Shown here: one piece after another, positions 1-64,000 of the stretch
Layout: the number at the start of each line of letters is the position of its first letter
Position numbering within the stretch: position 1 is the stretch's first letter
DNA from: Brevundimonas intermedia
GTDB lineage: Bacteria > Pseudomonadota > Alphaproteobacteria > Caulobacterales > Caulobacteraceae
DNA length: 64,000 nucleotides
Direction: 5' to 3'
Assembly: GCF_004614235.1 (NCBI RefSeq)
Contig: NZ_SPVH01000001.1
Location: forward strand, 186,001-250,000
Made by a program: the position numbers and the translations under genes
Notes under the pieces: model-generated
The model's database searches: none
What the model was told of the DNA's origin: nothing
The model's input: only the letters and a program-made list of their open reading frames with translations

Positions 1-178
1 CCCGATGATGGCTACGGCCGGCAAGGTCACGGTCGTCGAGGTCGAGGAGATCGTCCCCGTCGGCTCGCTCGACCCCGACCACATCCACACGCCGGGCATC
101 TACGTCGACCGCCTGGTCCAGACCGTGTCCGAGAAGCGCATCGAACAGCGGACAGTGCGCACGCGCGAGGTCGCGTGA
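1..178 (+). CDS. scoA: 3-oxoacid CoA-transferase subunit A, C-terminal fragment
   Basis: The window opens inside this gene; only the last 58 residues are visible. They contain the [20 protein letters not shown] stretch typical of the end of the alpha subunit of succinyl-CoA:3-ketoacid CoA transferase, which moves CoA from succinyl-CoA to acetoacetate in ketone body and short-chain acid use. The beta subunit gene follows at 621, separated by one membrane protein gene whose GTG start overlaps this stop codon. Assignment rests on the conserved C-terminus and on the neighbouring scoB. Confidence 0.85.
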
Positions 179-618
179 CACCGCCTGCCAATCCCGCACT
201 TTGGCTTGCAGGCGCGGGCAGCATCGCGGCCGGTGTGGCGCATCTGGCCTGTATCGTTGGCGGGCCGGGCTGGTATCGGTTCTTTGGGGCCGGCGAAGGC
301 ATGGCGCGTGCTGTCGAGCAGGGGCGCTGGCAACCGCACGTCATGACGGCAGGTATCGCCATCGTGCTGTTTGGCTGGGCCTATTTCGCCTTCGCCGCAG
401 CGGGCCAGGCGCCCCGTCCGCCTTTGCTACGCATCGGCCTGATCGCCATAACCCTGGTTCTGTTGCTGCGTGCCGCTGCGGCCTTTGTGCCTGGTGTCTG
501 GAGGGCGGAGCACAGCCCGACCTTCATCACCGTCTCGTCTCTAATCGTCTTGGTGCTGGGCCTGGCGTTCCTGATCGGAACGATCAAGGCCTGGCCCACA
601 CTGTCCATGAGGACCTGA
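175..618 (+). CDS. small membrane protein between the two CoA-transferase subunits
   Basis: A 147-aa protein with four predicted membrane spans (about residues 8-28, 55-76, 84-104 and 118-138) and a Trp/Tyr-rich loop [18 protein letters not shown] after the first span. The GTG start overlaps the scoA stop and the gene ends two bases before the scoB ATG, so translation is probably coupled. I do not recognise a named family; the pattern resembles small DoxX-like or DUF-type alphaproteobacterial membrane proteins, but that is a guess. Its place inside an otherwise obligate two-subunit gene pair is unusual. Confidence 0.75.
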
Positions 619-620
619 TT

Positions 621-1277
621 ATGCCCCGCACCCGCGAACAACTCGCTGAACGCGCCGCCCAGGAGCTGCAGGACGGCTTCTATGTGAACCTGGGCATCGG
701 CATCCCGACCCTGGTCGCCAACTACATCCCGGCCGGCATGACCGTGACCCTGCAGTCCGAGAACGGCATGCTGGGCATGGGCCCCTTCCCCTATGAGGGC
801 GACGAGGATCCCGACCTGATCAATGCCGGCAAACAGACGATCACCGAGATCCCGGAATCGTCCTACTTCAGCAGCGCCGACAGCTTCGCCATGATCCGCG
901 GCGGCCATATCAATCTGTCGATCCTGGGCGCGATGGAAGTGGCCCAGAACGGCGACATCGCCAACTGGATGATCCCCGGCAAGCTGGTGAAGGGCATGGG
1001 CGGGGCCATGGACCTGGTCGCGGGCGTCAAGCGCGTGGTCGTGGTCATGGAACACGCCAACAAGCACGGCCAGTCCAAGGTGCTGAAAGCCTGCACCCTG
1101 CCCCTGACAGGCACGGGCGTGGTCAGCCGCATCATCACCGACCTAGCGACCTTCGACGTCAAGCCGGACGGCGCGGGCCTTGAGCTGGTCGAACTGGCCG
1201 ACGGCGTCACCCTGGACGAGGTCGCCGCCAAGACCGAGGCCGCCTACACCGTATCAGACCGCCTCGAAGCAGTCTGA
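621..1277 (+). CDS. scoB: 3-oxoacid CoA-transferase subunit B
   Basis: A 218-aa beta subunit of succinyl-CoA:3-ketoacid CoA transferase. The sequence has YVNLGIGIPTLVANYIP near the N-terminus and SENGMLGMGPFP, which contains the catalytic glutamate that forms the glutamyl-CoA thioester. Length matches the family (about 210-220 aa). The ATG at 621 sits two bases after the preceding stop. It should form a heterotetramer with ScoA in the cytoplasm. Confidence 0.93.
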   Translation: MPRTREQLAERAAQELQDGFYVNLGIGIPTLVANYIPAGMTVTLQSENGMLGMGPFPYEGDEDPDLINAGKQTITEIPESSYFSSADSFAMIRGGHINLSILGAMEVAQNGDIANWMIPGKLVKGMGGAMDLVAGVKRVVVVMEHANKHGQSKVLKACTLPLTGTGVVSRIITDLATFDVKPDGAGLELVELADGVTLDEVAAKTEAAYTVSDRLEAV

Positions 1278-1281
1278 AGCG

Positions 1282-1713
1282 ATGTCCGTCTCCGTGATCA
1301 TCCTGCTGATCGGTCAACTGATGACCACGGAGGCGGAAGTCGTCGATGAGGGGCGCAGCATCGGTCGCATGAGCGCAGCTCTGCAGGTCTGCGCGGACAT
1401 CGGATACGACACGCGTCCCGACCGGGCGTCCGAGATCGAGCACGATTCCTTGGGGCGCGCCATCAAGGCCGGCTGGCATTGGGGCCAGTGGCGTATGGCC
1501 TTTGACGACGGCGTCGAACGCGAGCAGGCCGATCTCGACCTGACCTCCGAGCGCGATCTTCCCCGCGACGAGATGGAAATCCGCCTTCCCCAGGCATTGG
1601 TTCGCGTGAAAGCCCGATGTCGCGACCTTGCAAAACGCCATCCTGGCGTGATCGAGAACCTGGATGAAGGCGACCGCCGAGCGGAGGCGCAGGTCGCCGG
1701 CTGGCTGCGATAG
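1282..1713 (+). CDS. hypothetical protein, 143 aa
   Basis: Begins four bases after the scoB stop at ATG 1282 (a second ATG at 1321 is possible, giving 130 aa). The first 14 residues are hydrophobic, then the protein is charged, with GWHWGQWRMAFDDGVER in the middle and an Arg/Lys-rich C-terminal half. I do not recognise a family. Close spacing suggests cotranscription with scoB. The composition does not look like a complete transporter or enzyme domain. Confidence 0.55.
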   Translation: MSVSVIILLIGQLMTTEAEVVDEGRSIGRMSAALQVCADIGYDTRPDRASEIEHDSLGRAIKAGWHWGQWRMAFDDGVEREQADLDLTSERDLPRDEMEIRLPQALVRVKARCRDLAKRHPGVIENLDEGDRRAEAQVAGWLR

Positions 1714-1716
1714 GCT

Positions 1717-2556
1717 TTACGCCTTCCCTTCCAGTGCGGTCCAGGATTCGAGCTGGCGATAGGCGCGACCGACGAGGGCCATGGTCAGCGGAAACTGAAC
1801 GCCTGCCAGCACGACCGCAAAGACGACCCATCCCGCCTGTCCCGATAGCAGCCCGACGCCCCACAACAGCACCAGCGCGATCTTGGGCGCTGCGGTCACG
1901 ACCAAGCCGACCAGCAAGGGCCAGAAGGCGCCGCGCGCGATGCTCATGCTTTGCAGCGACACCATATGCCCGCGTCCCACCGTCGCCGGTGCGAACAGCG
2001 ACAGCCGAACCGTAAAGGCGACGATGGCGAACAGGGCGAAGACCGTCACCAGCGCCAGCAGGGCCAGCTTCCAGACCGGACCGACCGCGCTCCACTGACG
2101 CAGTTCGATGGCCTGGGCGTTCAGTTCGGCCATGCCGAAGAGGGCCAGCAGCGCCAGGGCGACCACCGACAGGATCATGGCCAGGAAGACCGCACACAGC
2201 AGGCCCGCGCCCAGCAGGCGCAGCTCCGGCCGGCCGAACTGAAGACCCGCCGGCCCTAGGCCCAGCCGCCGCGCCTGCAGCAAGTCCTCCGTGATGGCGA
2301 TCCGGCCGAGCGCCCCGGCCAGCACCAGCGTCACGACCAGACCGAACGGCGCCCAGATCAGGCTCGCCGCGCCCGCCGCCAGCGGCTGGATGCTCCAGAC
2401 CACGGAGGCGGCGAGGATCGCGCCCCAGGCCCCGCGCCACAGGCGAGGCAGGGCATGGACCGTCGCCCGCAACGTCTCGCCCAGTCGCAGAACCCGATGC
2501 CCGTCCAAATCTCGCCCCCGATTACCGGCGGCGGATATAGCAGGGGACCATGACAC
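1717..2556 (-). CDS. integral membrane protein, unknown function
   Basis: About 279 aa with roughly six hydrophobic segments (near residues 45-65, 68-88, 112-140, 158-185, 210-232 and 240-260). The N-terminus GETLRATVHALPRLWRGAWG resembles the amphipathic start of alphaproteobacterial glycerophosphoryl-diester-phosphodiesterase-type membrane domains, but I cannot assign it. The first ATG is at 2556; a TTG at 2508 preceded by a GGGGGCGAGA purine run is also credible and gives 263 aa. It is divergent from trmFO with a 28-bp gap if the longer start is used, and converges on the gene ending at 1713. Confidence 0.65.
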   Translation of the reverse strand: MSWSPAISAAGNRGRDLDGHRVLRLGETLRATVHALPRLWRGAWGAILAASVVWSIQPLAAGAASLIWAPFGLVVTLVLAGALGRIAITEDLLQARRLGLGPAGLQFGRPELRLLGAGLLCAVFLAMILSVVALALLALFGMAELNAQAIELRQWSAVGPVWKLALLALVTVFALFAIVAFTVRLSLFAPATVGRGHMVSLQSMSIARGAFWPLLVGLVVTAAPKIALVLLWGVGLLSGQAGWVVFAVVLAGVQFPLTMALVGRAYRQLESWTALEGKA

Positions 2557-2584
2557 CGCGCCACCCGCCCGCTAGAAGGCCGCG

Positions 2585-3976
2585 ATGACCGCTTCTTCCC
2601 CCTCCCCCATTCACGTCATCGGCGGCGGCCTGGCCGGCTCCGAGGCCGCATGGCAGATCGCCAACGCCGGCGTCCCCGTCATCCTGCACGAGATGCGCGG
2701 CGTGCCCGGCGTCAAGACCGACGCCCACCACACCGATGGCTTGGCCGAGTTGGTCTGCTCCAACTCGTTCCGCTCGGACGACTGGGAGCACAACGCCGTA
2801 GGCCTGCTGCATGCCGAGATGCGCGCCCTCGATTCGATCATCATGGCCTGCGGCGACATCAATCAGGTGCCGGCGGGCGGCGCCCTGGCCGTGGACCGCG
2901 ACGCCTTCTCCCAGGCCGTGACCGCAAAGCTGTCGGCCCATCCCCTGATCATCATCGTCCGCGAAGAGATCGCCGGCCTGCCGCCGGAAGATTGGGACAA
3001 CGTCATCGTCGCCACCGGCCCGCTGACCTCCCCGGCCCTGGCCGAGGCCATCCTGAAGGCGACCGGCGAGGAGAGCCTCAGCTTCTTCGACGCCATCGCC
3101 CCCATCGTCCACGCCGACTCGATCGACTTCGACATCGCCTGGCGTCAGTCGCGCTATGACAAGGAAGGCCCCGGCGGCGACGCCGCCGCCTACGTCAACT
3201 GCCCGATGGACAAGGACCAGTACAGCGCCTTCATCGACGCCCTGATCGGCGGGCCCAAGGCCGAGTTCAAGGAGTGGGAGAACGTCCCCTATTTCGACGG
3301 TTGCCTGCCCATCGAGGTCATGGCCGAACGGGGTCGCGAAACCCTACGTCACGGCCCGATGAAGCCCGTCGGCCTGACCAACCCGCGCGATCCGCTGGTC
3401 AAGGCCTACGCCATCGTCCAGCTGCGCCAGGACAACGCCTTGGGCACCCTGTTCAACATGGTGGGCTTCCAGACCAAGCTGAAGCATGGCGCGCAGGCCG
3501 AGACCTTCCGCATGATCCCCGGCCTGCAGAACGCCCAGTTCGCCCGTCTGGGCGGCCTGCACCGCAACACCTATCTGAACAGCCCGCACCTGCTGGACCG
3601 TCAGCTGCGCCTCAAGGCCATGCCGCGCCTGCGTTTCGCCGGTCAGGTGACGGGGGTCGAGGGCTATGTCGAGAGCGCCGCCATGGGCCTTTTGACCGGC
3701 CGCCTCGCCGCCGCGCAAGCTCTGGGCCGCGACCTGTCGCCCCCGCCGCCCGAGACCGCCATGGGCGCCCTGGTCGAGCACATCACCGGCGGGCATCTGG
3801 AAGGCTCCAAGTTCCAGCCGATGAACATCAACTACGGCCTGCTGCCCCCGCTTGAGGCGCCCAAGATGGACGAGGCCGGCGTCAAGATCCCGCTCAAGGA
3901 ACGCGGCCGGGCCAAGAAGCGCCTGATGAGCATCCGGGCGATGGAAAGCCTGAAGGCTTGGCGCGACGCGGGCTGA
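2585..3976 (+). CDS. trmFO: FADH2/methylene-THF-dependent tRNA (uracil-54-C5)-methyltransferase TrmFO
   Basis: A 463-aa flavoprotein that makes ribothymidine at position 54 of tRNAs using methylenetetrahydrofolate as carbon donor. The Rossmann motif [18 protein letters not shown] lies at residues 8-25; [12 protein letters not shown] and [16 protein letters not shown] are diagnostic of TrmFO rather than of the related GidA. The later [20 protein letters not shown] and [18 protein letters not shown] blocks are also family hallmarks. Length fits the usual 440-480 aa. It has its own upstream gap and a convergent neighbour (MFS gene ending at 3995). Confidence 0.96.
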
Positions 3977-3994
3977 CCTCGCAGGCCGGGTCGC

Positions 3995-5200
3995 TCAACG
4001 CAGCTTGGGCAGGCCCGGCCGGAACCCCAGCGTCATCACGCCCAGTAGGATCACGCCGCCGCCCATCAGCACCCAGGCCTGGGTCAGGTCGGCCATGTGA
4101 TCGCGCAGCAGACCGGCGCCCAGCGGCGACAGGCTGGCGATGATGTAGCCGCCGCCTTGAACGAAGGCGAGCAGGTCGCCCGACCGCGCGGGATCGTCGA
4201 TCTGATCCATCGCCAGGATCAGGCTCAGCGGGAAGACGGCGCCGATCCCCAGGCCGAGGACCAGCACCACCGGCGCCGCCAGGCTGACCGGCGCGACCAC
4301 CAGTCCCGCCAGACCGATCAGGGCCAGGACCAGCGCCGTCAGGATCGGCCCGCGCCGATCCGGGAACCGTCCGATGGTCATCGACACCAGCAGGCCCGCC
4401 ATGACCTCGGCGCCGGTCATGCCGCTGAGCAGATAGCCCGCCGTCGCCCTCGGCTGGCCCAGATCGATGTAGAAGGGCGGCAGCCAGGCCAGCACCAGCG
4501 TATAGGCCGACGTGCCCAGCCCCATGATCAGGATCAGACGCCAGGCCCGGCCCTGACGCCAGAAGGGACGCTCCGGGTCCGTCGCCTCGACCACGGCGGT
4601 GCGGTTCGGCTCCTCGGCCGCCGGATCGCGTGACGCTGCCAGCCAGATGATCGCGGCCGCAAAGGCCGGCACGCTCCACAGCGCCAGGGTTCCTGCCCAA
4701 CCGACCGCCTCGGCCAGGCCCGCCGCCGTCGCGGCCGCGATGGCCGCGCCGCCCATGATGCCGGTGGTGTAGAGCGCCATGACCGTGCCGAACCGGGTTG
4801 GAAAGGCCCGTTTGATGACGACCGGCGCCAGGGCCTGGATCAGGGCCACGCCGACCCCGACGACCGCCGCACTGGCGATCAGGCCCGCCGTATCGCTCAG
4901 CACCGCCCGAACCAGGCAGGCCCCGCCGATCAGCAGCGCGCCCAGCAAGACCCCGCGCCGCTCGCCCAGTCGCCGACGCAACGGCCGGATCGACAGGGCG
5001 CCCAGACCGATCATCAGAACCGGCAGGGTGGTCAGCAGGCTGGCCGCGGTCGAACCCATGCCCGTCGCGCCTTCGATCAGGTCCAGCAGCGGCCCGACCG
5101 CCGCCATCGCCGGACGCAGGTTCAGCGCCAGGGCGACGATGACCGCCAGCAACAGTAGCGACGCGCCACGCGTCGGCGCGGCGTCAGGTCGTGCGGTCAT
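3995..5200 (-). CDS. MFS transporter, CynX/NimT type
   Basis: A 401-aa protein with about 12 membrane spans. The N-terminal block LALNLRPAMAAVGPLLDLI and the RPLRRRLGERRG loop are characteristic of the cyanate/2-nitroimidazole (CynX/NimT) branch of the major facilitator superfamily. I chose the ATG at 5200 (MTARPDAAPTRG); the frame stays open further upstream, but that extension runs through the shared promoter region and into the MarR gene. Divergently transcribed from the MarR regulator across 66 bp holding two copies of a palindromic operator, so it is probably repressed by that regulator. Substrate unknown; efflux of small organic compounds is plausible. Confidence 0.88.
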   Translation of the reverse strand: MTARPDAAPTRGASLLLLAVIVALALNLRPAMAAVGPLLDLIEGATGMGSTAASLLTTLPVLMIGLGALSIRPLRRRLGERRGVLLGALLIGGACLVRAVLSDTAGLIASAAVVGVGVALIQALAPVVIKRAFPTRFGTVMALYTTGIMGGAAIAAATAAGLAEAVGWAGTLALWSVPAFAAAIIWLAASRDPAAEEPNRTAVVEATDPERPFWRQGRAWRLILIMGLGTSAYTLVLAWLPPFYIDLGQPRATAGYLLSGMTGAEVMAGLLVSMTIGRFPDRRGPILTALVLALIGLAGLVVAPVSLAAPVVLVLGLGIGAVFPLSLILAMDQIDDPARSGDLLAFVQGGGYIIASLSPLGAGLLRDHMADLTQAWVLMGGGVILLGVMTLGFRPGLPKLR

Positions 5201-5232
5201 GTTGAGGACTCCCACTGAAAATCGCGCTAGTC

Positions 5233-5263
5233 TCTCGACCTCAAGTATCTCGATGTCAAGATA
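5233..5263. promoter_or_regulatory. tandem MarR-type operator
   Basis: The gap between the MFS gene and the MarR gene holds two copies of TCTCGA-NN-TCAAG: one at 5233-5245 and one at 5248-5260, with centres 15 bp apart. The second lies in the near-palindrome TATCTCGATGTCAAGATA (5246-5263). This matches the ATCTTGA/TCAAGAT form seen in many MarR-family operators. The site ends three bases before the MarR ATG, so the regulator probably represses both itself and the exporter. Confidence 0.7.
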
Positions 5264-5266
5264 ACC

Positions 5267-5758
5267 ATGCCCGACAGAGCCTCTCGCGCCGCCGCCCAAT
5301 GGGCCATCCAACGTCCCGACCTCGACATGCTGCCGATGGAGGTGCTGGGCCGCCTCAACGAGGCGTCGCAGCTGCTGATCCGCGAGCGTCAGACGCCGCT
5401 GTTCGCGCGCTATGGCTTGCAGCATGGCGAGTTCGACGTGCTGGCGACGCTGCGTCGCTCTAGCGAGCGAGACGGGCTGACCCCGACGGCGCTGTTCGAG
5501 GCGGCGATGATGTCATCCGGCGGCATGACCGCCCGCATCGACCGGCTGGAAAAGGCGGGTTTGGTCGAGCGCCGCCCGCACCCGAGCGACCGCCGGGCCA
5601 CGCTGGTTCGCCTGACCGACAAGGGGTTCGACCTGATCGATTCGATCATGCCCAGCCATCAGCACACGGCGCGAGAGGCGCTGGCCGGCCTGTCGCCTGA
5701 GGAACAGAAGACGCTGAACGCCCTGCTGGCGCGCCTGATCGGCGGCCTGACCGGCTAG
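5267..5758 (+). CDS. MarR family transcriptional regulator
   Basis: A 163-aa winged-helix protein. The recognition helix region TALFEAAMMSSGGMTARIDRLEKAGLVER and the wing PHPSDRRATLVRLTDKG (about residues 100-118) are classic MarR. The N-terminal segment LLIRERQTPLFARYGLQHGEFDVLATL matches regulators of the PecS/EmrR type. It lies divergent to an MFS exporter and its start codon abuts the tandem operator, a typical autoregulated regulator-exporter pair. The inducing ligand cannot be told from the sequence. Confidence 0.93.
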   Translation: MPDRASRAAAQWAIQRPDLDMLPMEVLGRLNEASQLLIRERQTPLFARYGLQHGEFDVLATLRRSSERDGLTPTALFEAAMMSSGGMTARIDRLEKAGLVERRPHPSDRRATLVRLTDKGFDLIDSIMPSHQHTAREALAGLSPEEQKTLNALLARLIGGLTG

Positions 5759-5759
5759 G

Positions 5760-6395
5760 TCAGATCCGGCCGCGCAACACGGCCCACAGCAGGCGCAGCC
5801 GCTTCAACGGTTCGGGCCGGTTCGGGTCGGTCAGGGCGGCATGGGCGACGGCGGGGAAGCCGACCGGCGGCAGACGCTTCAGCGCGGTGTTGGCGGCGGA
5901 TCGCAGGGCCGCCGCCTCTTCCAACCGACCGGTCTGCGCCAGTCCCCAGACACGGCCTGCGTCGGCGACGGCCGTGTCATTGCCCTCGCCTGCCAGGATC
6001 AGAACCCCAACCTGCATCGGCCCGACGTAGAAGACGTCCAGGTCGTGCGGCTCTTCGCGCACGCGGCCGATATGGGCCTCGATCAGGGCGTCGAACGGGG
6101 CGCGGTTCAGGCCGTGGCGGGCGACGAGATCGGTCAGGGCCTCCAGCACCGGATGGCCCTTGCGCGGCACCCCGGCGAAGACGCCGTCCATCTGTTCCGC
6201 CCACCAGGTGTAGCGCATCTCGGCCAGCAGAGGCTGGGTCACGCGCGTGGGGATGGCCATCAGTTCGGCCTCGAAGGCGTACAGCGCGATCAGGTCGGCG
6301 CGGGCGCGTTCGTCCGAAACCAGGCGGCTGGACAGCCAGCGGTCGAGGTCGGCGGTGCGGACCTGTTGGTTGAGGGTATCCGCAGCCTCGGTCAA
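5760..6395 (-). CDS. squalene/phytoene synthase family protein (NDUFAF6-like)
   Basis: A 211-aa protein with FEAELMAIPTRVTQPLLAEM and MRYTWWAEQMDGVFAG, the signature of the short squalene/phytoene-synthase-like branch that includes mitochondrial complex I assembly factor NDUFAF6. The two Asp-rich DxxxD motifs needed for prenyl diphosphate condensation are not evident, so a classical synthase activity is doubtful. Its ATG overlaps the stop of the upstream polyprenyl synthase gene by 4 bases, so the pair is translationally coupled. The role is inferred from family only. Confidence 0.82.
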   Translation of the reverse strand: MTEAADTLNQQVRTADLDRWLSSRLVSDERARADLIALYAFEAELMAIPTRVTQPLLAEMRYTWWAEQMDGVFAGVPRKGHPVLEALTDLVARHGLNRAPFDALIEAHIGRVREEPHDLDVFYVGPMQVGVLILAGEGNDTAVADAGRVWGLAQTGRLEEAAALRSAANTALKRLPPVGFPAVAHAALTDPNRPEPLKRLRLLWAVLRGRI

Positions 6396-7408
6396 GCTGC
6401 GCGCGACACCGCGAAATCGGCGAGGTCTTCCAACGCCGTGCGCCAGTCGCTGGACGGCAGAACCGACAGGGCCGCCTTGGCCTGATCGGCATAGTCGCCG
6501 GCCAGGTCCAGCGTGGCACCGATGGCGCCCGAGCCGATGATCAGTTCGCGGGCGCGGGTGAAGTCCTCGGGCGTGCGCTCGCCCTTAGTGACGGTGCGCT
6601 CCCAGAAGGCCTCTTCACGGCCCTTGGTGCGGGCGACGGCCAGCAGCAGCGGCAGGGTCGCCTTGCCCTCGTTGAAGTCATCGCCGGCGTTCTTGCCCAG
6701 GGCCTCGGCCGTCGCGCCGTAGTCCAGCGCGTCGTCGGCCAGCTGGAAGGCTATGCCCAGGGCCATGCCGTAGTCGCGCAAGGCTTTGGTCGCGGCCGGA
6801 TCGGCGCCGGCGCCCACCGCGCCGGCCTCGGCGGCGGCGGCGAACAGTTCGGCGGTCTTGGCCGAAATGATCTGCAGATAGGTGGCCTGGTCCAGGTTCA
6901 GGTCGTGGGCGCGGGTCAGTTGCAGCACCTCGCCCTCGGAGATCACGCGCGACGCCTCGGCCAGAATGCCCAGGGCGCGCATCGAATCGGTCTCGACCAT
7001 CAACTCGAAAGCGCGGGCGAACAGGAAGTCGCCAACCAAAACGCTGGTCGGCGCGCCCCAGATCAGGTGGGCGGCGACCTTGCCGCGACGCAGCTCGGAC
7101 GCATCGACGATGTCGTCGTGCAGCAGGGTGGCGGTGTGGATGAACTCGACCGCAGCGGCCAGCTTCAGCGGCGCGTCGATGTCGCCCTGGGCGCCTACAG
7201 CGCGGGCGGCGGCGACGGTCATCAGCGGACGCAGGCGCTTGCCGCCCGCCGACACCAGATGCTCGGCCAGCTTGGGGATGATCGGCACGTCCGACTGCAT
7301 CCGATCCAGGATCAGGGCGTCCACGGCGGCCATGTCGACCTCAGCCAGCCGGACAAGGGCGTTGACGTCCCCCTTCGGGCGGGGAGCGGCGGCGATGGCG
7401 ACGTCCAA
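6392..7408 (-). CDS. ispB: polyprenyl diphosphate synthase (octaprenyl/decaprenyl type)
   Basis: A 338-aa trans-isoprenyl diphosphate synthase that should build the ubiquinone side chain. The first Asp-rich motif is LLHDDIVDASELRRG and the second is FQLADDALDYGATAEALGKN followed by GDDFNEGKATLPLLLA, all standard for long-chain synthases. GGKRLRP near the N-terminus binds the diphosphate of isopentenyl diphosphate. It heads a two-gene unit with the squalene/phytoene-synthase-like gene. The first gene on the other side, a methyltransferase, is divergent across about 120 bp. Exact chain length cannot be read off; Q10 is usual in this group. Confidence 0.93.
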   Translation of the reverse strand: MDVAIAAAPRPKGDVNALVRLAEVDMAAVDALILDRMQSDVPIIPKLAEHLVSAGGKRLRPLMTVAAARAVGAQGDIDAPLKLAAAVEFIHTATLLHDDIVDASELRRGKVAAHLIWGAPTSVLVGDFLFARAFELMVETDSMRALGILAEASRVISEGEVLQLTRAHDLNLDQATYLQIISAKTAELFAAAAEAGAVGAGADPAATKALRDYGMALGIAFQLADDALDYGATAEALGKNAGDDFNEGKATLPLLLAVARTKGREEAFWERTVTKGERTPEDFTRARELIIGSGAIGATLDLAGDYADQAKAALSVLPSSDWRTALEDLADFAVSRAA

Positions 7409-7530
7409 ACGGATACTCTTTCACTGGCGCGGCGAACCGCGTCGAAGGATTTTGCGGCCGGGCCGGCTTGCCCCCGCGAGTTGCGGCGCACAATGATGTT
7501 CGACCCCTTGAGGGTCAAGGAGATTGAGGC

Positions 7531-8292
7531 TTGGACGCGGTCGAAACCCTGCCGACGGAAATCGTCGAGAACGGCCTGTTGAACGGCCGGGTGCGCCTGC
7601 GTCAACCCGCGCGCGGCTATCGCGCCGGAATGGATGCGGCCCTGCTGGCGGCGGCGGTTCCTGCGGAAGCGGGCCAGAGCGTGATCGAGGCGGGATGCGG
7701 CGCGGGCGCGGTTCTGATGCAAATCGCGGCGCGGCGGCCGCCGGGGGTCGTGCTGACGGGGCTGGAGCGCGATCCGGCGATGGCGGCGCTGGCGGTGGAG
7801 AACGCGGCGCTGAACGGGGTCGCCGCGACCACTGCGATTCGACAGGGCGACGTGGCGGCGGGATTCAGGGCGTTGGGGGTCGAACCTGGCGACTGGGCCG
7901 TGTCCAATCCGCCCTTCTTCGACGACGCAGGGGCTTTGCGCGCGCCGGCCGAGGGCAAGCGAGGGGCCTGGATGGCCGACGACGGGCTGAAGGCCTGGAC
8001 TGACTTCCTGCTGAAGGCGGTGAAGGAAGGCGGGCGGATCGTGGTCGTCCACCGGGCGGACCGGCTGGCTGACCTGTTGGCGCTGTTGGGAGAAAAGGCC
8101 GGTTCCTTCGCCATACGGCCCGTCCACGCTTTCGCGGACGAGCCGGCCAAACGTGTGCTGGTCCACGCCATCAAGACCGGGCGGGCGCCGCTGCGACTGC
8201 TGCCTGCGCTGGTGCTGCACGACCGCGATGGCGCCAAGCACACGGATCAGGCCGAGGCCATCCTGCGCGGCGAGGCGGCGCTGGACTGGTGA
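7531..8292 (+). CDS. tRNA1(Val) (adenine-37-N6)-methyltransferase-like protein
   Basis: A 253-aa class I SAM-dependent methyltransferase. Motif I is VIEAGCGAGAVLMQIA and the catalytic NPPFF tetrad (residues 129-133) marks an N6-adenine/N-methyltransferase acting on planar amino groups, as in the TrmN6/YfiC family. The start is a TTG at 7531: the segment LRQPARGYRAGMDAALLAAAVP before motif I is conserved in the family, so the later ATG at 7630 would truncate it. Divergent from the polyprenyl synthase gene. Confidence 0.85.
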   Translation: MDAVETLPTEIVENGLLNGRVRLRQPARGYRAGMDAALLAAAVPAEAGQSVIEAGCGAGAVLMQIAARRPPGVVLTGLERDPAMAALAVENAALNGVAATTAIRQGDVAAGFRALGVEPGDWAVSNPPFFDDAGALRAPAEGKRGAWMADDGLKAWTDFLLKAVKEGGRIVVVHRADRLADLLALLGEKAGSFAIRPVHAFADEPAKRVLVHAIKTGRAPLRLLPALVLHDRDGAKHTDQAEAILRGEAALDW

Positions 8293-8368
8293 TCCGGCGC
8301 GGCGTTCGGGTGGTCAATCGCCGCCGGAACGCCTAAATGCCGCCTCCTGACGAAAACGAGCGCGCTCC

Positions 8369-8854
8369 GTGTCAACCGACGACCTTCCGCATGATCTGCC
8401 CCGAGATCTCGAAGACGGCCTTATCGCCGTCGGCGAGGCCGCGCGCGATCTGCGCGAGCCGTGGTGGATTTTCGGCGGCGCGGCCATGGCCCTGTATGGT
8501 CTGACAGACCTGCATGTGCCCGACATCGACGTTCTGTGTGCGCCGCGCGACGCGCGCACGCTGCTGGCGGAACTGGGCGGCGAGGTGATCGCAGATCCGG
8601 GTGAAGGCCTGTTCCGCTCGGCCGTCTTCGGTCGTGCGCCTGACCAGCCGATCCTGGTCGAGGTCATGGCCGATCTGGAGACCCGCGACGGCGCCGACTG
8701 GACCCAGGTCGCCTTCGGTTCACGCCGCCTCGTCTTCGTCGAGGATACGCCCCTGTTCGTGCCCGACATCCGGGACCATATCGCCCTGTACCGCCTGTTC
8801 GGCCGCCCCAAGGATCTGGCGCGGGTCGAACAGCTTGAACGACTGATCGCCTGA
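8369..8854 (+). CDS. nucleotidyltransferase-like protein
   Basis: A 161-aa protein starting at GTG 8369. [25 protein letters not shown] resembles the core GGxA...D-x-D signature of the minimal nucleotidyltransferase superfamily (GG motif plus PDIDVL for metal ligands), and a later LVEVMADL could supply the third carboxylate. There is no toxin-like or HEPN partner gene nearby; the stop overlaps the tgt ATG by one base, so it is cotranscribed with tgt. The biological role is unknown. Confidence 0.7.
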
Positions 8855-9963
8855 TGCCCTTCCCCTTCGAGATTTCCGCCACCGAAGGCCGCGCCCGCAC
8901 CGGCGTGCTGAAGACCGCACGCGGCGACATCCGCACCCCCGCCTTCATGCCCGTGGGCACGGCCGCCACGGTCAAGGCCATGACGGTGGACCAGGTCAAG
9001 GCGACCGGCGCCGACATCATCCTGGGCAATACCTATCACCTGATGCTACGCCCCGGCCCCGAGCGGATGGAGCGGCTGGGCGGCCTCCACAAATTCATGG
9101 GCTGGGACAAGCCGATCCTGACCGACAGCGGCGGCTTCCAGGTCATGTCCCTGGCCGGGATTTCGAAGGTGAAGGAAGAGGCCGTGACCTTCTCCTCCCA
9201 CATCGACGGCTCAAAACACGTCCTGACGCCCGAACGCTCGATCGAGATCCAGGCCGACCGGATCGGCGCCGACATCTCGATGCAACTGGACCAGTGCGTC
9301 TCCTGGCCGGCCGAGCGGGACGCGGCGCAAAAGGCGATGGAGCTGTCGATCCGCTGGGGCGCCCGGTCCAAGGCCCGGTTCGGCGAGCGCGAGCATCAGG
9401 CCCTGTTCGGCATCCAGCAGGGTTCGACGTTCGAAGACCTGCGTCGCCAGTCGTCGGATCAGTTGCAAGAGATCGGCTTCGACGGCTACGCCATCGGCGG
9501 CTTGGCCGTCGGCGAAGGCCACCAGGCCATGTGTGAGGTGCTGGACTATGCGCCCGAGATGCTGCCCGCCGACCGCCCCCGCTATCTGATGGGGGTGGGC
9601 AAGCCGATCGATCTGGTCGAGGCCGTCTGGCGCGGCGTGGACATGTTCGACTGCGTCCTGCCGACCCGCGCCGGCCGCCACGGCCAGGCCTGGACCTGGG
9701 ACGGCCCGCTGAACCTGAAGAACGCCCGCTTCGCCGAAGACCAGAATCCGTTGGACCCCGCCATCGACGGGCCGTCGTCGCAGTATTCAAAGGCCTATCT
9801 GCACCACCTGATCCGCGCCGACGAAATCCTCGGCAAGGTCCTGCTCAGCTGGCACAATATCGCCTTCTACCAGGCCCTGACGGCCGCCATGCGCGCCGCG
9901 ATTTCGGAAGGCCGGTTCGAACAGTTCCGCCGCGACTTCCACGCTCGCCACACGTCGAACTGA
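8854..9963 (+). CDS. tgt: queuine tRNA-ribosyltransferase (Tgt) lacking the zinc-site cysteines
   Basis: A 369-aa TIM-barrel enzyme that swaps guanine-34 for preQ1 in tRNAs with GUN anticodons. [29 protein letters not shown] (catalytic Asp) and [13 protein letters not shown] (nucleophile Asp) are all present, and the length fits bacterial Tgt. The C-terminal CxCxxC part of the zinc site (CDCPVC in many orthologues) is replaced by AIDGPSS, with no cysteine between the DPAID segment and the final SWHN histidine. Start ATG 8854 overlaps the preceding stop by one base. Confidence 0.94.
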
Positions 9964-9965
9964 TC

Positions 9966-10271
9966 ATGCGTATCGAGAAGTCCGGCTTCCACGCCTACAA
10001 CACCTATCTGGAAGAGCCGCCCCGCGATGCGGGGAACGAAACGGCCCTGCACCGCCACGTCATCATCATCGGCGGCGACAAATATTCGTTCTTCGCCCAC
10101 TGGTCCGGCAAGTTCGCGCACAAGGGCGAGCGCATCTCCTTCGACTGGGACTGGGACCGGACCGGCGAGTTCCGCAACATCGACAAAGCGTCCTTCGAGG
10201 CCTTCGCCAAGGACGGCACGGTCCAGATCAGGGGCGACCGTAGAGACCGGCGGCGAACCTCCAGCCGTTAA
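9966..10271 (+). CDS. hypothetical protein, 101 aa
   Basis: Begins two bases after the tgt stop and so is likely part of the tgt unit. The protein is soluble and rich in aromatic and charged residues (SFFAHWSGKFAHKG, FDWDWDRTGEF) and ends in a basic tail GDRRDRRRTSSR. No family recognised. Its stop overlaps the stop of a convergent 45-aa membrane protein gene. Confidence 0.65.
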   Translation: MRIEKSGFHAYNTYLEEPPRDAGNETALHRHVIIIGGDKYSFFAHWSGKFAHKGERISFDWDWDRTGEFRNIDKASFEAFAKDGTVQIRGDRRDRRRTSSR

Positions 10272-10405
10272 ATTTCGTCGGTGAAGCCGATGATCATGCC
10301 GTCCATAAAGCCGCCGATCGCGTCTCCCAAAAGAATCTGTATCGCGTAAGCCACAAACAGGATGACGGCGATCTGCTGGAAACCGGACGGCTTGGTGCGG
10401 GACAT
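10268..10405 (-). CDS. small single-span membrane protein, 45 aa
   Basis: An open frame of 46 codons from ATG 10405 to TAA 10268-10270. The protein starts MSRTKPSGFQQIAV, carries one hydrophobic segment (about residues 12-25) and ends in GMIIGFTDEI. A GGAG Shine-Dalgarno lies about 8 bases before the ATG, which supports translation. It converges on the 101-aa gene with a few bases of overlap at the stops. Function unknown. Confidence 0.55.
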   Translation of the reverse strand: MSRTKPSGFQQIAVILFVAYAIQILLGDAIGGFMDGMIIGFTDEI

Positions 10406-10451
10406 GGCTTAACTCCAGGACGCAACACGTTCGCCGCGATGGATCAGGCTG

Positions 10452-11006
10452 TCAACGCTGCGACCGCACCGTGGGCCTGAACCAGCTGGGGGCCGCCGGC
10501 GGGGCGCAGTTTCTCTGCATCCCCATGCCCTTCAGGAAGGCGCGGCGCATCCGGCCCGACTGGATGGCGGACTGGACGTGTTTGCTGTGCTGCTCGGCGC
10601 CGCTCAGGCGGCGTATCCAGCTTCGGCCGGGAATGAAATCGGTCGCCGTGCCGCGAATGGCGTCCAGCGCCGCCTTGGCCGCCGCATCGGCGGCGCGTTC
10701 GCTCAGAAACGAGCCGTCCTGACGCGGCGGCTCGTCGGTGTCCGGTCCCAGCGCCTCGTTCAGCCGCGCCACCTCGGCGCCGATGGTGGTGCACTGGTTC
10801 AGGTTGCGCAGATCGTAGGGGTTGGCTTGCGCCTGCAACAGCACCGTCGGGATGATCTGGCGGCGCAGGTTGAAATCTTCCAGCGGCGCGGTCGCCGCCG
10901 CCGCAAACCCGGCCCCGACCTGCTCGGCGCCGCCCATGGCGGAGCGTCCGGCGTTGCAACCCGTCAGCGCGAGCGAAAGGAGGGCGGGCAGGAAGAAACG
11001 CTTCAT
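10452..11006 (-). CDS. lipoprotein, unknown function
   Basis: A 184-aa protein with a type II signal peptide: basic MKR, hydrophobic core, and lipobox LTGC with Cys17 as lipidation site. The mature part is Ala/Arg-rich and contains AALDAIRGTATDFIPGRSWIRRLSGAE, a motif of small alphaproteobacterial envelope lipoproteins that I cannot name further. It probably sits in the inner or outer membrane facing the periplasm. It is the last protein gene before the tRNA-Lys, on the same strand. Confidence 0.8.
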   Translation of the reverse strand: MKRFFLPALLSLALTGCNAGRSAMGGAEQVGAGFAAAATAPLEDFNLRRQIIPTVLLQAQANPYDLRNLNQCTTIGAEVARLNEALGPDTDEPPRQDGSFLSERAADAAAKAALDAIRGTATDFIPGRSWIRRLSGAEQHSKHVQSAIQSGRMRRAFLKGMGMQRNCAPPAAPSWFRPTVRSQR

Positions 11007-11069
11007 GGGCCGGGCTTAGATCATGCCGCGTTCTTCAATCAAAGCGTGGCCGCAGAACTGCCAGACAGC

Positions 11070-11093
11070 AAAAAGCCCGCCGAAGCGGGCTTT
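11070..11093 (-). terminator. rho-independent terminator of tRNA-Lys
   Basis: On the minus strand, directly after the tRNA, AGCCCGC and GCGGGCT form a 7-bp GC stem around a TTCG tetraloop, followed by five T residues. The hairpin starts only a few bases after the encoded CCA. Confidence 0.85.
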
Positions 11094-11096
11094 AAA

Positions 11097-11173
11097 TGGT
11101 ACGCCCTCTCGGGCTCGAACCGAGGACCCTCTGATTAAAAGTCAGATGCTCTAACCAACTGAGCTAAGGGCGC
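11097..11173 (-). tRNA. tRNA-Lys(TTT)
   Basis: The minus strand reads GCGCCCTTAGCTCAG at the 5' end, anticodon loop GACTTTTAATC with anticodon TTT (complement at about 11138-11140), the T-loop GGTTCGAGCC, and an acceptor closing in AGGGCGT-A-CCA. The acceptor pairs over 7 bp with a G-U first pair, and the CCA is encoded. A terminator follows at once. Confidence 0.96.
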
Positions 11174-11266
11174 ACCGCGCGACGTCCGGGCTGGCCGAAC
11201 CGTCGAAGGGCGCCTTCTGTTGTAATCCGGCCTTCCGGTCAAGTCCCGGTCTGCTACTCATGTGGC

Positions 11267-12349
11267 ATGCAACCGTTAAATGGCGTCCGCATCATCGAAT
11301 TCGACGGCCTGGGGCCGGTCACCTTCGCCGGCATGATGCTGGCGGACCTGGGGGCGGAGGTGGTGCGGCTGACGCGCGACGCCTCGGCGGGACCAGCCGT
11401 GTTCGACGAAGTAGGCGGGGCGGTGCTGCATCGGGGGCGGGCCTTCGTGCCAGTCGATCTGAAGTCGGCTGACCACCGTGAGCGCATTTTGACACTGATC
11501 GATGGCGCGGACGCGGTGATCGAGGGGTTCAGGCCCGGCGTCATGGAGCGGCTGGGCTATGGGCCAGAGGTGTTGCAGGCCCGGAAGCCCGCGCTGGTGT
11601 TCGGGCGAGTGACGGGCTGGGGTCAGACGGGGCCGCTGGCGAACGCCGTGGGGCATGACCTGAACTACATCGGCCTGTCGGGCGTGCTGCACGCCATGGG
11701 CGAGGCGGATCGTCCGCCCTCCCCGCCGCTGAACCTGGTGGGCGACTATGGCGGGGGGGCCATGCTGCTGGTCGTGGGCGTGCTGGCGGCGCTTGTGGAA
11801 GCGAGGACTACCGGGCGGGGTCGGGTGGTCGATGCGGCCATGACCGACGGCGCGGCCCTGCTGGGCGGACTGTTCCAGGCCCTGCGCGGTCAGGGGATGT
11901 GGAGCGAGCGGCGCGGGGCCAATCTGCTGGACGGGGGGGCGCCCTTCTATCGGTGCTACGCCTGTCGCGACGGCGGGTTCGTGGCGGTGGCGGCGCTGGG
12001 GCCCCGTTTTTATTCCGCCCTGCTCGCGGGGCTGGGGATCGACCCGGCCGAAGCGGTTCAGTACGACATCGCCGCCTGGCCCGCGTTTCAGGCGCGGCTC
12101 GCCGCCCTGTTCGCGAGCCGGGACCGTGACGACTGGAGCGCCCATTTCGCCGGGACCGAGGCCTGCGTCACGCCGATCCTCAGCCTGGGCGAGGCACCCA
12201 AACATCCGCACAATCAGGCCAGGGGGACATTCCACGACGGCCTGCCGCGACCCGCGCCCCTGTTCGACGGCAAGGCGGCGGAGCCCGGTCCAAAGACTGC
12301 GCTGACGCTGGACCAGATGGTCACAAAATGGTCCCATCGCGCGGGATGA
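11267..12349 (+). CDS. CaiB/BaiF CoA-transferase family protein, alpha-methylacyl-CoA racemase type
   Basis: A 360-aa family III CoA-transferase fold protein. GVRIIEFDGLGPVTFAGMML and FADLGAEV-like ADLGAEVVRL start the family; FGRVTGWGQTGPLA and GHDLNYIGLSGVLHAMG carry the His and Asp that act as acid/base in alpha-methylacyl-CoA racemase. The LNLVGDYGGGAMLLVVG block also points to the racemase branch rather than formyl-CoA transferase. It would epimerise 2-methyl-branched acyl-CoAs before beta-oxidation. Monocistronic by spacing. Confidence 0.88.
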   Translation: MQPLNGVRIIEFDGLGPVTFAGMMLADLGAEVVRLTRDASAGPAVFDEVGGAVLHRGRAFVPVDLKSADHRERILTLIDGADAVIEGFRPGVMERLGYGPEVLQARKPALVFGRVTGWGQTGPLANAVGHDLNYIGLSGVLHAMGEADRPPSPPLNLVGDYGGGAMLLVVGVLAALVEARTTGRGRVVDAAMTDGAALLGGLFQALRGQGMWSERRGANLLDGGAPFYRCYACRDGGFVAVAALGPRFYSALLAGLGIDPAEAVQYDIAAWPAFQARLAALFASRDRDDWSAHFAGTEACVTPILSLGEAPKHPHNQARGTFHDGLPRPAPLFDGKAAEPGPKTALTLDQMVTKWSHRAG

Positions 12350-12423
12350 CCAGCGCAGTTTTCAACGCTAAGGGAACGGCTTAGCGCGGCAGGCGTTGCA
12401 TGGACGAAGACCCGGGGACTTTC

Positions 12424-12690
12424 ATGACACGCTCGACTTTCGTTCTGGCCGCCGCCGTATTGAGCGTGTTTGCGCTCTCCGCCTGCGACGACCGTCCGTC
12501 GAGGAATGACGACGATTACGTCGAAGCGCCGGTCGAGGCTGCTCCCCCGCCGATCAAGGAAGAAACGCCGCCGCCTGCGCCCGAGGTGCAGGACCCGACC
12601 CCCACGCCCCCGCCGTCCAGCAGCCTTCCGCCTGATGAACGCACGTCGGAACAGACGGTCCAACCCGAGAGCGAGACCCTGTTCTACTAA
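12424..12690 (+). CDS. proline-rich lipoprotein, 88 aa
   Basis: The chosen ATG 12424 (MTRSTFVLAAAV) gives a clean type II signal peptide with lipobox LSAC and lipidated Cys22. An upstream ATG at 12400 would add eight acidic residues before the signal and is less likely. The mature part is short, acidic and Pro-rich (EAAPPPIKEETPPPAP, PTPTPPPSSS), as in proteins that reach through peptidoglycan. It precedes tamA by about 45 bp. No family recognised. Confidence 0.75.
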   Translation: MTRSTFVLAAAVLSVFALSACDDRPSRNDDDYVEAPVEAAPPPIKEETPPPAPEVQDPTPTPPPSSSLPPDERTSEQTVQPESETLFY

Positions 12691-12734
12691 CGAGCAGGTT
12701 TGCCGGGGGGCGCAGTTTTGACGAGAGATCGAGT

Positions 12735-14528
12735 TTGACGTTCAGGCCTAACCTGCTGGTCGCGACCCTCGCGGCCTTTTCGGCCTGCGCCCATGCAGCG
12801 GCGGCGGACCCCCGCGCCCAGATCCGCGGCGATATGGACACCGAGCTGCGCCGGGCGCTGGAACGCGCCGTGGGCGAGGTCGATGGTGCGCCCGCCAGCC
12901 GGTTCGAGGCCCGACGGCGGGCCGAAAGCGCGGTGACCTCGGCCACAGCCCTGCTGCGCTCAGAGGCCTATTACCAGCCGGTCGTGGAAGACATCGTCGA
13001 GGGCGAGGAGACGCCGGTCGCCATCGTCTCGGTCGAACCGGGTCGGCGTTTCCTTCTTACCGACCCGACCATTCAGTGGGTCGATCCCGCGCCCGAGGCC
13101 GAGGCGGCCGACAAGGCCCGGACGGCCATCGCCCTGAAGGCCGGAGACCCCGGTCGGGCGGCAGATGTCATCTCAGGCGAGGGGCGGCTGGTGGCGACCC
13201 TGGTGCGCGACGGTTACGCCGACGCCAAGGCCAATCCGCGTCGGGTGGTGGTGGACCACGCCGCCTTCACCGTCGCACCGGAATACCGGATCGCCTCGGG
13301 GGCTCTGGTGCGGCTGGACGGCGTGCGACTGTCGACACGAGGTCGGACCAATCCCGAGTGGGTCGCCGGCCTGGCGCCGTGGAACGAGGGCGACCGCTAC
13401 GACCCCGACCAGGTCGCCGAGCTGGAGCGCAGACTGCTGGACACCGGCGTCTATGACGGCATCGGCGTGGCCCTGTCGCCTCTGGATCAGGTCACCGCGG
13501 ACGGTCTGCGTCCTGTGATCGTCAGCCTGCAGGACCGGCCGCGCCGCGTGCTGGAAGCGGGCGCCACCTGGTCCACGGCCGAAGGCGCCGGGGTGGACGT
13601 GATCCAGACCCGCTACAACCGCTTCGGCCGGGCCGACACCCTGCGGCTGGAAGCGCGGCTGGCGGACATCGACAGCCGGATCGGCGCGGACCTGTCCCTG
13701 CCTCACTGGCGACGGCCCGGTCGAACGCTGAAGCTGGGCGCGGCGGTGGTGAACGAAGACACCGACGCCTATGTGCGCACAGCCCTGGTCCTCTATGCCG
13801 ACCTGCAGCAGCGCATCGGCAAGACCTCCTATTTCAACTATGGCATCGGGCTGGATGCGGGCCAGTACAGCGAGACGCGCTACGACTTCACCACCCTGCC
13901 CCCGCAGCGCGTCGACTTCGACCGCAACCTGGCGATCGTCACCGCGCGGACCAGCGCCTATATCGACCAGTCCAACGATCCGCTGAACCCGACCAAGGGC
14001 TGGCGCGTCAATCTGGCGGTGCAGCCGACGGCGGTGACGGGCGACAGCAACATCCTGTTCTTGCGCACTGAGACGCAAGGGACGGCCTATTTCCCCGTGG
14101 CCGGCGACCGAACCATCCTGGCCGGACGCATGAAGATCGGATCCATCGTCGGCGGCAGCGAGCTGAACGTGCCGTCGGATCGCCTGTTCTATTCCGGCGG
14201 CGGCGGGTCGGTGCGGGGCTATTCCTATCAGGGCGTCAATCCGCAGCTGCCGGACGGGACGCCGCGCGGGGGTCTGTCGCTGTTCGAGACCTCATTCGAA
14301 GTGCGTCAGTCGATCGGTCAGAGCTTCCAGGCCGTCGCCTTCGTTGACGCCGGTTCGGTGGGTTTCCAGGAGACGCCGAACCTGACCAACATGCGCTACG
14401 GCGCGGGCGTGGGCGTGCGCTACATGCTGCCGTTCGGGCCGATCCGGGCGGACGTGGCCGTGCCGTTGAACAAGAGTGAAGGCGACTCGGCCTTCCAGAT
14501 CTACATCAGCATCGGGCAGGCGTTTTGA
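12735..14528 (+). CDS. tamA: outer membrane autotransporter assembly factor TamA
   Basis: A 597-aa Omp85-family protein. TTG start at 12735 followed by a signal peptide (cleavage near ACAHAAAA-DPR). Residues of about 30-260 form three POTRA-like segments; the C-terminal half is a 16-strand beta-barrel with GGSVRGYSYQGVNPQL, the lid-loop RGY motif of Omp85 proteins, and it ends in QIYISIGQAF with a terminal aromatic. It overlaps tamB by 4 bases. Together TamA and TamB move proteins or phospholipids between the inner and outer membranes. Confidence 0.92.
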   Translation: MTFRPNLLVATLAAFSACAHAAAADPRAQIRGDMDTELRRALERAVGEVDGAPASRFEARRRAESAVTSATALLRSEAYYQPVVEDIVEGEETPVAIVSVEPGRRFLLTDPTIQWVDPAPEAEAADKARTAIALKAGDPGRAADVISGEGRLVATLVRDGYADAKANPRRVVVDHAAFTVAPEYRIASGALVRLDGVRLSTRGRTNPEWVAGLAPWNEGDRYDPDQVAELERRLLDTGVYDGIGVALSPLDQVTADGLRPVIVSLQDRPRRVLEAGATWSTAEGAGVDVIQTRYNRFGRADTLRLEARLADIDSRIGADLSLPHWRRPGRTLKLGAAVVNEDTDAYVRTALVLYADLQQRIGKTSYFNYGIGLDAGQYSETRYDFTTLPPQRVDFDRNLAIVTARTSAYIDQSNDPLNPTKGWRVNLAVQPTAVTGDSNILFLRTETQGTAYFPVAGDRTILAGRMKIGSIVGGSELNVPSDRLFYSGGGGSVRGYSYQGVNPQLPDGTPRGGLSLFETSFEVRQSIGQSFQAVAFVDAGSVGFQETPNLTNMRYGAGVGVRYMLPFGPIRADVAVPLNKSEGDSAFQIYISIGQAF

Positions 14529-17500
14529 CCGACACACCGCCTGAAGCCACGCCACCGGAAGTCACACCGGAAGAGACGCCCCCGACCAAGGCCGCGCGGC
14601 CCAGGAAGGCGCGGCGCGGATGGTTGAAACGCATCGCCCTGATTACCGGCGCGGTCATTGCGGGCCTGCTGGTGCTGATCGCCGCCGCCCTGGTGGGCGG
14701 GCGTTACTACATCGCCTCGGACGGTGGTCGGGAGATGGTGCTGCAGCGGCTGCAGGACCTCAAGATCAGCCGCTATGGCCGGCTGAAGGTCTATGGGCTG
14801 AAGGGCGATCTGCTTAGCGATTTCACCATCGACCGCGTCACCCTGGCCGACAGTCAGGGCGTCTGGCTGGAGGTGAACAACCTCAGCATGGACTGGTCGT
14901 ATCTGGCGCTTGTGGGCCGCAGCTTCCACGCCAACGACATCAAGGCCGAGACCGTTCGCGTCCTGCGCCGGCCTGTGGTCGAGCCGCCCAGCGGCGAGCC
15001 GCCCAGCCCGCAGCCGATCTCGGTTCGGATCGACAAGTTCTCGGCCAACATCGAACTGATGGAGGGCTTCTCCAAGGAATACGGCCGTTGGAGCGTGTCG
15101 GGGAACGCCAGCCTGCCGCGCACCGGTGCCAAGAGCGCCACCGTCAACGCCGACAGCCTGAACCGGCCTGGCGACTATCTGCGTCTGGCCGCGACCTTCG
15201 GCGGCAAGCTGGAAGACACGCGCCTGAACCTGCGCGCCAACGAGGTCCAGGGCGGCCCGCTGGCCGGCGCCCTGGGCTATTCGCCCGACCAGCCGTTCTC
15301 GGCGGTCGCGGTGCTGAACGCCGATATCGTCAACGCCCGCGTCCAGACGGGGCAGTTCGTTCCCCTGATCATCCAGGGGCATTTCGGCGACAAGGGATCG
15401 CGCGTCTCGGGCTTCGCCGATTTCAGCGGCTCGGACCTGCTGGAGCCGTTCGTCACCCGTGTCGGCCGCACGGCGCGTTTCGGCTTCGCCATGGTCCTGA
15501 CGCCGGACAAGGCCAGCCAGGGCGTGGCGTGGAAGCTCATCTCCGACAACGTCCAGTCCGAGGCGCGCGGCCTGATACGCAACGCGGACCGCAGTTCCCC
15601 GGACGGGATCACGCTGAACATCCAGACGGCGTCGCTGAGCCGACTGGTGGGGTCCGATGTCGCCGGGCCGGCCGCCTATTCCGGCCTGTTCAAGGGCGAC
15701 GCCGAGACCTGGAGCCTGAACGGTCAGGCGACGCTGCTGAACGCCAATGTCGCCAGCTATCGCGCGACCCGCATCGCCGGGCCGCTGAACGTCGCGGTCA
15801 AGAATGGCCGCATGGACTTCGACGGCGATATCCGCGCCAACGGCGGGTCGGGTGAAGGCATCATCGGCGGCCTGTTGGGTTCGGCGCCGCGCGTGCAGAT
15901 GCAGGCCGCGCGGATGAAGGACGGCGCCATACTGCTGGAGAAGGTCGATTTGCAGGGCCAGGGTCTGAGCCTGAACGGCTCGGGCTCACGCAATCTGCTG
16001 GGCGGGATGAGCTTTCGCGGCAACGCGCAACTGACCGACGCCTCACGCGTCCTGCCCGAGGCGCGCGGCGCCTTCGGCGGGCCGATCCGCGCGTCGTCGG
16101 CCCGAACGGGCGCGCCCTGGGTCCTGAACTTCGACGGGCGGGGGCGAAACCTGACCGTCGGCATGTCCGAACTGGATCGTCTGCTGGGCAAGACGCCCCG
16201 CCTGCAACTGGCGGGCAAGCTGAACGGCGGGCGAATCGAGGTCGAGCGCGGTGAACTGACCGGGGCGGCCGGTCGCGCCGGGGCCAAGGGCATCATCGAG
16301 ACGGCGGGTAATCTGAGGCTGGCACTGGACTGGAACGCGCGCGGGCCGTTCGCGGCCGGGCCGGTCGAGATCGGCGGCGACATGAATGGACGCGGCGCCC
16401 TGACCGGCACCCTGTCCCAGCCGCGCGTCGACCTGACCGCCGGCTTCCAGCAGGTGACGGCGGGCGCCCTGACGCTGAACAACGCCGATCTGACGCTGAG
16501 CTTCCGCAAGGGCGCGGATGCGTCCGACGGCCGGATCATGGTCGTCAGCGGATCGAACTATGGTCCCGCGCGCGCCTCGGGCAACTTCTTCCTGGGCGGC
16601 AAGCAGATCCGCCTGACGGATCTGGACGTGGACGCGGGCGGCGTGACGGCCAAGGGCGCCGTCGCCCTGTCGGACAATATCCCGTCCAGCGCGGACCTGA
16701 CATTCTCGGCGCGCGCCGGGGCCTTCCTGGCCTCGGGCGAGGCGAACGGCCGTGTGCGCCTGACGAACGGCGGCGGATCGGACAGCGCCATCCTGGACGT
16801 CAACGGGCGCAACGTGCGGCTGGCGGGCCAGAGCTGGATCATCCGCACCCTGGACCTGGACGGGCGCGGCACGCTGAACAACCTCCCCTTCACCCTGGCG
16901 CTGGACGTGGGCGGGCCGAACCCGGCCCAGTTCAACGGCACGGGCGTCTATTCGCGCCAGAACACCACCCACGGCCTGACGCTGCGCGGCGGCGGTCGGG
17001 TGCGCGAGGTGGCCTTCACGACCCGCAGCCCGGCCTCGATCACCTTGAACGGCGCGAACCGCACGGCCCATCTGGACCTGGGCGTCGGGGGCGGCGTGCT
17101 GCTGGCCGACCTGCGACAGGACGCGCGCACAGTCGCGGTCCAGGCCGATTTGACGCAGGTGGACCTGGGGTCGATCTCGCCCGAACTGCGCGGCAGCGTG
17201 ACAGGCCAGGTGGCCATGCGCGGCGCTGGAAGCGACCTGTCGGGAACGGCCAACATCGCGCTGCAGAACGTGCGCAGCATCGATGCGCCGCGGGGCCTGG
17301 CGGTGGACGGTCGGGTGGACGCCACCCTGGCCGGCGACCGGCTGACCATCAAGGCGACGGCGGTCGACGAGGGCGCGGTTCAGGCCTCCGCCGATGTCGT
17401 CCTGCCCGTCGAGGCCTCGGCGGCGCCGCTGCGCCTGGCCATCGCCCGGACGCGCGAGATGTCGGGCCGGGTGTCGATCAACGGTCAGATCCAGCCGATC

Positions 17501-18775
17501 TGGGACCTGTTCCTGGGCGGCGAACGCAGTCTGGCGGGTCAGGTCAACGGTCAGGCGACCCTGGCCGGCACCCTGAACGCGCCGCGCCTGAACGGTCGGT
17601 TCGACCTGAGCCAGGGCAGCTATCGCGAGAACGCCGTCGGCCTGGTGCTGGGCGACATGACCCTGCGGACCCGGTTCGACGACACGACGGCGCAGATCGA
17701 GACCTTCACGGCCAACGATGGCTCCGGCGGCACAGTGACCGGCCAAGGCCGCGTCGGCCTGCGTCAGGGATCGGGATCGAACGCGCAGCTGACGCTGAGC
17801 CGCTTCCGCGTCATCGACAACGACATCGCCGAAGCGCGCGCCTCTGGCCCGATCACCATCGTTCGCGGCGCGGACGGCAATATCCAGCTGGGCGGCCGGA
17901 TCGACATCGACGAGGCCAATATCCAGCCGGAACTCCCGGGCGCCACCGGCATCGTCTCCATGGATGTGGTCGAGATCAACCGGCCCGGCGGCGATCCGGA
18001 GGAGACCGAACAGAAGGCGCGCGGCCCGCAGATCGGCATGGACATCGCCCTGCGCTCGACCGGCGGCAAGGTGCGGGTCAACGGACGCGGCCTGAACGTG
18101 GTGCTGGACGTCAATGCGCGGGTGCGCGGCACGATCGCAAATCCGCAACTGACGGGCTCGGCCAATGTGGTGCGCGGCGACTATGAGTTCGCGGGTAAGC
18201 GGTTCGTGTTCGACGACACCGGCCGGGTGACGCTTTCCACCGATCCCAAACAGATCCGGTTGAACCTGGCGGCGACACGCGAGGATGCCGCCCTGACCGC
18301 CTCGATCAACGTCACCGGCACGGCGGCCGAACCGAAGATCGCCCTGACCTCGACCCCTTCCCTGCCGCAGGACGAAATACTGTCGCAGGTGCTGTTCGGG
18401 CGGTCGGCGTCGCAGCTGTCGGCCTTCGAGGCGGCGCAGCTGGCGGCGGGGGTCGCGGCCCTGGCGGGCGGCGGCGGGTTCGACGTGATCGGCAATCTGC
18501 GCGAACTGGCGGGTCTGGACCGGCTGTCCTTCGGCGGCGAGGCCTCTGCGGTCACGGTCGCGGGCGGTCGCTACATCACCGACGACGTCTATCTGGAGGT
18601 CATCGGCGGCGGCGAGAGCGGCGCGGCGGTCAAGGTCGAGTGGCAGCCCCGGCGCAACATCGCCGTCAGCTCGCAGTTCGGCGGTCAGGGCGACACCAGC
18701 CTGTCGATCCGCTGGCGCCACGAAAGCCGCGAGGCCGGCGACCGTCGTCCGAATCGCGGTCGTCGCACCCGCTGA
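14525..18775 (+). CDS. tamB: translocation and assembly module inner membrane protein TamB
   Basis: A 1416-aa AsmA-like protein. A Pro/Glu/Thr-rich cytoplasmic tail and a single N-terminal anchor (about residues 36-58) are followed by about 1300 residues of repetitive beta-structure, which should form a hydrophobic groove spanning the periplasm. The C-terminal DUF490 domain is recognisable from PQLTGSANVVRGDYEFAGKR and the SQVLFGRSASQLSAFEAAQLA block. Length is typical. The TTG start lies inside the tamA stop region (4-base overlap), so the two are coupled. Confidence 0.94.
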   Translation: MTDTPPEATPPEVTPEETPPTKAARPRKARRGWLKRIALITGAVIAGLLVLIAAALVGGRYYIASDGGREMVLQRLQDLKISRYGRLKVYGLKGDLLSDFTIDRVTLADSQGVWLEVNNLSMDWSYLALVGRSFHANDIKAETVRVLRRPVVEPPSGEPPSPQPISVRIDKFSANIELMEGFSKEYGRWSVSGNASLPRTGAKSATVNADSLNRPGDYLRLAATFGGKLEDTRLNLRANEVQGGPLAGALGYSPDQPFSAVAVLNADIVNARVQTGQFVPLIIQGHFGDKGSRVSGFADFSGSDLLEPFVTRVGRTARFGFAMVLTPDKASQGVAWKLISDNVQSEARGLIRNADRSSPDGITLNIQTASLSRLVGSDVAGPAAYSGLFKGDAETWSLNGQATLLNANVASYRATRIAGPLNVAVKNGRMDFDGDIRANGGSGEGIIGGLLGSAPRVQMQAARMKDGAILLEKVDLQGQGLSLNGSGSRNLLGGMSFRGNAQLTDASRVLPEARGAFGGPIRASSARTGAPWVLNFDGRGRNLTVGMSELDRLLGKTPRLQLAGKLNGGRIEVERGELTGAAGRAGAKGIIETAGNLRLALDWNARGPFAAGPVEIGGDMNGRGALTGTLSQPRVDLTAGFQQVTAGALTLNNADLTLSFRKGADASDGRIMVVSGSNYGPARASGNFFLGGKQIRLTDLDVDAGGVTAKGAVALSDNIPSSADLTFSARAGAFLASGEANGRVRLTNGGGSDSAILDVNGRNVRLAGQSWIIRTLDLDGRGTLNNLPFTLALDVGGPNPAQFNGTGVYSRQNTTHGLTLRGGGRVREVAFTTRSPASITLNGANRTAHLDLGVGGGVLLADLRQDARTVAVQADLTQVDLGSISPELRGSVTGQVAMRGAGSDLSGTANIALQNVRSIDAPRGLAVDGRVDATLAGDRLTIKATAVDEGAVQASADVVLPVEASAAPLRLAIARTREMSGRVSINGQIQPIWDLFLGGERSLAGQVNGQATLAGTLNAPRLNGRFDLSQGSYRENAVGLVLGDMTLRTRFDDTTAQIETFTANDGSGGTVTGQGRVGLRQGSGSNAQLTLSRFRVIDNDIAEARASGPITIVRGADGNIQLGGRIDIDEANIQPELPGATGIVSMDVVEINRPGGDPEETEQKARGPQIGMDIALRSTGGKVRVNGRGLNVVLDVNARVRGTIANPQLTGSANVVRGDYEFAGKRFVFDDTGRVTLSTDPKQIRLNLAATREDAALTASINVTGTAAEPKIALTSTPSLPQDEILSQVLFGRSASQLSAFEAAQLAAGVAALAGGGGFDVIGNLRELAGLDRLSFGGEASAVTVAGGRYITDDVYLEVIGGGESGAAVKVEWQPRRNIAVSSQFGGQGDTSLSIRWRHESREAGDRRPNRGRRTR

Positions 18776-18788
18776 GACGGCCCCGCAG

Positions 18789-19129
18789 CTAGAGAACCTC
18801 CAGCACCCGCTCCACCGGTCGGCCGATGACGGCGCCCTTTTCGGTTTCGACGATGGGGCGTTCGATCAGGATCGGCGGGCGATGGCGGCGGCCAGTATGG
18901 TTTCATCGTCGGCGCCTGAGTCCAGGAGGGCTTGGGCGTCCGCCTCCTTCCTGCGCAACAGGCCTGCCAGACCGACGCCGGTCCGGGTCGCCAATCGCTC
19001 CAGCGTCGCGCGGTCCCAGCCGGTCTTCAGATACTCGACCACCGTCGGCTCGACGCCCCGCTCGCGCAGCAGCGCCAGGGCGTTGCGAGATGTGCCGCAT
19101 TTCGGATTGTGGAAGATGACGGCGGTCAT
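18789..19129 (-). pseudogene. arsC: ArsC/Spx-family arsenate reductase, frameshifted
   Basis: The protein starts normally (FHNPKCGTSRNALALLRERG, with the redox Cys11) and reads through IARRS to a premature TGA at 18866-18868 after 87 aa. The remaining family sequence PILIERPIVETEKGAVIGRP continues in the next frame to a stop at 18789. Adding one C in the CCCGCCGATC run near 18870-18875 restores a 113-aa protein, the normal family length. It is either a recent one-base deletion or a sequencing error; the lost part includes the substrate-binding Arg. It abuts the upstream membrane gene. Confidence 0.8.
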
Positions 19130-19672
19130 TCAGGGCTCGTTGCGCAGGCGGTGGAGCAGCATGGCGCCCTGCAGGGACGCCACATAGATGACGGTGGAGA
19201 CGGCGGCCGCCGGCCAGGTGGTCAAGAGGATCCACAGCGGCAGTTCGGGGGCGGGCATCGACCCCAGCAGCCGCATGCCCATATTGGCCACCAGACTGTA
19301 GGCCATAAGGGCCAGCATGATGATCGGGATCGCGCGCGTCATCATCCGCCACTGAACCGCAGCCAAGGCCCCGTATAGGATCACGGAAAAGATCGCACCG
19401 AAGCCGATGGCGTAGGGCCAGATCACCTTCATGAACTCGCGCTGCATCGCGACCTCATCGGACGACAGGCCCATGCGGGTGTATTCGGCGCTCATCGCCG
19501 TGTCGAACCAGCCGGAGGTGAACATCCACCAGGTGGGAATCAGGCCGACAACCAGAGCAATTCCTAAGCCGATCACCATGGACCGCGCCGAGCGTTGCGC
19601 CTCGGCCATGCCGCGCGGCAAGATCAGCGGGTTCATGGCCCGAAGCCACAGATCGATCGTCGTGCGTGTCAT
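19130..19672 (-). CDS. four-span membrane protein, 180 aa
   Basis: Hydrophobic segments lie near residues 31-50, 84-108, 114-134 and 144-166. The order (N-terminal amphipathic NPLILPRGMAEAQRSARS, then spans with a large periplasmic or cytoplasmic loop) resembles the Yip1-domain membrane proteins, but I cannot confirm it. The stop codon directly precedes the arsC ATG, so both form one transcription unit. Function unknown. Confidence 0.65.
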   Translation of the reverse strand: MTRTTIDLWLRAMNPLILPRGMAEAQRSARSMVIGLGIALVVGLIPTWWMFTSGWFDTAMSAEYTRMGLSSDEVAMQREFMKVIWPYAIGFGAIFSVILYGALAAVQWRMMTRAIPIIMLALMAYSLVANMGMRLLGSMPAPELPLWILLTTWPAAAVSTVIYVASLQGAMLLHRLRNEP

Positions 19673-19768
19673 GTCGCGTCCCTGTTCGGGTGGAAACTAG
19701 CGGTGATCGGCGACGACTTACAGGCCCCGACCTTCACCTTTGCAGTCGGGGCGTCTAGGGTCCGGCCG

Positions 19769-21019
19769 ATGCGGATTCTGACCTCTGACCAGGCCGTCCT
19801 CGACCACGTCGCCGCGCGACGCGAGGCCATCATCGGGCGCACCATCGACTGGGCCAACATCAACTCCGGCAGCCGCAACGCCGCCGGACTGAACGCCGTG
19901 CTGGATGCGCTGGAAGGGGCGGCGAAAGCCCTGCCCGCCACAGTCGAGCGTATCGCGACGCAAGGTTCGACCAGCGTCGGCGACGACGGTTCGGTGCGGG
20001 CAGAGGCCCATGCCGACGCCCTGAAGATCACCGCCCGGCCCGATGCGCCGATCCAGGTCGTCCTGACCGGCCACTACGACACCGTCTTCCCCGCCGACAG
20101 TCGGTTCCAGACGGTGACGACCCGCGCGGACGGCGCCCTGAATGGTCCCGGCGTGGCGGACATGAAGGGGGGGATCAGCGTGTTGCTGGCCGCGCTGGAG
20201 GCGTTCGAGACCCATCCCGACCGGCACGGCGTCGGCTGGACCGTGCTGCTGAGCCCCGACGAGGAGATCGGCTCGCCGGCCTCCGCGCCCCTGCTGGCTG
20301 AACTGGGCGCGCGGGGCCATGTCGGCCTGACCTATGAGCCGGCGCTGGCGGACGGGACGCTGGCGGGAGCGCGCAAGGGCAGCGGCAACTATCATCTGAT
20401 CGTGACCGGCAAGGCCGCCCACGCCGGTCGCGCCTTCGAAGAAGGCCGCAATGCGGTGGCGGGCGCTGCGATCATCGCCGCCGCCCTGCACGGGCTTAAC
20501 GGTCAACATGAAGGCGTCACCGTCAATGTGGCCAAGATCTCAGGCGGGGGCGCGCTGAACGTCGTCGCCGACAACGCAGTGGTCCGCTTCAACGTGCGCG
20601 TGCCGGACAAGGCCGCCGCCGACTGGATCGACGCCTCGGTCCGCGCCATCGCCGCCGCGCCACCGTTCGAGGGGCTGACCCTGGACCTGCACGGCGGCTT
20701 CACCCGTGCGCCCAAGCCGATGGACGCCGCCCAGACCGCCCTGTTCGAGGCGGTGAAGGAAGCCGGCGCCCTGCTGGGCCAGCCCATCGCCTGGAAGCCG
20801 TCAGGCGGGGTGTGCGAGGGCAACAATCTGCACGCCGCCGGCCTGCCCAACATCGACACCCTGGGGGTGCGAGGCGGCGACATCCATTCGGACCAGGAGT
20901 TCGCCTGGCCCGACAGCTTCGTCGAACGCGCCCAGCTGAGCGCCCTGATCCTTTGCAAGATCGCGTCGGGCGAGATCGACGCGGCCAAACTGAAATCCCT
21001 GCGGATGGAAACCCTGTAG
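19769..21019 (+). CDS. M20 family metallohydrolase in the arginine succinyltransferase cluster
   Basis: A 416-aa zinc peptidase-fold protein of the ArgE/DapE/CPG2 type. Metal ligands can be traced: GHYDT (H-x-D), GVADMKGG (bridging Asp), PDEEIGSPAS (base Glu plus ligand), TYEPA (Glu) and DIHSDQEF (last His). ATG 19769 was chosen because it starts the conserved domain; the upstream open frame is not conserved-looking. It sits two bases before astA in the AST operon, where no astE is seen, so it is a candidate succinylglutamate desuccinylase by non-orthologous replacement. That role is inference. Confidence 0.87.
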   Translation: MRILTSDQAVLDHVAARREAIIGRTIDWANINSGSRNAAGLNAVLDALEGAAKALPATVERIATQGSTSVGDDGSVRAEAHADALKITARPDAPIQVVLTGHYDTVFPADSRFQTVTTRADGALNGPGVADMKGGISVLLAALEAFETHPDRHGVGWTVLLSPDEEIGSPASAPLLAELGARGHVGLTYEPALADGTLAGARKGSGNYHLIVTGKAAHAGRAFEEGRNAVAGAAIIAAALHGLNGQHEGVTVNVAKISGGGALNVVADNAVVRFNVRVPDKAAADWIDASVRAIAAAPPFEGLTLDLHGGFTRAPKPMDAAQTALFEAVKEAGALLGQPIAWKPSGGVCEGNNLHAAGLPNIDTLGVRGGDIHSDQEFAWPDSFVERAQLSALILCKIASGEIDAAKLKSLRMETL

Positions 21020-21020
21020 A

Positions 21021-22028
21021 ATGCTCGTCGTCCGTCCCGCCGGCCCTGCCGATCTCGATCATCTGCTGGAGCTGGCCATCCTGTCCGGTCCCGGCTTCAC
21101 CAGCCTGCCCGAAGACCCCGACGCACTGTCCGACCGGCTGGAGCTGAGCCAGGCCAGTTTCCGGGGCGGGGTCACGCCGCAGGAGGCCTGGTACACATTG
21201 ATGCTGGAAGACGGCGACACCGGCGACATCGACGGGGTCGGATCGGTCAAGGCGACGGTGGGGCTGAAGCGGCCTTTCTTCTCGTTCCGGGTGGTCCACA
21301 ATACGGCGTCGTCGCCGTCGCTGGGGGTCAAGCTGGATCACCAGACCCTGGTGCTGGTCAATGAATGCACCGGCTGGACGGAGGTCGGCTCGCTGTTCCT
21401 TAAGGCGGATCGGCGCAAGGGCGGCGCGGGGCGTCTGCTCAGCCAGTCGCGCTACATGCTGATCGGCGCCCAGCCCGAACTGTTCGCCGAGAATGTGCTG
21501 GCCGAGTTGCGCGGGGTGTTCACGCCCGACGGCGCCTGTCCGTTCTGGGACCATGTGGCGCACAAATTCTTCCCGATGGAGTTCGACCACGCCGACCGGA
21601 TGAGCGGTTCGACCGACAAGCAGTTCATCCTGGACCTGGCCCCGCGCCACCCGATCTATACCGAGCTGCTGCCCGAACCGGCGCGCGCGGTGATCGGCAA
21701 GGTGCATCCGCAAGGGGTGCCGGCCATGGCCCTGCTGGAAAGCGAAGGGTTTCGGCCCAACGGCCTGGTGGACATCTTCGATGCCGGACCGACCGTGTCG
21801 TGCGGGCGCGACAATATCCGCACCGTGCGCGATGCCCGCCGCCTGACGGTCGAGATCGTCGGGTCGGTCGAGGCCGAACTGCCGGCCCTGATCTCGACCG
21901 ACAGCATCGCCGCCTTCCGCGCCGTCCGCGCCAAGGCGGACATCGAGGGCGACACCGTGCGCCTGACCGCCGAAACCGCCGCCGCGCTGAAGATCAAGGC
22001 CGGCGCCACTGTCCGCGTGAAATCATGA
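21021..22028 (+). CDS. astA: arginine N-succinyltransferase
   Basis: A 335-aa GNAT-fold enzyme that transfers succinate from succinyl-CoA to the alpha-amino group of arginine, the first step of the AST pathway. VVRPAGPADLDHLLELA opens the family; FSFRVVHNTASSPSLGVK, TGWTEVGSLFLKADRRKGG and LRGVFTPDGACPFWDHVAHKFF are specific AstA blocks. Length matches the family. Its ATG follows the M20 gene by one base. A palindromic repeat separates it from astD. Confidence 0.95.
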   Translation: MLVVRPAGPADLDHLLELAILSGPGFTSLPEDPDALSDRLELSQASFRGGVTPQEAWYTLMLEDGDTGDIDGVGSVKATVGLKRPFFSFRVVHNTASSPSLGVKLDHQTLVLVNECTGWTEVGSLFLKADRRKGGAGRLLSQSRYMLIGAQPELFAENVLAELRGVFTPDGACPFWDHVAHKFFPMEFDHADRMSGSTDKQFILDLAPRHPIYTELLPEPARAVIGKVHPQGVPAMALLESEGFRPNGLVDIFDAGPTVSCGRDNIRTVRDARRLTVEIVGSVEAELPALISTDSIAAFRAVRAKADIEGDTVRLTAETAAALKIKAGATVRVKS

Positions 22029-22044
22029 CCGTCGCGCGCACATT

Positions 22045-22199
22045 CCTTCTCCCCTCGGGGGAGAAGGTGGGCGGCGAAGCCGCTCGGATGAGGGGGCTGG
22101 TTCAGCAGTTCCTCGCGTCAAACATCGACCCCGCATCTGGCAACCCCCTCATCCGTCTCGCTCCGCGAGCCACCTTCTCCCCCGAGGGGAGAAGGGGAG
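22045..22199. repeat. intergenic palindromic repeat between astA and astD
   Basis: A 155-bp imperfect inverted repeat. The left arm CCTTCTCCCCTCGGGGGAGA (AGGTG...GATGAGGGGG) is matched by the right arm CCCCTCATCC...CACCTTCTCCCCCGAGGGGA. It belongs to the same family as the element at 32628. Its purine-rich right end (AAGGGGAG, 22192-22199) lies 7 bases before the astD ATG and probably serves as the Shine-Dalgarno. Confidence 0.9.
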
Positions 22200-22206
22200 T
22201 GCAATC

Positions 22207-23625
22207 ATGACCCTGTTCAAATCCATCGACCCCGCCACCGAAGCCACCAACTGGGAAGGCGAGGCCGCCAGTCCGGCGCAGGTGCAGTCCGCCGTGGACG
22301 CCGCCCGCGCCGCCTTCCCCGACTGGGCCGACCGTCCGCGCCAGGACCGGATCGACGCGGTCAAACGCTATCAGGCCGTGCTGAAGGAACGCGCGCCCCA
22401 GATCGCCGAGGCCATCGCGCGCGAGACCGGCAAGCCTCTGTGGGAGACCAAGACCGAGGCCGCCGCCATGATCGGCAAGGTGGACATCTCGATCCGCGCC
22501 TATGACGAACGCACCGGCGAACGCTCCAGCGACACCGCCTTCGGCCGCGCGACCCTGCGTCACCGTCCGCACGGGGTGGCGGCTGTGCTTGGCCCGTTTA
22601 ACTTCCCCGGCCACCTGCCCAACGGCCACATCGTCCCGGCGCTGCTGGCGGGCGACACCGTGGTGTTCAAGCCGTCGGAAGAGACGCCTCTGGTCGGTCA
22701 GGTGATGGCCGAGGCTTTCGCCGCCGCCGACCTGCCGACCGGCGTGGTCAATGTGGTTCAGGGCGGACGCGAGACCGGCGCAGCTCTGCTGGACGCCGGG
22801 ATCGACGCCCTGATGTTCACGGGGTCCGGCGCGGCCGGCGCGCACTTCCGCAGGAAGTTCGCCGACGATCCCCACGTCATCCTGGCGCTGGAGCTGGGCG
22901 GCAATAATCCGTTGGTCGTCTGGGACGCGGCGGATGCCGAGGCCGTGGCCGGGATCGCGGTTCAGTCGGCTTTCATCACCACTGGCCAGCGCTGCTCGTG
23001 TGCGCGTCGCCTGATCGTGCCTGAAGGGCCGCAGGGCGACGCCATCATAGAAGCCATCGCCGCCCTGTCCGACCGGCTGGTGTTCGGCCCGTGGGACAGC
23101 GATCCCGAACCCTACGCCGGGCCGCTGATCTCGGCCCGCGCGGCCGAGGCGGCGCTGAAGGCCTTGCAGGACCGGATCGACAGGGGGGCCAGGGTCATCC
23201 GCGCCTCGGGTTCCGTCGCCAACCTGCCCGGCGCCTTCGTCAAACCGGCCATCATCGACGTGACCGGGATCGACGTGCCGGACGAGGAGATATTCGCCCC
23301 CTTCCTGTCGGTGACGCGCGTTGCGACCTTCGACGCGGCGATCCAGGCGGCGAATGCGACCCGATACGGCCTGTCCGCCGGTCTGGTCAGCGACGACCCG
23401 GCCAACTGGGACCACTTCATCCGCCGCATCCGCGCGGGCGTGGTCAACTTCAACCGCCCGACGACGGGGGCGGCGGGCGACATGCCGTTCGGGGGTCTGG
23501 GGGCCAGCGGCAATCACCGGCCCAGCGCCTACTATGCGGCGGACTATTGCGCCTACCCGGTGGCGACCTTCGAGGCCAATGCGGTCGCCAACATCGAGGG
23601 CGAGATCAAGGGATTGAGGGCGTGA
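22207..23625 (+). CDS. astD: succinylglutamate semialdehyde dehydrogenase
   Basis: A 472-aa aldehyde dehydrogenase of the AST pathway. GPFNFPGHLPNGHIVPALLA, VFKPSEETPLVGQ and the ELGGNNPLVVWD segment (general base Glu) precede the active-site Cys in TTGQRCSCARRL. The NFNRPTTGAAGDMPFGGLGASGN-like end is specific to AstD. It oxidises N-succinylglutamate 5-semialdehyde with NAD. Palindromic repeats lie on both sides; the one upstream provides the ribosome binding site. Confidence 0.95.
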   Translation: MTLFKSIDPATEATNWEGEAASPAQVQSAVDAARAAFPDWADRPRQDRIDAVKRYQAVLKERAPQIAEAIARETGKPLWETKTEAAAMIGKVDISIRAYDERTGERSSDTAFGRATLRHRPHGVAAVLGPFNFPGHLPNGHIVPALLAGDTVVFKPSEETPLVGQVMAEAFAAADLPTGVVNVVQGGRETGAALLDAGIDALMFTGSGAAGAHFRRKFADDPHVILALELGGNNPLVVWDAADAEAVAGIAVQSAFITTGQRCSCARRLIVPEGPQGDAIIEAIAALSDRLVFGPWDSDPEPYAGPLISARAAEAALKALQDRIDRGARVIRASGSVANLPGAFVKPAIIDVTGIDVPDEEIFAPFLSVTRVATFDAAIQAANATRYGLSAGLVSDDPANWDHFIRRIRAGVVNFNRPTTGAAGDMPFGGLGASGNHRPSAYYAADYCAYPVATFEANAVANIEGEIKGLRA

Positions 23626-23636
23626 GAGTGCGCGAT

Positions 23637-23776
23637 GCCTCTCCCTCCCCTTTATGGGGAGGGACGATCGCGCAGCGATCAGGGTGGGGTACGACGAGGC
23701 CTGCACGACTTCATACTTCCCCACCCCGGCTCCGCTGCCGCGTCGCCGCCCCTCCCCATGAAGGGGAGGGAGAGCC
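23637..23776. repeat. intergenic palindromic repeat between astD and astB
   Basis: A 140-bp inverted repeat of a different family from that at 22045. The arms are CTCCCTCCCCTTTATGGGGA with GATCAGGGTGGGG, and CCCCACCCCGGCTCC with CCCCTCCCCATGAAGGGGA. The last bases (GGGGAGGGAGAG) form the likely Shine-Dalgarno of astB, whose start codon follows directly. Confidence 0.88.
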
Positions 23777-25114
23777 TTGGTGAAAGCCGTCGAAGCCAAT
23801 GCCGACGGCCTGATCGGGCCGACGCACTCCTACGCCGGTCTGTCGCCGGGCAATCTGGCGTCAAGCCTGAACAAGGGCGAGGCGTCGAATCCGCGGGCGG
23901 CGGTGCTGCAGGGGCTCGACAAGATGAAGACCCTGGCGGACCTGGGTCTGCCCCAGTTCGTCCTGCCCCCGCACGAACGGCCGAACATCCCCTTCTTGCG
24001 GACGCTGGGATTCACGGGATCGGACGCCCAGGTGCTGGAACGGGCGTGGAAGGATGCGCCCAGCTTCGCCGCCGCCGCCTGTTCGGCCTCGCCCATGTGG
24101 GCCGCCAACGCCGCGACGGTGACGCCCAGCGCGGACGCGGCAGATGGCCGGGTGCATTTCACCCCCGCCAACCTGATCACCAACCTGCACCGATCGCTGG
24201 AACACCAGCAGACGAAGCGGGCGCTGGGCGCCCTGTTCCCCGACACGCCGCGGTTCGCCGTTCACGACGCCCTGCCCCCGGTCGCGCACCTGGCCGACGA
24301 GGGCGCCGCCAACCATGTGCGCCTGTGCGCTGAGCATGGGGCGCCGGGCATCAACCTGCTGGTCTGGGGCCGCGAGGCGTTCGAGCCTTGGGACGGTCCC
24401 TATCCTGCGCGTCAGACGCGCGAGGCGTCGCAGGCTATCGCGCGTCGCCATGAGGCGTCGGGCGTGGTCCTGGCTCAGCAATCCAAGGCCGCAATCGCCG
24501 GCGGGACCTTCCACAACGATGTGGTCTGCGTCGGGGCGCTGGAGACCCTGTTCTTCCACGACCTGGCGTTCGAGGACACGGCGGGAACACAGGACGCCAT
24601 CCGCCGTGCGGCGGACGGTCTGTTCGAACCGATCTTCGTCGAGGTCTCGTCCGCCGACCTGCCGCTGGCCGACGCCATCAGCAGCTATCTGTTCAACTCC
24701 ATGCTGATCCAGATTCCGGGCGAGGATCGCCTGACCCTGATCTGCCCGACCGAGACCCGCGACAACCCGCGCAGCCATGCGGTGGCGCAATCCCTAGCCG
24801 CCTCCAACCGCCCCATCGGTCGGGTGGAGTATGTCGATGTGCGCCAGTCGATGCGCAACGGCGGCGGGCCGGCGTGTCTTCGTCTGCGGGTCGTGCTGAA
24901 CGCGGCGGAGTTGGCGGCGACGAATCCGGCCATGCGGCTGACGGACGCCCTGCACGCCGACCTCTCAGCCTGGGCCAACCGTTGGTATCGCGACGAACTG
25001 CGGCCCGCCGATCTGGCCGATCCAGCCCTGCTGGACGAGACGCGCGGGGCGTTGGACGACCTGACAAATATTCTGAAGCTTGGGGGGAGCTTCTATCCGT
25101 TCCAGGGCGTTTGA
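23777..25114 (+). CDS. astB: N-succinylarginine dihydrolase
   Basis: A 445-aa amidinotransferase-fold enzyme that turns N-succinylarginine into N-succinylornithine, ammonia and CO2. The sequence opens EANADGLIGPTHSYAGLSPG; TFHNDVVCVGALETLFFHDL carries the catalytic His and SMRNGGGPACLRLRVVL the catalytic Cys. Start is TTG 23777 or, three bases later, GTG 23780; both read from the purine-rich end of the repeat. Its stop overlaps the ATG of the permease gene by one base. Confidence 0.95.
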   Translation: MVKAVEANADGLIGPTHSYAGLSPGNLASSLNKGEASNPRAAVLQGLDKMKTLADLGLPQFVLPPHERPNIPFLRTLGFTGSDAQVLERAWKDAPSFAAAACSASPMWAANAATVTPSADAADGRVHFTPANLITNLHRSLEHQQTKRALGALFPDTPRFAVHDALPPVAHLADEGAANHVRLCAEHGAPGINLLVWGREAFEPWDGPYPARQTREASQAIARRHEASGVVLAQQSKAAIAGGTFHNDVVCVGALETLFFHDLAFEDTAGTQDAIRRAADGLFEPIFVEVSSADLPLADAISSYLFNSMLIQIPGEDRLTLICPTETRDNPRSHAVAQSLAASNRPIGRVEYVDVRQSMRNGGGPACLRLRVVLNAAELAATNPAMRLTDALHADLSAWANRWYRDELRPADLADPALLDETRGALDDLTNILKLGGSFYPFQGV

Positions 25115-26412
25115 TGCGTCAAATGACCACACCCTCCTCTCCCATGAGCCCCGCCCGCCGCCTCAGAAACATCGTCGGCGGGTCCGCCGGCAATCTGGTG
25201 GAGTGGTTCGACTGGTACGCCTATGCGGCCTTCACCCTGTATTTCGCGCCGGTCTTCTTTCCCAGCGAAAACCCCACCGCCCAGTTGCTGAGCGCCGCCG
25301 CCGTGTTTGCGGTTGGCTTCCTGATGCGGCCGATCGGGGCGTGGATCATGGGCGTCTATGCCGACCGCAAGGGGCGCAAGGCGGGGCTGACGCTGTCGGT
25401 GACGCTGATGTGCACCGGCTCGCTGATCATCGGCGTGACGCCAGGCTATGGGACCATCGGTCTGGCGGCGCCGGCCCTGCTGCTGTTCGCACGGTTGCTT
25501 CAGGGGCTTAGCGTCGGCGGCGAATACGGGTCCAGCGCCACCTATCTGTCGGAAATGGCCGAGCCGCATCGGCGCGGCTTCTGGTCCAGTTTCCAGTACG
25601 TCACCCTGATCTCGGGCCAGCTGATCGCACTGCTGCTGCTGATCGTGCTGCAGAATACGCTCAGCGAGACGGCGCTGGCGTCGTGGGGCTGGCGCATTCC
25701 GTTCTTCGTCGGTGCGGGTCTGGCCGTCATCGTCTTCTGGCTGCGTCGCCGGCTGGACGAGACGCACAAGGCATCCGACGTGAAGGACGCGCCGAAATCC
25801 AGCGCCATGCAGTTGATCCTGAAACACCCCAAGGAGGCGTTGATGGTGCTGGGCCTGACCGCCGGCGGCACCCTGGCCTTCTACACCTACACGACCTACC
25901 TGCAGAAATTCCTGGTCAACACGACGGGCTTTCCCAAGAACACGGCGACCGAGATCAGCGCGGCGGCCCTGTTCATCTTCATGCTGTTGCAGCCGGCGGT
26001 GGGCGCGCTTTCGGACCGGGTGGGGCGACGTCCGGTGATGATCGCTTTCGGCGTACTGGGGGTGCTGTGCACCGTGCCGATCATGACCGCGCTGTCGACG
26101 GTCGAGAGCCCGTTCGTCGCCTTCCTGCTGGCGCTGGCCGGGTTGGTGATCGTGTCGGGCTATACGGCGATCAATGCGGTGGTGAAGGCCGAGCTGTTTC
26201 CCGCCCACATCCGCGCGCTTGGCGTGGCCCTGCCCTATGCCATCGCCAATGCGGTGTTCGGCGGCACGGCGGAATATGTGGCTCTATGGCTGAAGGGCGC
26301 GGGCGTGGAGAGCGTCTTCTTCTGGTACGTCACGGGCATGATCGGACTGTCGCTGTTCACCTTCATCCGCATGCGCGATACGAAGCACAACAGCCTGATT
26401 ACGCACACCTGA
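25114..26412 (+). CDS. MFS permease, metabolite:H+ symporter family (KgtP-like)
   Basis: A 432-aa transporter with 12 spans. GGSAGNLVEWFDWYAYAAF at the start and YADRKGRKAGLTLSVTLMC in loop 2-3 are the signature of the MHS branch (alpha-ketoglutarate, proline/betaine, shikimate permeases). ATG 25114 overlaps the astB stop, so the permease belongs to the AST operon. Alpha-ketoglutarate or succinate is a reasonable substrate guess, since the pathway yields succinate and glutamate; uptake of an amino acid is the alternative. Confidence 0.9.
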   Translation: MRQMTTPSSPMSPARRLRNIVGGSAGNLVEWFDWYAYAAFTLYFAPVFFPSENPTAQLLSAAAVFAVGFLMRPIGAWIMGVYADRKGRKAGLTLSVTLMCTGSLIIGVTPGYGTIGLAAPALLLFARLLQGLSVGGEYGSSATYLSEMAEPHRRGFWSSFQYVTLISGQLIALLLLIVLQNTLSETALASWGWRIPFFVGAGLAVIVFWLRRRLDETHKASDVKDAPKSSAMQLILKHPKEALMVLGLTAGGTLAFYTYTTYLQKFLVNTTGFPKNTATEISAAALFIFMLLQPAVGALSDRVGRRPVMIAFGVLGVLCTVPIMTALSTVESPFVAFLLALAGLVIVSGYTAINAVVKAELFPAHIRALGVALPYAIANAVFGGTAEYVALWLKGAGVESVFFWYVTGMIGLSLFTFIRMRDTKHNSLITHT

Positions 26413-26487
26413 TCGCTCGCTTGAAGGCGCGTGTACAGAGGTTCATACGGTTCGATGACAGTCGCATAACCGTATCGAGCGCTCGCC

Positions 26488-26880
26488 TTGTTTATACTTC
26501 TAGCCCCGCTGGCCATTGCTTATGGGCAGCAAGCGGAACCGACCACCCTGAACGACATCATCGTCGAGGCGCATCGCGTCGATCCGCTGCTGAGCGTTAC
26601 GGCGTCAGGCGGCGCGACCCATAACGCCATCGTTCGCAGCGACCCGGTTGGCGTACGCTGCGGCCCAACGCGATTTCAGTACGACGCCTATGAGGCCCCA
26701 CGCCTATGCTGGATTCGTACACCCGCAGGGACGCCCATCCGCCTTAAGGCCGAGAATCCCGGTACACTTGGCTGGCATGTCGAATGGCGAGGCTGCGAGG
26801 CGAGCGCGGACGAAACGGAATGCGTTCTGACCATGCCGGCGCAAGGGGCAGAAGTTTCGGCCACCTTCGTCGCACACTGA
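26488..26880 (+). CDS. secreted hypothetical protein, 130 aa
   Basis: Starts at TTG 26488 with a short signal peptide (FILLAPLAIAYG-QQAEP). The mature protein has four cysteines (VRCGPT, RLCWIR, RGCEAS, TECVL), probably two disulfides, and a final VSATFVAH strand that looks like a beta-sandwich end. No family recognised. It stands alone between the AST operon and the convergent phhA. Confidence 0.6.
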   Translation: MFILLAPLAIAYGQQAEPTTLNDIIVEAHRVDPLLSVTASGGATHNAIVRSDPVGVRCGPTRFQYDAYEAPRLCWIRTPAGTPIRLKAENPGTLGWHVEWRGCEASADETECVLTMPAQGAEVSATFVAH

Positions 26881-26886
26881 CCTTTT

Positions 26887-27762
26887 TCAGGCCGCGAAAC
26901 GCCCGCCGCGCTGTGCGTAGGCCTGGGTGCCGCGCGTAAAGACCTGATCGGACGGCAGAACGGTCTCGATGGGCAGGTCGGCCTGCCCCTTCAGCGCCGC
27001 ATAGACCGGGCCGAAGTCCTTGAGCGTCTCGTCCTTCAGCGCTTCCAAACTGTCGATGACGAAATAGACCTGCTGGAAATCATCGATCCGGTAGAGGGTG
27101 CGCATCACCCGCTCCAGGTCGAAGCCCAGGCGGTTGGGCGACGGGTCATCTAACGCAAAGACGCTCTCGGTCGAGGACGAGACGATGCCAGCGCCATAGA
27201 TGCGCAGGCCGTCGGTGTCCTTCATCAGGCCAAACTCCACCGTGTACCAATACAGACGCGCCAGGTTGGGCAGCATGCCCAGGCCGGCCGCGCGTTGGCC
27301 GCCCTTGCCATAGGCCTCCATATAGGCGGCGAAATCGGGGTCGGTCAGCATGGGCACATGGCCGAAGACGTCGTGGAAGATGTCGGGCTCCTGGAGGTAG
27401 TCCAGTTGGTCCGGCTTCCTGATGAACTGGCCCGAGACGAAGCGGCGGTTGGCCAGATGGTCGAAGAAGACCTCGTCCGGCACCAAGCCGGGCACGCAGA
27501 CCACGGTCCAGCCGGTCAGGGCCTGGAGCTTGGGATTGATCACGTCGAAGTCGGGAATGCCGCCGGCGTTCAGGTCCAGCGCGTCCAGCCCGCGCAGAAA
27601 GGCGTCGCAGGCGCGGCCAGGCAGAATCTTCATCTGGCGGGCGTACAGGGTGTCCCAGGTCTGGTGCTCGACCTCGGTATAGGCGGCCCAGTTCTGGGGA
27701 ATGGTCCAGTCGGCGGCCGCGCCCTCGGGCGGCTGTTCGAAGACGTGTTCGAAGTCGGACAT
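26887..27762 (-). CDS. phhA: phenylalanine 4-monooxygenase
   Basis: A 291-aa bacterial aromatic amino acid hydroxylase that makes tyrosine from phenylalanine using tetrahydropterin and O2. The iron ligands are both His of HDVFGHVPML and the Glu in WYTVEFGLMKD. RFVSGQFIRKPDQLDYLQEPD precedes them as usual. The gene has the usual single-domain length of bacterial enzymes (260-300 aa). No pterin carbinolamine dehydratase (phhB) lies beside it. Confidence 0.96.
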   Translation of the reverse strand: MSDFEHVFEQPPEGAAADWTIPQNWAAYTEVEHQTWDTLYARQMKILPGRACDAFLRGLDALDLNAGGIPDFDVINPKLQALTGWTVVCVPGLVPDEVFFDHLANRRFVSGQFIRKPDQLDYLQEPDIFHDVFGHVPMLTDPDFAAYMEAYGKGGQRAAGLGMLPNLARLYWYTVEFGLMKDTDGLRIYGAGIVSSSTESVFALDDPSPNRLGFDLERVMRTLYRIDDFQQVYFVIDSLEALKDETLKDFGPVYAALKGQADLPIETVLPSDQVFTRGTQAYAQRGGRFAA

Positions 27763-27828
27763 GGGCTTTCCTCTTTTGCCGACAGTCTAGCCCGGAGCCG
27801 CCGCGCCTTCCAACCGCCAGTCCAAAAG

Positions 27829-28137
27829 TCAGTGCAGTTGTTCATCCAGAGGCGCATGGTGGCCCAGGCCGTCGGTCGTGAACCAACGCTCGGCATCGTC
27901 GGGCAGCAGGACGGATCGACCGTCCTCAAGCACCGCCTCGGCCGCATAGGCGACGAAACCGCCGTCTTCGCCCAGAGCATAGACGCGGTAGAAGGGCTGA
28001 TCCGCGGCGACCAGGCCGGTCTCGCCGGCCGGACCGTCATAGGCGTGGTCCACGTCCATCACCACGCCGCGAAAGGCGTCGTCGCGGTGGCGAACGATCT
28101 GGCCGATGGCGAAGCGGGCGGTGTAAATCCGGGTCAT
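27829..28137 (-). CDS. hspQ: heat shock protein HspQ
   Basis: A 102-aa protein starting at ATG 28137 (TRIYTARFAIGQIVRHRDDA). FRGVVMDVDHAYDGPAGE and QPFYRVYALGEDGGFVAYAAE are the HspQ/YccV hemimethylated-DNA-binding fold. In E. coli HspQ is a specificity-enhancing factor for Lon protease. The frame is open upstream of 28137, but that stretch has no family similarity and reaches into the promoter region shared with ppx. Confidence 0.9.
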   Translation of the reverse strand: MTRIYTARFAIGQIVRHRDDAFRGVVMDVDHAYDGPAGETGLVAADQPFYRVYALGEDGGFVAYAAEAVLEDGRSVLLPDDAERWFTTDGLGHHAPLDEQLH

Positions 28138-28283
28138 CCCTGTTGATACGACGCGGCGTATGACCCCCACGCCGACAGGTCTGTTCATCTTCCTGACAGA
28201 ATGGCTTGGCGCGGACGATCTTCGCGGGTTAGGCTGATCGGGACGGGCGCCGTTTTGGACCGCCCACATCGGAATGACGACCC

Positions 28284-29387
28284 ATGCCGGAGACCCACGG
28301 CGCGCCCCGACGGCGCGACGAGCGGTCCCAGCCTTCCCGTTCGCGGGATGCGTCGGGTCGGGATGCGCCGCTGTATGGCGCGCTCGATCTGGGGACCAAC
28401 AATTGTCGGCTGCTGATCGCGCGGCCGTCGCGCGAAGGCTTTCGCGTCGTCGACAGCTTCAGCCGCATCGTGAGGCTGGGCGAAGGGCTGTCGCGGACGG
28501 GCCTGCTCGACCCCCGCGCCATGGACCGGGCCTATGACGCCCTGGCCCTGTGCGCCGAGCGGATCGTCAGGAAGGGCGTAGACTCGGCCCGCCTGAGCGC
28601 CGTCGCCACCCAGGCCTGTCGCGCGGCCGAGAACGGCGCCGACTTCATCGACCGGGTGCGCAAGGGGACGGGTCTGCGGCTGCGGATAATCGATCCGTCG
28701 GAAGAGGCGCAGTTGGCGGTCGAAGGGTGTCTGAACCTGATCGATCCCAAGGCCGAAGCGGTGCTGGTCATCGATGTCGGCGGCGGTTCGACCGAGATGT
28801 CGTGGCTGAAGCGCGAAGACGTGGAATGGACCACCACAGCCTGGATGTCGGCGCCGGTCGGGGTGGTGACCCTGGCCGAGCGGCACCCGGAGCCCCCGAA
28901 CTCGGGCGAGGCCTGGTACGAAGCCATGGTCGCGGACATGGGCGCGGCGATCGCGGCCGGCGGCATCGTCGATGAACCGATGCTGGAGCTGTTCCGCCAG
29001 GACCGGGCCCATCTGGTCGGCACTTCGGGGGCGATCACCAGCTTGGCAGGCATCCACCTGAACCTGCCCCGCTATAACCGCGACCGGGTCGATGGGTTGT
29101 GGATGACGCGCGGAGAGTGCGAGGCGGCGGCGGATCGGCTGAAAGCTCTCGGGCCTGAAGGGCGGGCGCGTGAGGCCTGCATCGGTCCCGACCGGGCGGA
29201 CCTGGTGCTGGCGGGGGCGGCCATTCTGGAGGCGGTCCAGCGGGCCTGGCCGTCCGAGCGGGTGCGGGTCGCGGACCGGGGCCTGCGCGAAGGCCTGCTG
29301 CTGCAGCGGATGCGCGAGGACAAAAAGCCGACGAAGAGCCGCAGGCGTCGGCGCGGTCGGGGTAGAGGAACGGTGCCCGCCGCCTGA
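28284..29387 (+). CDS. ppx: Ppx/GppA family phosphatase
   Basis: A 367-aa exopolyphosphatase or guanosine pentaphosphate phosphatase. ASKHA-fold motifs are clear: ALDLGTNNCRLLIARPS (phosphate 1), RIVRLGEGLSRTG, ATQACRAAENG, VLVIDVGGGSTEMSW (phosphate 2) and LVGTSGAITSLAGI. The first 30 residues are polar and basic and not part of the domain. The C-terminus KKPTKSRRRRRGRGRGT is strongly basic and may bind polyphosphate or RNA. The rlmE gene that often follows in alphaproteobacteria is absent here. Confidence 0.92.
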   Translation: MPETHGAPRRRDERSQPSRSRDASGRDAPLYGALDLGTNNCRLLIARPSREGFRVVDSFSRIVRLGEGLSRTGLLDPRAMDRAYDALALCAERIVRKGVDSARLSAVATQACRAAENGADFIDRVRKGTGLRLRIIDPSEEAQLAVEGCLNLIDPKAEAVLVIDVGGGSTEMSWLKREDVEWTTTAWMSAPVGVVTLAERHPEPPNSGEAWYEAMVADMGAAIAAGGIVDEPMLELFRQDRAHLVGTSGAITSLAGIHLNLPRYNRDRVDGLWMTRGECEAAADRLKALGPEGRAREACIGPDRADLVLAGAAILEAVQRAWPSERVRVADRGLREGLLLQRMREDKKPTKSRRRRRGRGRGTVPAA

Positions 29388-30263
29388 TCAGGCCGCAGGC
29401 GTGATCCGCACCGGCAGTTCGATGTCGCACACCGAGAAGTCCGCGCCGCGCGCCTGACGCGCCTGCTGCACCAGGGTCTGGAAGGTGGCGGAGTTGGTGT
29501 TTAGAACCGACGCCGTGGGGCGTTCAGCAGCGGGCAGGTCCGAGGCGACGCGGACGCGCGTCATCTGATCCGGCCCCTGGACGAGGCCGTCGGGCGTGCC
29601 GCTGGCCTTCAGAGCGCGCACCACGTCCAGACCGGACACGACGCGGCCCCAGACGGTGTAGCGTTTGTCCAGCGCCGGATAGGCCTGGCGCATCAGGAAG
29701 AACTGGCTGTTGGCGGTGTCATTGCCCTCGTCACGGGCCATGCCCGCGACGCCGGGGCAGTAAAGCGCCCAGCCGTGGACCTTGTTGTCGCCGGTGCCCG
29801 ACATAAGGGCGTCGGGCTGGGTCTGGACGGGAATGGAATCGACGAAGCCGACCAGGGTGCCGACGGGGGCCGCGACGGGGGTGAAGGCCATATCCGCCCC
29901 GCGGCGGAAGGTGAATTCGCCCTTCAGGTCGGGATACCAGCTCTGCCCCTCGCCCGTGCCCAGCGGGTCGCCGGTCTGGGCCATGAACCAGTCGATCACC
30001 CGGTGCCAGACCAGATTGTCATAGAAGCCGCGCGAGGCCAGCAGCTTGATCCGTTCGACATGGGCCGGGGCGATCTGGGGCGCCAGCTCGACCAGGACCT
30101 GTCCCTTGCTGGTGTCGATGACCAGCAGGTTCTCGGGCGCGACGGTGCGCCACTCGGCTGGAGGCGGCGGGGGCGCAGGCACGGCGGTCGCGTCCTGGGC
30201 CAGGGCGGCCCCGGACGTCGCGGTCAGCATGGCCGTGGCGATCATCAGTGTGCGAATGGTCAT
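29388..30263 (-). CDS. periplasmic peptidylprolyl isomerase, cyclophilin type
   Basis: A 291-aa protein with a signal peptide (cleavage near GAALAQ-DATAV). LLVIDTSKGQVLVELAPQIAPAHVERI opens the cyclophilin domain and WHRVIDWFMAQTGDPLGTGE holds the catalytic Arg and Gln region. The unusually long loops and extra C-terminal part are shared with the paralogue encoded just upstream at 30292. It catalyses prolyl cis-trans isomerisation in the periplasm. Gap to the paralogue is 28 bp, so they form an operon. Confidence 0.88.
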   Translation of the reverse strand: MTIRTLMIATAMLTATSGAALAQDATAVPAPPPPPAEWRTVAPENLLVIDTSKGQVLVELAPQIAPAHVERIKLLASRGFYDNLVWHRVIDWFMAQTGDPLGTGEGQSWYPDLKGEFTFRRGADMAFTPVAAPVGTLVGFVDSIPVQTQPDALMSGTGDNKVHGWALYCPGVAGMARDEGNDTANSQFFLMRQAYPALDKRYTVWGRVVSGLDVVRALKASGTPDGLVQGPDQMTRVRVASDLPAAERPTASVLNTNSATFQTLVQQARQARGADFSVCDIELPVRITPAA

Positions 30264-30291
30264 CGTCCCCTACCCCGTCGTCTTGAAAGCG

Positions 30292-31197
30292 TCAGCCGCC
30301 AGTGACCTCAGCCACTGGCTGCACGTCGCAGATGCTGAAGCCGTTACCGCGCGCAGAGCGTGTGGCGGCGATCCGCTCGGCGAAGGCGGCGCTGCTTGCG
30401 TTCAGGACGCGCACCGTCGGACGGCTGGCCTCCGGCATGGCCGACGCCATGCGGACCTGGGTCATGGTGTCGGGATCGGTGACCTTGCCGTCCTCGGCGT
30501 CCGAGCCCTTCTTCAGCTTGCCCACCACGTCCAGGCCCGAGACCACGCGACCGAAGGCCGTATAGACGCCGTCCAGTTGGTCGCGCGCGCCCATCATCAG
30601 GAAGAACTGGCTGTTGGCGCTGTCGGGCGCGCCCGAGCGGGCCATGCCCAGCACGCCGGGGCAGAACAGGCCGTGGGCGTCGACCTTGAAGTCGGCGGTG
30701 ACCATCATCTGGGCGTCGGGCTGAGTCTGGACCGGCAGGTCGCTGACCAGACCGCGCACGCCGGCGCCGACGCTTGGCACGGCGACGAAGCCGGCGTCGC
30801 GACCACGGCGGAAGCTGAACTCGGCCTTTAGGTCGGGAAGCTCGCTGCCGCCCTCGCCCGTGCCTTGCGGGTCGCCGGTTTGCGCCATGAATTCAGGGAT
30901 GACGCGGTGGAACTTCAGACCGTCATAGAAGCCCTGGTTGGCCAGGGTGCGGATGCGTTCGGCATGATTGGGCGCCGCGACCGGGACCAGCTCGACCAGC
31001 ACGCGGCCTTTGGACGTGTCGATGACCAGCAGGTTTTCCGGCGCGATGGTGCGCCAGTCGGAGGCCGCGGGCGTGGTCTGGGCCACGGCCACGGCCGCAG
31101 CCTGAACCTGAGCCTGAGCCTGAGCCTGAGCCTGGGCTTGGGCCGCGCCGCTCGCCAGAAGGGCGGCGACGGTCGCCGCGATGATCGCCTTGCGCAT
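30292..31197 (-). CDS. periplasmic peptidylprolyl isomerase, second cyclophilin paralogue
   Basis: A 301-aa paralogue of the protein at 29388; both share the phrase WRTIAPENLLVIDTSKG or a close match. The cyclophilin core has FHRVIPEFMAQTGDPQGTGE. After the signal peptide (MRKAIIAATVAALLASGAA) the mature N-terminus is an (Ala-Gln) run encoded by a six-base repeat, which is variable-looking and not part of the fold. A tandem duplication produced the pair. Confidence 0.88.
   Translation of the reverse strand: MRKAIIAATVAALLASGAAQAQAQAQAQAQVQAAAVAVAQTTPAASDWRTIAPENLLVIDTSKGRVLVELVPVAAPNHAERIRTLANQGFYDGLKFHRVIPEFMAQTGDPQGTGEGGSELPDLKAEFSFRRGRDAGFVAVPSVGAGVRGLVSDLPVQTQPDAQMMVTADFKVDAHGLFCPGVLGMARSGAPDSANSQFFLMMGARDQLDGVYTAFGRVVSGLDVVGKLKKGSDAEDGKVTDPDTMTQVRMASAMPEASRPTVRVLNASSAAFAERIAATRSARGNGFSICDVQPVAEVTGG
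31099..31143. repeat. six-base microsatellite GCCTGA in a cyclophilin signal-peptide region
   Basis: About seven units of GCCTGA and close variants, encoding Ala-Gln dipeptides just after the signal peptide of the second cyclophilin. Because the unit is six bases, gain or loss of copies keeps the frame. Confidence 0.85.
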
Positions 31198-31203
31198 AGT
31201 CTA

Positions 31204-31692
31204 TCAAATCCCGTTCTTGACCTTGGCCCGCACGCGCTCGGCGATGGCGGGGCTGACGAAACTGTCGATCGCGCCGTCCAGCCGGGCGATCTCCTTGACC
31301 AGCCGCGAGGCGATGGCCTGATGACGCGGATCGGCCATCAAAAATACCGTCTCGATGTCCTGATTGAGGCGCTGGTTCATCGCCGTCATCTGGAACTCGT
31401 ATTCGAAGTCGGCGACGGCGCGCAGACCCCGGATGATGACGTTGGCGTCCAGCTCTTCCGCGAAATGCATCAGCAGGGTCGAAAAGGGCTGGACCACGAT
31501 GTCGCCGCCGAAGCTGGCGACCTCCGCCTCGAGCATCTCGACGCGCTCGGCGGTGGAGAACAGCGGGCCCTTGTCGTCGTTCTGGGCCACGCCGATGACC
31601 AGCCGGTCCACCAGCTTCAGCGCGCGCTTGATGATGTCGGTATGCCCGTTCGTCACCGGGTCGAAGGTGCCCGGATAAAGTCCGATGCGCAT
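31204..31692 (-). CDS. coaD: phosphopantetheine adenylyltransferase
   Basis: A 162-aa enzyme for the fourth step of coenzyme A synthesis (4'-phosphopantetheine plus ATP to dephospho-CoA). The nucleotidyltransferase motif is YPGTFDPVTNGHTDIIKRA (T/HxGH form), with IRGLRAVADFEYEFQMTAMN in the middle. Length is standard (about 160 aa). It lies six bases upstream of the cyclophilin pair on the same strand; coupling of the three is likely. Confidence 0.97.
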   Translation of the reverse strand: MRIGLYPGTFDPVTNGHTDIIKRALKLVDRLVIGVAQNDDKGPLFSTAERVEMLEAEVASFGGDIVVQPFSTLLMHFAEELDANVIIRGLRAVADFEYEFQMTAMNQRLNQDIETVFLMADPRHQAIASRLVKEIARLDGAIDSFVSPAIAERVRAKVKNGI

Positions 31693-31745
31693 GCGTGTCT
31701 CCCCAGCCTGTCGCGTGCCGTTGCGGTCGTCTAGCAGGTGCGAAA

Positions 31746-32606
31746 TCAGCGGCCTAGCCGGCTGACGCCATCGTCATCGTCATCGTCATCGTCACGGTCG
31801 TCATCGTCGCGGGTCGCGATGGGTTGCGGCGGCTGGGCGGACCAGGCGGCCTCGATCCGGGCCAGCAGAGCCGGATCGTTGGCGAAGGCGACGCCGTCGA
31901 TGGCCGTGATGGGACAGACAGGCGTGGCGCTGTTGCACAGGAAGGCGGCGTCGAAGGCGGAGATTTCTGAAAGCGAGACCGGCCGGGTTTCCGAGGCCAG
32001 GCCCGCCTCGGCCAGGCCGCGCTGGATCACCGCCTGGGTCACGCCCGCCAGCATCGGGGCCTGGGGCCAGACGATGCGGTCGCCCTGGACGAAGCCGATG
32101 TTCCACAATGTGCCCTCGGACACCTGCCCCTGCCCGTCCACGAATAGGGCGTCGTCGAAACCAGCGGCGCGTGCGGCGCGGCGCGCGCGGATCAGGCCGA
32201 AGGTCGCCAAGTGTTTCAGATGCGGGGCTTCGCGTTCGTAGGAGAACGAGGCGACGCGTACGCTGCTCGCCAGCGGCGGCGGCGCGGGCGAGACCATCGT
32301 CATCACCTTGGGCCTGCCGACGAAGGACGGGTTGCGATGGCCGATCTCGGGCGAGAACAGGCTGACGCGGAGCCAGCAGGCGTCGCGGTCGGCGACGGCG
32401 AAGGCCATCAGGCGGCAAAACTCGGCCTCGCCAGGGCTTTCGCCGAACAGTTCGACGGCGGCCTGATTCAGGCGGGCGAGGTGAAGATCTAGTCCGCGAG
32501 CGGCGCCGTTCTCGACGCGAAAGGAGGTGTAGGCGCCGTAGTTGACCAAGGCCTGGTGGGCGAGGTCTTCAGGCGATGCGGGGTGGCCGTCGATCAGGAT
32601 GTCCAA
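31746..32606 (-). CDS. class IV PLP aminotransferase-fold enzyme (aminodeoxychorismate lyase-like)
   Basis: A 286-aa protein of the BCAT/DAAT/ADC-lyase family. LVNYGAYTSFRVENGAARGLDLHLARL starts the fold, LKHLATFGLIRARR holds the likely PLP lysine and SEGTLWNIGFVQGD the phosphate-binding turn. I chose TTG 32606 because GGAGG lies six bases upstream; a TTG at 32621 would put the start inside that motif. The last 22 residues are a run of Asp from a GACGAT repeat (DDDDDDDD), outside the fold. PabC activity is plausible but D-amino acid aminotransferase cannot be excluded. Confidence 0.82.
   Translation of the reverse strand: MDILIDGHPASPEDLAHQALVNYGAYTSFRVENGAARGLDLHLARLNQAAVELFGESPGEAEFCRLMAFAVADRDACWLRVSLFSPEIGHRNPSFVGRPKVMTMVSPAPPPLASSVRVASFSYEREAPHLKHLATFGLIRARRAARAAGFDDALFVDGQGQVSEGTLWNIGFVQGDRIVWPQAPMLAGVTQAVIQRGLAEAGLASETRPVSLSEISAFDAAFLCNSATPVCPITAIDGVAFANDPALLARIEAAWSAQPPQPIATRDDDDRDDDDDDDDGVSRLGR
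31769..31809. repeat. GACGAT microsatellite encoding a poly-Asp tail
   Basis: Four to six GACGAT units (CATCGT on the plus strand) with one interruption, at the 3' end of the class IV PLP enzyme gene. They encode a C-terminal tail with two Asp runs. Copy number changes would lengthen the tail without a frameshift. Confidence 0.85.
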
Positions 32607-32627
32607 CCAAAACCTCCGCAATATTCC

Positions 32628-32775
32628 TTCCTTCTCCCAGAGGGAGAAGGTGGCCCGGAGGGCCGGATGAGGGGTTACGGTGTCGATCGCGTCGCACAGC
32701 GTAACCCCTCACCCTTTCGCGCTTGCCGATCGCTACGCTCTCGGGCGCTCAAGCCCTCTCCCGATGGGAGCGGGT
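32628..32775. repeat. intergenic palindromic repeat downstream of gyrA
   Basis: A 148-bp element with CCTTCTCCCAGAGGGAGAAGG, then GGATGAGGGGTTAC mirrored by GTAACCCCTCACCC, and a second stem CTCTCCCGATGGGAG. It belongs to the family of the element at 22045 (shared CCTTCTCCC...GGAGAAGGTGG and GGATGAGGGG). It fills the gap between the gyrA stop and the PLP gene and may end the gyrA transcript. Confidence 0.85.
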
Positions 32776-32782
32776 CTTGGTT

Positions 32783-35566
<2,784 letters not shown>

Positions 35567-35688
35567 TGAAGCGTGGCTTTATGCGGCCGGAATCGGAACG
35601 TGATCCGCTGTGACGATTTCTAGCATTCCAGGGGCTCGGTGGCAAAGCGACGTCGCCGTGAAAGCCCGTCTCTGAAAGGACTTTCCAT

Positions 35689-36264
35689 ATGCGCGTCCAC
35701 ACCCTCGCCGCCGCCCTCATGATCGCCTCGCCGCTGGCCCTGACGACGGCCTGCGCCGCGACCCGAAACGCCCCGCAAACCCACGTCGAACGCGCGCCTG
35801 TCGGCGCGACGGGACAGGCGGTTCTGATCAACGCGTCTGGCGCCAACATCGGCCGCGTCGACCTGCGCCAGGGGCCGACCGGCCTGGTGATCAAGGTCGA
35901 GGCCTCGGGCCTGACGCCCGGCTGGCACGGCATCCACATCCATGCGACCGGCGAATGCGCCGCGCCCTTCACCTCGTCCGGCGCCCACATCAACCACGGC
36001 GAGCCCAAGGCCCCGCACGGCCTGCTGAACGCGGCGGGCCCGGACGACGGCGACCTGCCCAACATCTGGGCGGGCGCAGACGGCAAGGTGAACGCTGAAC
36101 TGTTCACCCCCCGCGCTCGCATCTCGTCGGAAGGCCCCGGCCAGTGGCTCTGGGACGCCGACGGCTCGGCCATCATCATCCACGCCAATCCCGACGACCA
36201 TTCGACCCAGCCCATCGGCGGCGCGGGCGACCGGGTGGCTTGCGCGGCGCTCAGCGCGAGCTAA
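35689..36264 (+). CDS. sodC: Cu/Zn superoxide dismutase with a substituted zinc ligand
   Basis: A 191-aa periplasmic enzyme with a signal peptide (possible weak lipobox LTTAC at Cys22). Copper ligands are in GIHIHATGEC and IIIHANPDD; the bridging His is in SSGAHINHG and a zinc His in KAPHGLL. Where the usual GPHxGDLPN gives the third zinc His, this protein reads GPDDGDLPN, so His is replaced by Asp. The disulfide cysteines (GEC, RVACAAL) and the conserved Arg are kept. A terminator follows. Divergent to gyrA. Confidence 0.9.
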   Translation: MRVHTLAAALMIASPLALTTACAATRNAPQTHVERAPVGATGQAVLINASGANIGRVDLRQGPTGLVIKVEASGLTPGWHGIHIHATGECAAPFTSSGAHINHGEPKAPHGLLNAAGPDDGDLPNIWAGADGKVNAELFTPRARISSEGPGQWLWDADGSAIIIHANPDDHSTQPIGGAGDRVACAALSAS

Positions 36265-36285
36265 GCTTTCTTTGACGTTGAGATC

Positions 36286-36319
36286 AGCCCGCTGGACCCT
36301 GTTCAGCGGGCTTCTTTTT
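36286..36319 (+). terminator. rho-independent terminator of sodC
   Basis: AGCCCGCTG and CAGCGGGCT make a 9-bp stem with a 9-base loop, followed by TCTTTTT. The right arm overlaps the last codons of the convergent DUF1003 gene. Confidence 0.85.
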
Positions 36320-36836
36320 GCGCCAGCAGGCGACGGATCAGCTCGGTCTGCTCTTCCTGGCGCGCGGTCAGGTGCTCGACCTTTTCTAGCAAGGCCATGA
36401 TCTCGATCTCGGCCTTCAGGTTGACCTGATAGTCGTTGCCGGCGTCGAGCCGGTCCTTCTGCGCCTGACGGTTCTGGCTCATCATGATGATCGGCGCCTG
36501 GGCGGCGGCGATCATCGACAGCATCAGGTTCAGGAAGATGAAGGGATAGGGGTCGAAGGCGTCACGCCTGAGAACCAGGTTCAACACCGTCCACACGACC
36601 AGGAACAGGCCGAACGCGATCAGGAAGGTCCAGGACCCGCCAAACGTCGCCACCCGGTCCGCCAGCCGCTCGCCGAAGGTCTGACGGTCGTCGAAGGTCT
36701 CGTTGATGTCCTCGGAGATCGGGCGGCGCTCGGCGGCGCTACGGACCACGCTGGCCTCGTTCGCCGGCAGGTCGTGCGTCGCCTTGCCCAGCCAGCGGCG
36801 AGAGACGTGGTCGGCGTCGAGGGGGGCGTGGGGCAT
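36303..36836 (-). CDS. DUF1003 family membrane protein
   Basis: A 177-aa protein with two spans (about residues 70-90 and 102-122). FLIAFGLFLVVWTVLNLVL and DPYPFIFLNLMLSMIAAAQAP are the DUF1003 core, followed by MMSQNRQAQKDRLDAGNDYQVN-like residues and a C-terminal coiled coil. Family function is unknown; distant members have been linked to Mg/Ca-related membrane functions without proof. Its last codons lie within the sodC terminator. Confidence 0.9.
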   Translation of the reverse strand: MPHAPLDADHVSRRWLGKATHDLPANEASVVRSAAERRPISEDINETFDDRQTFGERLADRVATFGGSWTFLIAFGLFLVVWTVLNLVLRRDAFDPYPFIFLNLMLSMIAAAQAPIIMMSQNRQAQKDRLDAGNDYQVNLKAEIEIMALLEKVEHLTARQEEQTELIRRLLAQKEAR

Positions 36837-36867
36837 GAGAGGGTCTCCTGAAACGGTCAGGAACAGA

Positions 36868-37809
36868 TCAAGCCTTGGCGGCCCCCGCGCGCAAGCCCCG
36901 TTCGGCCAGGGCGACCAGCGCCACCCCGCCCATGCCGATGGCCGAGCCGGTCAGGATCTGCGGCGTCAGCACGTCGCCCATGAAGCCCCAGCCGATCAGC
37001 ATCGACACCACCGGCGTCACCAGCAGATAGGGCGTCACCCGCCCCGCCTCGCGCCGCTGCACCAGCCAGAACAGCAGGGTGGTCGCCAGCACCGACGACA
37101 CGATCCCGGCCCACAACAGCGTGGCCCAGACCATCGGGGTGGCGGTCTTCACCGCCTCCCACTGCCCATGCTCGAACACAGCCGAGCCGAAGGCCATGAC
37201 GGGAAAGGCGCCGAGCGCCAGCAGGCCCTGCATCTTCAGCGGCGGAATGGAGGTCGTGCGACGTGCGACGACCGTCGTCACGCCCCAGGCCGCGCCGGCG
37301 GCGATGGCGACCAAGATGGCCTTCCAGTCCTGCAAGGCGTGGGCGTCCAGCGTCATCCAGGCCACGCCGACGAAAGCCACGCCCATGCCGACCAGGGCCG
37401 CCTTGGACAGCCGCTCGCCCAGGATCAGGAAGGCGAACAGGGTGGTGAAGGGAATCCACAGCTGGTTGGCCACGGTCACCGGGCTGACGTCGGTCGCCAG
37501 CCAATAGGCGGTGTAGGCCAGACCATACTGGATCGGCCCCCCGACGATGACGATCAGCATCAGGCTCCTCCAGTCCGGGAACGGCGGCCGCACGAAGGCG
37601 ATCAGACAGGCGCTGGCGATGCCGAAGCGGATCGCCCCGACCAACAGCGGCGACAGATGCTCGGTCGCCAGCTTGGCTCCGGCGTTGTTCACCCCCCACA
37701 CGACAATGATCGCCACGATGGCGGCGATCTCCAGCCCGGTCAGGGCGTGGGGCTTTGCGGGAAATGGCGCGGGAGCGGGCCCAACTTCAGGATTGGCGTC
37801 GGTCATCAC
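36868..37809 (-). CDS. EamA-family (DMT) transporter
   Basis: A 313-aa protein with ten spans in two EamA repeats (about residues 27-160 and 172-300). VVWGVNNAGAKLATEHLSPL and FAFLILGERLSKAALVGMG are the typical repeat 1 motifs; GWGFMGDVLTPQILTGSAIG closes repeat 2. Likely exports a small metabolite or amino acid; the substrate cannot be told. It lies 31 bp upstream of the DUF1003 gene on the same strand. Confidence 0.88.
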   Translation of the reverse strand: MMTDANPEVGPAPAPFPAKPHALTGLEIAAIVAIIVVWGVNNAGAKLATEHLSPLLVGAIRFGIASACLIAFVRPPFPDWRSLMLIVIVGGPIQYGLAYTAYWLATDVSPVTVANQLWIPFTTLFAFLILGERLSKAALVGMGVAFVGVAWMTLDAHALQDWKAILVAIAAGAAWGVTTVVARRTTSIPPLKMQGLLALGAFPVMAFGSAVFEHGQWEAVKTATPMVWATLLWAGIVSSVLATTLLFWLVQRREAGRVTPYLLVTPVVSMLIGWGFMGDVLTPQILTGSAIGMGGVALVALAERGLRAGAAKA

Positions 37810-37878
37810 AGGCCTATGACACGGCTTTGCGCGCGCGTCGGCTCACATTGGATGACCCCAGGTTTCGGGATCAGAATT

Positions 37879-37916
37879 CCGGCTTGGCGACCATCAGCTA
37901 TCGATCGCCAAGCCGG
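37879..37916. terminator. strong hairpin after ssb
   Basis: CCGGCTTGGCGA and TCGCCAAGCCGG form a perfect 12-bp stem around a 14-base loop. It lies ten bases after the ssb stop and before the EamA gene. The U-tract for the ssb direction is poor, so it may stabilise the 3' end as much as it ends transcription. Confidence 0.6.
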
Positions 37917-37925
37917 AGGCTCTTT

Positions 37926-38432
37926 TCAGAACGGAATGTCGTCGTTCAGGTCGTAGCTTTCCTTGGGTCCGCTGGGCTTGTTGGCGCCGCCGGTGGAGAA
38001 GCCCGAGGAATAGTCGTCGTCGCCGCGACCACCACCGCCTTGGCCGCCGCTGTAGCCGCCGCCTTGCGATCCGCCTTCCGAACGGCCGCCCAGCATGGTC
38101 AGTTCACCCTTGAAGCGGCTGACCACGATCTCGGTCGAATATTTCTCGACGCCCTGCTGGTCGGTCCATTTGCGGGTCTGGAGCGCGCCTTCGATATAGA
38201 CGGTCGAACCCTTCTTCACATAGTTCTCGACCACCTTGACGATGTTGTCGTTGAAGATGACGACCCGGTGCCACTCGGTCTTTTCCTTGCGCTCGCCCGA
38301 GGACTTGTCGCGCCAGGTTTCCGAGGTCGCGATGGACAGGTTGGCGATGCGGTCGCCGTTCGGCATTGACCGGATTTCGGGATCGCGGCCCAGGTTGCCG
38401 ACCAGAATGACCTTGTTGACGCTGCCCGCCAT
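37926..38432 (-). CDS. ssb: single-stranded DNA-binding protein
   Basis: A 168-aa protein with the OB fold in the first 110 residues ([44 protein letters not shown]). A Gly/Ser-rich linker ([20 protein letters not shown]) leads to the acidic tip DLNDDIPF, which binds partner proteins of replication and repair. An SOS box about 135 bp upstream suggests LexA control. A hairpin follows the stop. Confidence 0.97.
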
Positions 38433-38566
38433 GGAAACTTCCTTCTCGTGTGAGGCGGCGACTGCATCGCCCGCCCCGTCAATTCAGTCCGATGTCTGAC
38501 CGGGGCGACGCCTTATCGCCAGCCGCTTTCGACATCGCACCCGCCAAACCGGTGGATTAACGAAAT

Positions 38567-38581
38567 GTTCCACCTTTGTTC
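38567..38581 (-). promoter_or_regulatory. LexA (SOS) box upstream of ssb
   Basis: The plus strand reads GTTCCACCTTTGTTC, a perfect match to the alphaproteobacterial LexA site GTTC-N7-GTTC. It lies in the 163-bp gap before ssb, in the stretch where its promoter would be expected. ssb is a known member of the Caulobacter SOS regulon as I recall. Confidence 0.75.
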
Positions 38582-38595
38582 ACGTCACGCAAGCC

Positions 38596-39018
38596 CTACT
38601 TCGCGGCGGGGTCCGCTGCGATGGCGATGGGGCGGCCCGTCTCGTCGCGCTGGATGGCGCCGGGGATGGCCAGGCGGCCGTCGCCGGTGCGGGCCATGGC
38701 GAAGAAGCGGCTGCCGTTCAGGCTCTTGCCGATCTTGACCCCCTCGCGATCAATGAAGATGAACCGGCTCTGATAGGCGCCCGCGATCTCCTGGTTCGAG
38801 CCGCCCATGCGCAGGAAGCGCAGACGCATCTCCTCCAGACGCGCGGCGCACTGTTCCAGCTGAGGCTGGTCGTCAGCGATCTTCTGCAGGCGAGGCGGGG
38901 CATTGTCCGGCGTCGCCACGAAATAGCAGGCGCCATCGACGAACTCGTATTTCGGTTCGTTGGAGCAGGCGCCCAGCAGGGCCGTTCCTGCGACGGCGGC
39001 GAGAACGACGAGGCGCAT
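38596..39018 (-). CDS. lipoprotein, unknown function
   Basis: A 140-aa protein with lipobox LLGAC (lipidated Cys18). The mature part has two more cysteines (DGACYFVATPDN, LEQCAARLEEM) and ends in IAADPAAK. It shares no family I can name. Its ATG overlaps the stop of the upstream gene as ATGA, so the two are translationally coupled and probably act together in the envelope. Confidence 0.75.
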   Translation of the reverse strand: MRLVVLAAVAGTALLGACSNEPKYEFVDGACYFVATPDNAPPRLQKIADDQPQLEQCAARLEEMRLRFLRMGGSNQEIAGAYQSRFIFIDREGVKIGKSLNGSRFFAMARTGDGRLAIPGAIQRDETGRPIAIAADPAAK

Positions 39019-39689
39019 CAGTTCATCCCAGGAAATTGGCAGTTGCGGTCCTGCTCAGCCAGCGTCCGGAAACGTGAATTGTCCCCTGACTGTTCCACCC
39101 GGCGCGGCACCAGGCGCAGCGTCGTATCGCCCCAGCGGCCATATTGAGCGTCGCCCGGTCCGACGCAGGTTCCGGCATACAGCGCCTGGACGCAGGCGTT
39201 CAGGCTCATGTTCGAAGACAGGGTGCGCCAGTCGGAACCGCTGTGACGCAGGCAGGGGCTGCCGTTGGCGACGGGCGTGGGTCGCGGCGCGGGGCTCTGC
39301 TCGACATAGGCGGGCGGCGCCGTCTCGGCCATCTCGACGGCCGGCAGTTCGGGCGGCGGGGCGAAGGCGGCGGTGGGGGCGGCGGCCAGGGCGCCGGTCG
39401 CGTCCAGACCCACGTCCAGAGCGTCGGTCGCCAAACCGTTTCGCTGGGCGCAGACGGCCAGGGTCGCCATGCCCACGAACTGACCATCGACGAAGCAGCG
39501 CAGCTCGCGCGTCGGCTCCAGCGAAGGGGCATCGGCCAGATTGACCACCAGCCCGCCCTTGGACGCGGGCGAGGCCTCCGGCGTCCTGTCGCCGCCGCCA
39601 GTGAAGATCAGGGCCAGCACGACGGCGGCGATGATCACCAGACCAGCGCCGACCACGATGATGACGCGGTTGTCTTTCGGAAGGGCCAT
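39018..39689 (-). CDS. membrane-anchored periplasmic protein, unknown function
   Basis: A 223-aa protein from ATG 39689 (ALPKDNRVIIVVGAGLVII) with one N-terminal anchor and a periplasmic domain carrying at least six Cys (for example ELRCFVDGQ, LAVCAQRNG, NACVQALYAGTCVGPG, NCQFPG). A Pro/Ala-rich stretch in the middle looks like a linker. The C-terminal part YGRWGDTTLRLVPRRVEQSGDN resembles small alphaproteobacterial cell envelope domains. Coupled to the downstream lipoprotein gene by ATGA. Confidence 0.72.
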   Translation of the reverse strand: MALPKDNRVIIVVGAGLVIIAAVVLALIFTGGGDRTPEASPASKGGLVVNLADAPSLEPTRELRCFVDGQFVGMATLAVCAQRNGLATDALDVGLDATGALAAAPTAAFAPPPELPAVEMAETAPPAYVEQSPAPRPTPVANGSPCLRHSGSDWRTLSSNMSLNACVQALYAGTCVGPGDAQYGRWGDTTLRLVPRRVEQSGDNSRFRTLAEQDRNCQFPGMN

Positions 39690-39770
39690 GAAGGGGCTTT
39701 CGCGGATGATGAGGTCAATAACTCCGACCGGGCGCCGGGCGTCAACCGCCTTGGACGGCAATGGCCGCGA

Positions 39771-42458
39771 TCAGGCGAGAAGGCGGTTGAGCGCAGCCTG
39801 ATAATTGGCCAGCTGCGTCTGCTGATAGCCGGTCGAGGAGCCGTTGCCGGTCTGGGTGTTGGTGGTCGTCGCGGATTGCGGCCCAAGGGAACGATAGGCG
39901 GAGCGCACCGCCGTCATGGCCTGGGCCAGCGACTCGATGGCCGACTTGATCCCTGCGGCGTCGCTGAGGTTCAGGGTGTTGGGCAGGTTCAGGCCGTAGG
40001 TCTTCACGGTCTTGTCCGAGGTCTTGCCGACGAAGCCGGGCGACAAGCCCAGGGCCGCCAGCGCGTCCTTGCCCACGGCGCCGGCCGAGATGACGGCGCC
40101 CTCCTTGTTGTCGGCGGCGACGATCTGAAGGCGCTGGACCGGCGGGACCACCTTGGAATCGGTGATGACCGTGGCCTTCAGCTGACGGTTGGAGGCCGTC
40201 ATGATCTTTTTGGCCAGGGTGTCCAGCGTGTCCTTGGCGTCGATGGTGACGGCGACCGCGCGGCCGCCGTTGGCCGGCGAGATGGTGAACTGGTCGCCGA
40301 CGCGGGCGGAGGTGCCGATGGTCAGCAGCTTGGAATCCGTCTGCAGAATTTCACCCTGCGGCAGACCCAGCCGGTCCAGCACGCTGGCGCCGCCCGAGAC
40401 GACGCTGAGGCTGGTGGGGGTGACCTGATCCCCGTCGCCGCGCCAGGTTTGATTGTATTCGACCGCCCCGGTGTCCAGGTTCAGACGCGCCAGATAGGCG
40501 CGCGTCGGATCGGTCTTGGCCGCGCCCGCGTCGCGGTTCGTGCCGGTGATCCAGACCTTGCCGTCCTTGATCTGGACGTCCGCAGCCGTGTCGTTGCCAG
40601 CGCCGCCGAAATAGGTCAGCCGGTCGCCGGCGGCGGGCTGCAGATCGGCCGACATGGTGGCCACGAAGACGTCGGTGCCGCCGGCGTGGGCGTTGGTCGC
40701 CGTGCCGATGTCCAGGGCGGGATTGTCCGTCTGGCCCGTCAGCACGACCTTGCCGTTCTCGACCGAAATCCCGGCGATGGCGCCGCTGGCCAGGCCCAGG
40801 TCGCGCGTCGCCGACAGGGTGGGAACGCCTGCGCTGTCCAGCGTGAACCGGCGCACGACGGCGCGTCCGTTCTCGACCCCGGCTGTATAGATGTCCGAGC
40901 CTGAGACCGTCATGGCCTGGACGGAGTCGTCGCCATTGGTGCCGAACTGAAGGGTCGAAACGTTCACCCCGCCGACCGGACCGATGACGGTCAACGGCTT
41001 TTCCTGGAAGGTCTGAAGGTAGGAGTCCCAACCGCCCAGAGCAGCCTGGCCGGGCATGGCCGATTTCGAACGGCCGGCGACATAGACCATGCCGTCGGCG
41101 CCGAAGCCGACCTCTGTCGCCTCGTCCGCCGCCTTGGCGCCGCGCCTTTGGGTCCACAGCTCCTTGCCGTCCTGGAAGACGGTGACGAAACTGTCGGCGG
41201 TCGTGGCGCTATCGCCGCTCTTGCCCGGTTCCAGCGCGCCGGTCACCGACCCCGCGACCGCGACGCGGCCGTCGGCGTCCACGGCGATGGAGAAGCCATT
41301 GGCGGTGGAGGCGGCGCCCAACAGCTTGGTCTGCATCAGATTGCCGGCGGAATCGTATTTCAGCAGAGCGACGTCGCGGTCGCCCTTGATCGGCTGGTTA
41401 GGGTCGCCTTCCGTCAGGTCGGCGACGACCCAGATCGAGCCGTCGGGCGCGACGGCGCTGGAGCGCACGGCGGCGACGCCTGCGGGCAGGTTGGTCTGGC
41501 CCGCCCTGCCCTCGACCCAGAAAGGATCGTTCACGCCCTGCTGGGCTGCAGGGGCCGCGCCGCCGTCAGCCTGGAACTTCAGCAATTGAGCCGCGCCTGT
41601 GGTCCCGCCGCCTTGGGTTACATAGACGGCGTCGGAGGTGTCCACCGCCTGGAAGCCGACCGTCTCGCCCACGGCGCCGCGCACCTTCAGCGCCCACTGA
41701 TCCGGCCCGGCCGGCAGGGTGATGGTCTTGGAGCCACTCTTGACCACCTTGGGCTGGGCCGCGATCATTTCACGCTCGATGCGCGTGGCGACGCCGGCCG
41801 TTTCCAGCTTGCCGTTGATGTGGGCCAGGACGTTGTCCATCGTCCGGGGCGTCGCCCCCATCTCGGACAGATCGACATCGACGGCCTGGCTTCCGCCCGC
41901 CGTCTTGATGGTGACGGCGAACTTCACATCGCCCTCGAACGCCTTGACCGGCGCGCTCAGGGCGCCGTCGTGGATCGGGGCGGTGACGAAGGTGGATTGC
42001 GCCTTTTCCAGCGCATAGCCGGTCTTCACCGTGGATTGGGACACGCCCTGCACCATCCGCACGTCTTCGAATCCGGCGGATTTCAGATAGTCCGACATTT
42101 CCGCCAGACCGGCCTCGAACCGCTTGCCGACCTGTGCGGCTTCGGCGCTGCTCAGCCCCTTGGTGTTGGCGCGGTCGGCCAGCGCGCTGAGGGTGTTGAG
42201 CCCCTGATACAGGGCGAAGAGCTTGCGGTAGTCGGCCGAGGCGCCGGCGAGATCCAGATCGACGGCGGATTCGTTGATCAGTCGCCGCCCGCCCAGCGCG
42301 GCGCGCACCATGTCGCTGGCCTTGGGCGGCGTGGCGGTCGAGGCCCAAGGGGCCGTCGGCTGGGTCTTCCTGGCCTTGGCGGACGTGGTTGCGCCGAATA
42401 GCGACGACGTATCCGTCGTCACCCCGTACAGACCCAGCAGATAGCTGTTGTTGATCAT
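39771..42458 (-). CDS. flaEY: FlaEY-like flagellin regulatory/assembly protein
   Basis: An 895-aa protein at the end of the flagellin cluster, in the place of Caulobacter flaEY beside fljJ. The N-terminus INNSYLLGLYGV has no signal peptide. The middle (about residues 290-660) has repeats of the SBBP/beta-propeller type (VAPDGSIWVVADL, VDADGRVAVAGSVTG, IKDGKVWITGTN). The C-terminal region VAVTIDAKDTLDTLAKKIM resembles the flagellin hook-IN motif of FliD/FlgK. In Caulobacter, FlaEY modulates flagellin gene expression. I assign it from position and layout; sequence comparison was not possible. Confidence 0.65.
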   Translation of the reverse strand: MINNSYLLGLYGVTTDTSSLFGATTSAKARKTQPTAPWASTATPPKASDMVRAALGGRRLINESAVDLDLAGASADYRKLFALYQGLNTLSALADRANTKGLSSAEAAQVGKRFEAGLAEMSDYLKSAGFEDVRMVQGVSQSTVKTGYALEKAQSTFVTAPIHDGALSAPVKAFEGDVKFAVTIKTAGGSQAVDVDLSEMGATPRTMDNVLAHINGKLETAGVATRIEREMIAAQPKVVKSGSKTITLPAGPDQWALKVRGAVGETVGFQAVDTSDAVYVTQGGGTTGAAQLLKFQADGGAAPAAQQGVNDPFWVEGRAGQTNLPAGVAAVRSSAVAPDGSIWVVADLTEGDPNQPIKGDRDVALLKYDSAGNLMQTKLLGAASTANGFSIAVDADGRVAVAGSVTGALEPGKSGDSATTADSFVTVFQDGKELWTQRRGAKAADEATEVGFGADGMVYVAGRSKSAMPGQAALGGWDSYLQTFQEKPLTVIGPVGGVNVSTLQFGTNGDDSVQAMTVSGSDIYTAGVENGRAVVRRFTLDSAGVPTLSATRDLGLASGAIAGISVENGKVVLTGQTDNPALDIGTATNAHAGGTDVFVATMSADLQPAAGDRLTYFGGAGNDTAADVQIKDGKVWITGTNRDAGAAKTDPTRAYLARLNLDTGAVEYNQTWRGDGDQVTPTSLSVVSGGASVLDRLGLPQGEILQTDSKLLTIGTSARVGDQFTISPANGGRAVAVTIDAKDTLDTLAKKIMTASNRQLKATVITDSKVVPPVQRLQIVAADNKEGAVISAGAVGKDALAALGLSPGFVGKTSDKTVKTYGLNLPNTLNLSDAAGIKSAIESLAQAMTAVRSAYRSLGPQSATTTNTQTGNGSSTGYQQTQLANYQAALNRLLA

Positions 42459-42518
42459 TCAGACGGCTCCGACCCTATCGTGCGCCTGCGCCCGATAACG
42501 AACCGTTAAGCTGTCGGA

Positions 42519-43367
42519 TCAGCCCTTGAAGAGCGACAGGATGATCTGCGGCGCCTGGTTGGCGATCGACAGGGCCTGAACGCCAAGCTGCTGCTGGACT
42601 TGCAGGGCCTGAAGGCGGGCGCTTTCCTTGGCCAGATCCGCGTCCACCAGATTGCCGATGCCGGCCTCCAGCGCGTCCGACAGCTTGCCGACATAGGTGG
42701 TGTGGCGTTCGATCTGTTTGGACTGGGCGCCCAGTTCGGCCAGGCGGGCCGTGCTGGTGGAGATGGCGGTGTTGATCCGTGTCAGGGCGTCATCGGCGTT
42801 CGCCTTGGTCAACAGGTCCGGAGCCGCCGCCACCGGCGTCGTGGAGGCCGCAAGACCCAGGCCCGTCAGCGTCATGTCCTGGCGGTCCAGGGTGATGGTC
42901 TCGGTGCCGTCGGCGCTGGCCAGGAAGTTGATGCCGGCGGTCGCCGTGCCGTCCAGGATGTTCGAACCGTCGAAGATCGCATTGTCCGCGAACGACTGGA
43001 TCGACTTCAGCAGCGACTGGAACTCGTCATTGTAGGAGGTCCGCATCGCCAGGGTGGCGCTTTCGTCCGACGCGGCGGTGGCCTTGCCCTTCAGCTCGAT
43101 CAGCAGGTCCGAGATCTGCTCGCCCGCCGCCAGCGACACGTCGGCGATCGAGGTCGCCCGGTTCAGGCTGGTAGCCACGGCTTCGAGCGATCCACGATCC
43201 GCCCGTTGTCCCTGGGCGACGGCCCAGACGGCGGCGTTGTCTCGCGCGCCCTGGACCTTCAGGCCCGTATTCACCCGGCTCTGCGTCAAAGCCAACTGGT
43301 CGTTGGTTCTGTTCAGATTCTGCAGGGCGATCATCGCCGAGGTGTTGGTGTGGATGCTGGTGGTCAT
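42519..43367 (-). CDS. fljJ: divergent flagellin, FljJ-like
   Basis: A 282-aa flagellin starting at ATG 43367 (TTSIHTNTSAMIALQNLNRT). The N-terminal D0/D1 differs from the four other flagellins: SRVNTGLKVQGARDNAAVWA against NRINTGQKVSSAKDNGAIFA. The C-terminus LQVQQQLGVQALSIANQAPQ and final ILSLFKG are typical. Caulobacter FljJ (29 kDa) is likewise the most divergent flagellin and is placed next to the hook. It lies 60 bp upstream of the FlaEY-like gene and has no conserved leader hairpins like those of the other flagellins. Confidence 0.82.
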   Translation of the reverse strand: MTTSIHTNTSAMIALQNLNRTNDQLALTQSRVNTGLKVQGARDNAAVWAVAQGQRADRGSLEAVATSLNRATSIADVSLAAGEQISDLLIELKGKATAASDESATLAMRTSYNDEFQSLLKSIQSFADNAIFDGSNILDGTATAGINFLASADGTETITLDRQDMTLTGLGLAASTTPVAAAPDLLTKANADDALTRINTAISTSTARLAELGAQSKQIERHTTYVGKLSDALEAGIGNLVDADLAKESARLQALQVQQQLGVQALSIANQAPQIILSLFKG

Positions 43368-43503
43368 GGCTTCAAGCCCCGGACGTTCTGTTCCCATCAG
43401 TATTAACCATGAGTCGTGAGCGGAGGGTTAACGCGCCAGAAACCATGAATTCGCCGTCCGGCGAGCCGGCGGCGTTAACGATATCAGGATCGACAGACGG
43501 TCG

Positions 43504-43776
43504 TCAGACCGAGGTGTCGACCACCTTTCCTCCGCGATAGGTCGGATCGCCGGCCAGTTTCTCCACGTCTTCACGCGGCAGCTGACGGATCACCTCCCCC
43601 GTCACCCGGTCCAGGACCTTGTAGACGTAGCGGTTGTCGCCGAGCGCCTCGATCGTCAGGCGATACCGGCTGGCGTCGCTGTTGTCGTTGCGGGGTTCGG
43701 GCTGGACGACCGATGCGGACGAAGGCACGGCGGCAGGCTGGGGTACGCTTGTTACTCTCGCGACATGGTTTGTCAT
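43504..43776 (-). CDS. flaG: flagellar protein FlaG
   Basis: A 90-aa protein. The C-terminal half YVYKVLDRVTGEVIRQLPREDVEKLAG is the FlaG signature (DxxTGEVIRQIP). The N-terminus is disordered and Pro/Ser-rich. FlaG affects filament length in several bacteria. It sits between the FljJ-like gene and the alpha flagellins, after a strong hairpin that follows the last alpha flagellin gene. Confidence 0.88.
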   Translation of the reverse strand: MTNHVARVTSVPQPAAVPSSASVVQPEPRNDNSDASRYRLTIEALGDNRYVYKVLDRVTGEVIRQLPREDVEKLAGDPTYRGGKVVDTSV

Positions 43777-43825
43777 GGCTCCCCGCGCGGATAAATCCGC
43801 GCTCCTCTAAAGGATGAGAGACGCT

Positions 43826-43854
43826 CGGCCGGGGCGACGACGTCGCCCCGGCCG
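43826..43854. terminator. long perfect hairpin after the alpha-flagellin array
   Basis: CGGCCGGGGCGA and TCGCCCCGGCCG form a perfect 12-bp stem with a five-base loop, seven bases after the last alpha-flagellin stop. There is no U-tract in the downstream (minus) direction, so it may protect the abundant flagellin mRNA 3' end rather than stop all transcription. Confidence 0.7.
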
Positions 43855-43860
43855 GTCGCC

Positions 43861-44691
43861 TTAGCGGAACAGGCCCAGCAGGATCGAGCTGGACGAGTTG
43901 GCGATCGACAGCGCTTGCACGCCAAGTTGTTGCTTGGTTTGCAGGGCGGTCAACTTGGCGCTTTCCTTGGCCAGGTCAGCGTCCACCAGGTTGCCGATGC
44001 CGGATTCCAGGGCGTCCTGGAGCTTGCCGACGAAGGCGCTGGTGCGGCCCACTGACTTGGATTGAGTGCCCAGCGTCGCCAAGTCGGTGGTCATGGCCTT
44101 GATGGCCGCGTCCACCTTGGTGGCGAATGCAGCTGCCGCAGTCGCGTCAGCCGGAGCCGTCTGGGTCGCCGTCACGTCGGTGATCGCCGTAGCGGCCGCC
44201 TTGTCCGTCGTACCGAAGCCGATCTGGTAAGTATTGCCAGTGGCCGCCGTGGACGTGGTGACATTGGTCGCCGTGGTGGTGTTCCACAGGTTCACGCCGT
44301 CGAACGTTGCGCCTTTCAGCGAAGAGTCCACTTCCTTGCCCAGAGCGTTGAAGTCAGCCAGGTAGGCTGCCTGAGCGTCACCGGTGGACGATGCGATGTT
44401 GACCGCAAGGGCCTTCATCTCTTGGAGAGCGCTGGTGGCGGTGTCGCCCGCAGCCAAGGCGACGTCGATGATCGACTGACCGCGTTGCAGCGAGTTCTTG
44501 ACCGCATCCTGAGCACCCATCGTGGCGCGTTGGGTCGTGGCGATGGCGAAGATCGCGCCATTATCCTTGGCCGACGAGACCTTCTGACCGGTGTTGATGC
44601 GGTTTTGGGTCGTTTCCAGCTGGGCGTTGGTCTTGTTCAGGTTCTGCAGCGCGATCGATGCGCCGTAGTTCGTGTTGATGCTGTTAGCCAT
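43861..44691 (-). CDS. flagellin (alpha type), copy 1 (last in array)
   Basis: A 276-aa flagellin with the short core form: D0/D1 ends plus a small centre and no outer domains. Starts ANSINTNYGASIALQNLNKT; ends LSIANSSSSILLGLFR. The centre TAATNVTTSTAATGNTYQIG is rich in Thr/Ser, possible glycosylation sites. The leader is identical to that of the next copy, but no sigma-54 motif lies before it, so it is probably cotranscribed with its neighbour. Confidence 0.95.
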   Translation of the reverse strand: MANSINTNYGASIALQNLNKTNAQLETTQNRINTGQKVSSAKDNGAIFAIATTQRATMGAQDAVKNSLQRGQSIIDVALAAGDTATSALQEMKALAVNIASSTGDAQAAYLADFNALGKEVDSSLKGATFDGVNLWNTTTATNVTTSTAATGNTYQIGFGTTDKAAATAITDVTATQTAPADATAAAAFATKVDAAIKAMTTDLATLGTQSKSVGRTSAFVGKLQDALESGIGNLVDADLAKESAKLTALQTKQQLGVQALSIANSSSSILLGLFR

Positions 44692-44754
44692 TTTGGCTGT
44701 CCTTCTTCACTTCGTGATGGCCGCCGCCATTTTGGCGACGGGAGCGTTTTGCTC
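44692..44754 (-). ncRNA. conserved flagellin mRNA leader, copy 1
   Basis: Minus-strand leader with four hairpin modules: GAGCAAAACGCTC, CGCCAAAATGGCG, TCACGAAGTGA, and AGCCAAAATGGCT, which encloses the ATG. The Shine-Dalgarno is AAGGAC. The sequence is identical to leader copy 2 at 45613. It is a candidate FlbT-type regulatory target, as the Caulobacter fljK leader is. Confidence 0.7.
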
Positions 44755-44805
44755 GATAGTTCAGGCCGTTGGCCGGGACGCCGAAGCCTCCCGGCCCTCC
44801 GGGCC

Positions 44806-45612
44806 TTAGCGGAACAGGCCCAGCAGGATCGAGCTGGACGAGTTGGCGATCGACAGCGCCTGCACGCCAAGCTGTTGCTTGGTTTGCAGGGCGGTCAGGC
44901 GGGCGCTTTCCTTGGCCAGGTCGGCGTCCACCAGGTTGCCGATGCCGGCTTCGGTCGCGTCTTGCAGCTTGCTGACGAAGCTGACCTGACGGCTGACCGA
45001 CTTGGACTGGGTGCCCAAGGTGGCCAGAGCCGTCGTGACGGTCTTCAGCGCTGCATCCACAGCCGTCGTGGTGGCTGCGCCAGCGGCGATGGCGCCCGTG
45101 TTGACGGCGGTCAGGGTCGCATCGCCCGATTGCGAGGCGGCGAAACCGACGCCGTAGGTGCCGCCCGACGTATTGGTCGTCAGGTTGGTCACGCCGGCGG
45201 TGGACCACAGGTTGACGCCGTCGAAGCTGGCGCCCGAGAGCGCCGAGGCGACTTCCTTGCCCATGGCGTTGTAGTCGGCCAGGTAGGCCGTCTGCGCGTC
45301 GCCGGTCGAGGAGGCGATGTTGACCGCGAGGGCCTTCATCTCTTCCAGAGCCGACGTCGCCGTTTCACCCGCAGCCAAGGCGACGTCGATGATCGACTGA
45401 CCGCGTTGCAACGAGCCCTTGACGGCGTCCATGGCGCCCATGTTGGCGCGCTGGGTCGTGGCGATGGCGAAGATCGCGCCATTGTCCTTGGCCGACGAGA
45501 CCTTCTGACCGGTGTTGATGCGGTTTTGGGTCGTTTCCAGCTGGGCGTTGGTCTTGTTCAGGTTCTGCAGCGCGATCGAAGCGCCGTAGTTCGTGTTGAT
45601 GCTGTTAGCCAT
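44806..45612 (-). CDS. flagellin (alpha type), copy 2
   Basis: A 268-aa flagellin of the same short form. The first 50 residues are identical to copy 1 as far as read (SINTNYGASIALQNLNKTNA), and the end is LSIANSSSSILLGLFR. The centre (TTNTSGGTYGVGFAASQSGD) differs from the other copies. It lies between copy 1 and copy 3 with gaps of 114 and 144 bp and has no sigma-54 promoter motif of its own in the gap. Confidence 0.95.
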   Translation of the reverse strand: MANSINTNYGASIALQNLNKTNAQLETTQNRINTGQKVSSAKDNGAIFAIATTQRANMGAMDAVKGSLQRGQSIIDVALAAGETATSALEEMKALAVNIASSTGDAQTAYLADYNAMGKEVASALSGASFDGVNLWSTAGVTNLTTNTSGGTYGVGFAASQSGDATLTAVNTGAIAAGAATTTAVDAALKTVTTALATLGTQSKSVSRQVSFVSKLQDATEAGIGNLVDADLAKESARLTALQTKQQLGVQALSIANSSSSILLGLFR

Positions 45613-45675
45613 TTTGGCTGTCCTTCTTCACTTCGTGATGGCCGCCGCCATTTTGGCGACGGGAGCGTTTTGCTC
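45613..45675 (-). ncRNA. conserved flagellin mRNA leader, copy 2
   Basis: Identical in sequence to leader copy 1 over the hairpins GAGCAAAACGCTC, CGCCAAAATGGCG and TCACGAAGTGA, the Shine-Dalgarno AAGGAC and the start-codon hairpin AGCCAAAATGGCT. The identity extends to the join with the coding region, which indicates a recent duplication. Confidence 0.7.
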
Positions 45676-45756
45676 AGGGTGTGGCGGCCGGACGATGCCG
45701 GCCCCCGATGACGAAGCCTTGGCGCGATCCGCCGAAACGGATCACGCCTCCGGGCC

Positions 45757-46563
45757 TCAGCGGAATAGGCTCATCAGGATCGAGCTGGACGAGTTGGCGA
45801 TCGACAGCGCCTGCACGCCAAGCTGTTGCTTGGTCTGCAGCGCGGTCAGCTTGGCGCTTTCCTTGGCCAGATCCGCGTCCACCAGATTGCCGATGCCGGC
45901 TTCGGTCGCGTCCTGCAGCTTGTTGACGAAGGTCATCTGGCGACCGACCGACTTGGACTGGGTGCCCAGGGTGGCCAGGCTGGTCGTCACGGTCTTGATG
46001 GCGGCGTCCACGTTGGCGACGGTCGCATTGGCGGCCGTGATCGCGCCGGTGTTGACGGCGGTCAGGGTGGCGTCGGCCGAAGGCGCGGCGGCGAAGCCGA
46101 TGGCGTAGGTGCCCCCCGAGGTGTTGGTGGTCAGGTTGGTGACGGCGGCGGTCGTCCACAGGTTCGCGCCGTCGAAGCTGGCGCCGGACAGAGCCGAGGC
46201 GACTTCCTTGCCCAGGGCGTTGTAGTCGGCGAGATAGGCCGTCTGCGCGTCACCGGTCGAGGATGCGATGTTGACCGCCAGGGCCTTCATTTCTTCCAGG
46301 GCCGAAGTCGCGGTGTCGCCGGCGGCCAGGGCCACGTCGACGATCGACTGACCGCGTTGCAGCGAGTTCTTGACCGCATCCATGGCACCCATGTTGGCGC
46401 GCTGGGTCGTGGCGATGGCGAAGATCGCGCCATTGTCCTTGGCGGAGGAAACCTTCTGACCGGTGTTGATGCGGTTCTGGGTGGTTTCCAGCTGGGCGTT
46501 GGTCTTGTTCAGGTTCTGCAGCGCGATCGATGCGCCGTAGTTCGTGTTGATGCTGTTAGCCAT
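45757..46563 (-). CDS. flagellin (alpha type), copy 3
   Basis: A 268-aa flagellin driven by its own sigma-54 promoter at 46639-46653. Close in sequence to copy 2, with a different centre (TTNTSGGTYAIGFAAAPSAD). Ends LSIANSSSSILMSLFR. It is the first gene of a likely three-gene transcript (copies 3, 2, 1). Like the others it lacks the D2/D3 domains found in enterobacterial flagellin. Confidence 0.95.
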   Translation of the reverse strand: MANSINTNYGASIALQNLNKTNAQLETTQNRINTGQKVSSAKDNGAIFAIATTQRANMGAMDAVKNSLQRGQSIVDVALAAGDTATSALEEMKALAVNIASSTGDAQTAYLADYNALGKEVASALSGASFDGANLWTTAAVTNLTTNTSGGTYAIGFAAAPSADATLTAVNTGAITAANATVANVDAAIKTVTTSLATLGTQSKSVGRQMTFVNKLQDATEAGIGNLVDADLAKESAKLTALQTKQQLGVQALSIANSSSSILMSLFR

Positions 46564-46626
46564 TTTGGCTGGTCCTTTTCACTTCGGTGACATCCGGCGT
46601 CTTTTGTCGCCAGGAGCTTTTTGCTC
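46564..46626 (-). ncRNA. conserved flagellin mRNA leader, copy 3
   Basis: Hairpins GAGCAAAAAGCTC (5' end), GGCGACAAAAGACGCC, TCACCGAAGTGA and the start-codon hairpin AGCCAAAATGGCT. Stems are kept while loop and arm bases change, compared with copies 1 and 2. The first hairpin begins about 13 bases after the -12 element, so it probably forms at the 5' end of the transcript. Confidence 0.7.
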
Positions 46627-46638
46627 GGTGGGTAAGAA

Positions 46639-46653
46639 GCAATTGCCGGGCCA
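46639..46653 (-). promoter_or_regulatory. sigma-54 promoter of flagellin copy 3
   Basis: The minus strand reads TGGCCCGGCAATTGC: GG, then ten bases, then GC, the invariant -24/-12 spacing of sigma-54 promoters. The transcript should start about 12 bases further on, just before the first leader hairpin. Confidence 0.85.
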
Positions 46654-46696
46654 CAAACGCAGACCGACAAATCTTCTAAGCTACTGTTTTCGTATA

Positions 46697-46709
46697 TTAA
46701 TCTTTGATT
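46697..46709 (-). promoter_or_regulatory. candidate IHF site
   Basis: AATCAAAGATTAA on the minus strand matches the IHF consensus WATCAANNNNTTR with one mismatch. It lies in an AT-rich patch (46681-46710) in otherwise GC-rich DNA, between the sigma-54 promoter and the ftr sites, as expected for a looping site. Confidence 0.5.
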
Positions 46710-46723
46710 TACCGTCCTTCCTG

Positions 46724-46773
46724 CTCGGCAGAACTTGCCGAGCGAGGATGATCGCTCGGCAAGATTTGCCGAG
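46724..46773. promoter_or_regulatory. pair of ftr (FlbD-binding) sites upstream of flagellin copy 3
   Basis: Two 19-bp palindromes: CTCGGCAGAACTTGCCGAG (46724-46742) and CTCGGCAAGATTTGCCGAG (46755-46773), 31 bp centre to centre (about three helical turns). They lie 71-120 bp upstream of the -24/-12 element. Caulobacter FlbD binds such flagellar transcription regulation (ftr) sites; I infer FlbD here. Confidence 0.8.
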
Positions 46774-46838
46774 AGACGGGCGAAAGCTGGGGCGCGGACC
46801 TGGGTCCGTCCGCGCCGAATGCGTGGGGACGCGCCGCC

Positions 46839-47657
46839 TTAGTTGCGGAACAGGCTCATCAGGATCTGGCTGGACGAGTTGGCGATCGACAGCGCCTGGA
46901 CGCCCAGTTGCTGCTTCGTCTGCAGGGCGGTCAGCCTGGCGCTTTCCTTGGCCAGGTCGGCGTCCACCAGGTTGCCGATGCCGGCTTCGGTGGCGTCCTG
47001 GAGCTTGCCGACGAAGGTAAGCTGGCGGCCGACCGACTTGGACTGGGTGCCCAGGGTGGCCAGGTTGGCGGTGACTTCCTTGATGGCGGCGTCGACGATG
47101 GTCGTCGTGGCCCCGGCGCGGGCAGCCGTGCCGGCCGAGACGGCGACGATGGGAGCCGCTGCGGCCTTGTCGACCGTGCCGAAGCCGATCTGGTAGCTGC
47201 CGCCGCTGACATTGGTGGTCAGCGAGGTGGCGGTGGTGGTGTTCCACAGGTTGACGCCGTCGAACGACGCGCCCTTCAGCGAGGAGTCGATTTCCTTACC
47301 CAAGGCGTTGAAATCGGCCAGATAAGCGATTTCGGCATCGGAGCCGGCGACCGACGACTGGATGTTGACCGCCAGCTGCTTCATTTCTTCGAGCGCTGCG
47401 GTGACGGTGTCGCCGGCGGCGAGCGCCACGTCGACGACAGCCTGTCCGCGCTGCAGCGAATTCTTGACCGCATCCATGGCGCCCATGTTGGCGCGCTGGG
47501 TCGTCGCGATGGCGTAGATCGCGCCGTTATCCTTGGCGGTGGCGACTTTCAGGCCCGTGTTGACACGGTTCTGCGCGCGCTCCAACTGAGCGTTGGTCGC
47601 ATTGAGGTTCTGCAGCGCAATGGCGGCGCCGTAATTCGTATTGATGCTGTTAGCCAT
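46839..47657 (-). CDS. flagellin (alpha type), copy 4 (first in array)
   Basis: A 272-aa flagellin, the most distinct of the four alpha copies (starts ANSINTNYGAAIALQNLNAT; ends SSSQILMSLFRN). It has its own sigma-54 promoter and ftr sites upstream, and a separate promoter region lies between it and copy 3, so it can be expressed apart from the others. Centre SLTTNVSGGSYQIGFGTVDK is short. Confidence 0.95.
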   Translation of the reverse strand: MANSINTNYGAAIALQNLNATNAQLERAQNRVNTGLKVATAKDNGAIYAIATTQRANMGAMDAVKNSLQRGQAVVDVALAAGDTVTAALEEMKQLAVNIQSSVAGSDAEIAYLADFNALGKEIDSSLKGASFDGVNLWNTTTATSLTTNVSGGSYQIGFGTVDKAAAAPIVAVSAGTAARAGATTTIVDAAIKEVTANLATLGTQSKSVGRQLTFVGKLQDATEAGIGNLVDADLAKESARLTALQTKQQLGVQALSIANSSSQILMSLFRN

Positions 47658-47722
47658 TTTGGCTGTCCTTTTTCACTTCGTGTGATGTCAGGCGCCATTT
47701 TAGCGCCAGGAGCATTTTGCTC
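47658..47722 (-). ncRNA. conserved flagellin mRNA leader, copy 4
   Basis: Hairpins GAGCAAAATGCTC (5' end), GGCGCTAAAATGGCGCC, TCACACGAAGTGA and the start-codon hairpin AGCCAAAATGGCT with Shine-Dalgarno AAGGAC. Compared with the other copies, stem bases change in pairs (for example GGCGC/GCGCC here, CGCC/GGCG in copies 1 and 2), which supports a real RNA structure. Confidence 0.7.
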
Positions 47723-47735
47723 GGGCTTCCTAAGA

Positions 47736-47750
47736 GCAAGCGCGAGGCCA
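47736..47750 (-). promoter_or_regulatory. sigma-54 promoter of flagellin copy 4
   Basis: TGGCCTCGCGCTTGC on the minus strand has GG-N10-GC spacing. It is followed 13 bases later by the first leader hairpin, exactly as at copy 3. Confidence 0.85.
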
Positions 47751-47821
47751 GCTCAAAACGGAGCGGCGGCCAGACGCCTCCCTTGTTTTTGTTGGATTTA
47801 TTTCCGTGTTCAGCAGGGCGA

Positions 47822-47860
47822 CCCGGCAAGCCTGCCCCTGGGGCGGCAGAAGTTGCCGAG
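47822..47860. promoter_or_regulatory. ftr (FlbD-binding) sites upstream of flagellin copy 4
   Basis: GGCGGCAGAAGTTGCCGAG (47842-47860) is a near match to the ftr palindromes at copy 3; CCCGGCAAGCCTGCCCCTG (47822-47840) is a weaker second copy. An AT-rich patch at 47784-47813 lies between them and the promoter. The sites run up to the o-spanin stop codon at 47877. Confidence 0.65.
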
Positions 47861-47876
47861 CCGTTTGTGCAGGGTG

Positions 47877-48188
47877 TCAGTCCGGCGGCCGCTTGAGGCC
47901 ATGTTGCGCATCCTGCATCGCCCGTTCGGCCAGCAGGGTCTCGACCGCCAGACGCCTGGCGCCGTCGCAGGCGACGATCTGGGCGCCACGCTGGGCATAG
48001 GCCGCGTCCAGATCTCCTGCCGTGGGATCAGGCGGCAGGGTCGCCAGGGCGCACGGCCGCTTCGCCGCCTCCGGCAACGTCAGCCGCGCCGGCGCAACCG
48101 TCGAGATCGGGGGCGAGCCGGCACAGCTCGCGGTCATGGCGGCACAGACGATCAGCGCGGCGGTGTTCCAAGGGATGGTCGGCGTCAT
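47877..48188 (-). CDS. o-spanin-like (Rz1) lipoprotein
   Basis: A 103-aa protein starting at ATG 48188 (MTPTIPWNTAALIVC). A hydrophobic stretch and lipobox MTASC (lipidated Cys21) are followed by a short periplasmic part with APARLTLPEAAKRPCALATLPPD. It starts inside the i-spanin gene in another frame and overlaps it by 161 bases, the classic Rz/Rz1 layout. It should tether to the outer membrane and pair with the i-spanin to fuse the membranes at lysis. Confidence 0.7.
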   Translation of the reverse strand: MTPTIPWNTAALIVCAAMTASCAGSPPISTVAPARLTLPEAAKRPCALATLPPDPTAGDLDAAYAQRGAQIVACDGARRLAVETLLAERAMQDAQHGLKRPPD

Positions 48189-48507
48189 CGGCGCTCCTGG
48201 CCTGTGTGACGGCGGTCGCGGTCGCCCGTTCCACCGCCGTCGTCCTGTGTTGATAGTGATCGACGCGAACGGCCTGGGCCGCCGCACCAGCGGTCTCGAT
48301 GCGCCTGGCGTCGGCTTGCGCGGTCGCGACGGCGACGGCGTCTCGCGCTTGGGACCGGGCGGTCTCCAGGCGCTTCTGCTGAAGGTCCAGCGGGTCCCAG
48401 CGAAAGCCCAACCCGCCCAGCAGGGCGAAAGACAGGGCCAGCGTCGCTACGCCCGCCGCCCACCAACCCAGCGGGGTCAGCGCGCGCAGCATCGATCCCG
48501 CGCTCAT
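48028..48507 (-). CDS. i-spanin-like (Rz) protein
   Basis: A 159-aa protein with a single N-terminal anchor (about residues 13-31, GWWAAGVATLALSFALLGG) followed by a coiled coil (LDLQQKRLETARSQARDAVA and on). The last 50 residues are shaped by the overlapping o-spanin frame. ATGA overlap with the endolysin gene. This topology and placement fit the inner-membrane member of a spanin pair; the sequence itself is too variable to name a family. Confidence 0.65.
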   Translation of the reverse strand: MSAGSMLRALTPLGWWAAGVATLALSFALLGGLGFRWDPLDLQQKRLETARSQARDAVAVATAQADARRIETAGAAAQAVRVDHYQHRTTAVERATATAVTQARSADDADHPLEHRRADRLCRHDRELCRLAPDLDGCAGAADVAGGGEAAVRPGDPAA

Positions 48508-48887
48508 GGGAAGGCCTTTCGATCCAGTTCGAAATGCGGGCCGTCGCGCAGCGTCTTCCAGTCCCCGCCCCAGATCAGCGGCGTCTTCAGATCGGCGGCC
48601 GCCGCCTTGAACGCCTGGGCGATCCGGCCATACAGCGGCCAGTCCCAGCGCACCTGACCCTCGACCAGGGCGGCGACATCGACCGCGTGACCCGTCAAAT
48701 GGCGCGAGCGCAGCGTGCGGCTGGCCCCGGCCTTGACCAGCGCCGCCTGACGCGTCGCCGTGCGCAGGCCCTCCGTGATCATGAAGTCGACAGAAGATCG
48801 CAGGATCGCCGCCTCAACCACCGCCGTCAGCGCCGGATGGACGCCGACAAGCCGCGCCCGCGACCGGGTGGAAAGCCGAAAACTCAT
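48504..48887 (-). CDS. M15 family peptidase endolysin
   Basis: A 127-aa protein starting at ATG 48887 (SFRLSTRSRARLVGVHPAL). The metal-binding motif SRHLTGHAVDVAALVEG (H-x6-D) and the last His in DGPHFELDRKAF are those of L-Ala-D-Glu or D-Ala-D-Ala peptidases of phage origin (VanY/Ply500 type). FMITEGLRTATRQAALVKAGAS is the second family block. No signal peptide, so release needs a holin. Coupled to both neighbours by ATGA overlaps. Confidence 0.88.
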   Translation of the reverse strand: MSFRLSTRSRARLVGVHPALTAVVEAAILRSSVDFMITEGLRTATRQAALVKAGASRTLRSRHLTGHAVDVAALVEGQVRWDWPLYGRIAQAFKAAAADLKTPLIWGGDWKTLRDGPHFELDRKAFP

Positions 48888-49147
48888 GGCCGGCCTCCCA
48901 TCATCTTCAGCCGGGCGTTTGCCAGAAGGGCGACCAGTTGCTGGGCTGTGGGCGCCACCAGATAGAGGACCAGGATCAGGGCCAGCAGTCCCATCAGCCC
49001 ATCCGTCATCCTGGGCAACATCTCGGGCGGCATCCGCCCCACAGTCCGCATCAGCAGCACCCACAGCCCCGCGCTGACGGCGAAGGCGTAGAGCCGGCGA
49101 AACAGCCAGCGCCCTTCCGCCAGCGGCTCTATCGTCGGTCGGGTCAT
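48884..49147 (-). CDS. small two-span membrane protein, holin candidate
   Basis: An 87-aa protein with two hydrophobic segments (about residues 18-35 and 48-70) and basic ends (MTRPTIEPLAEGRWLFRRL; ARLKMMGGRP). Size, topology and place just before the endolysin gene fit a phage or gene transfer agent holin. No family motif seen. Coupled by ATGA to the 51-aa protein upstream and to the endolysin downstream. Confidence 0.65.
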   Translation of the reverse strand: MTRPTIEPLAEGRWLFRRLYAFAVSAGLWVLLMRTVGRMPPEMLPRMTDGLMGLLALILVLYLVAPTAQQLVALLANARLKMMGGRP

Positions 49148-49299
49148 TGTTCGTCCTCCTTGTCATAGGTTTCCACGACGCAGCGTCCGTCCCAGCCGGA
49201 CTGGGCGCGCCATTCCCCGTCGCTGAGGCTGTCGGGCGCTTCCCACGCCTCGGGCTCCAGCACTTCGACCGGCTCGGCCGGATGCCGCCGCCGGCTCAT
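49144..49299 (-). CDS. acidic 51-aa protein in the tail-fibre/lysis cassette
   Basis: Starts at ATG 49299, overlapping the tail-fibre stop, and ends overlapping the holin candidate start (ATGA on both sides). The sequence is acidic and has three Trp (EPEAWEAPDSLSDGEWRAQSG, GWDGRCVVETYDKEDEQ) with no membrane span. No family recognised. Its tight coupling on both sides supports it as a real gene. Confidence 0.6.
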   Translation of the reverse strand: MSRRRHPAEPVEVLEPEAWEAPDSLSDGEWRAQSGWDGRCVVETYDKEDEQ

Positions 49300-50750
49300 C
49301 CGACGGCCGTGATGCGAACGGCGCCCGCCGCGCCGGGACCGCCAAGGCCTGCGGCGGTCAGACCCGCGCCGCCGCCCCCTCCGCCTGCGCCGAAGGTCGC
49401 GCCTGCGCCGCCGGGACTTCCGGCGCCGCTCGCCGATGCGGTCCCGCCGCCGCCGCCTCCACCGGACAACGACAGATGGGGCATGACGACGATCGAACCC
49501 GCCGCACCCGCCGCCCCACCTGCGGCCAGACATCCGCACCAGCCGCCGCACCCGCCAGGTCCTCCAGCACGCGCACCATCGGACGCGCTCAGCCCGCCGC
49601 CAGCGCCGCCGCCGCGGGGTCCATCGGGACAGACCGTCTCGCCGCCGGTCGCTGCTGTGGTCGTGATCGATGAGCCGCCGCCGGGGTTGGCGACGCGCAA
49701 ACCCAGGCCGCCGGCGCCGCCCAGGCCCGCGCTGGCGCTACCTGTCGCACCGCCGAGGCCGCCCGAGGCGCGCAGCAAAACGTCGCCGCCCGCCGCGATG
49801 CGGCTCTCGCCTCCCGCAGCACCCCCAACGCCGCCCGCGCCGACGGTGATGGTCAATGCATCTTCGAGATCGTCAGTGGACCAGCAGCCTTGCGTCAGGC
49901 CGCCCGCGCCGCCGCCCCCGCCCCCGAAACGCGCGGTTCCAGCCGGCCCAGCCAGCCCAGCGCCGCCCCCTCCTCCGCCGCCGACGCAAGCCACTTCGAG
50001 CCAGCGCGCCCAGGACGGCGCGACATAGTCGCCGTCTGCGGTGAACAGGGTCGTCTCACGCCTGACGGCTCCCAGGTCGAAGGCGACGCGGCCGGTGGCG
50101 CGGTCCACGCGAAACACGCTCCGCCATGTCCCCGAGTCGTCGCAGGCCTTGAGCCCCAGATCGTCCTCGCCGATCAGGCCAAGTTCGGCGCGGGCGGCAT
50201 ATCCGCTCTGGAACAGCAGCGACAGTACATCGGCCGCCGCTTCCTTGTTCAGCGTCAGACGCAGGTCGCCGTCGCCGCCCTCCTCCACGCCGCGCGCGGT
50301 GAACAGGGCGGCGTTGATCTTGGCGGACAGGGGATTGGCGTCATCGGCGGTCGTGCCCGGGCCCAGCCGCGCCAAACCTTGAGCCTCGCCCAACCGTTCG
50401 CCGAGCGCGACCCAGCCCGCGTCGGTCCGCACCAGAACGGCTGGCTCGTCCAGCACCACGGCGATCAGGCCATTGGGCGTCGGCACGACGGTCCAGCCGC
50501 CCGCCTCGAACCGCATCAAGCTTCCGCTTGCTCGCCCGCCCCAGGCGGCCCCCTCCACATCGTCCGGCAGGATATAAAGGTCGCCGTCGGCCGGAGCGGG
50601 CGCCTGAACCGCCGTGGTCCGGCTGACCACCGCCGTTTGCAGCAGGGCGTCCAGCCGGGTCAGGGCCGTGTTCAGGGTCACGTGCTTCTGCATCTGTCCC
50701 GCCGCCAGATAAGGCAGGGCCAGACGCGCACTGAAGTCGTCGCTCATCAT
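49296..50750 (-). CDS. DUF2793 tail fibre protein with glycine-rich tip
   Basis: A 484-aa protein. The first 110 residues are DUF2793 (ARLALPYLAAGQMQKHVTLN, ALTRLDALLQTAVVS, PADGDLYILP), the domain of the Rhodobacter capsulatus gene transfer agent tail fibre. A middle part follows (about 110-225, DLRLTLNKEAAADVLSLLFQ). The last 230 residues are very Gly-rich (GGGGGGGAGLAG and GGGGGGAGG, TITVGAGGVGG), like the glycine-rich receptor-binding tips of T-even gp38 adhesins. The two ATG codons at 50750 and 50747 are both usable after GGAGAGA. It should bind a host surface receptor. Confidence 0.88.
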   Translation of the reverse strand: MMSDDFSARLALPYLAAGQMQKHVTLNTALTRLDALLQTAVVSRTTAVQAPAPADGDLYILPDDVEGAAWGGRASGSLMRFEAGGWTVVPTPNGLIAVVLDEPAVLVRTDAGWVALGERLGEAQGLARLGPGTTADDANPLSAKINAALFTARGVEEGGDGDLRLTLNKEAAADVLSLLFQSGYAARAELGLIGEDDLGLKACDDSGTWRSVFRVDRATGRVAFDLGAVRRETTLFTADGDYVAPSWARWLEVACVGGGGGGGAGLAGPAGTARFGGGGGGAGGLTQGCWSTDDLEDALTITVGAGGVGGAAGGESRIAAGGDVLLRASGGLGGATGSASAGLGGAGGLGLRVANPGGGSSITTTAATGGETVCPDGPRGGGAGGGLSASDGARAGGPGGCGGWCGCLAAGGAAGAAGSIVVMPHLSLSGGGGGGGTASASGAGSPGGAGATFGAGGGGGGAGLTAAGLGGPGAAGAVRITAVG

Positions 50751-50891
50751 TCTCTCCGTTGTCGTCGGAGATCAGTCTGGGCGCGGCCCTACCTCAGGCC
50801 GGAAGATGGTCGATACGATGGACTAGGCCGTTGTTTTCAGACGGCTTCGGTTTGCAAAATATGCAGGCTAGACCGGTTCAACCCGCGCATC

Positions 50892-51353
50892 TCAGTCGTG
50901 AAGATAGACGATCCGCTTCAGCGTCTGGTCGTTTTGCACCCGCGCCTCATGCATCTCGTGGTCGCCGCTGGCGCGCGCATTGGCCTCGGTGTCCTCGACC
51001 CAGTGGGTGCTTTCGATGTGTTTCTGCAGCGCCCGCGCCGCCATCAGCTGGCCGGGGAAAAAGGTGTCCACGATGTCGCCCGCGAGGGGCACAGTGCCGG
51101 TCGCCGTGTCGATGGCCATATAGGCCCCCATCCGCGCAAGTGTCGCCGGCGTCGCCTTGGCCCGCACGGCCTGAAGCATCAGCCAGCCCCCGGTTCCGAC
51201 TGTATAGACCGTGCCGACGACCGGCACCCAGGTCAGCATGGCGTCCAGCCCCAGGCCGAACGGCCCGATGCCGATCACGCGGTCGGACAGCTTCTTTACG
51301 CCCTCGACATTGGACCAGATGTTCTCGATATCCCGGATCGACCGTCTGGCCAT
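50892..51353 (-). CDS. DUF4112 family protein
   Basis: A 153-aa protein. ATG 51353 is preceded by GGAGGG five bases upstream, better than the TTG at 51365. LSDRVIGIGPFGLGLDAMLTWVPVVGTVYTV and ATGTVPLAGDIVDTFFPG are the DUF4112 core, with one or two membrane-dipping helices. The C-terminus is acidic and His-rich (SGDHEMHEARVQNDQ). Family function is unknown. Divergent to the EEP gene. Confidence 0.87.
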   Translation of the reverse strand: MARRSIRDIENIWSNVEGVKKLSDRVIGIGPFGLGLDAMLTWVPVVGTVYTVGTGGWLMLQAVRAKATPATLARMGAYMAIDTATGTVPLAGDIVDTFFPGQLMAARALQKHIESTHWVEDTEANARASGDHEMHEARVQNDQTLKRIVYLHD

Positions 51354-51421
51354 GTCGCCCTCCAAAGCGTCGCCTTAACGCGGCGCGACGCTTCGCGTTC
51401 AATCCGAGAGATACGTCTTCG

Positions 51422-52378
51422 ATGACCCTGATCAAGCTGGCGGCGAATGTGACGGCGAGCGCCCTGCTGCTGGGGCTGGCGGCGTTCGGCGTGGCGGCCC
51501 TCAGCGGGATCGGACATCGCTGGGTGGACATCCTGGCCCAGTTCACGTCGCCGGTGCTGCTGGCGGCCGTCGGCGTGACCCTGGTCTGTCTGGTGCTGCG
51601 ACTGTGGCCGGCCTCGATCGTCGGCGGACTGGCCTGTCTGGTGCTGACCATTTCGGTCTGGCCCCAGTGGACGCCGACGAAGGGCGTCCCTGTTCCGGAC
51701 CAGCCCATCGTGCGCGTCTATTCCGCCAATCTGTGGGTGTTCAACACGGACGTGGCGGCGATGCGCCGTTCGATTTCCGCCGCCGACGCCGACATTCTGG
51801 TGCTGGTCGAAATGGGCCAGGCGCCGGCATCGCGACTAGATGCGCTGCTGCCGGATTATCCTCACCGCGTCCTGATCGGCCAGGCACGCCCCGGCGACCA
51901 TGCGCGCTCGATCATCGCCTCGCGCTATCCGATCCTGCAACGCCTGCCCGAACGGGCCGACGGCCTCAGCGCCGTGGGCGCGACGGTCCAGACGCCCATC
52001 GGCCCGATCAACGTCTTCGGCGTCCACCTGACCCGGCCCTGGCCTTATCAGTATCAGTGGGGCCAGATCAGCCAGGTCATGGCCCTGACCGAGCGTCGCA
52101 AGGCCGCGCCGGACCACCCCGTCATCGCCGCCGGCGATTTCAACAGCGTCTCGACCGCCCGCATCGGTCGTCAGATCCAGGCGGACATGGGTCTGATCCC
52201 TGCGCCCGGTTGGCCCGCGACCTGGCCCAGCCAGGCCCCGGCCTTCGCCGGCATCACCATCGATCAGGTCTATCGCTCCCCCGACCTGGCCCTGATCACG
52301 CGACGGTTGGGCCAGCCGACGGGGTCCGACCATCGCCCGGTCGTCACAGAGTTCACCCGCGCGCAGTCGCCGCGATAA
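51422..52378 (+). CDS. membrane-anchored endonuclease/exonuclease/phosphatase family protein
   Basis: A 318-aa protein with three N-terminal spans (about residues 8-25, 36-58 and 62-78) and a C-terminal EEP fold. Catalytic blocks: ILVLVEMGQ (metal Glu), AAGDFNSVSTARIG (Asp-x-Asn), GITIDQVYRS and GSDHRPVVTEF (final Asp-His). This is the layout of periplasm-facing EEP proteins of unknown substrate; a lipid or sugar phosphate is more likely than DNA given the location. It converges on cca, with the last 26 bases overlapping. Confidence 0.87.
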   Translation: MTLIKLAANVTASALLLGLAAFGVAALSGIGHRWVDILAQFTSPVLLAAVGVTLVCLVLRLWPASIVGGLACLVLTISVWPQWTPTKGVPVPDQPIVRVYSANLWVFNTDVAAMRRSISAADADILVLVEMGQAPASRLDALLPDYPHRVLIGQARPGDHARSIIASRYPILQRLPERADGLSAVGATVQTPIGPINVFGVHLTRPWPYQYQWGQISQVMALTERRKAAPDHPVIAAGDFNSVSTARIGRQIQADMGLIPAPGWPATWPSQAPAFAGITIDQVYRSPDLALITRRLGQPTGSDHRPVVTEFTRAQSPR

Positions 52379-53561
52379 GCGCCTTCAGCCGCGCCTCGTG
52401 CCCGTCGGTCGGAAAGTCGTCGGCGATCCAGTCGTCCTCGAACGCCTTGATCAGCCGGCCGGTCTCAGGCCCTGCGGGAAGGCCCAGCCGCGCCAGATCG
52501 CGCCCGCCGACCGGTATCTTGGGCGGTGTCCAGTCGGCGGCTAGCGAACGCAGCCGCGCGCCGTCGCCCTCGCCTGCCGCCTCGGCGCGCATTAGCCGAT
52601 CCTCGAAGGCCCTGCGCCCCAGCCGATAGATCGCCGCCCGCGCCTCCGCGTCGCTCATGCGCGGCGACACGGCCGGGCCGTCCCCGACCGCCGCCGCCAG
52701 TCGGTCCCGCACCGCGTTCGACAGGCGTAGAGCGCTCGCGACCACTGCCGCCGCATCGGCGGGCAGCAAGGCCGACAGCCGCATCACCGGGTCGTCGGTC
52801 AGACCACACATCGCCTCGAACAGCGGCAAGGGCTGCACCTGCGGCAGCACCTGGGCCAGCACGCCCGTCTCGGCCATCGCTTGCACCGCCGCACGCGGAT
52901 CGCGCGCCGCCAGCAGCTTCAGCAGCTCCTTGGACACCCGTTCGGCCGACAGCTTGGCCATGCCGCCCTTCAGCGCCGCACAGGCCGCCAGCCCGACCGC
53001 GTCCGGCGCGCCCCGCCCATACCAGGCGAAAAACCGGAAGAAGCGCAGGATGCGCAGATAGTCCTCGCGGATGCGCGTCTCGGCCTCGCCGACGAAGACG
53101 ATCCGACCCGCCGCCGCATCGTCCAGCCCGCCGCCGGTCGGGTCGAACACCGTCCCGGCCGCATCGGCATAGAGGGCGTTCAGGCGGAAATCGCGCCGCG
53201 CCGCATCCTCGGCCCAATCCTCGGTGAAAGCGACGACGGCGCGGCGTCCGTCCGTCTCGACGTCTCGGCGCAGGGTCGTGATCTCATAGGGACGCCGCTC
53301 CGACACCCCGGTCACCGTGCCGTGCTCGACGCCCGTCGGCACGGCCTTAAGCCCCGCCGCTTTCAGCGCTGCTATGGTCTCTTCCGGCCTCAGCCGCGTG
53401 GCGATGTCGATGTCGTCCACCGGCTGGCCCAGCAGGCTGTTGCGCACGCAGCCGCCGACGAACCGCGCGCAGCCTGGGCCACCCGCCGCCTCCAGCGCCG
53501 CCATAACCGCCCGCGTCGCCTGGCTTTCCAGCCACGGCTGTCCCGCCATGGAGAGGCTCAT
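52353..53561 (-). CDS. cca: CCA tRNA nucleotidyltransferase
   Basis: A 402-aa class II nucleotidyltransferase. RFVGGCVRNSLLGQPVDDID carries the GG and D-x-D signature, and AARRDFRLNALYADAAGTVF and EDYLRILRFFRFFAWYG follow in the head and neck domains. It restores the 3' CCA of tRNAs. Start ATG 53561 overlaps the nudix gene by 4 bases. It ends an operon DUF1285-nudix-cca that is common in alphaproteobacteria. Confidence 0.94.
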   Translation of the reverse strand: MSLSMAGQPWLESQATRAVMAALEAAGGPGCARFVGGCVRNSLLGQPVDDIDIATRLRPEETIAALKAAGLKAVPTGVEHGTVTGVSERRPYEITTLRRDVETDGRRAVVAFTEDWAEDAARRDFRLNALYADAAGTVFDPTGGGLDDAAAGRIVFVGEAETRIREDYLRILRFFRFFAWYGRGAPDAVGLAACAALKGGMAKLSAERVSKELLKLLAARDPRAAVQAMAETGVLAQVLPQVQPLPLFEAMCGLTDDPVMRLSALLPADAAAVVASALRLSNAVRDRLAAAVGDGPAVSPRMSDAEARAAIYRLGRRAFEDRLMRAEAAGEGDGARLRSLAADWTPPKIPVGGRDLARLGLPAGPETGRLIKAFEDDWIADDFPTDGHEARLKALIAATARG

Positions 53562-54220
53562 GCGGCGTCCTCGTCCGCCGCTGCGTCGGGAGCCGGCTCG
53601 TCGCCATACAGCCGCACGTGCAGGGCCTTCAGTATCCCCGCCGTCACGCCCCAGATATAGCGTTCGCCCCAGGGCATGGCCCAGAACCAGCGCCGCAGCC
53701 CCTCGTCCATGTCGTAGAAGTCGCGCCTGTGGTTGGCCGCGTCCATCAGGAAGTCCCACGGCGTCTCGAACACCTCAGCCACCTCGTCCGGCGAAGGCGT
53801 CGTCACCGGCGCCTCACGCAGCCAGCCGATCACCGGCGTCACCAGGAACCCCGTGCCTGTCTCATAAGCGTCGGACAGGCCCAGCACCTCGACCGCAGAA
53901 GGGTTCAGCGCCACCTCTTCGTCCGCCTCGCGCAGGGCCGCCTGGACCGCGTTCTCGCCCGGATCCAGCCGTCCGCCCGGAAAGGCGATCTGGCCCGTAT
54001 GCCGCGCCAAGGTGTCGGCCCGCCGGGTCAGCAGAACCGTCGCTCCCTCCGGCCGCGCCACGACGGGGATCAGCACCGCCGCCGGTCGAAGTTCCTTGGC
54101 CGTCCGCATCGCCTGGGGGTTCAGATCGAAGTCCGACCGCGCCGCGATCAGTTCCGGCCGCCAGGTCTCGACCGGCGCCAGCCGTTCGACCAGCCGGTTT
54201 CTCAGTGTCTCCAGGCTCAC
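53558..54220 (-). CDS. nudix hydrolase, coenzyme A pyrophosphatase type
   Basis: A 220-aa nudix protein. The nudix box is GGRLDPGENAVQAALREADE followed by EVAL; the preceding HTGQIAFPGGR matches the CoA pyrophosphatase (NudL, UPF0035) motif LLTxRxxxLxxHxGQxxFPGG. It would hydrolyse CoA or oxidised CoA to 4'-phosphopantetheine. The C-terminal tail is acidic. Overlaps cca downstream and the DUF1285 gene upstream by 4 bases each. Confidence 0.92.
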   Translation of the reverse strand: MSLETLRNRLVERLAPVETWRPELIAARSDFDLNPQAMRTAKELRPAAVLIPVVARPEGATVLLTRRADTLARHTGQIAFPGGRLDPGENAVQAALREADEEVALNPSAVEVLGLSDAYETGTGFLVTPVIGWLREAPVTTPSPDEVAEVFETPWDFLMDAANHRRDFYDMDEGLRRWFWAMPWGERYIWGVTAGILKALHVRLYGDEPAPDAAADEDAA

Positions 54221-54762
54221 GTCACGGTTCCCAGCGAGAAGGTCTGGCCGTTTGATTTAACGACCAGTCGTCCATCGACCTCCTCGGCCATCTCGACCAG
54301 TTCATAGAAGACCGGGCGTGCGATCCGCGCCCACAGGTCTCGCCGCACATGGATGCGCGGCGCCGGCTCACCCGTCGTCGGGTCGGTCTCGACCACGATG
54401 GGATCGGCCTCGCTCGCCGTCACCTCGTCCCCGACATCGGTCGTGAACACCAGGTCGTCGCTCTCGCGCGCCATCGCCACGGCCCGGAACGGCAGATCCT
54501 CGACCTGGATCTTCAGCTTCTCGACCGGCGTGACCAGGTGATAGCCGTCCGGGTCCTTGCGCAACACGGTCGAGAACAGCCGCACCAGTTCCTTTCGGCC
54601 GATGGGCGAGCCTTCGTGCATCCAGACGCTGTCGGCGCGGATGACGATGTCGATCTCGCCGCAATGCTCGGGATGCCACAGGTGAACCGGCGGCAGCCCT
54701 TTTCCGGGCGCCTGTTTCGCCGCCTCGGCGACGGCGTTCAGTCCTGACTTGGGATCATTCAT
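54217..54762 (-). CDS. DUF1285 family protein
   Basis: A 181-aa protein with the DUF1285 core: LPPVHLWHPEHCGEIDIVI, WMHEGSPIGRKELVRLFSTV, DGYHLVTPVEKLKIQVED and LPFRAVAM. It heads the DUF1285-nudix-cca operon. Family structures show a two-domain fold of unknown function; a binding or regulatory role is likely and no catalytic residues stand out. Confidence 0.9.
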   Translation of the reverse strand: MNDPKSGLNAVAEAAKQAPGKGLPPVHLWHPEHCGEIDIVIRADSVWMHEGSPIGRKELVRLFSTVLRKDPDGYHLVTPVEKLKIQVEDLPFRAVAMARESDDLVFTTDVGDEVTASEADPIVVETDPTTGEPAPRIHVRRDLWARIARPVFYELVEMAEEVDGRLVVKSNGQTFSLGTVT

Positions 54763-54799
54763 CCCTCTGATTTAAGCCCCGCAAGTCGTGCGGGAAAGG

Positions 54800-55294
54800 T
54801 CAGCCGATGCGAACCGGTCCCGAAACCTGATCCACGCCGGTCGCCAGCCACAGGACGCGACGACGATCCACCGGACCTGGCAGGATCGCCTCGGGCGCGC
54901 CGACGAAACCGAACCGCTCGAAATAGGCGCTGTCGCCGACCAGCAGCACCCCGCCGACATCCAGCGTGCGCGCTTGGTCCAGACAGGCCTGCACCAGCTC
55001 AGCGCCCAGGCCGTCACTGCGTCGGCCGGCATCCACCGCTATCGGCCCCAGGAACAGGGCCGGCGTCTCGCCCACCACGACCGGCCATAACCGCACCGAA
55101 CCGACCACCCGCCCATCCAGCCGCACGACGAGGCCCACGGCGGCGTGCGAGCCTTCACGCAGACGCTCGGCGGTCTTGGCGAACCGTCCAGGCCCGAAGG
55201 CGGCCATGACCAAGGCCTCGACGCCTTCGGCGTCGGCCGGTGTCTCGGCTTCGATCCGGCTCAGGGCCGCAGGTATGGCGAGGGCGTGCGACAT
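54800..55294 (-). CDS. GNAT family N-acetyltransferase
   Basis: A 164-aa acetyltransferase from ATG 55294 (SHALAIPAALSRIEAETPAD); an upstream ATG at 55318 is possible. The acetyl-CoA signature is LGPIAVDAGRRSDGLGAELV (motif A, with RxxGxG-like RSDGLG), and YFERFGFVGAPEAIL is typical of the C-terminal motif B. It matches the YhbS-type branch of GNAT. Substrate unknown. Confidence 0.88.
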   Translation of the reverse strand: MSHALAIPAALSRIEAETPADAEGVEALVMAAFGPGRFAKTAERLREGSHAAVGLVVRLDGRVVGSVRLWPVVVGETPALFLGPIAVDAGRRSDGLGAELVQACLDQARTLDVGGVLLVGDSAYFERFGFVGAPEAILPGPVDRRRVLWLATGVDQVSGPVRIG

Positions 55295-55362
55295 CGGCGC
55301 TCCAACAAGCGCGGGCACCTAGAAGCAAAGCTGCGCCAAATCAAGGCGCGCTGCAATGACCG

Positions 55363-56136
55363 TCATCCAGCCTTGGAAAAGTCCGGCGCGCGCTTTTGCG
55401 TGAAGGCCATGAAGGCCTCCATGGCTTCGGGGCTCTTCATCTGCGAGCCGAAGGCCTCGCCCTCGCGCTGCATCAGCGCCCACAGCCCCTCCGCGTCGCG
55501 CATCAGCCGCTTGGTTTTGCGGATGGAGTTGGGCGCGCGGGCCGCCACCCTGGCGGCAAGGTCCGCCGCCGTCGCCTCGACCTGATCGGCCGGGACCGCG
55601 CGGTTGGCGATGCCCCAAGCCAGGGCCGTGCGACCGTCCAGCGGCTCGCCCAGCGCAAACAGTTCGAAGGCTCGCTGATGACCGATCACGGCCGGCAGCA
55701 GCAGGCTGGACGCCGCCTCGGGCGCCAGGGCCAGGTTGACGAAGGGCACGGACAACAGGGCGTCCTCTGCCACCACCACCAAGTCGCAGTGCAGCAGCAT
55801 GGTCAGGCCGATCCCGACCGCCCGCCCCTTCACCGCCGCCACGGCCGGCTTGTCCAGGTCCGCCAGCGCCTTCAGGAAGCGGAACACCGGCATCTCGCCC
55901 GGCCCCGCGCCCTGCGATCCCAAGGCGATGAAGTCCTGAATGTCATTGCCGGCCGAAAAGCTGTCGCCCTCGGCGCGCAGCAGCAGCACTCGCACCGCAT
56001 CGTCGGTCCGCGCCCGCTCGGTCGCCTCGGCCAGGGCCGAATACATGGCCTGGGTGATGGCGTTCTTCTTGTCGGCCCGGTCTAGGGTGACGCTCAGGAC
56101 GCCGTCGGCCAGTTCGCTGCGGATATGTTCGCTCAC
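55363..56136 (-). CDS. enoyl-CoA hydratase/isomerase family protein
   Basis: A 257-aa crotonase-fold protein. The start is a GTG at 56136 (SEHIRSELADGVLSVTL), overlapping the stop of the MBL gene. DRADKKNAITQAMYSAL, GDSFSAGNDIQDFI (oxyanion hole) and VNLALAPEAASSLLLPAVIG (catalytic Glu region) are seen. The last part ends KRAPDFSKAG. It pairs with an MBL hydrolase, perhaps in one acyl-CoA catabolic step. Hydratase or isomerase cannot be told apart. Confidence 0.9.
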   Translation of the reverse strand: MSEHIRSELADGVLSVTLDRADKKNAITQAMYSALAEATERARTDDAVRVLLLRAEGDSFSAGNDIQDFIALGSQGAGPGEMPVFRFLKALADLDKPAVAAVKGRAVGIGLTMLLHCDLVVVAEDALLSVPFVNLALAPEAASSLLLPAVIGHQRAFELFALGEPLDGRTALAWGIANRAVPADQVEATAADLAARVAARAPNSIRKTKRLMRDAEGLWALMQREGEAFGSQMKSPEAMEAFMAFTQKRAPDFSKAG

Positions 56137-57245
56137 GTCGTTTCCTCGTCCTGTTCGACGGCGCTCCACCAGTCGACGCCGTTCTCGTCGCGCGTCCGCA
56201 TCGCGCGGCCGCGTCTTTCCAGATAGTTCAGATGCGCCTGGGCCTCGCCCGTGGCCATGCCCAGCACGCCGTCGCCCACCGTCCGCCCGAAGACAGCCGG
56301 GAAGGCGTCGATGACCCTAGACCGTTGACGCAAGGTCCGATCAAGCCGTTTCAGCGCGACCTCATGCCCGCGTTTCAGAGCGTCGAGCCGGGCATGGGCG
56401 CCATAGAAGGGCTCGCCATGCGACGGCAGGACGAAAGCGCCTTCCGGAAGCAGCGCCCTCAGCTTCGTCAGGGAATCCATCCAGTCGCCCAGCGGATCGG
56501 CCTGCGGCTCAGTGGGCCAGACCGACACATTTGACGAAATGCGCGGCAGGATCTGATCGCCCGCGATGAAGATATCGTCCGACCGTCGCCACAGGCAGAT
56601 ATGCTCGGGGCTGTGACCGGAGCCGACGACCACGGTCCAGTCATCGCCGTCGATCTGGATCACATCCTCGTCCGACAGCCGCAGATAGCTGCGCGGCAGC
56701 GGCGCGACGCCCTTGCCGAAACCGCCATACTCCGCGCGCCATTTGTCGATCTGAGCGTCGCTCCAGCCCGCAGCGCGATAATAATGCTCGCCGTCCTCGG
56801 GCGCGTCGCCGGCCTCCTCGGCCATTAGCATCCGGGCCGTGACATATTCCAGCCGTGACATCAGCAGCGGCGCACCCGTTCGCTCGCACAACCAGCCCGC
56901 CAAGCCGATGTGATCGGGGTGCATGTGGGTGCAGATCAACCGGGTGACAGCGCGGCCTTCCAGCGCCCCTGCGAGCGCTGCTTCCCAGGCGGCGACAGCA
57001 TCGGGCGTCCGCAGCCCGGTATCCACCACCACCCAACCGTCGCCGTCCCGCACCGCATAGGCGTTCACATGGTTCAGCTGAAACGGCAGCGCGAAACGCA
57101 GCCACAGCACCCCCCGCGCGACCTCGATGGCCTCTCCGGGTGGCGGCGCGTCAGCCATGGGATAGGTCAAACCCCGAGCCTCCGCCCCCTTCGTCAGTGT
57201 CGCCACATCGTCCGCCAAGTGCGTCTCCAATCGAAACTGTCGAAC
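56133..57245 (-). CDS. MBL fold metallo-hydrolase
   Basis: A metallo-beta-lactamase-fold enzyme of the glyoxalase II/LACTB2-like branch. VVVDTGLRTPDAVAAWEAAL, THMHPDHIGLAGWL (HxHxDH metal motif), VVVGSGHSPEHICLW, IAGDQILPRI and LPSHGEPFYGAH are all present. The start is uncertain: GTG 57245 has the best Shine-Dalgarno (AGGAAG, nine bases away) and gives 370 aa; later starts at 57206 or 57158 are possible. The C-terminal EAQAHLNYLERRG helix is the usual LACTB2 extension. Coupled to the enoyl-CoA hydratase gene. Confidence 0.88.
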   Translation of the reverse strand, partial: VRQFRLETHLADDVATLTKGAEARGLTYPMADAPPPGEAIEVARGVLWLRFALPFQLNHVNAYAVRDGDGWVVVDTGLRTPDAVAAWEAALAGALEGRAVTRLICTHMHPDHIGLAGWLCERTGAPLLMSRLEYVTARMLMAEEAGDAPEDGEHYYRAAGWSDAQIDKWRAEYGGFGKGVAPLPRSYLRLSDEDVIQIDGDDWTVVVGSGHSPEHICLWRRSDDIFIAGDQILPRISSNVSVWPTEPQADPLGDWMDSLTKLRALLPEGAFVLPSHGEPFYGAHARLDALKRGHEVALKRLDRTLRQRSRVIDAFPAVFGRTVGDGVLGMATGEAQAHLNYLERRGRAMRTRDENGVDWWSAVEQDEETT

Positions 57246-57343
57246 ACTATTCCGTTCTTCCTGCTTACGTCCACCCGCTGCCTTGACCCCGCCCGAATAG
57301 ACCGCCACGAAGCCTGCAGCGTCCCAATTTCCGAGGTATCCTC

Positions 57344-58282
57344 ATGAAAGCCCGCTTCGCCGCCGCCCTCGCGGCGCTGATGTTCAGCGCAATCTCCATC
57401 GTCCCCGCCGCCGCACAGACCACGCGGGAAACGGACGAAAACGGCCGCCCCGTGGCGACGGAAGGCTCTTCCCGCAGCGGCGCCGGTCGCAGCCGTCGCG
57501 ACCGCCAACCCGCCGCACCGTCGCCGGAACAGATCCTGGCCGCCGCGCAGGAACAAGCGACCCTCGGCAACACCAATTGTCAGGTCACCGAGGCCAAGCT
57601 GCTGGGCACGACCGCCGAGAAGACCTCGGTCTACGAAATGGCCTGCGCCGCCGGCCCCGGCTACATCATCGAGTCCAAGACCCCGCCGGTCGTGACCGAC
57701 TGCGTCATCCTGGCGGACTCGGCTACGAAACTGCGCGCGGCCAACCCGGAAGCCGAAGTCGGCCCGCAATGCACGATTGCGGCGAACACGGACACAGAGA
57801 AGTTCCTTCGCGAATATGCTCAACAGGCTGGCGTTCCCTGCACGGTGGACGAGGTGAAGGTGCTGGGCCGCGCCACCGACGGCGGCATCGCCTATGAGGT
57901 CGGCTGTTCCGACGCGGCAGGCTTCTGGATCAAGAACCTGAACAACGCCTGGAGCAAGACGCCCTGCATCCAGGTGCTGGCCGAAAACGGAACTTGCGCC
58001 TTCACCACCACGGCTGAGAATGCCGGCTACGTGAAGACCCTTTTCGCCGGCTCGGAAGCCGCTTCCTGCGACGTGACCGAAGCTCGCCTGATGGGCCGCA
58101 ACGCCAACGGCGTCTTCTATGAAGCCAAGTGCGCCGGCGCCGACGGCGTCATCGCCCGCCTGAACGCCGAAAACGCCGTCCAGCAGGTCTATCCCTGCGC
58201 CACCGCCCAAGCCATCGGCGGCGGTTGCAAGCTGACGACGGCTCCGGCCGCTGCGGCTGCGCCGGCCGGCGGTCGCCCGTAA
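57344..58282 (+). CDS. secreted protein with three 4-cysteine repeats
   Basis: A 312-aa protein with a signal peptide (cut near VPAAA-QTTRE). Three tandem repeats of about 80 residues follow, each with the pattern C-x-V-(T/D)-E-(A/V)-(K/R)-x-(L/M)-G, a Y-E-(M/V/A)-x-C strand and two further cysteines: Cys79/101/120/143, 166/188/208/218 and 242/263/285/295. All 12 mature Cys fall in the repeats. The N-terminal linker is basic and the C-terminus Ala/Pro-rich. I recognise no family. A terminator follows, so the gene is monocistronic. Confidence 0.75.
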   Translation: MKARFAAALAALMFSAISIVPAAAQTTRETDENGRPVATEGSSRSGAGRSRRDRQPAAPSPEQILAAAQEQATLGNTNCQVTEAKLLGTTAEKTSVYEMACAAGPGYIIESKTPPVVTDCVILADSATKLRAANPEAEVGPQCTIAANTDTEKFLREYAQQAGVPCTVDEVKVLGRATDGGIAYEVGCSDAAGFWIKNLNNAWSKTPCIQVLAENGTCAFTTTAENAGYVKTLFAGSEAASCDVTEARLMGRNANGVFYEAKCAGADGVIARLNAENAVQQVYPCATAQAIGGGCKLTTAPAAAAAPAGGRP

Positions 58283-58303
58283 GCGAAGCTAAAGACCAAA
58301 TGA

Positions 58304-58339
58304 AGGGCCGTCGGAGCGATCCGGCGGCCCTTTTGTTTT
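58304..58339 (+). terminator. rho-independent terminator
   Basis: AGGGCCG-T-CGG and CCG-G-CGGCCCT pair as a GC-rich stem with one mismatch around AGCGAT, followed by TTTTGTTTT. It closes the 12-cysteine repeat gene. Confidence 0.85.
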
Positions 58340-58385
58340 GCGCGGCCTCTTTTCCGAAACCGTGACGCGCCCTACCGTCGCCGTC

Positions 58386-59183
58386 ATGCGCATCGCCACT
58401 TGGAACGTGAACTCCGTCAACGCCCGCCTGCCCACCGTGCTGGCCTGGCTGGAGCAGGCCACCCCCGACGTCGCCTGTTTCCAGGAGATCAAATGCGTGG
58501 ACGAGAAATTCCCGCGCGAGGCCTTCGAGAGCCTGGGCTACAATGTCGAGACCCACGGCCAGAAGAGCTATAACGGCGTCGCCCTGCTGTCGAAGTTCCC
58601 GATGTCGGACGTCCGGCGCGGCCTGCCCGGCGACGATGCGGACGAACAGGCGCGCTATATCGAGGCCGTGATCGAGGCGCCGCGCCCGATCCGCGTCGGC
58701 GCGATCTATCTGCCGAACGGCAATCCGCTGGGGACCGAGAAGTTCGACTACAAACTGGCCTGGTTCGAGCGTCTGAACCGCCACGCCCGCGACCTGCTGG
58801 CGTTCGAGGAACCGCTGGCCCTGTGTGGCGACTACAACGTCATCCCCGAGGCCGAAGACGCCAAGAACCCCGCTGCCTGGACCGACGACGCCCTGTTCCA
58901 GCCCCAGAGCCGCCAGGCCTTCCGCGCGCTCAAGAACCTGGGCCTGGCCGACGCACACGAGATCGGCGGCGAGCCGGCCGGGACCTACACCTTCTGGGAC
59001 TATCAGGCCGGCGCCTGGCAGCGCGACCACGGCATCCGCATCGACTTCGCCCTGCTGTCGCCCCAGGCCGCGGACCGGTTCCGGGGCATCGAGACCCACC
59101 GCGACGCCCGCGACATGGAAAAGCCCAGCGATCATGTCCCCGTGGTCGTCGATCTGGATCTCGCCAGAGACGGGGAGGCCTGA
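58386..59183 (+). CDS. xthA: exodeoxyribonuclease III
   Basis: A 265-aa AP endonuclease/3'-exonuclease starting at ATG 58386 (RIATWNVNSVNARLP). Catalytic residues are in ACFQEIKCVD (Glu), SYNGVALLSK, CGDYNVIPEAED (Asp-x-Asn), IRIDFALLS and PSDHVPVVVDL (Asp-His). It cleaves abasic sites in base excision repair. The 59189 gene starts six bases after it and is probably cotranscribed. Confidence 0.96.
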   Translation: MRIATWNVNSVNARLPTVLAWLEQATPDVACFQEIKCVDEKFPREAFESLGYNVETHGQKSYNGVALLSKFPMSDVRRGLPGDDADEQARYIEAVIEAPRPIRVGAIYLPNGNPLGTEKFDYKLAWFERLNRHARDLLAFEEPLALCGDYNVIPEAEDAKNPAAWTDDALFQPQSRQAFRALKNLGLADAHEIGGEPAGTYTFWDYQAGAWQRDHGIRIDFALLSPQAADRFRGIETHRDARDMEKPSDHVPVVVDLDLARDGEA

Positions 59184-59188
59184 CGCCC

Positions 59189-59704
59189 ATGGCCGACGCC
59201 TTGCGGGTGGTTCTGCTGATCGCCCTGGCGGCGGCCCTGCTGACGACGCTGGCCTTGGCCCTGTCGTGGTGGATGGAGCCGCCGCGTCGCCTGCACCGCG
59301 CCATGCTCAAGACCCTGGGCGCCGCGCCCGAGGTCGAGGCCCTGTCGCCGGGCGAGGGCCGCGCCTGCGCGCTGAACTTCGACATCGAGCAGGTGGTCGT
59401 GCTTTGGGCCAACGGCGCCCACGGCCTGGTCTATGCTTTCGACGAGGTCGATGGCGGCGAGATCATCGTCGATGGTCATGTCGTCGCCCGCGTCCGTCGG
59501 GGCGAGGCGCGCAAGTCGCTGGATGTCCTGGCCCCCGACGCCGAACAGGTGGTGCTGCGCCTGATGTTCGCCGACGCCCGCCATCCCGAGTTCGAACTGG
59601 CCCTGTGGGACGCCGCCCTGCCCGCCCAGACCGGCTCGCCCGGCGAGGCGCTGCGGCTGGGCCGGCGCTGGCTGTCACATCTGGAAGCCCTGCTGAAGGG
59701 CTGA
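59189..59704 (+). CDS. membrane-anchored hypothetical protein, 171 aa
   Basis: Starts at ATG 59189 with an N-terminal membrane anchor (about residues 5-26, LRVVLLIALAAALLTTLALA). The rest is soluble and contains PPRRLHRAMLKTLGAAPEVEA and FDIEQVVVLWANGAHGLVYAF, a form found in small alphaproteobacterial proteins of unknown function. It follows xthA by five bases. No catalytic motif seen. Confidence 0.65.
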   Translation: MADALRVVLLIALAAALLTTLALALSWWMEPPRRLHRAMLKTLGAAPEVEALSPGEGRACALNFDIEQVVVLWANGAHGLVYAFDEVDGGEIIVDGHVVARVRRGEARKSLDVLAPDAEQVVLRLMFADARHPEFELALWDAALPAQTGSPGEALRLGRRWLSHLEALLKG

Positions 59705-59790
59705 GGCGCGACAGGGCCTTTCAGTCGCCGCGATGGGGCGCTAGAAGCCCCGCTCATTCCTGAAGACACGCCTTTATCAAGGAGGCCGCC

Positions 59791-60696
59791 TTGGCCCGCC
59801 TTTTCGACGCCTATATCGTCGCCGACTGGACCGCAGCCGAAACCAAGAAGCTCGGCGACACCTCGCTGTGGATCGGTGTGGCCAAGCGCGACGTGCGGTT
59901 CCGCCTCTATACCGAGACGCACAATGTCGCGACCCGCGCCGAGGGCGAAGCTCTGTTGGCGTCCATCCTGGCGGATCACAGGAAGCGCGGCGACCGGGTG
60001 CTGGTCGGGCTGGACTTCAACTTCGGCTATCCCGTCGGTACGGCCGCGCGGCTGAAGCTGGATGGAACCCCGTGGCAAGCCATGTGGAAATTCATCGCGT
60101 CGAACGTCGTGGACAAGGCCGACAACACCAACAACCGCTATCAGGTCGCGGCCAAGATGAACCGGCTGATGACCGACGAGGCCTGGCCCCTGTGGGGCGC
60201 CCCGGCCAAACAGGCCCAGCGCTGGCTGACCACGACCAAGCCACCCGCAGGCTCCGGCGCCGACATCCCCGAGTTCCGCGCCACCGAGAACGCCGTCCGC
60301 AAGGGACGGCTTCAGCCCAAGAGCGTGTGGCAGATGCACGGCGCAGGCGCCGTCGGCGGCCAGACCCTGGTCGGCATCCCGGCCGTGCGGAGGCTGCTGG
60401 AAAGCCTTGGCCCGTCCGGCGCCGTGTGGCCCTTCGGCACCGGCTGGCGCGAGCTGACGCCCGACGACGTCGAGCCTCTGTCGGCCCTGGTCGTCGAGGT
60501 CTGGCCCTCAATGCATGAGACCAAGCCGAACGAGGGCGAGTTTAAGGACCAGGCCCAGGTCCGCTCGACCGCCGAGGCCTTGGCACGGATGGACGAAGCC
60601 GGCGACCTGGCCAAGGCCTTCGGCCCGCCCAAGGACGCCTCGCCCGAACTGATCGCACAGGTCGAGCAGGAAGAAGGCTGGATCCTGGGCGTCTGA
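59791..60696 (+). CDS. conserved hypothetical protein with an RNase H-like N-terminus
   Basis: A 301-aa soluble protein starting at TTG 59791 with a strong AAGGAGG five bases upstream. AYIVADWTAAETKKLGDTSLWIGVA and RVLVGLDFNFGYPVG place Asp residues where RNase H-like folds (such as DUF429 proteins) have their first and second acidic residues. The C-terminal half has no known motif. I infer a nucleic-acid or nucleotide-related function with low confidence. It stands alone between the xthA unit and the convergent histidine kinase gene. Confidence 0.6.
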   Translation: MARLFDAYIVADWTAAETKKLGDTSLWIGVAKRDVRFRLYTETHNVATRAEGEALLASILADHRKRGDRVLVGLDFNFGYPVGTAARLKLDGTPWQAMWKFIASNVVDKADNTNNRYQVAAKMNRLMTDEAWPLWGAPAKQAQRWLTTTKPPAGSGADIPEFRATENAVRKGRLQPKSVWQMHGAGAVGGQTLVGIPAVRRLLESLGPSGAVWPFGTGWRELTPDDVEPLSALVVEVWPSMHETKPNEGEFKDQAQVRSTAEALARMDEAGDLAKAFGPPKDASPELIAQVEQEEGWILGV

Positions 60697-60717
60697 GCCC
60701 AGGCTTCGTCGGCTCAA

Positions 60718-63153
60718 TCAGGCGGCGGCCGGCACGCCCTGCATCGCGTCGGAGACGGCGCGAATCAGGGCCTCCGCCGCCACCGGCTTGGACACCGCGC
60801 CGCAGAAGCCCTGGGCCAGCAGCTCCGCCTCCATCCCCTCGCCAGCGTCCGCCGTATAGGCCAGGATCGGGGTCAGGCGGTTGGGGCCAGAACTCCCGCG
60901 AATCCGGTTCAGGGCCTCGACCCCGCCCATCTTCGGCATCCGCAGGTCCATCAGGATCACGTCAAAGACGGCGCATTCGGCGCACTCGACCGCGTCGGCG
61001 CCGTCCACAGCGTCCTCCACCGTCGCGCCCATGCCGTTCAGGAAGGCGCGGGCCAGTTCACGATTGGCGGGATGGTCGTCGGCGACCAGCACGCGCAGAC
61101 CCCCGACATCTGCGCCGCTCATCGGCCGGGCGCCGACCGCGACCTCTTCTTCTGCAGCGAGCGCCGGGATTTCGAACCAGAAGACGCTGCCCTTCCCCTC
61201 GACGCTATCGGCGCCGATGGCGCCATTCATGGCCTCCACCAAGCCTTTGCAGATGGCTAGGCCCAGGCCGGTGCCGCCATGCGAGCGTGTGTGCGACCCG
61301 TCCACCTGCGAGAAGCGGCGGAACAGTTGGTCCAGCTTGTCGGCGGCGATGCCGTCGCCGGTGTCATGCACCGCAACGCGAAGCCGTTCCTCGGCGGCGC
61401 TCCAGCGCACGGCCAACCGCACCCCGCCCCGTTTGGTGAATTTCACCGCATTGCCGATCAGGTTCAGCAGGATCTGGCGTAACCGGTCCGGGTCGGCGAC
61501 GATCGAGGACCGATCCGTGGTCAGTTCAAGCTCCAGATCCAGATCCTTGGCGCCGGCCTGGGGCGTGAACAGTTCCAGGGTCGAACGCGCCAGTGTCTCG
61601 ATATCGGTCGGCTCGGGCCGGATGGCGACCTGGCCGGCCTCCAGCTTTGAAAAGTCCAGGATGTCGTTGACCGTGCACAACAGGGCGCGGCCCGCATTGT
61701 CGACCCGGCCGACATAGTTGCGCGCCAGGTCCGGCAACGGCTGTTCCAGCGTCAGGCCCGTAAAGCCGATGATGCTGGTCAGGGGCGTGCGCAGCTCGTG
61801 GCTCATATTGGCCAGGAACTCGGCCTTCACGGCGGCGGAGGCTTCGGCCTCGGCGCGGGCCTGTTCCAGTTGCACCTCCAGCGCCTTGCGGCGCGAGATG
61901 TCGCGGATGACGACCACGGTCTCGACCGGTCGGCCGGTCTTGTCGCGCACCAACTGCATTCGGGTCTCGCACCAGACCGGGTGGCCGTCACGGTGCAGCA
62001 GCCGGTTCTCCAGGGTCGCTGAGCCTCGCCCGCGCGCCATCTGGGCGAAGGTCTCGGCCAGACGAACACGGTCGTCGGGATGAACGAAGGATTCGGCCGT
62101 CCGTCCCGCCATCTCGTGCGGCTTCCAACCCAGCAATCGCTCGACGGCCGGGGAGATATAGTTGGAATGCCCATCCAGTTGAATGCGAGCGATGACGTCG
62201 GCGGCGTTGTCGGCCAACAGCTTGAACTGATTGTGGCTGCGCGCCAGCGCGTCCATGGCCGCGCGCTGGTCGGTCACGTCCTGAAACACGCCGAACATGG
62301 CCAAAGGCTTGCCGTCCGGCGAGAACTCTGCGGCGCCTTTGCTGACGACTTGACGAACGACGCCGTCATTGCGGCGGATGCACATATCCAGCTCGAACGG
62401 GCCCTCCCCCTGCAGCGTTTGCTGCCATTTTTCTTCCAGCAATGCGCGTTCGGCTTCGGGATAGAAGGCTGTCGCCGTCTCGAAATCGGGCGAGAACGTC
62501 TCGGGCGAGACGTCGTGAATCTTGTAGACCTGGTCCGACCAGAAGATGGCCGGATCGACCACGTCCACGCGCCAGTGACCGACGCCGGACAGCGCCTCGA
62601 TCATGCTCAGCATATGCTGCTGTTCGCCGCGCTGACGTTCGGCGCGCGCGCGTTCCAGTTCCGCCACCACCAACCGCGCCAGGTCGCGTAACCGATCAAG
62701 CGTCGCATCGTCCGGTCGCGGTCGGACCCGAGTATCGATAACGCACAGCGTGCCGTAGTTTGCCCCGTCCGATCCCGTCAGAAGGGCGCCGACGTAGAAG
62801 CGGACGTGTGGCTCGCCCGTCACGAACGGGTTGTGCGCGAAGCGAACATCCTGCGTCGCATCCTCGACCACCATCACTTCGTTGGCGGGCAGATCAAGCG
62901 CGTAGGTGCAGAAGGATACATCGCGAGGTGTCGAGCAGCCGTCCATGCCGATGTTGGCCTTGAACCACTGGATGTCCTCGTCCAGCAGCGTCACCAGGGC
63001 GATGGGACAGTCCAGAAGGTGCGCCGCCAGATTTGCGGCCGCTTCAGTCGCAGCATCGCCCTCTGCACCCACAGCGTGCAACGAGCGAACACTGGAGAGA
63101 CGCTGGCTTTCGTTCATCGACGCGGCACCCGAATACTGACTGGGGTCCGACAA
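60718..63153 (-). CDS. hybrid sensor histidine kinase/response regulator
   Basis: An 811-aa cytoplasmic signalling protein without membrane spans. Order: GAF (about residues 20-170, CPIALVTLLDEDIQWFKANIG), PAS (185-300), PAS with PAC (305-425, YISPAVERLLGWKPHEM), HisKA with His452 (FLANMSHELRTPLTSIIGF), HATPase_c (LLNLIGNAVKFTKRGG; HGGTGLGLAICKGLVEAMNG), and a receiver with phosphoacceptor Asp736 (VILMDLRMPKMGG) and conserved KP (VSKPVAAEAL). It probably senses a soluble or redox cue and passes phosphate on through a separate phosphotransfer protein. No partner regulator lies nearby. Confidence 0.93.
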   Translation of the reverse strand: MSDPSQYSGAASMNESQRLSSVRSLHAVGAEGDAATEAAANLAAHLLDCPIALVTLLDEDIQWFKANIGMDGCSTPRDVSFCTYALDLPANEVMVVEDATQDVRFAHNPFVTGEPHVRFYVGALLTGSDGANYGTLCVIDTRVRPRPDDATLDRLRDLARLVVAELERARAERQRGEQQHMLSMIEALSGVGHWRVDVVDPAIFWSDQVYKIHDVSPETFSPDFETATAFYPEAERALLEEKWQQTLQGEGPFELDMCIRRNDGVVRQVVSKGAAEFSPDGKPLAMFGVFQDVTDQRAAMDALARSHNQFKLLADNAADVIARIQLDGHSNYISPAVERLLGWKPHEMAGRTAESFVHPDDRVRLAETFAQMARGRGSATLENRLLHRDGHPVWCETRMQLVRDKTGRPVETVVVIRDISRRKALEVQLEQARAEAEASAAVKAEFLANMSHELRTPLTSIIGFTGLTLEQPLPDLARNYVGRVDNAGRALLCTVNDILDFSKLEAGQVAIRPEPTDIETLARSTLELFTPQAGAKDLDLELELTTDRSSIVADPDRLRQILLNLIGNAVKFTKRGGVRLAVRWSAAEERLRVAVHDTGDGIAADKLDQLFRRFSQVDGSHTRSHGGTGLGLAICKGLVEAMNGAIGADSVEGKGSVFWFEIPALAAEEEVAVGARPMSGADVGGLRVLVADDHPANRELARAFLNGMGATVEDAVDGADAVECAECAVFDVILMDLRMPKMGGVEALNRIRGSSGPNRLTPILAYTADAGEGMEAELLAQGFCGAVSKPVAAEALIRAVSDAMQGVPAAA

Positions 63154-63207
63154 TGCGCAAACTTGCCTACTTTAACGTTACCCGGCGGTAGGTAAGTTTC
63201 CTGATCA

Positions 63208-64000
63208 TCAACCTATCAAGGCCCGCGCCGCCGCCCGCGCCTCGTCGGTAATTTCGGCGCCGGACAGCATCCGGGCGATCTCTTCCTGACGGCGCTGGTC
63301 GTCCAGGGTGACGACCGTGGTGGTTGTCAGGCCGTCGCGGTCGGCCTTCATCACCTTCCAATGGGCATGGCCGCGCGAGGCGACCTGGGGGCTGTGGGTG
63401 ACGACCAGAACCTGGGCGCCGTTCGACAGGCGTTTCAGGCGCGAGCCCACGGCCTCGGCCACGGCCCCGCCGACGCCCTGGTCCACCTCGTCGAAGATCA
63501 TCACCGGCTGACGCATGTCCTCGCGGCTGGCTAGGGCGGCCTTCATCGCCAGGGCGAAGCGGGCCAGCTCGCCGCCTGAGGCGATGGCGTCCAGCGGGCC
63601 GAAGTCGGTTCCGGCGTTGGTGGCGATCTGGAAGCGGACGGTCTCGACCCCGTCGGGGCCGCGCCGGCCCTCGATCGGATCCAGCGCCACGCGGAACCGC
63701 GCCCGCTCCAGCTTCAGCGGACCCAGTTCGCCCATGACGGCGGCGGTCAGGCGGTCGGCCGCCGCCTCGCGCGCCGAGGTCAGGAACTCGGCGGCCAGAT
63801 CGTAGGATTCAGCCGCTTCGGCGGCCTCGCGCCCCGCATTGGTCAGGGCCTCCTCGCCATCCTCGATCATCCGCAGCTGCTCACGCAGACGGATGCGAAG
63901 GCTCGGCAGGGCATCGACCGTGGTGTTCAGTTTGCGGGCTGCAGCGCGCAGGGCGAACAGCCGCTCCTCGGCCTTATCCAGTCGGCCCGGCTCGTAATCG
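63208..64000 (-). CDS. recN: DNA repair protein RecN, C-terminal part
   Basis: The gene runs off the right edge; the last 263 residues are visible. YEPGRLDKAEERLFALRAAA is the second coiled-coil start, and the ATPase end has ASGGELARFALAMKAAL (ABC signature), PVMIFDEVDQGVGGAVAEAV (Walker B) and LVVTHSPQVASRGHAHW (H-loop). RecN is an SMC-like protein that holds broken DNA ends in repair and is usually SOS-induced. The promoter lies outside the window. Confidence 0.95.
   Translation of the reverse strand, partial: DYEPGRLDKAEERLFALRAAARKLNTTVDALPSLRIRLREQLRMIEDGEEALTNAGREAAEAAESYDLAAEFLTSAREAAADRLTAAVMGELGPLKLERARFRVALDPIEGRRGPDGVETVRFQIATNAGTDFGPLDAIASGGELARFALAMKAALASREDMRQPVMIFDEVDQGVGGAVAEAVGSRLKRLSNGAQVLVVTHSPQVASRGHAHWKVMKADRDGLTTTTVVTLDDQRRQEEIARMLSGAEITDEARAAARALIG

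Follow-up and report, generated by a model that had tools for sequence, protein, structure and literature searches.

What does a phage-type tail fibre gene, coupled to a set of lysis genes at positions 47877-50750 of a 64,000-nucleotide stretch of the Brevundimonas intermedia genome (the window), serve? We estimate a probability of roughly 84% that these genes form a fibre-and-release accessory operon of an RcGTA-like gene transfer agent (GTA) of Brevundimonas. The observed gene content, gene overlaps, co-occurrence, synteny, purifying selection, and shared promoter sequence point to this reading; activator binding, co-expression, and the lytic step itself are the parts of it that we infer. 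The way in which GTA producers lyse is a question of current interest. In Caulobacter crescentus, as far as the available text of PMC13236601 (2026) goes, no holin-endolysin has been found, LypABC is needed for lysis, and the lytic effectors are given as unknown. No paper title on a Brevundimonas GTA lysis locus was among the matches listed in our literature searches.

Gene content of the locus

Six overlapping open reading frames (ORFs) on the minus strand, all running from ATG to TGA, were confirmed at 47877-50750. Neighbors overlap by 4 nt at four junctions and the two spanin genes by 161 nt, so that the six-gene set has no intergenic gap. The genes and their flanks are as follows.

49296..50750, minus strand: GTA tail fibre gene, 484 aa, with a DUF2793 N-terminal domain (residues 27-114; PF10983, 4e-18) and a glycine-rich C-terminal domain (PF21722, Gly_rich_2, 1.3e-9)
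49144..49299, minus strand: 51-aa acidic protein, net charge -8, with a 4-nt overlap at either side
48884..49147, minus strand: holin candidate, 87 aa, with two hydrophobic, putative transmembrane segments (windows from residues 19 and 50)
48504..48887, minus strand: M15 endolysin of the L-Ala-D-Glu endopeptidase type, 127 aa (PF13539, Peptidase_M15_4, 3.3e-12; phrog_465, 7e-57; ChiX structure 5opz, 5.9e-38)
48028..48507, minus strand: i-spanin (Rz-like; phrog_214, 7e-5), with a single N-terminal hydrophobic segment (window at residue 17)
47877..48188, minus strand: o-spanin (Rz1-like) lipoprotein (phrog_456, 2.5e-4), sharing 161 nt with the i-spanin gene in a different frame
50892..51353, minus strand: DUF4112 gene (PF13430, 9.8e-19), the upstream neighbor, read as outside the operon
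46839-47657: flagellin flank, named from sequence and not from the family scan

The ORFs, overlaps, and Pfam and PHROGs matches agree with the sequence-only reading, which had already recognized all six products (DUF2793 fibre, 51-aa protein, candidate holin, M15 endolysin, and both spanins) as encoded by coupled minus-strand genes. DUF2793 is the tail fibre family of RcGTA, the GTA of Rhodobacter capsulatus (PMC10883770, text available in part). Neither the 51-aa nor the 87-aa protein had a convincing family match in Pfam-type and PHROGs profile searches, and the 51-aa protein is present in only part of the Brevundimonas loci. A search for phage relatives of the 87-aa protein found none, and we therefore call it a holin by position and topology; its hydropathy pattern and core are conserved (35 relatives). 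In the endolysin, S61xH63xxGHAxD70 and D115GPH118FE120 are near-invariant across 36 relatives, with the catalytic residues kept, and the gene is under purifying selection (median dN/dS, 0.22; 269 pairs). Near-invariant as well are Cys22 (at the lipobox place), Cys46, and Cys74 of the o-spanin (32 relatives). The DUF4112 gene lies near the fibre gene in many relatives and is thus a conserved neighbor. A whole-genome search matched DUF2793 and the phrog_465 endolysin once each, with no second match to the fibre or the endolysin, in a prophage or otherwise.

Conservation and probable link to the GTA cluster

The sequence-only reading had assigned the cassette to a Caulobacterales GTA, and the genome and its relatives support this. 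Another contig (C2) carries an RcGTA-like cluster with terminase, portal, HK97 capsid, connector, DUF2460, and GTA_TIM hub genes. When the GTA capsid and terminase were searched for in this genome, every match fell on that contig and none beside the block, in line with the sequence-only reading; by these two genes, the block does not look like part of an intact prophage. The gene order of the cluster is that of two g22 (Caulobacter-type) genomes, g22 being taken as Caulobacter by inference. The genome also contains gafYZ, encoding a GafY-like protein (Bac_DnaA_C, below the Pfam cut-off) and GafZ (DUF6456). Across 149 Caulobacteraceae genomes, the DUF2793 fibre was present in 68 of the 68 that have the hub, while 7 had the fibre only and 74 had neither (Fisher test, 8e-35, with phylogeny ignored). 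Further, endolysin identity to the copy in this genome follows capsid identity to the copy in this genome (r = 0.83; n = 15). Of the proposed label of GTA satellite locus, the link to a GTA is supported and the word satellite is a poor fit; the block reads as a GTA accessory locus.

The cassette keeps the same place and order throughout Brevundimonas, which is the synteny that the first reading had proposed to look for. Fibre and endolysin genes were adjacent in 19 of the 24 Brevundimonas genomes; contig ends cut three of the remaining five, and two had no fibre-endolysin pairing. The arrangement recurs in all 28 testable named Caulobacterales loci, a count that leaves out two stand-alone second endolysin copies. 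Because of this recurrence and the purifying selection on the endolysin, we consider the arrangement to be more than chance. The joining of fibre and lysis genes, which had been viewed as a distinct arrangement, is real but not special to this strain: Brevundimonas genomes show it as a rule, and part of the family has a similar pairing with different lysis genes. Of the 19 genomes with adjacent fibre and endolysin genes, 4 yielded no spanins, and in G083 and G092 the fibre is divergent and our searches detected no lysis gene beside it.

The expectation that the locus is never kept without a GTA cluster failed in one of the 24 genomes: in G143, the cassette, gafZ, and the region upstream of the fibre are all present, but neither the hub nor the capsid was matched. 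This counts against the GTA reading, although such strict co-occurrence does not define a GTA. A terminase match beside the hub was absent in six hub-positive Brevundimonas genomes (G024, G037, G073, G083, G131, and G147), so the clusters in these genomes may be incomplete, though the endolysin stays. In G073, the capsid and hub are split between frames.

The promoter region

The region upstream of the fibre gene, where the sequence-only reading had suggested looking for activator sites, shares a promoter element with the main promoter of the GTA. Four features were located there.

50792..50806, minus strand: promoter element TCTTCCGGCCTGAGG, 15 bp, matching exactly the one in the promoter of the GTA main cluster
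50773..50779, minus strand: CAGACTG, a -10-like block 12 nt past the shared element, conserved in 21 aligned Brevundimonas upstream regions
50824..50836, minus strand: IHF-like site with 2 mismatches, weak in this genome; G078 has a perfect site at almost the same position
50753..50771, minus strand: possible 5' hairpin TCTCCG...CGGAGA, containing the ribosome-binding sequence, with pairs kept in most of 17 sequences

Exactly three exact copies of TCTTCCGGCCTGAGG were found in the 3.34-Mb genome (upstream of the fibre gene, of the GTA small terminase gene, and of a gene encoding a 98-aa HTH protein), and there were no copies with one mismatch. The position of CAGACTG is that of CACACTG in the HTH-gene promoter. 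Over 14 genomes, gtaT/fibre promoter similarity was 17.1 within versus 10.4 between genomes, and 0 of 20,000 permutations were as high. With the two strongest genomes removed, 78 of 20,000 permutations reached the within-genome similarity, and the match was at background level in 6 of the 14 genomes. In G139, the long element was found in 2 of 14 pattern matches, namely gtaT and the fibre gene. IHF sites with at most one mismatch occurred in 5 of the 21 fibre promoters versus 1.22 expected, which gives modest support to a putative conserved IHF site. By eye, in an informal check, the published GafY-site letters ACTATG were absent from the fibre upstream region. We do not claim the hairpin as conserved; its pairs are mostly kept but without compensatory changes. 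Matches to the HTH protein occur in 28 of the 149 genomes, close ones only in G078 and G122 (83 and 52%). Because the HTH domain is common, equating this gene with the GafYZ-induced ccna_01082 remains a lead only.

The shared promoter might instead be an rRNA-type promoter. The same promoter family occurs three further times in G135, at contig ends and facing unread genes, as this idea would favor; a plasmid search with one of the three gave no match. No rRNA was present in the 10 own-genome contig-end stretches read, in the 64-kb window, or in 20 of the 23 loci where this genome matches the shared promoter with two mismatches or fewer.

We propose that the GTA-type promoter, probably activated by the cell's own GafY and GafZ together with IHF, would drive a single polycistronic message; there is a precedent in RcGTA, whose GafA protein binds the promoter of the lysis cassette (PMC6363796, text available in part). 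Its translation would supply the fibre needed to complete the particle, followed by a holin, an M15 endopeptidase, and a two-component spanin, which would open the inner membrane, peptidoglycan, and outer membrane. With the structural cluster expressed from the other contig, producing cells would lyse and release particles because the fibre message also makes the holin, endopeptidase, and spanins. The combination of fibre, lysis kit, and matching promoter in one operon away from the main cluster suggests how Brevundimonas cells may burst to free DNA-carrying particles.

Release in relatives and alternative readings

In C. crescentus, the fibre gene ccna_02456 is induced by GafYZ (PMC9632790, text available in part) in a host whose lysis requires LypABC. 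By analogy, the fibre alone could serve the GTA in Brevundimonas, with the lysis genes as passengers and release by another system, and the missing spanins of some Brevundimonas would fit this. However, LypB was found in 0 of 24 Brevundimonas genomes and in 6 of the 149 overall (three short weak matches set aside; at most five candidates scored per genome), using a query that carries lysine 230 and aspartate 335 as published. Moreover, the fibre and lysis genes overlap in one operon, and the catalytic residues and holin core are conserved at an endolysin dN/dS of 0.22; we regard passenger lysis genes as very unlikely. With LypB rare among the 149 genomes, Brevundimonas, a genus related to Caulobacter, seems to have retained a classical set of lysis genes behind a GTA-type promoter, and the lysis question is therefore directly testable there.

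Different lysis genes lie near the same DUF2793 fibre in some other genera. Single g11 and g12 genomes have a phage lysozyme with an Rz1-like spanin or small protein, with ORFs intervening between fibre and lysis genes. An M15_3 and a phrog_6637 protein occur near the fibre in g16 and part of g14, and the phrog_6637 protein alone in some other genomes. In g22, our queries found no lysis gene by the fibre at 14 loci (13 plus G111; about 9 kb each), and the phrog_465 endolysin was found in 0 of the 46 hub-positive genomes outside Brevundimonas. With such varied genes around a shared fibre, this position may act as a slot in which lysis genes are exchanged. We are evenly divided on the broader proposal that the whole family Caulobacteraceae has such a slot, with lysis modules replacing one another behind a GTA-type promoter; it would be filled by the M15_4 endolysin, holin, and spanins in Brevundimonas and by nothing recognized in g22, where the immune-like LypABC would have taken over release in a few species. 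The pattern points to release as a rapidly changing part of the GTA.

Another alternative is a type 10 secretion system (T10SS), that is, a domesticated holin, endopeptidase, and spanin set that releases proteins of the host and lies downstream of the GTA fibre by chance. ChiX is the closest solved relative of the endolysin, and the order of holin, ChiX-like endopeptidase, i-spanin, and o-spanin is that of T10SSs (ChiWXYZ of Serratia, YenLC), which are domesticated and in which a subpopulation lyses (PMC10847048, text available in part). The components of a T10SS (holin, L-Ala-D-Glu endopeptidase, and spanins) are all present, the holin by topology only. Unlike a T10SS, which is not tied to phage structural genes, the Brevundimonas set overlaps a phage-type fibre gene by 4 nt in one operon behind a GTA-matching promoter. 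Together with the restriction of the phrog_465 endolysin among hub-positive genomes to Brevundimonas, and the other lysis genes near the fibre in some of the rest, this makes a T10SS very unlikely.

In RcGTA, a type I alphaproteobacterial GTA, the fibre and lysis genes lie at separate loci, and to our knowledge the lysis genes come without spanins. As the probable accessory operon of a GTA, the Brevundimonas locus shares with RcGTA the GTA_TIM-type hub and DUF2793 fibre family, a GafA-type activator (split into GafY and GafZ in Brevundimonas), and holin and endolysin lysis (for RcGTA, available text of PMC13236601), which in Brevundimonas is predicted from its genes. Unlike in RcGTA, whose tail fibre and lysis genes appear as separate groups in the available text of PMC6363796, fibre and lysis genes here form one operon with a two-component spanin. 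With CcGTA of C. crescentus, the locus shares GafYZ activators and a fibre gene apart from the main cluster (PMC9632790, text available in part), as well as the cluster order seen in g22; in contrast, the CcGTA host has LypABC-dependent lysis and no holin-endolysin reported in the available text of PMC13236601.

That the block is the remnant tail end of a decayed ordinary prophage, kept by accident, is highly improbable: although phages often carry M15 endolysins of this type (1244 phage records), and both ctuI7215 and the Rhodobacter phage RcZahn have DUF2793 directly 3' of a GTA_TIM hub, the block has the same place and order genus-wide, its endolysin is under purifying selection, its fibre co-occurs with the GTA hub, and the genome has no further DUF2793 or phrog_465 match. 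The likeness extends to a third siphophage with a GTA-type hub, vB_PmaS-R3, which also has its DUF2793 gene directly 3' of the hub; unlike in these phages, the fibre and lysis genes of Brevundimonas lie apart from the hub, and their enzyme belongs to the M15 peptidases. In ctuI7215, a muramidase gene follows the DUF2793 gene, and in RcCronus, which is similar to the other GTA-hub siphophages, the DUF2793 gene follows a 3.9-kb gene annotated as a hydrolase.

The cassette and its genes

We consider the cassette very probably to be a gene transfer agent (GTA) accessory operon, conserved in Brevundimonas, in which a tail fibre and a lysis kit stand under a GTA-type promoter (probability of about 0.84). 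The sequence-only reading had placed six fibre and lysis genes at 47877-50750, and all six were confirmed there on the minus strand:

49296-50750, minus strand, DUF2793 tail fibre, by family match
49144-49299, minus strand, 51-aa protein
48884-49147, minus strand, 87-aa protein, holin candidate, by position and topology
48504-48887, minus strand, M15_4 endolysin, by family match
48028-48507, minus strand, i-spanin (Rz-like), by family match
47877-48188, minus strand, o-spanin (Rz1-like), by family match

Consecutive genes overlap by 4, 4, 4, 4, and 161 nt, in that order. The endolysin motifs SxHxxGHAxD and DGPHFE are kept among 36 relatives, as is the lipobox cysteine of the o-spanin among 32. 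Two hydrophobic segments and a core kept among 35 relatives mark the 87-aa protein; "holin" here denotes position and topology only, because neither family nor phage searches gave a supporting match. DUF2793 and the endolysin family phrog_465 each had one match in the 3.34-Mb genome. By median pairwise dN/dS the endolysin stood at 0.22 (269 pairs), the N-terminal part of the fibre at 0.37, the holin candidate at 0.46, and the o-spanin, whose gene partly overlaps another gene, at 0.57 (sample: our own locus and 23 of 28 named loci, with L266, L283, L286, L287, and L302 excluded beforehand). Across the same loci, fibre, endolysin, and holin candidate had correlated identity matrices (r, 0.79 to 0.83). 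In the genomes with a capsid match, endolysin identity to our own copy rose with capsid identity (r, 0.83; n = 15 of the 21 other such genomes). Relatedness among the genomes means that neither correlation counts as an independent test.

In its gene organisation the operon also resembles a type 10 secretion system, and the endolysin's closest relative of solved structure is ChiX; we assign such a system a low probability and favour the GTA accessory operon.

Association with the GTA structural cluster

The window spans G000:C1:186001-250000, and the RcGTA-like cluster of this genome sits on another contig, C2:

C2 147569-148888, terminase, in the GTA cluster

It also holds portal, HK97 capsid, connector, and tail genes, DUF2460, and a 1,232-aa GTA_TIM protein (the hub). 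Beyond it lie GafZ, which has DUF6456, and a GafY-like protein, whose DnaA-type HTH match (1.7e-5) misses the Pfam cut-off. Two genes, for a GDSL hydrolase and an acyltransferase (Acyl_transf_3), separate terminase from portal (L045:6271-8507 = G000:C2:144270-146506), and G131 (L183) has relatives of both upstream of its portal; the pair might modify a surface polysaccharide. In G139 (L186; C1:1236970-1271658), ∼20 kb separates portal from capsid, far above the other genomes read.

Among 149 Caulobacteraceae genomes, DUF2793 was positive in 75 (one a broken fragment under the cut-off) and the hub in 68. Every hub-positive genome had the fibre (68/68), 7 genomes had the fibre only, and 74 had neither. 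The fibre-only genomes were G107, which retains a GTA capsid (81% identity), G143, G137, G099, and three of genus group g2 (G036, G048, and G065; 97, 83, and 63% complete). The phrog_465 endolysin was present in 23 of the 24 genomes of group g1, the putative Brevundimonas, in none of the 46 hub-positive genomes outside it, and in 10 hub-negative genomes. It adjoins the fibre in 19 of the 24 g1 genomes, our own included; four of these 19 (G073, G131, G058, and G117) gave no spanin match. A contig end cuts the fibre locus in three others (G102, G147, and G097), and G083 and G092 have a divergent fibre without an adjoining endolysin, which lies elsewhere in G083 and is absent from G092.

Searching named genomes by endolysin yielded 69 loci, 38 of them Caulobacterales by title or by presence of the cassette; fibre and holin candidate were found in all 28 of these with enough upstream DNA. 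Eight more were too short to judge, and two (L288 and L289) are stand-alone second endolysin copies. One locus, L287, bears a Bordetella title and has Brevundimonas-like content. In the other 31 loci, the strand of the endolysin match, the one tabulated, bore neither fibre nor holin candidate.

DUF6456 was present in 57 of the 149 genomes, among them all 24 of g1; some hub-positive genomes of other genera had no match. The capsid matched in 22 of 24 g1 genomes (exceptions, G135 and G143), and our terminase query in 23, with none in G107. Six hub-positive g1 genomes (G024, G037, G073, G083, G131, and G147) had no terminase match beside the hub, and the matches that they do have look like phage copies; in G073, frames split both capsid and hub. 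Thus, some Brevundimonas GTA clusters may be incomplete while the endolysin persists. G143 (L055) keeps the cassette, the fibre upstream region, and gafZ; searches for hub and capsid gave no match there, and other terminase matches were present.

Four tandem flagellin-like paralogues, named by sequence, adjoin the cassette (43861-47657, minus strand), and a relative follows it in most Brevundimonas loci. The DUF4112 gene at 50892-51353 also has its counterpart upstream of the fibre in all 16 loci read from genus group g14; since g14 loci have this linkage without this endolysin, it may predate the lysis module. G099 (L088), a genome without a hub match, has beside DUF4112 a broken, stop-containing DUF2793 fragment, apparently a fibre in decay since the GTA was lost.

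A promoter element shared with the structural cluster

The region upstream of the fibre and that 5' of the GTA small terminase gene (gtaT), which heads the main cluster, have TCTTCCGGCCTGAGG in common. The element occurs exactly three times in the whole genome; no copy with one mismatch was found, and those with two number 20. At up to three mismatches on both strands there were 224 places versus 173 for a reversed control, a background from which we estimate that ∼0.02 exact copies would be expected. The third exact copy, followed after 12 nt by a similar -10 block, precedes an HTH protein that is possibly the counterpart of the GafYZ-induced ccna_01082:

L206:1540-1836 = G000:C6:792275-792568, 98-aa HTH protein, third exact copy of the element

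Local similarity of gtaT and fibre promoters averaged 17.1 within versus 10.4 between genomes in the 14 genomes with both promoters (of 24; genomes without a terminase beside the hub, G117, whose fibre start was not found, and G092 were left out). The maximum of 500 shuffles was 10.6, and 0 of 20,000 permutations reached 17.1. Without G135 and G139 the values were 13.1 and 10.5 (78/20,000 permutations), and without G000 and G078 as well, 12.2 and 10.3 (414/20,000). Six of the 14 (G087, G122, G112, G049, G066, and G058) were at background, 8 to 10. The similarity extends up to ∼85 nt in G135 and G139, a spread which suggests that the two promoters were copied or corrected against each other. 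In the single-contig G139, 2 of 14 pattern hits had the long match, fibre and gtaT only. In G135 it was found in 5 of 16 fetched hits (17 in total), three of them at contig ends and facing unread genes:

L338, L344, and L346 (contigs C18, C37, and C42), extra G135 promoter-family copies, all three directed into a contig end ahead of an unassembled repeat

These extra promoter copies count against the GTA-operon reading, as do G143 with no hub or capsid match, the six genomes with no terminase match nearby, and the spanins missing from some genomes.

If the cassette is a GTA accessory operon, one transcript from its GTA-type promoter would couple particle completion to cell opening. GafYZ activation of the structural cluster would be accompanied by production of fibre, holin, endopeptidase, and spanin, with presumed activator binding at the cassette. 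RcGTA GafA is reported to bind the structural and the lysis promoter alike (PMC6363796), and Caulobacter crescentus GafY to bind 20 regions, 18 jointly with IHF (PMC11150451).

Lysis genes in other genera

The joining of fibre and lysis kit in one Brevundimonas operon contrasts with the published Caulobacter route. GafYZ induces the C. crescentus fibre homologue ccna_02456, and the authors of that report describe finding no holin-endolysin (PMC9632790); lysis in this species requires LypABC, with an effector given as unknown (PMC13236601).

Around fibres of other genera, scans used few queries over ∼9 kb or less, so that absences are soft. G011 has a phage lysozyme, a protein in the i-spanin-like place, and an Rz1-like protein ∼2 kb downstream of the fibre, with ORFs between; G028 has a lysozyme and a 71-aa-like protein ∼2 kb away. 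An M15_3 endolysin accompanies a phrog_6637 protein near the fibre in G016 and G124, and lies ∼2 kb downstream in G137 (no hub match); G080 has a weak M15_3 match and an Rz1-like match. The phrog_6637 protein occurs alone in G060, G068, G075, G094, and G023, and the 71-aa protein alone in G012; the G001 locus is cut by a contig end. Within these scans no lysis gene was found by the fibre in 14 loci of the Caulobacter-type group g22, the remaining g14 loci, or the g20 loci. In phages RcZahn, ctuI7215, and vB_PmaS-R3, a DUF2793 gene lies directly 3' of a GTA-type hub, followed in ctuI7215 by a muramidase.

A lypABC-like operon was recognised by domain order in L142, a fetched stretch, where LypB has its Walker residues exactly at 230 and 335. 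With up to five candidates scored per genome, LypB was matched over its length in 6 of 149 genomes (at least 63% identity in G077, G130, G086, and G142; 37 to 38% in G104 and G047), including 4 of 20 hub-positive g22 genomes and no g1 genome; three further genomes had short, weak matches. Given this rarity, release may not generally depend on LypABC even in Caulobacter-type genomes. Immediately preceding the lypABC-like operon and sharing its strand is a gene (L142:79-1305 and L141:8614-9981) with no Pfam match, whose SDHNPW and DHHVHIS stretches look peptidase-like by eye; it is a possible candidate for the lytic effector.
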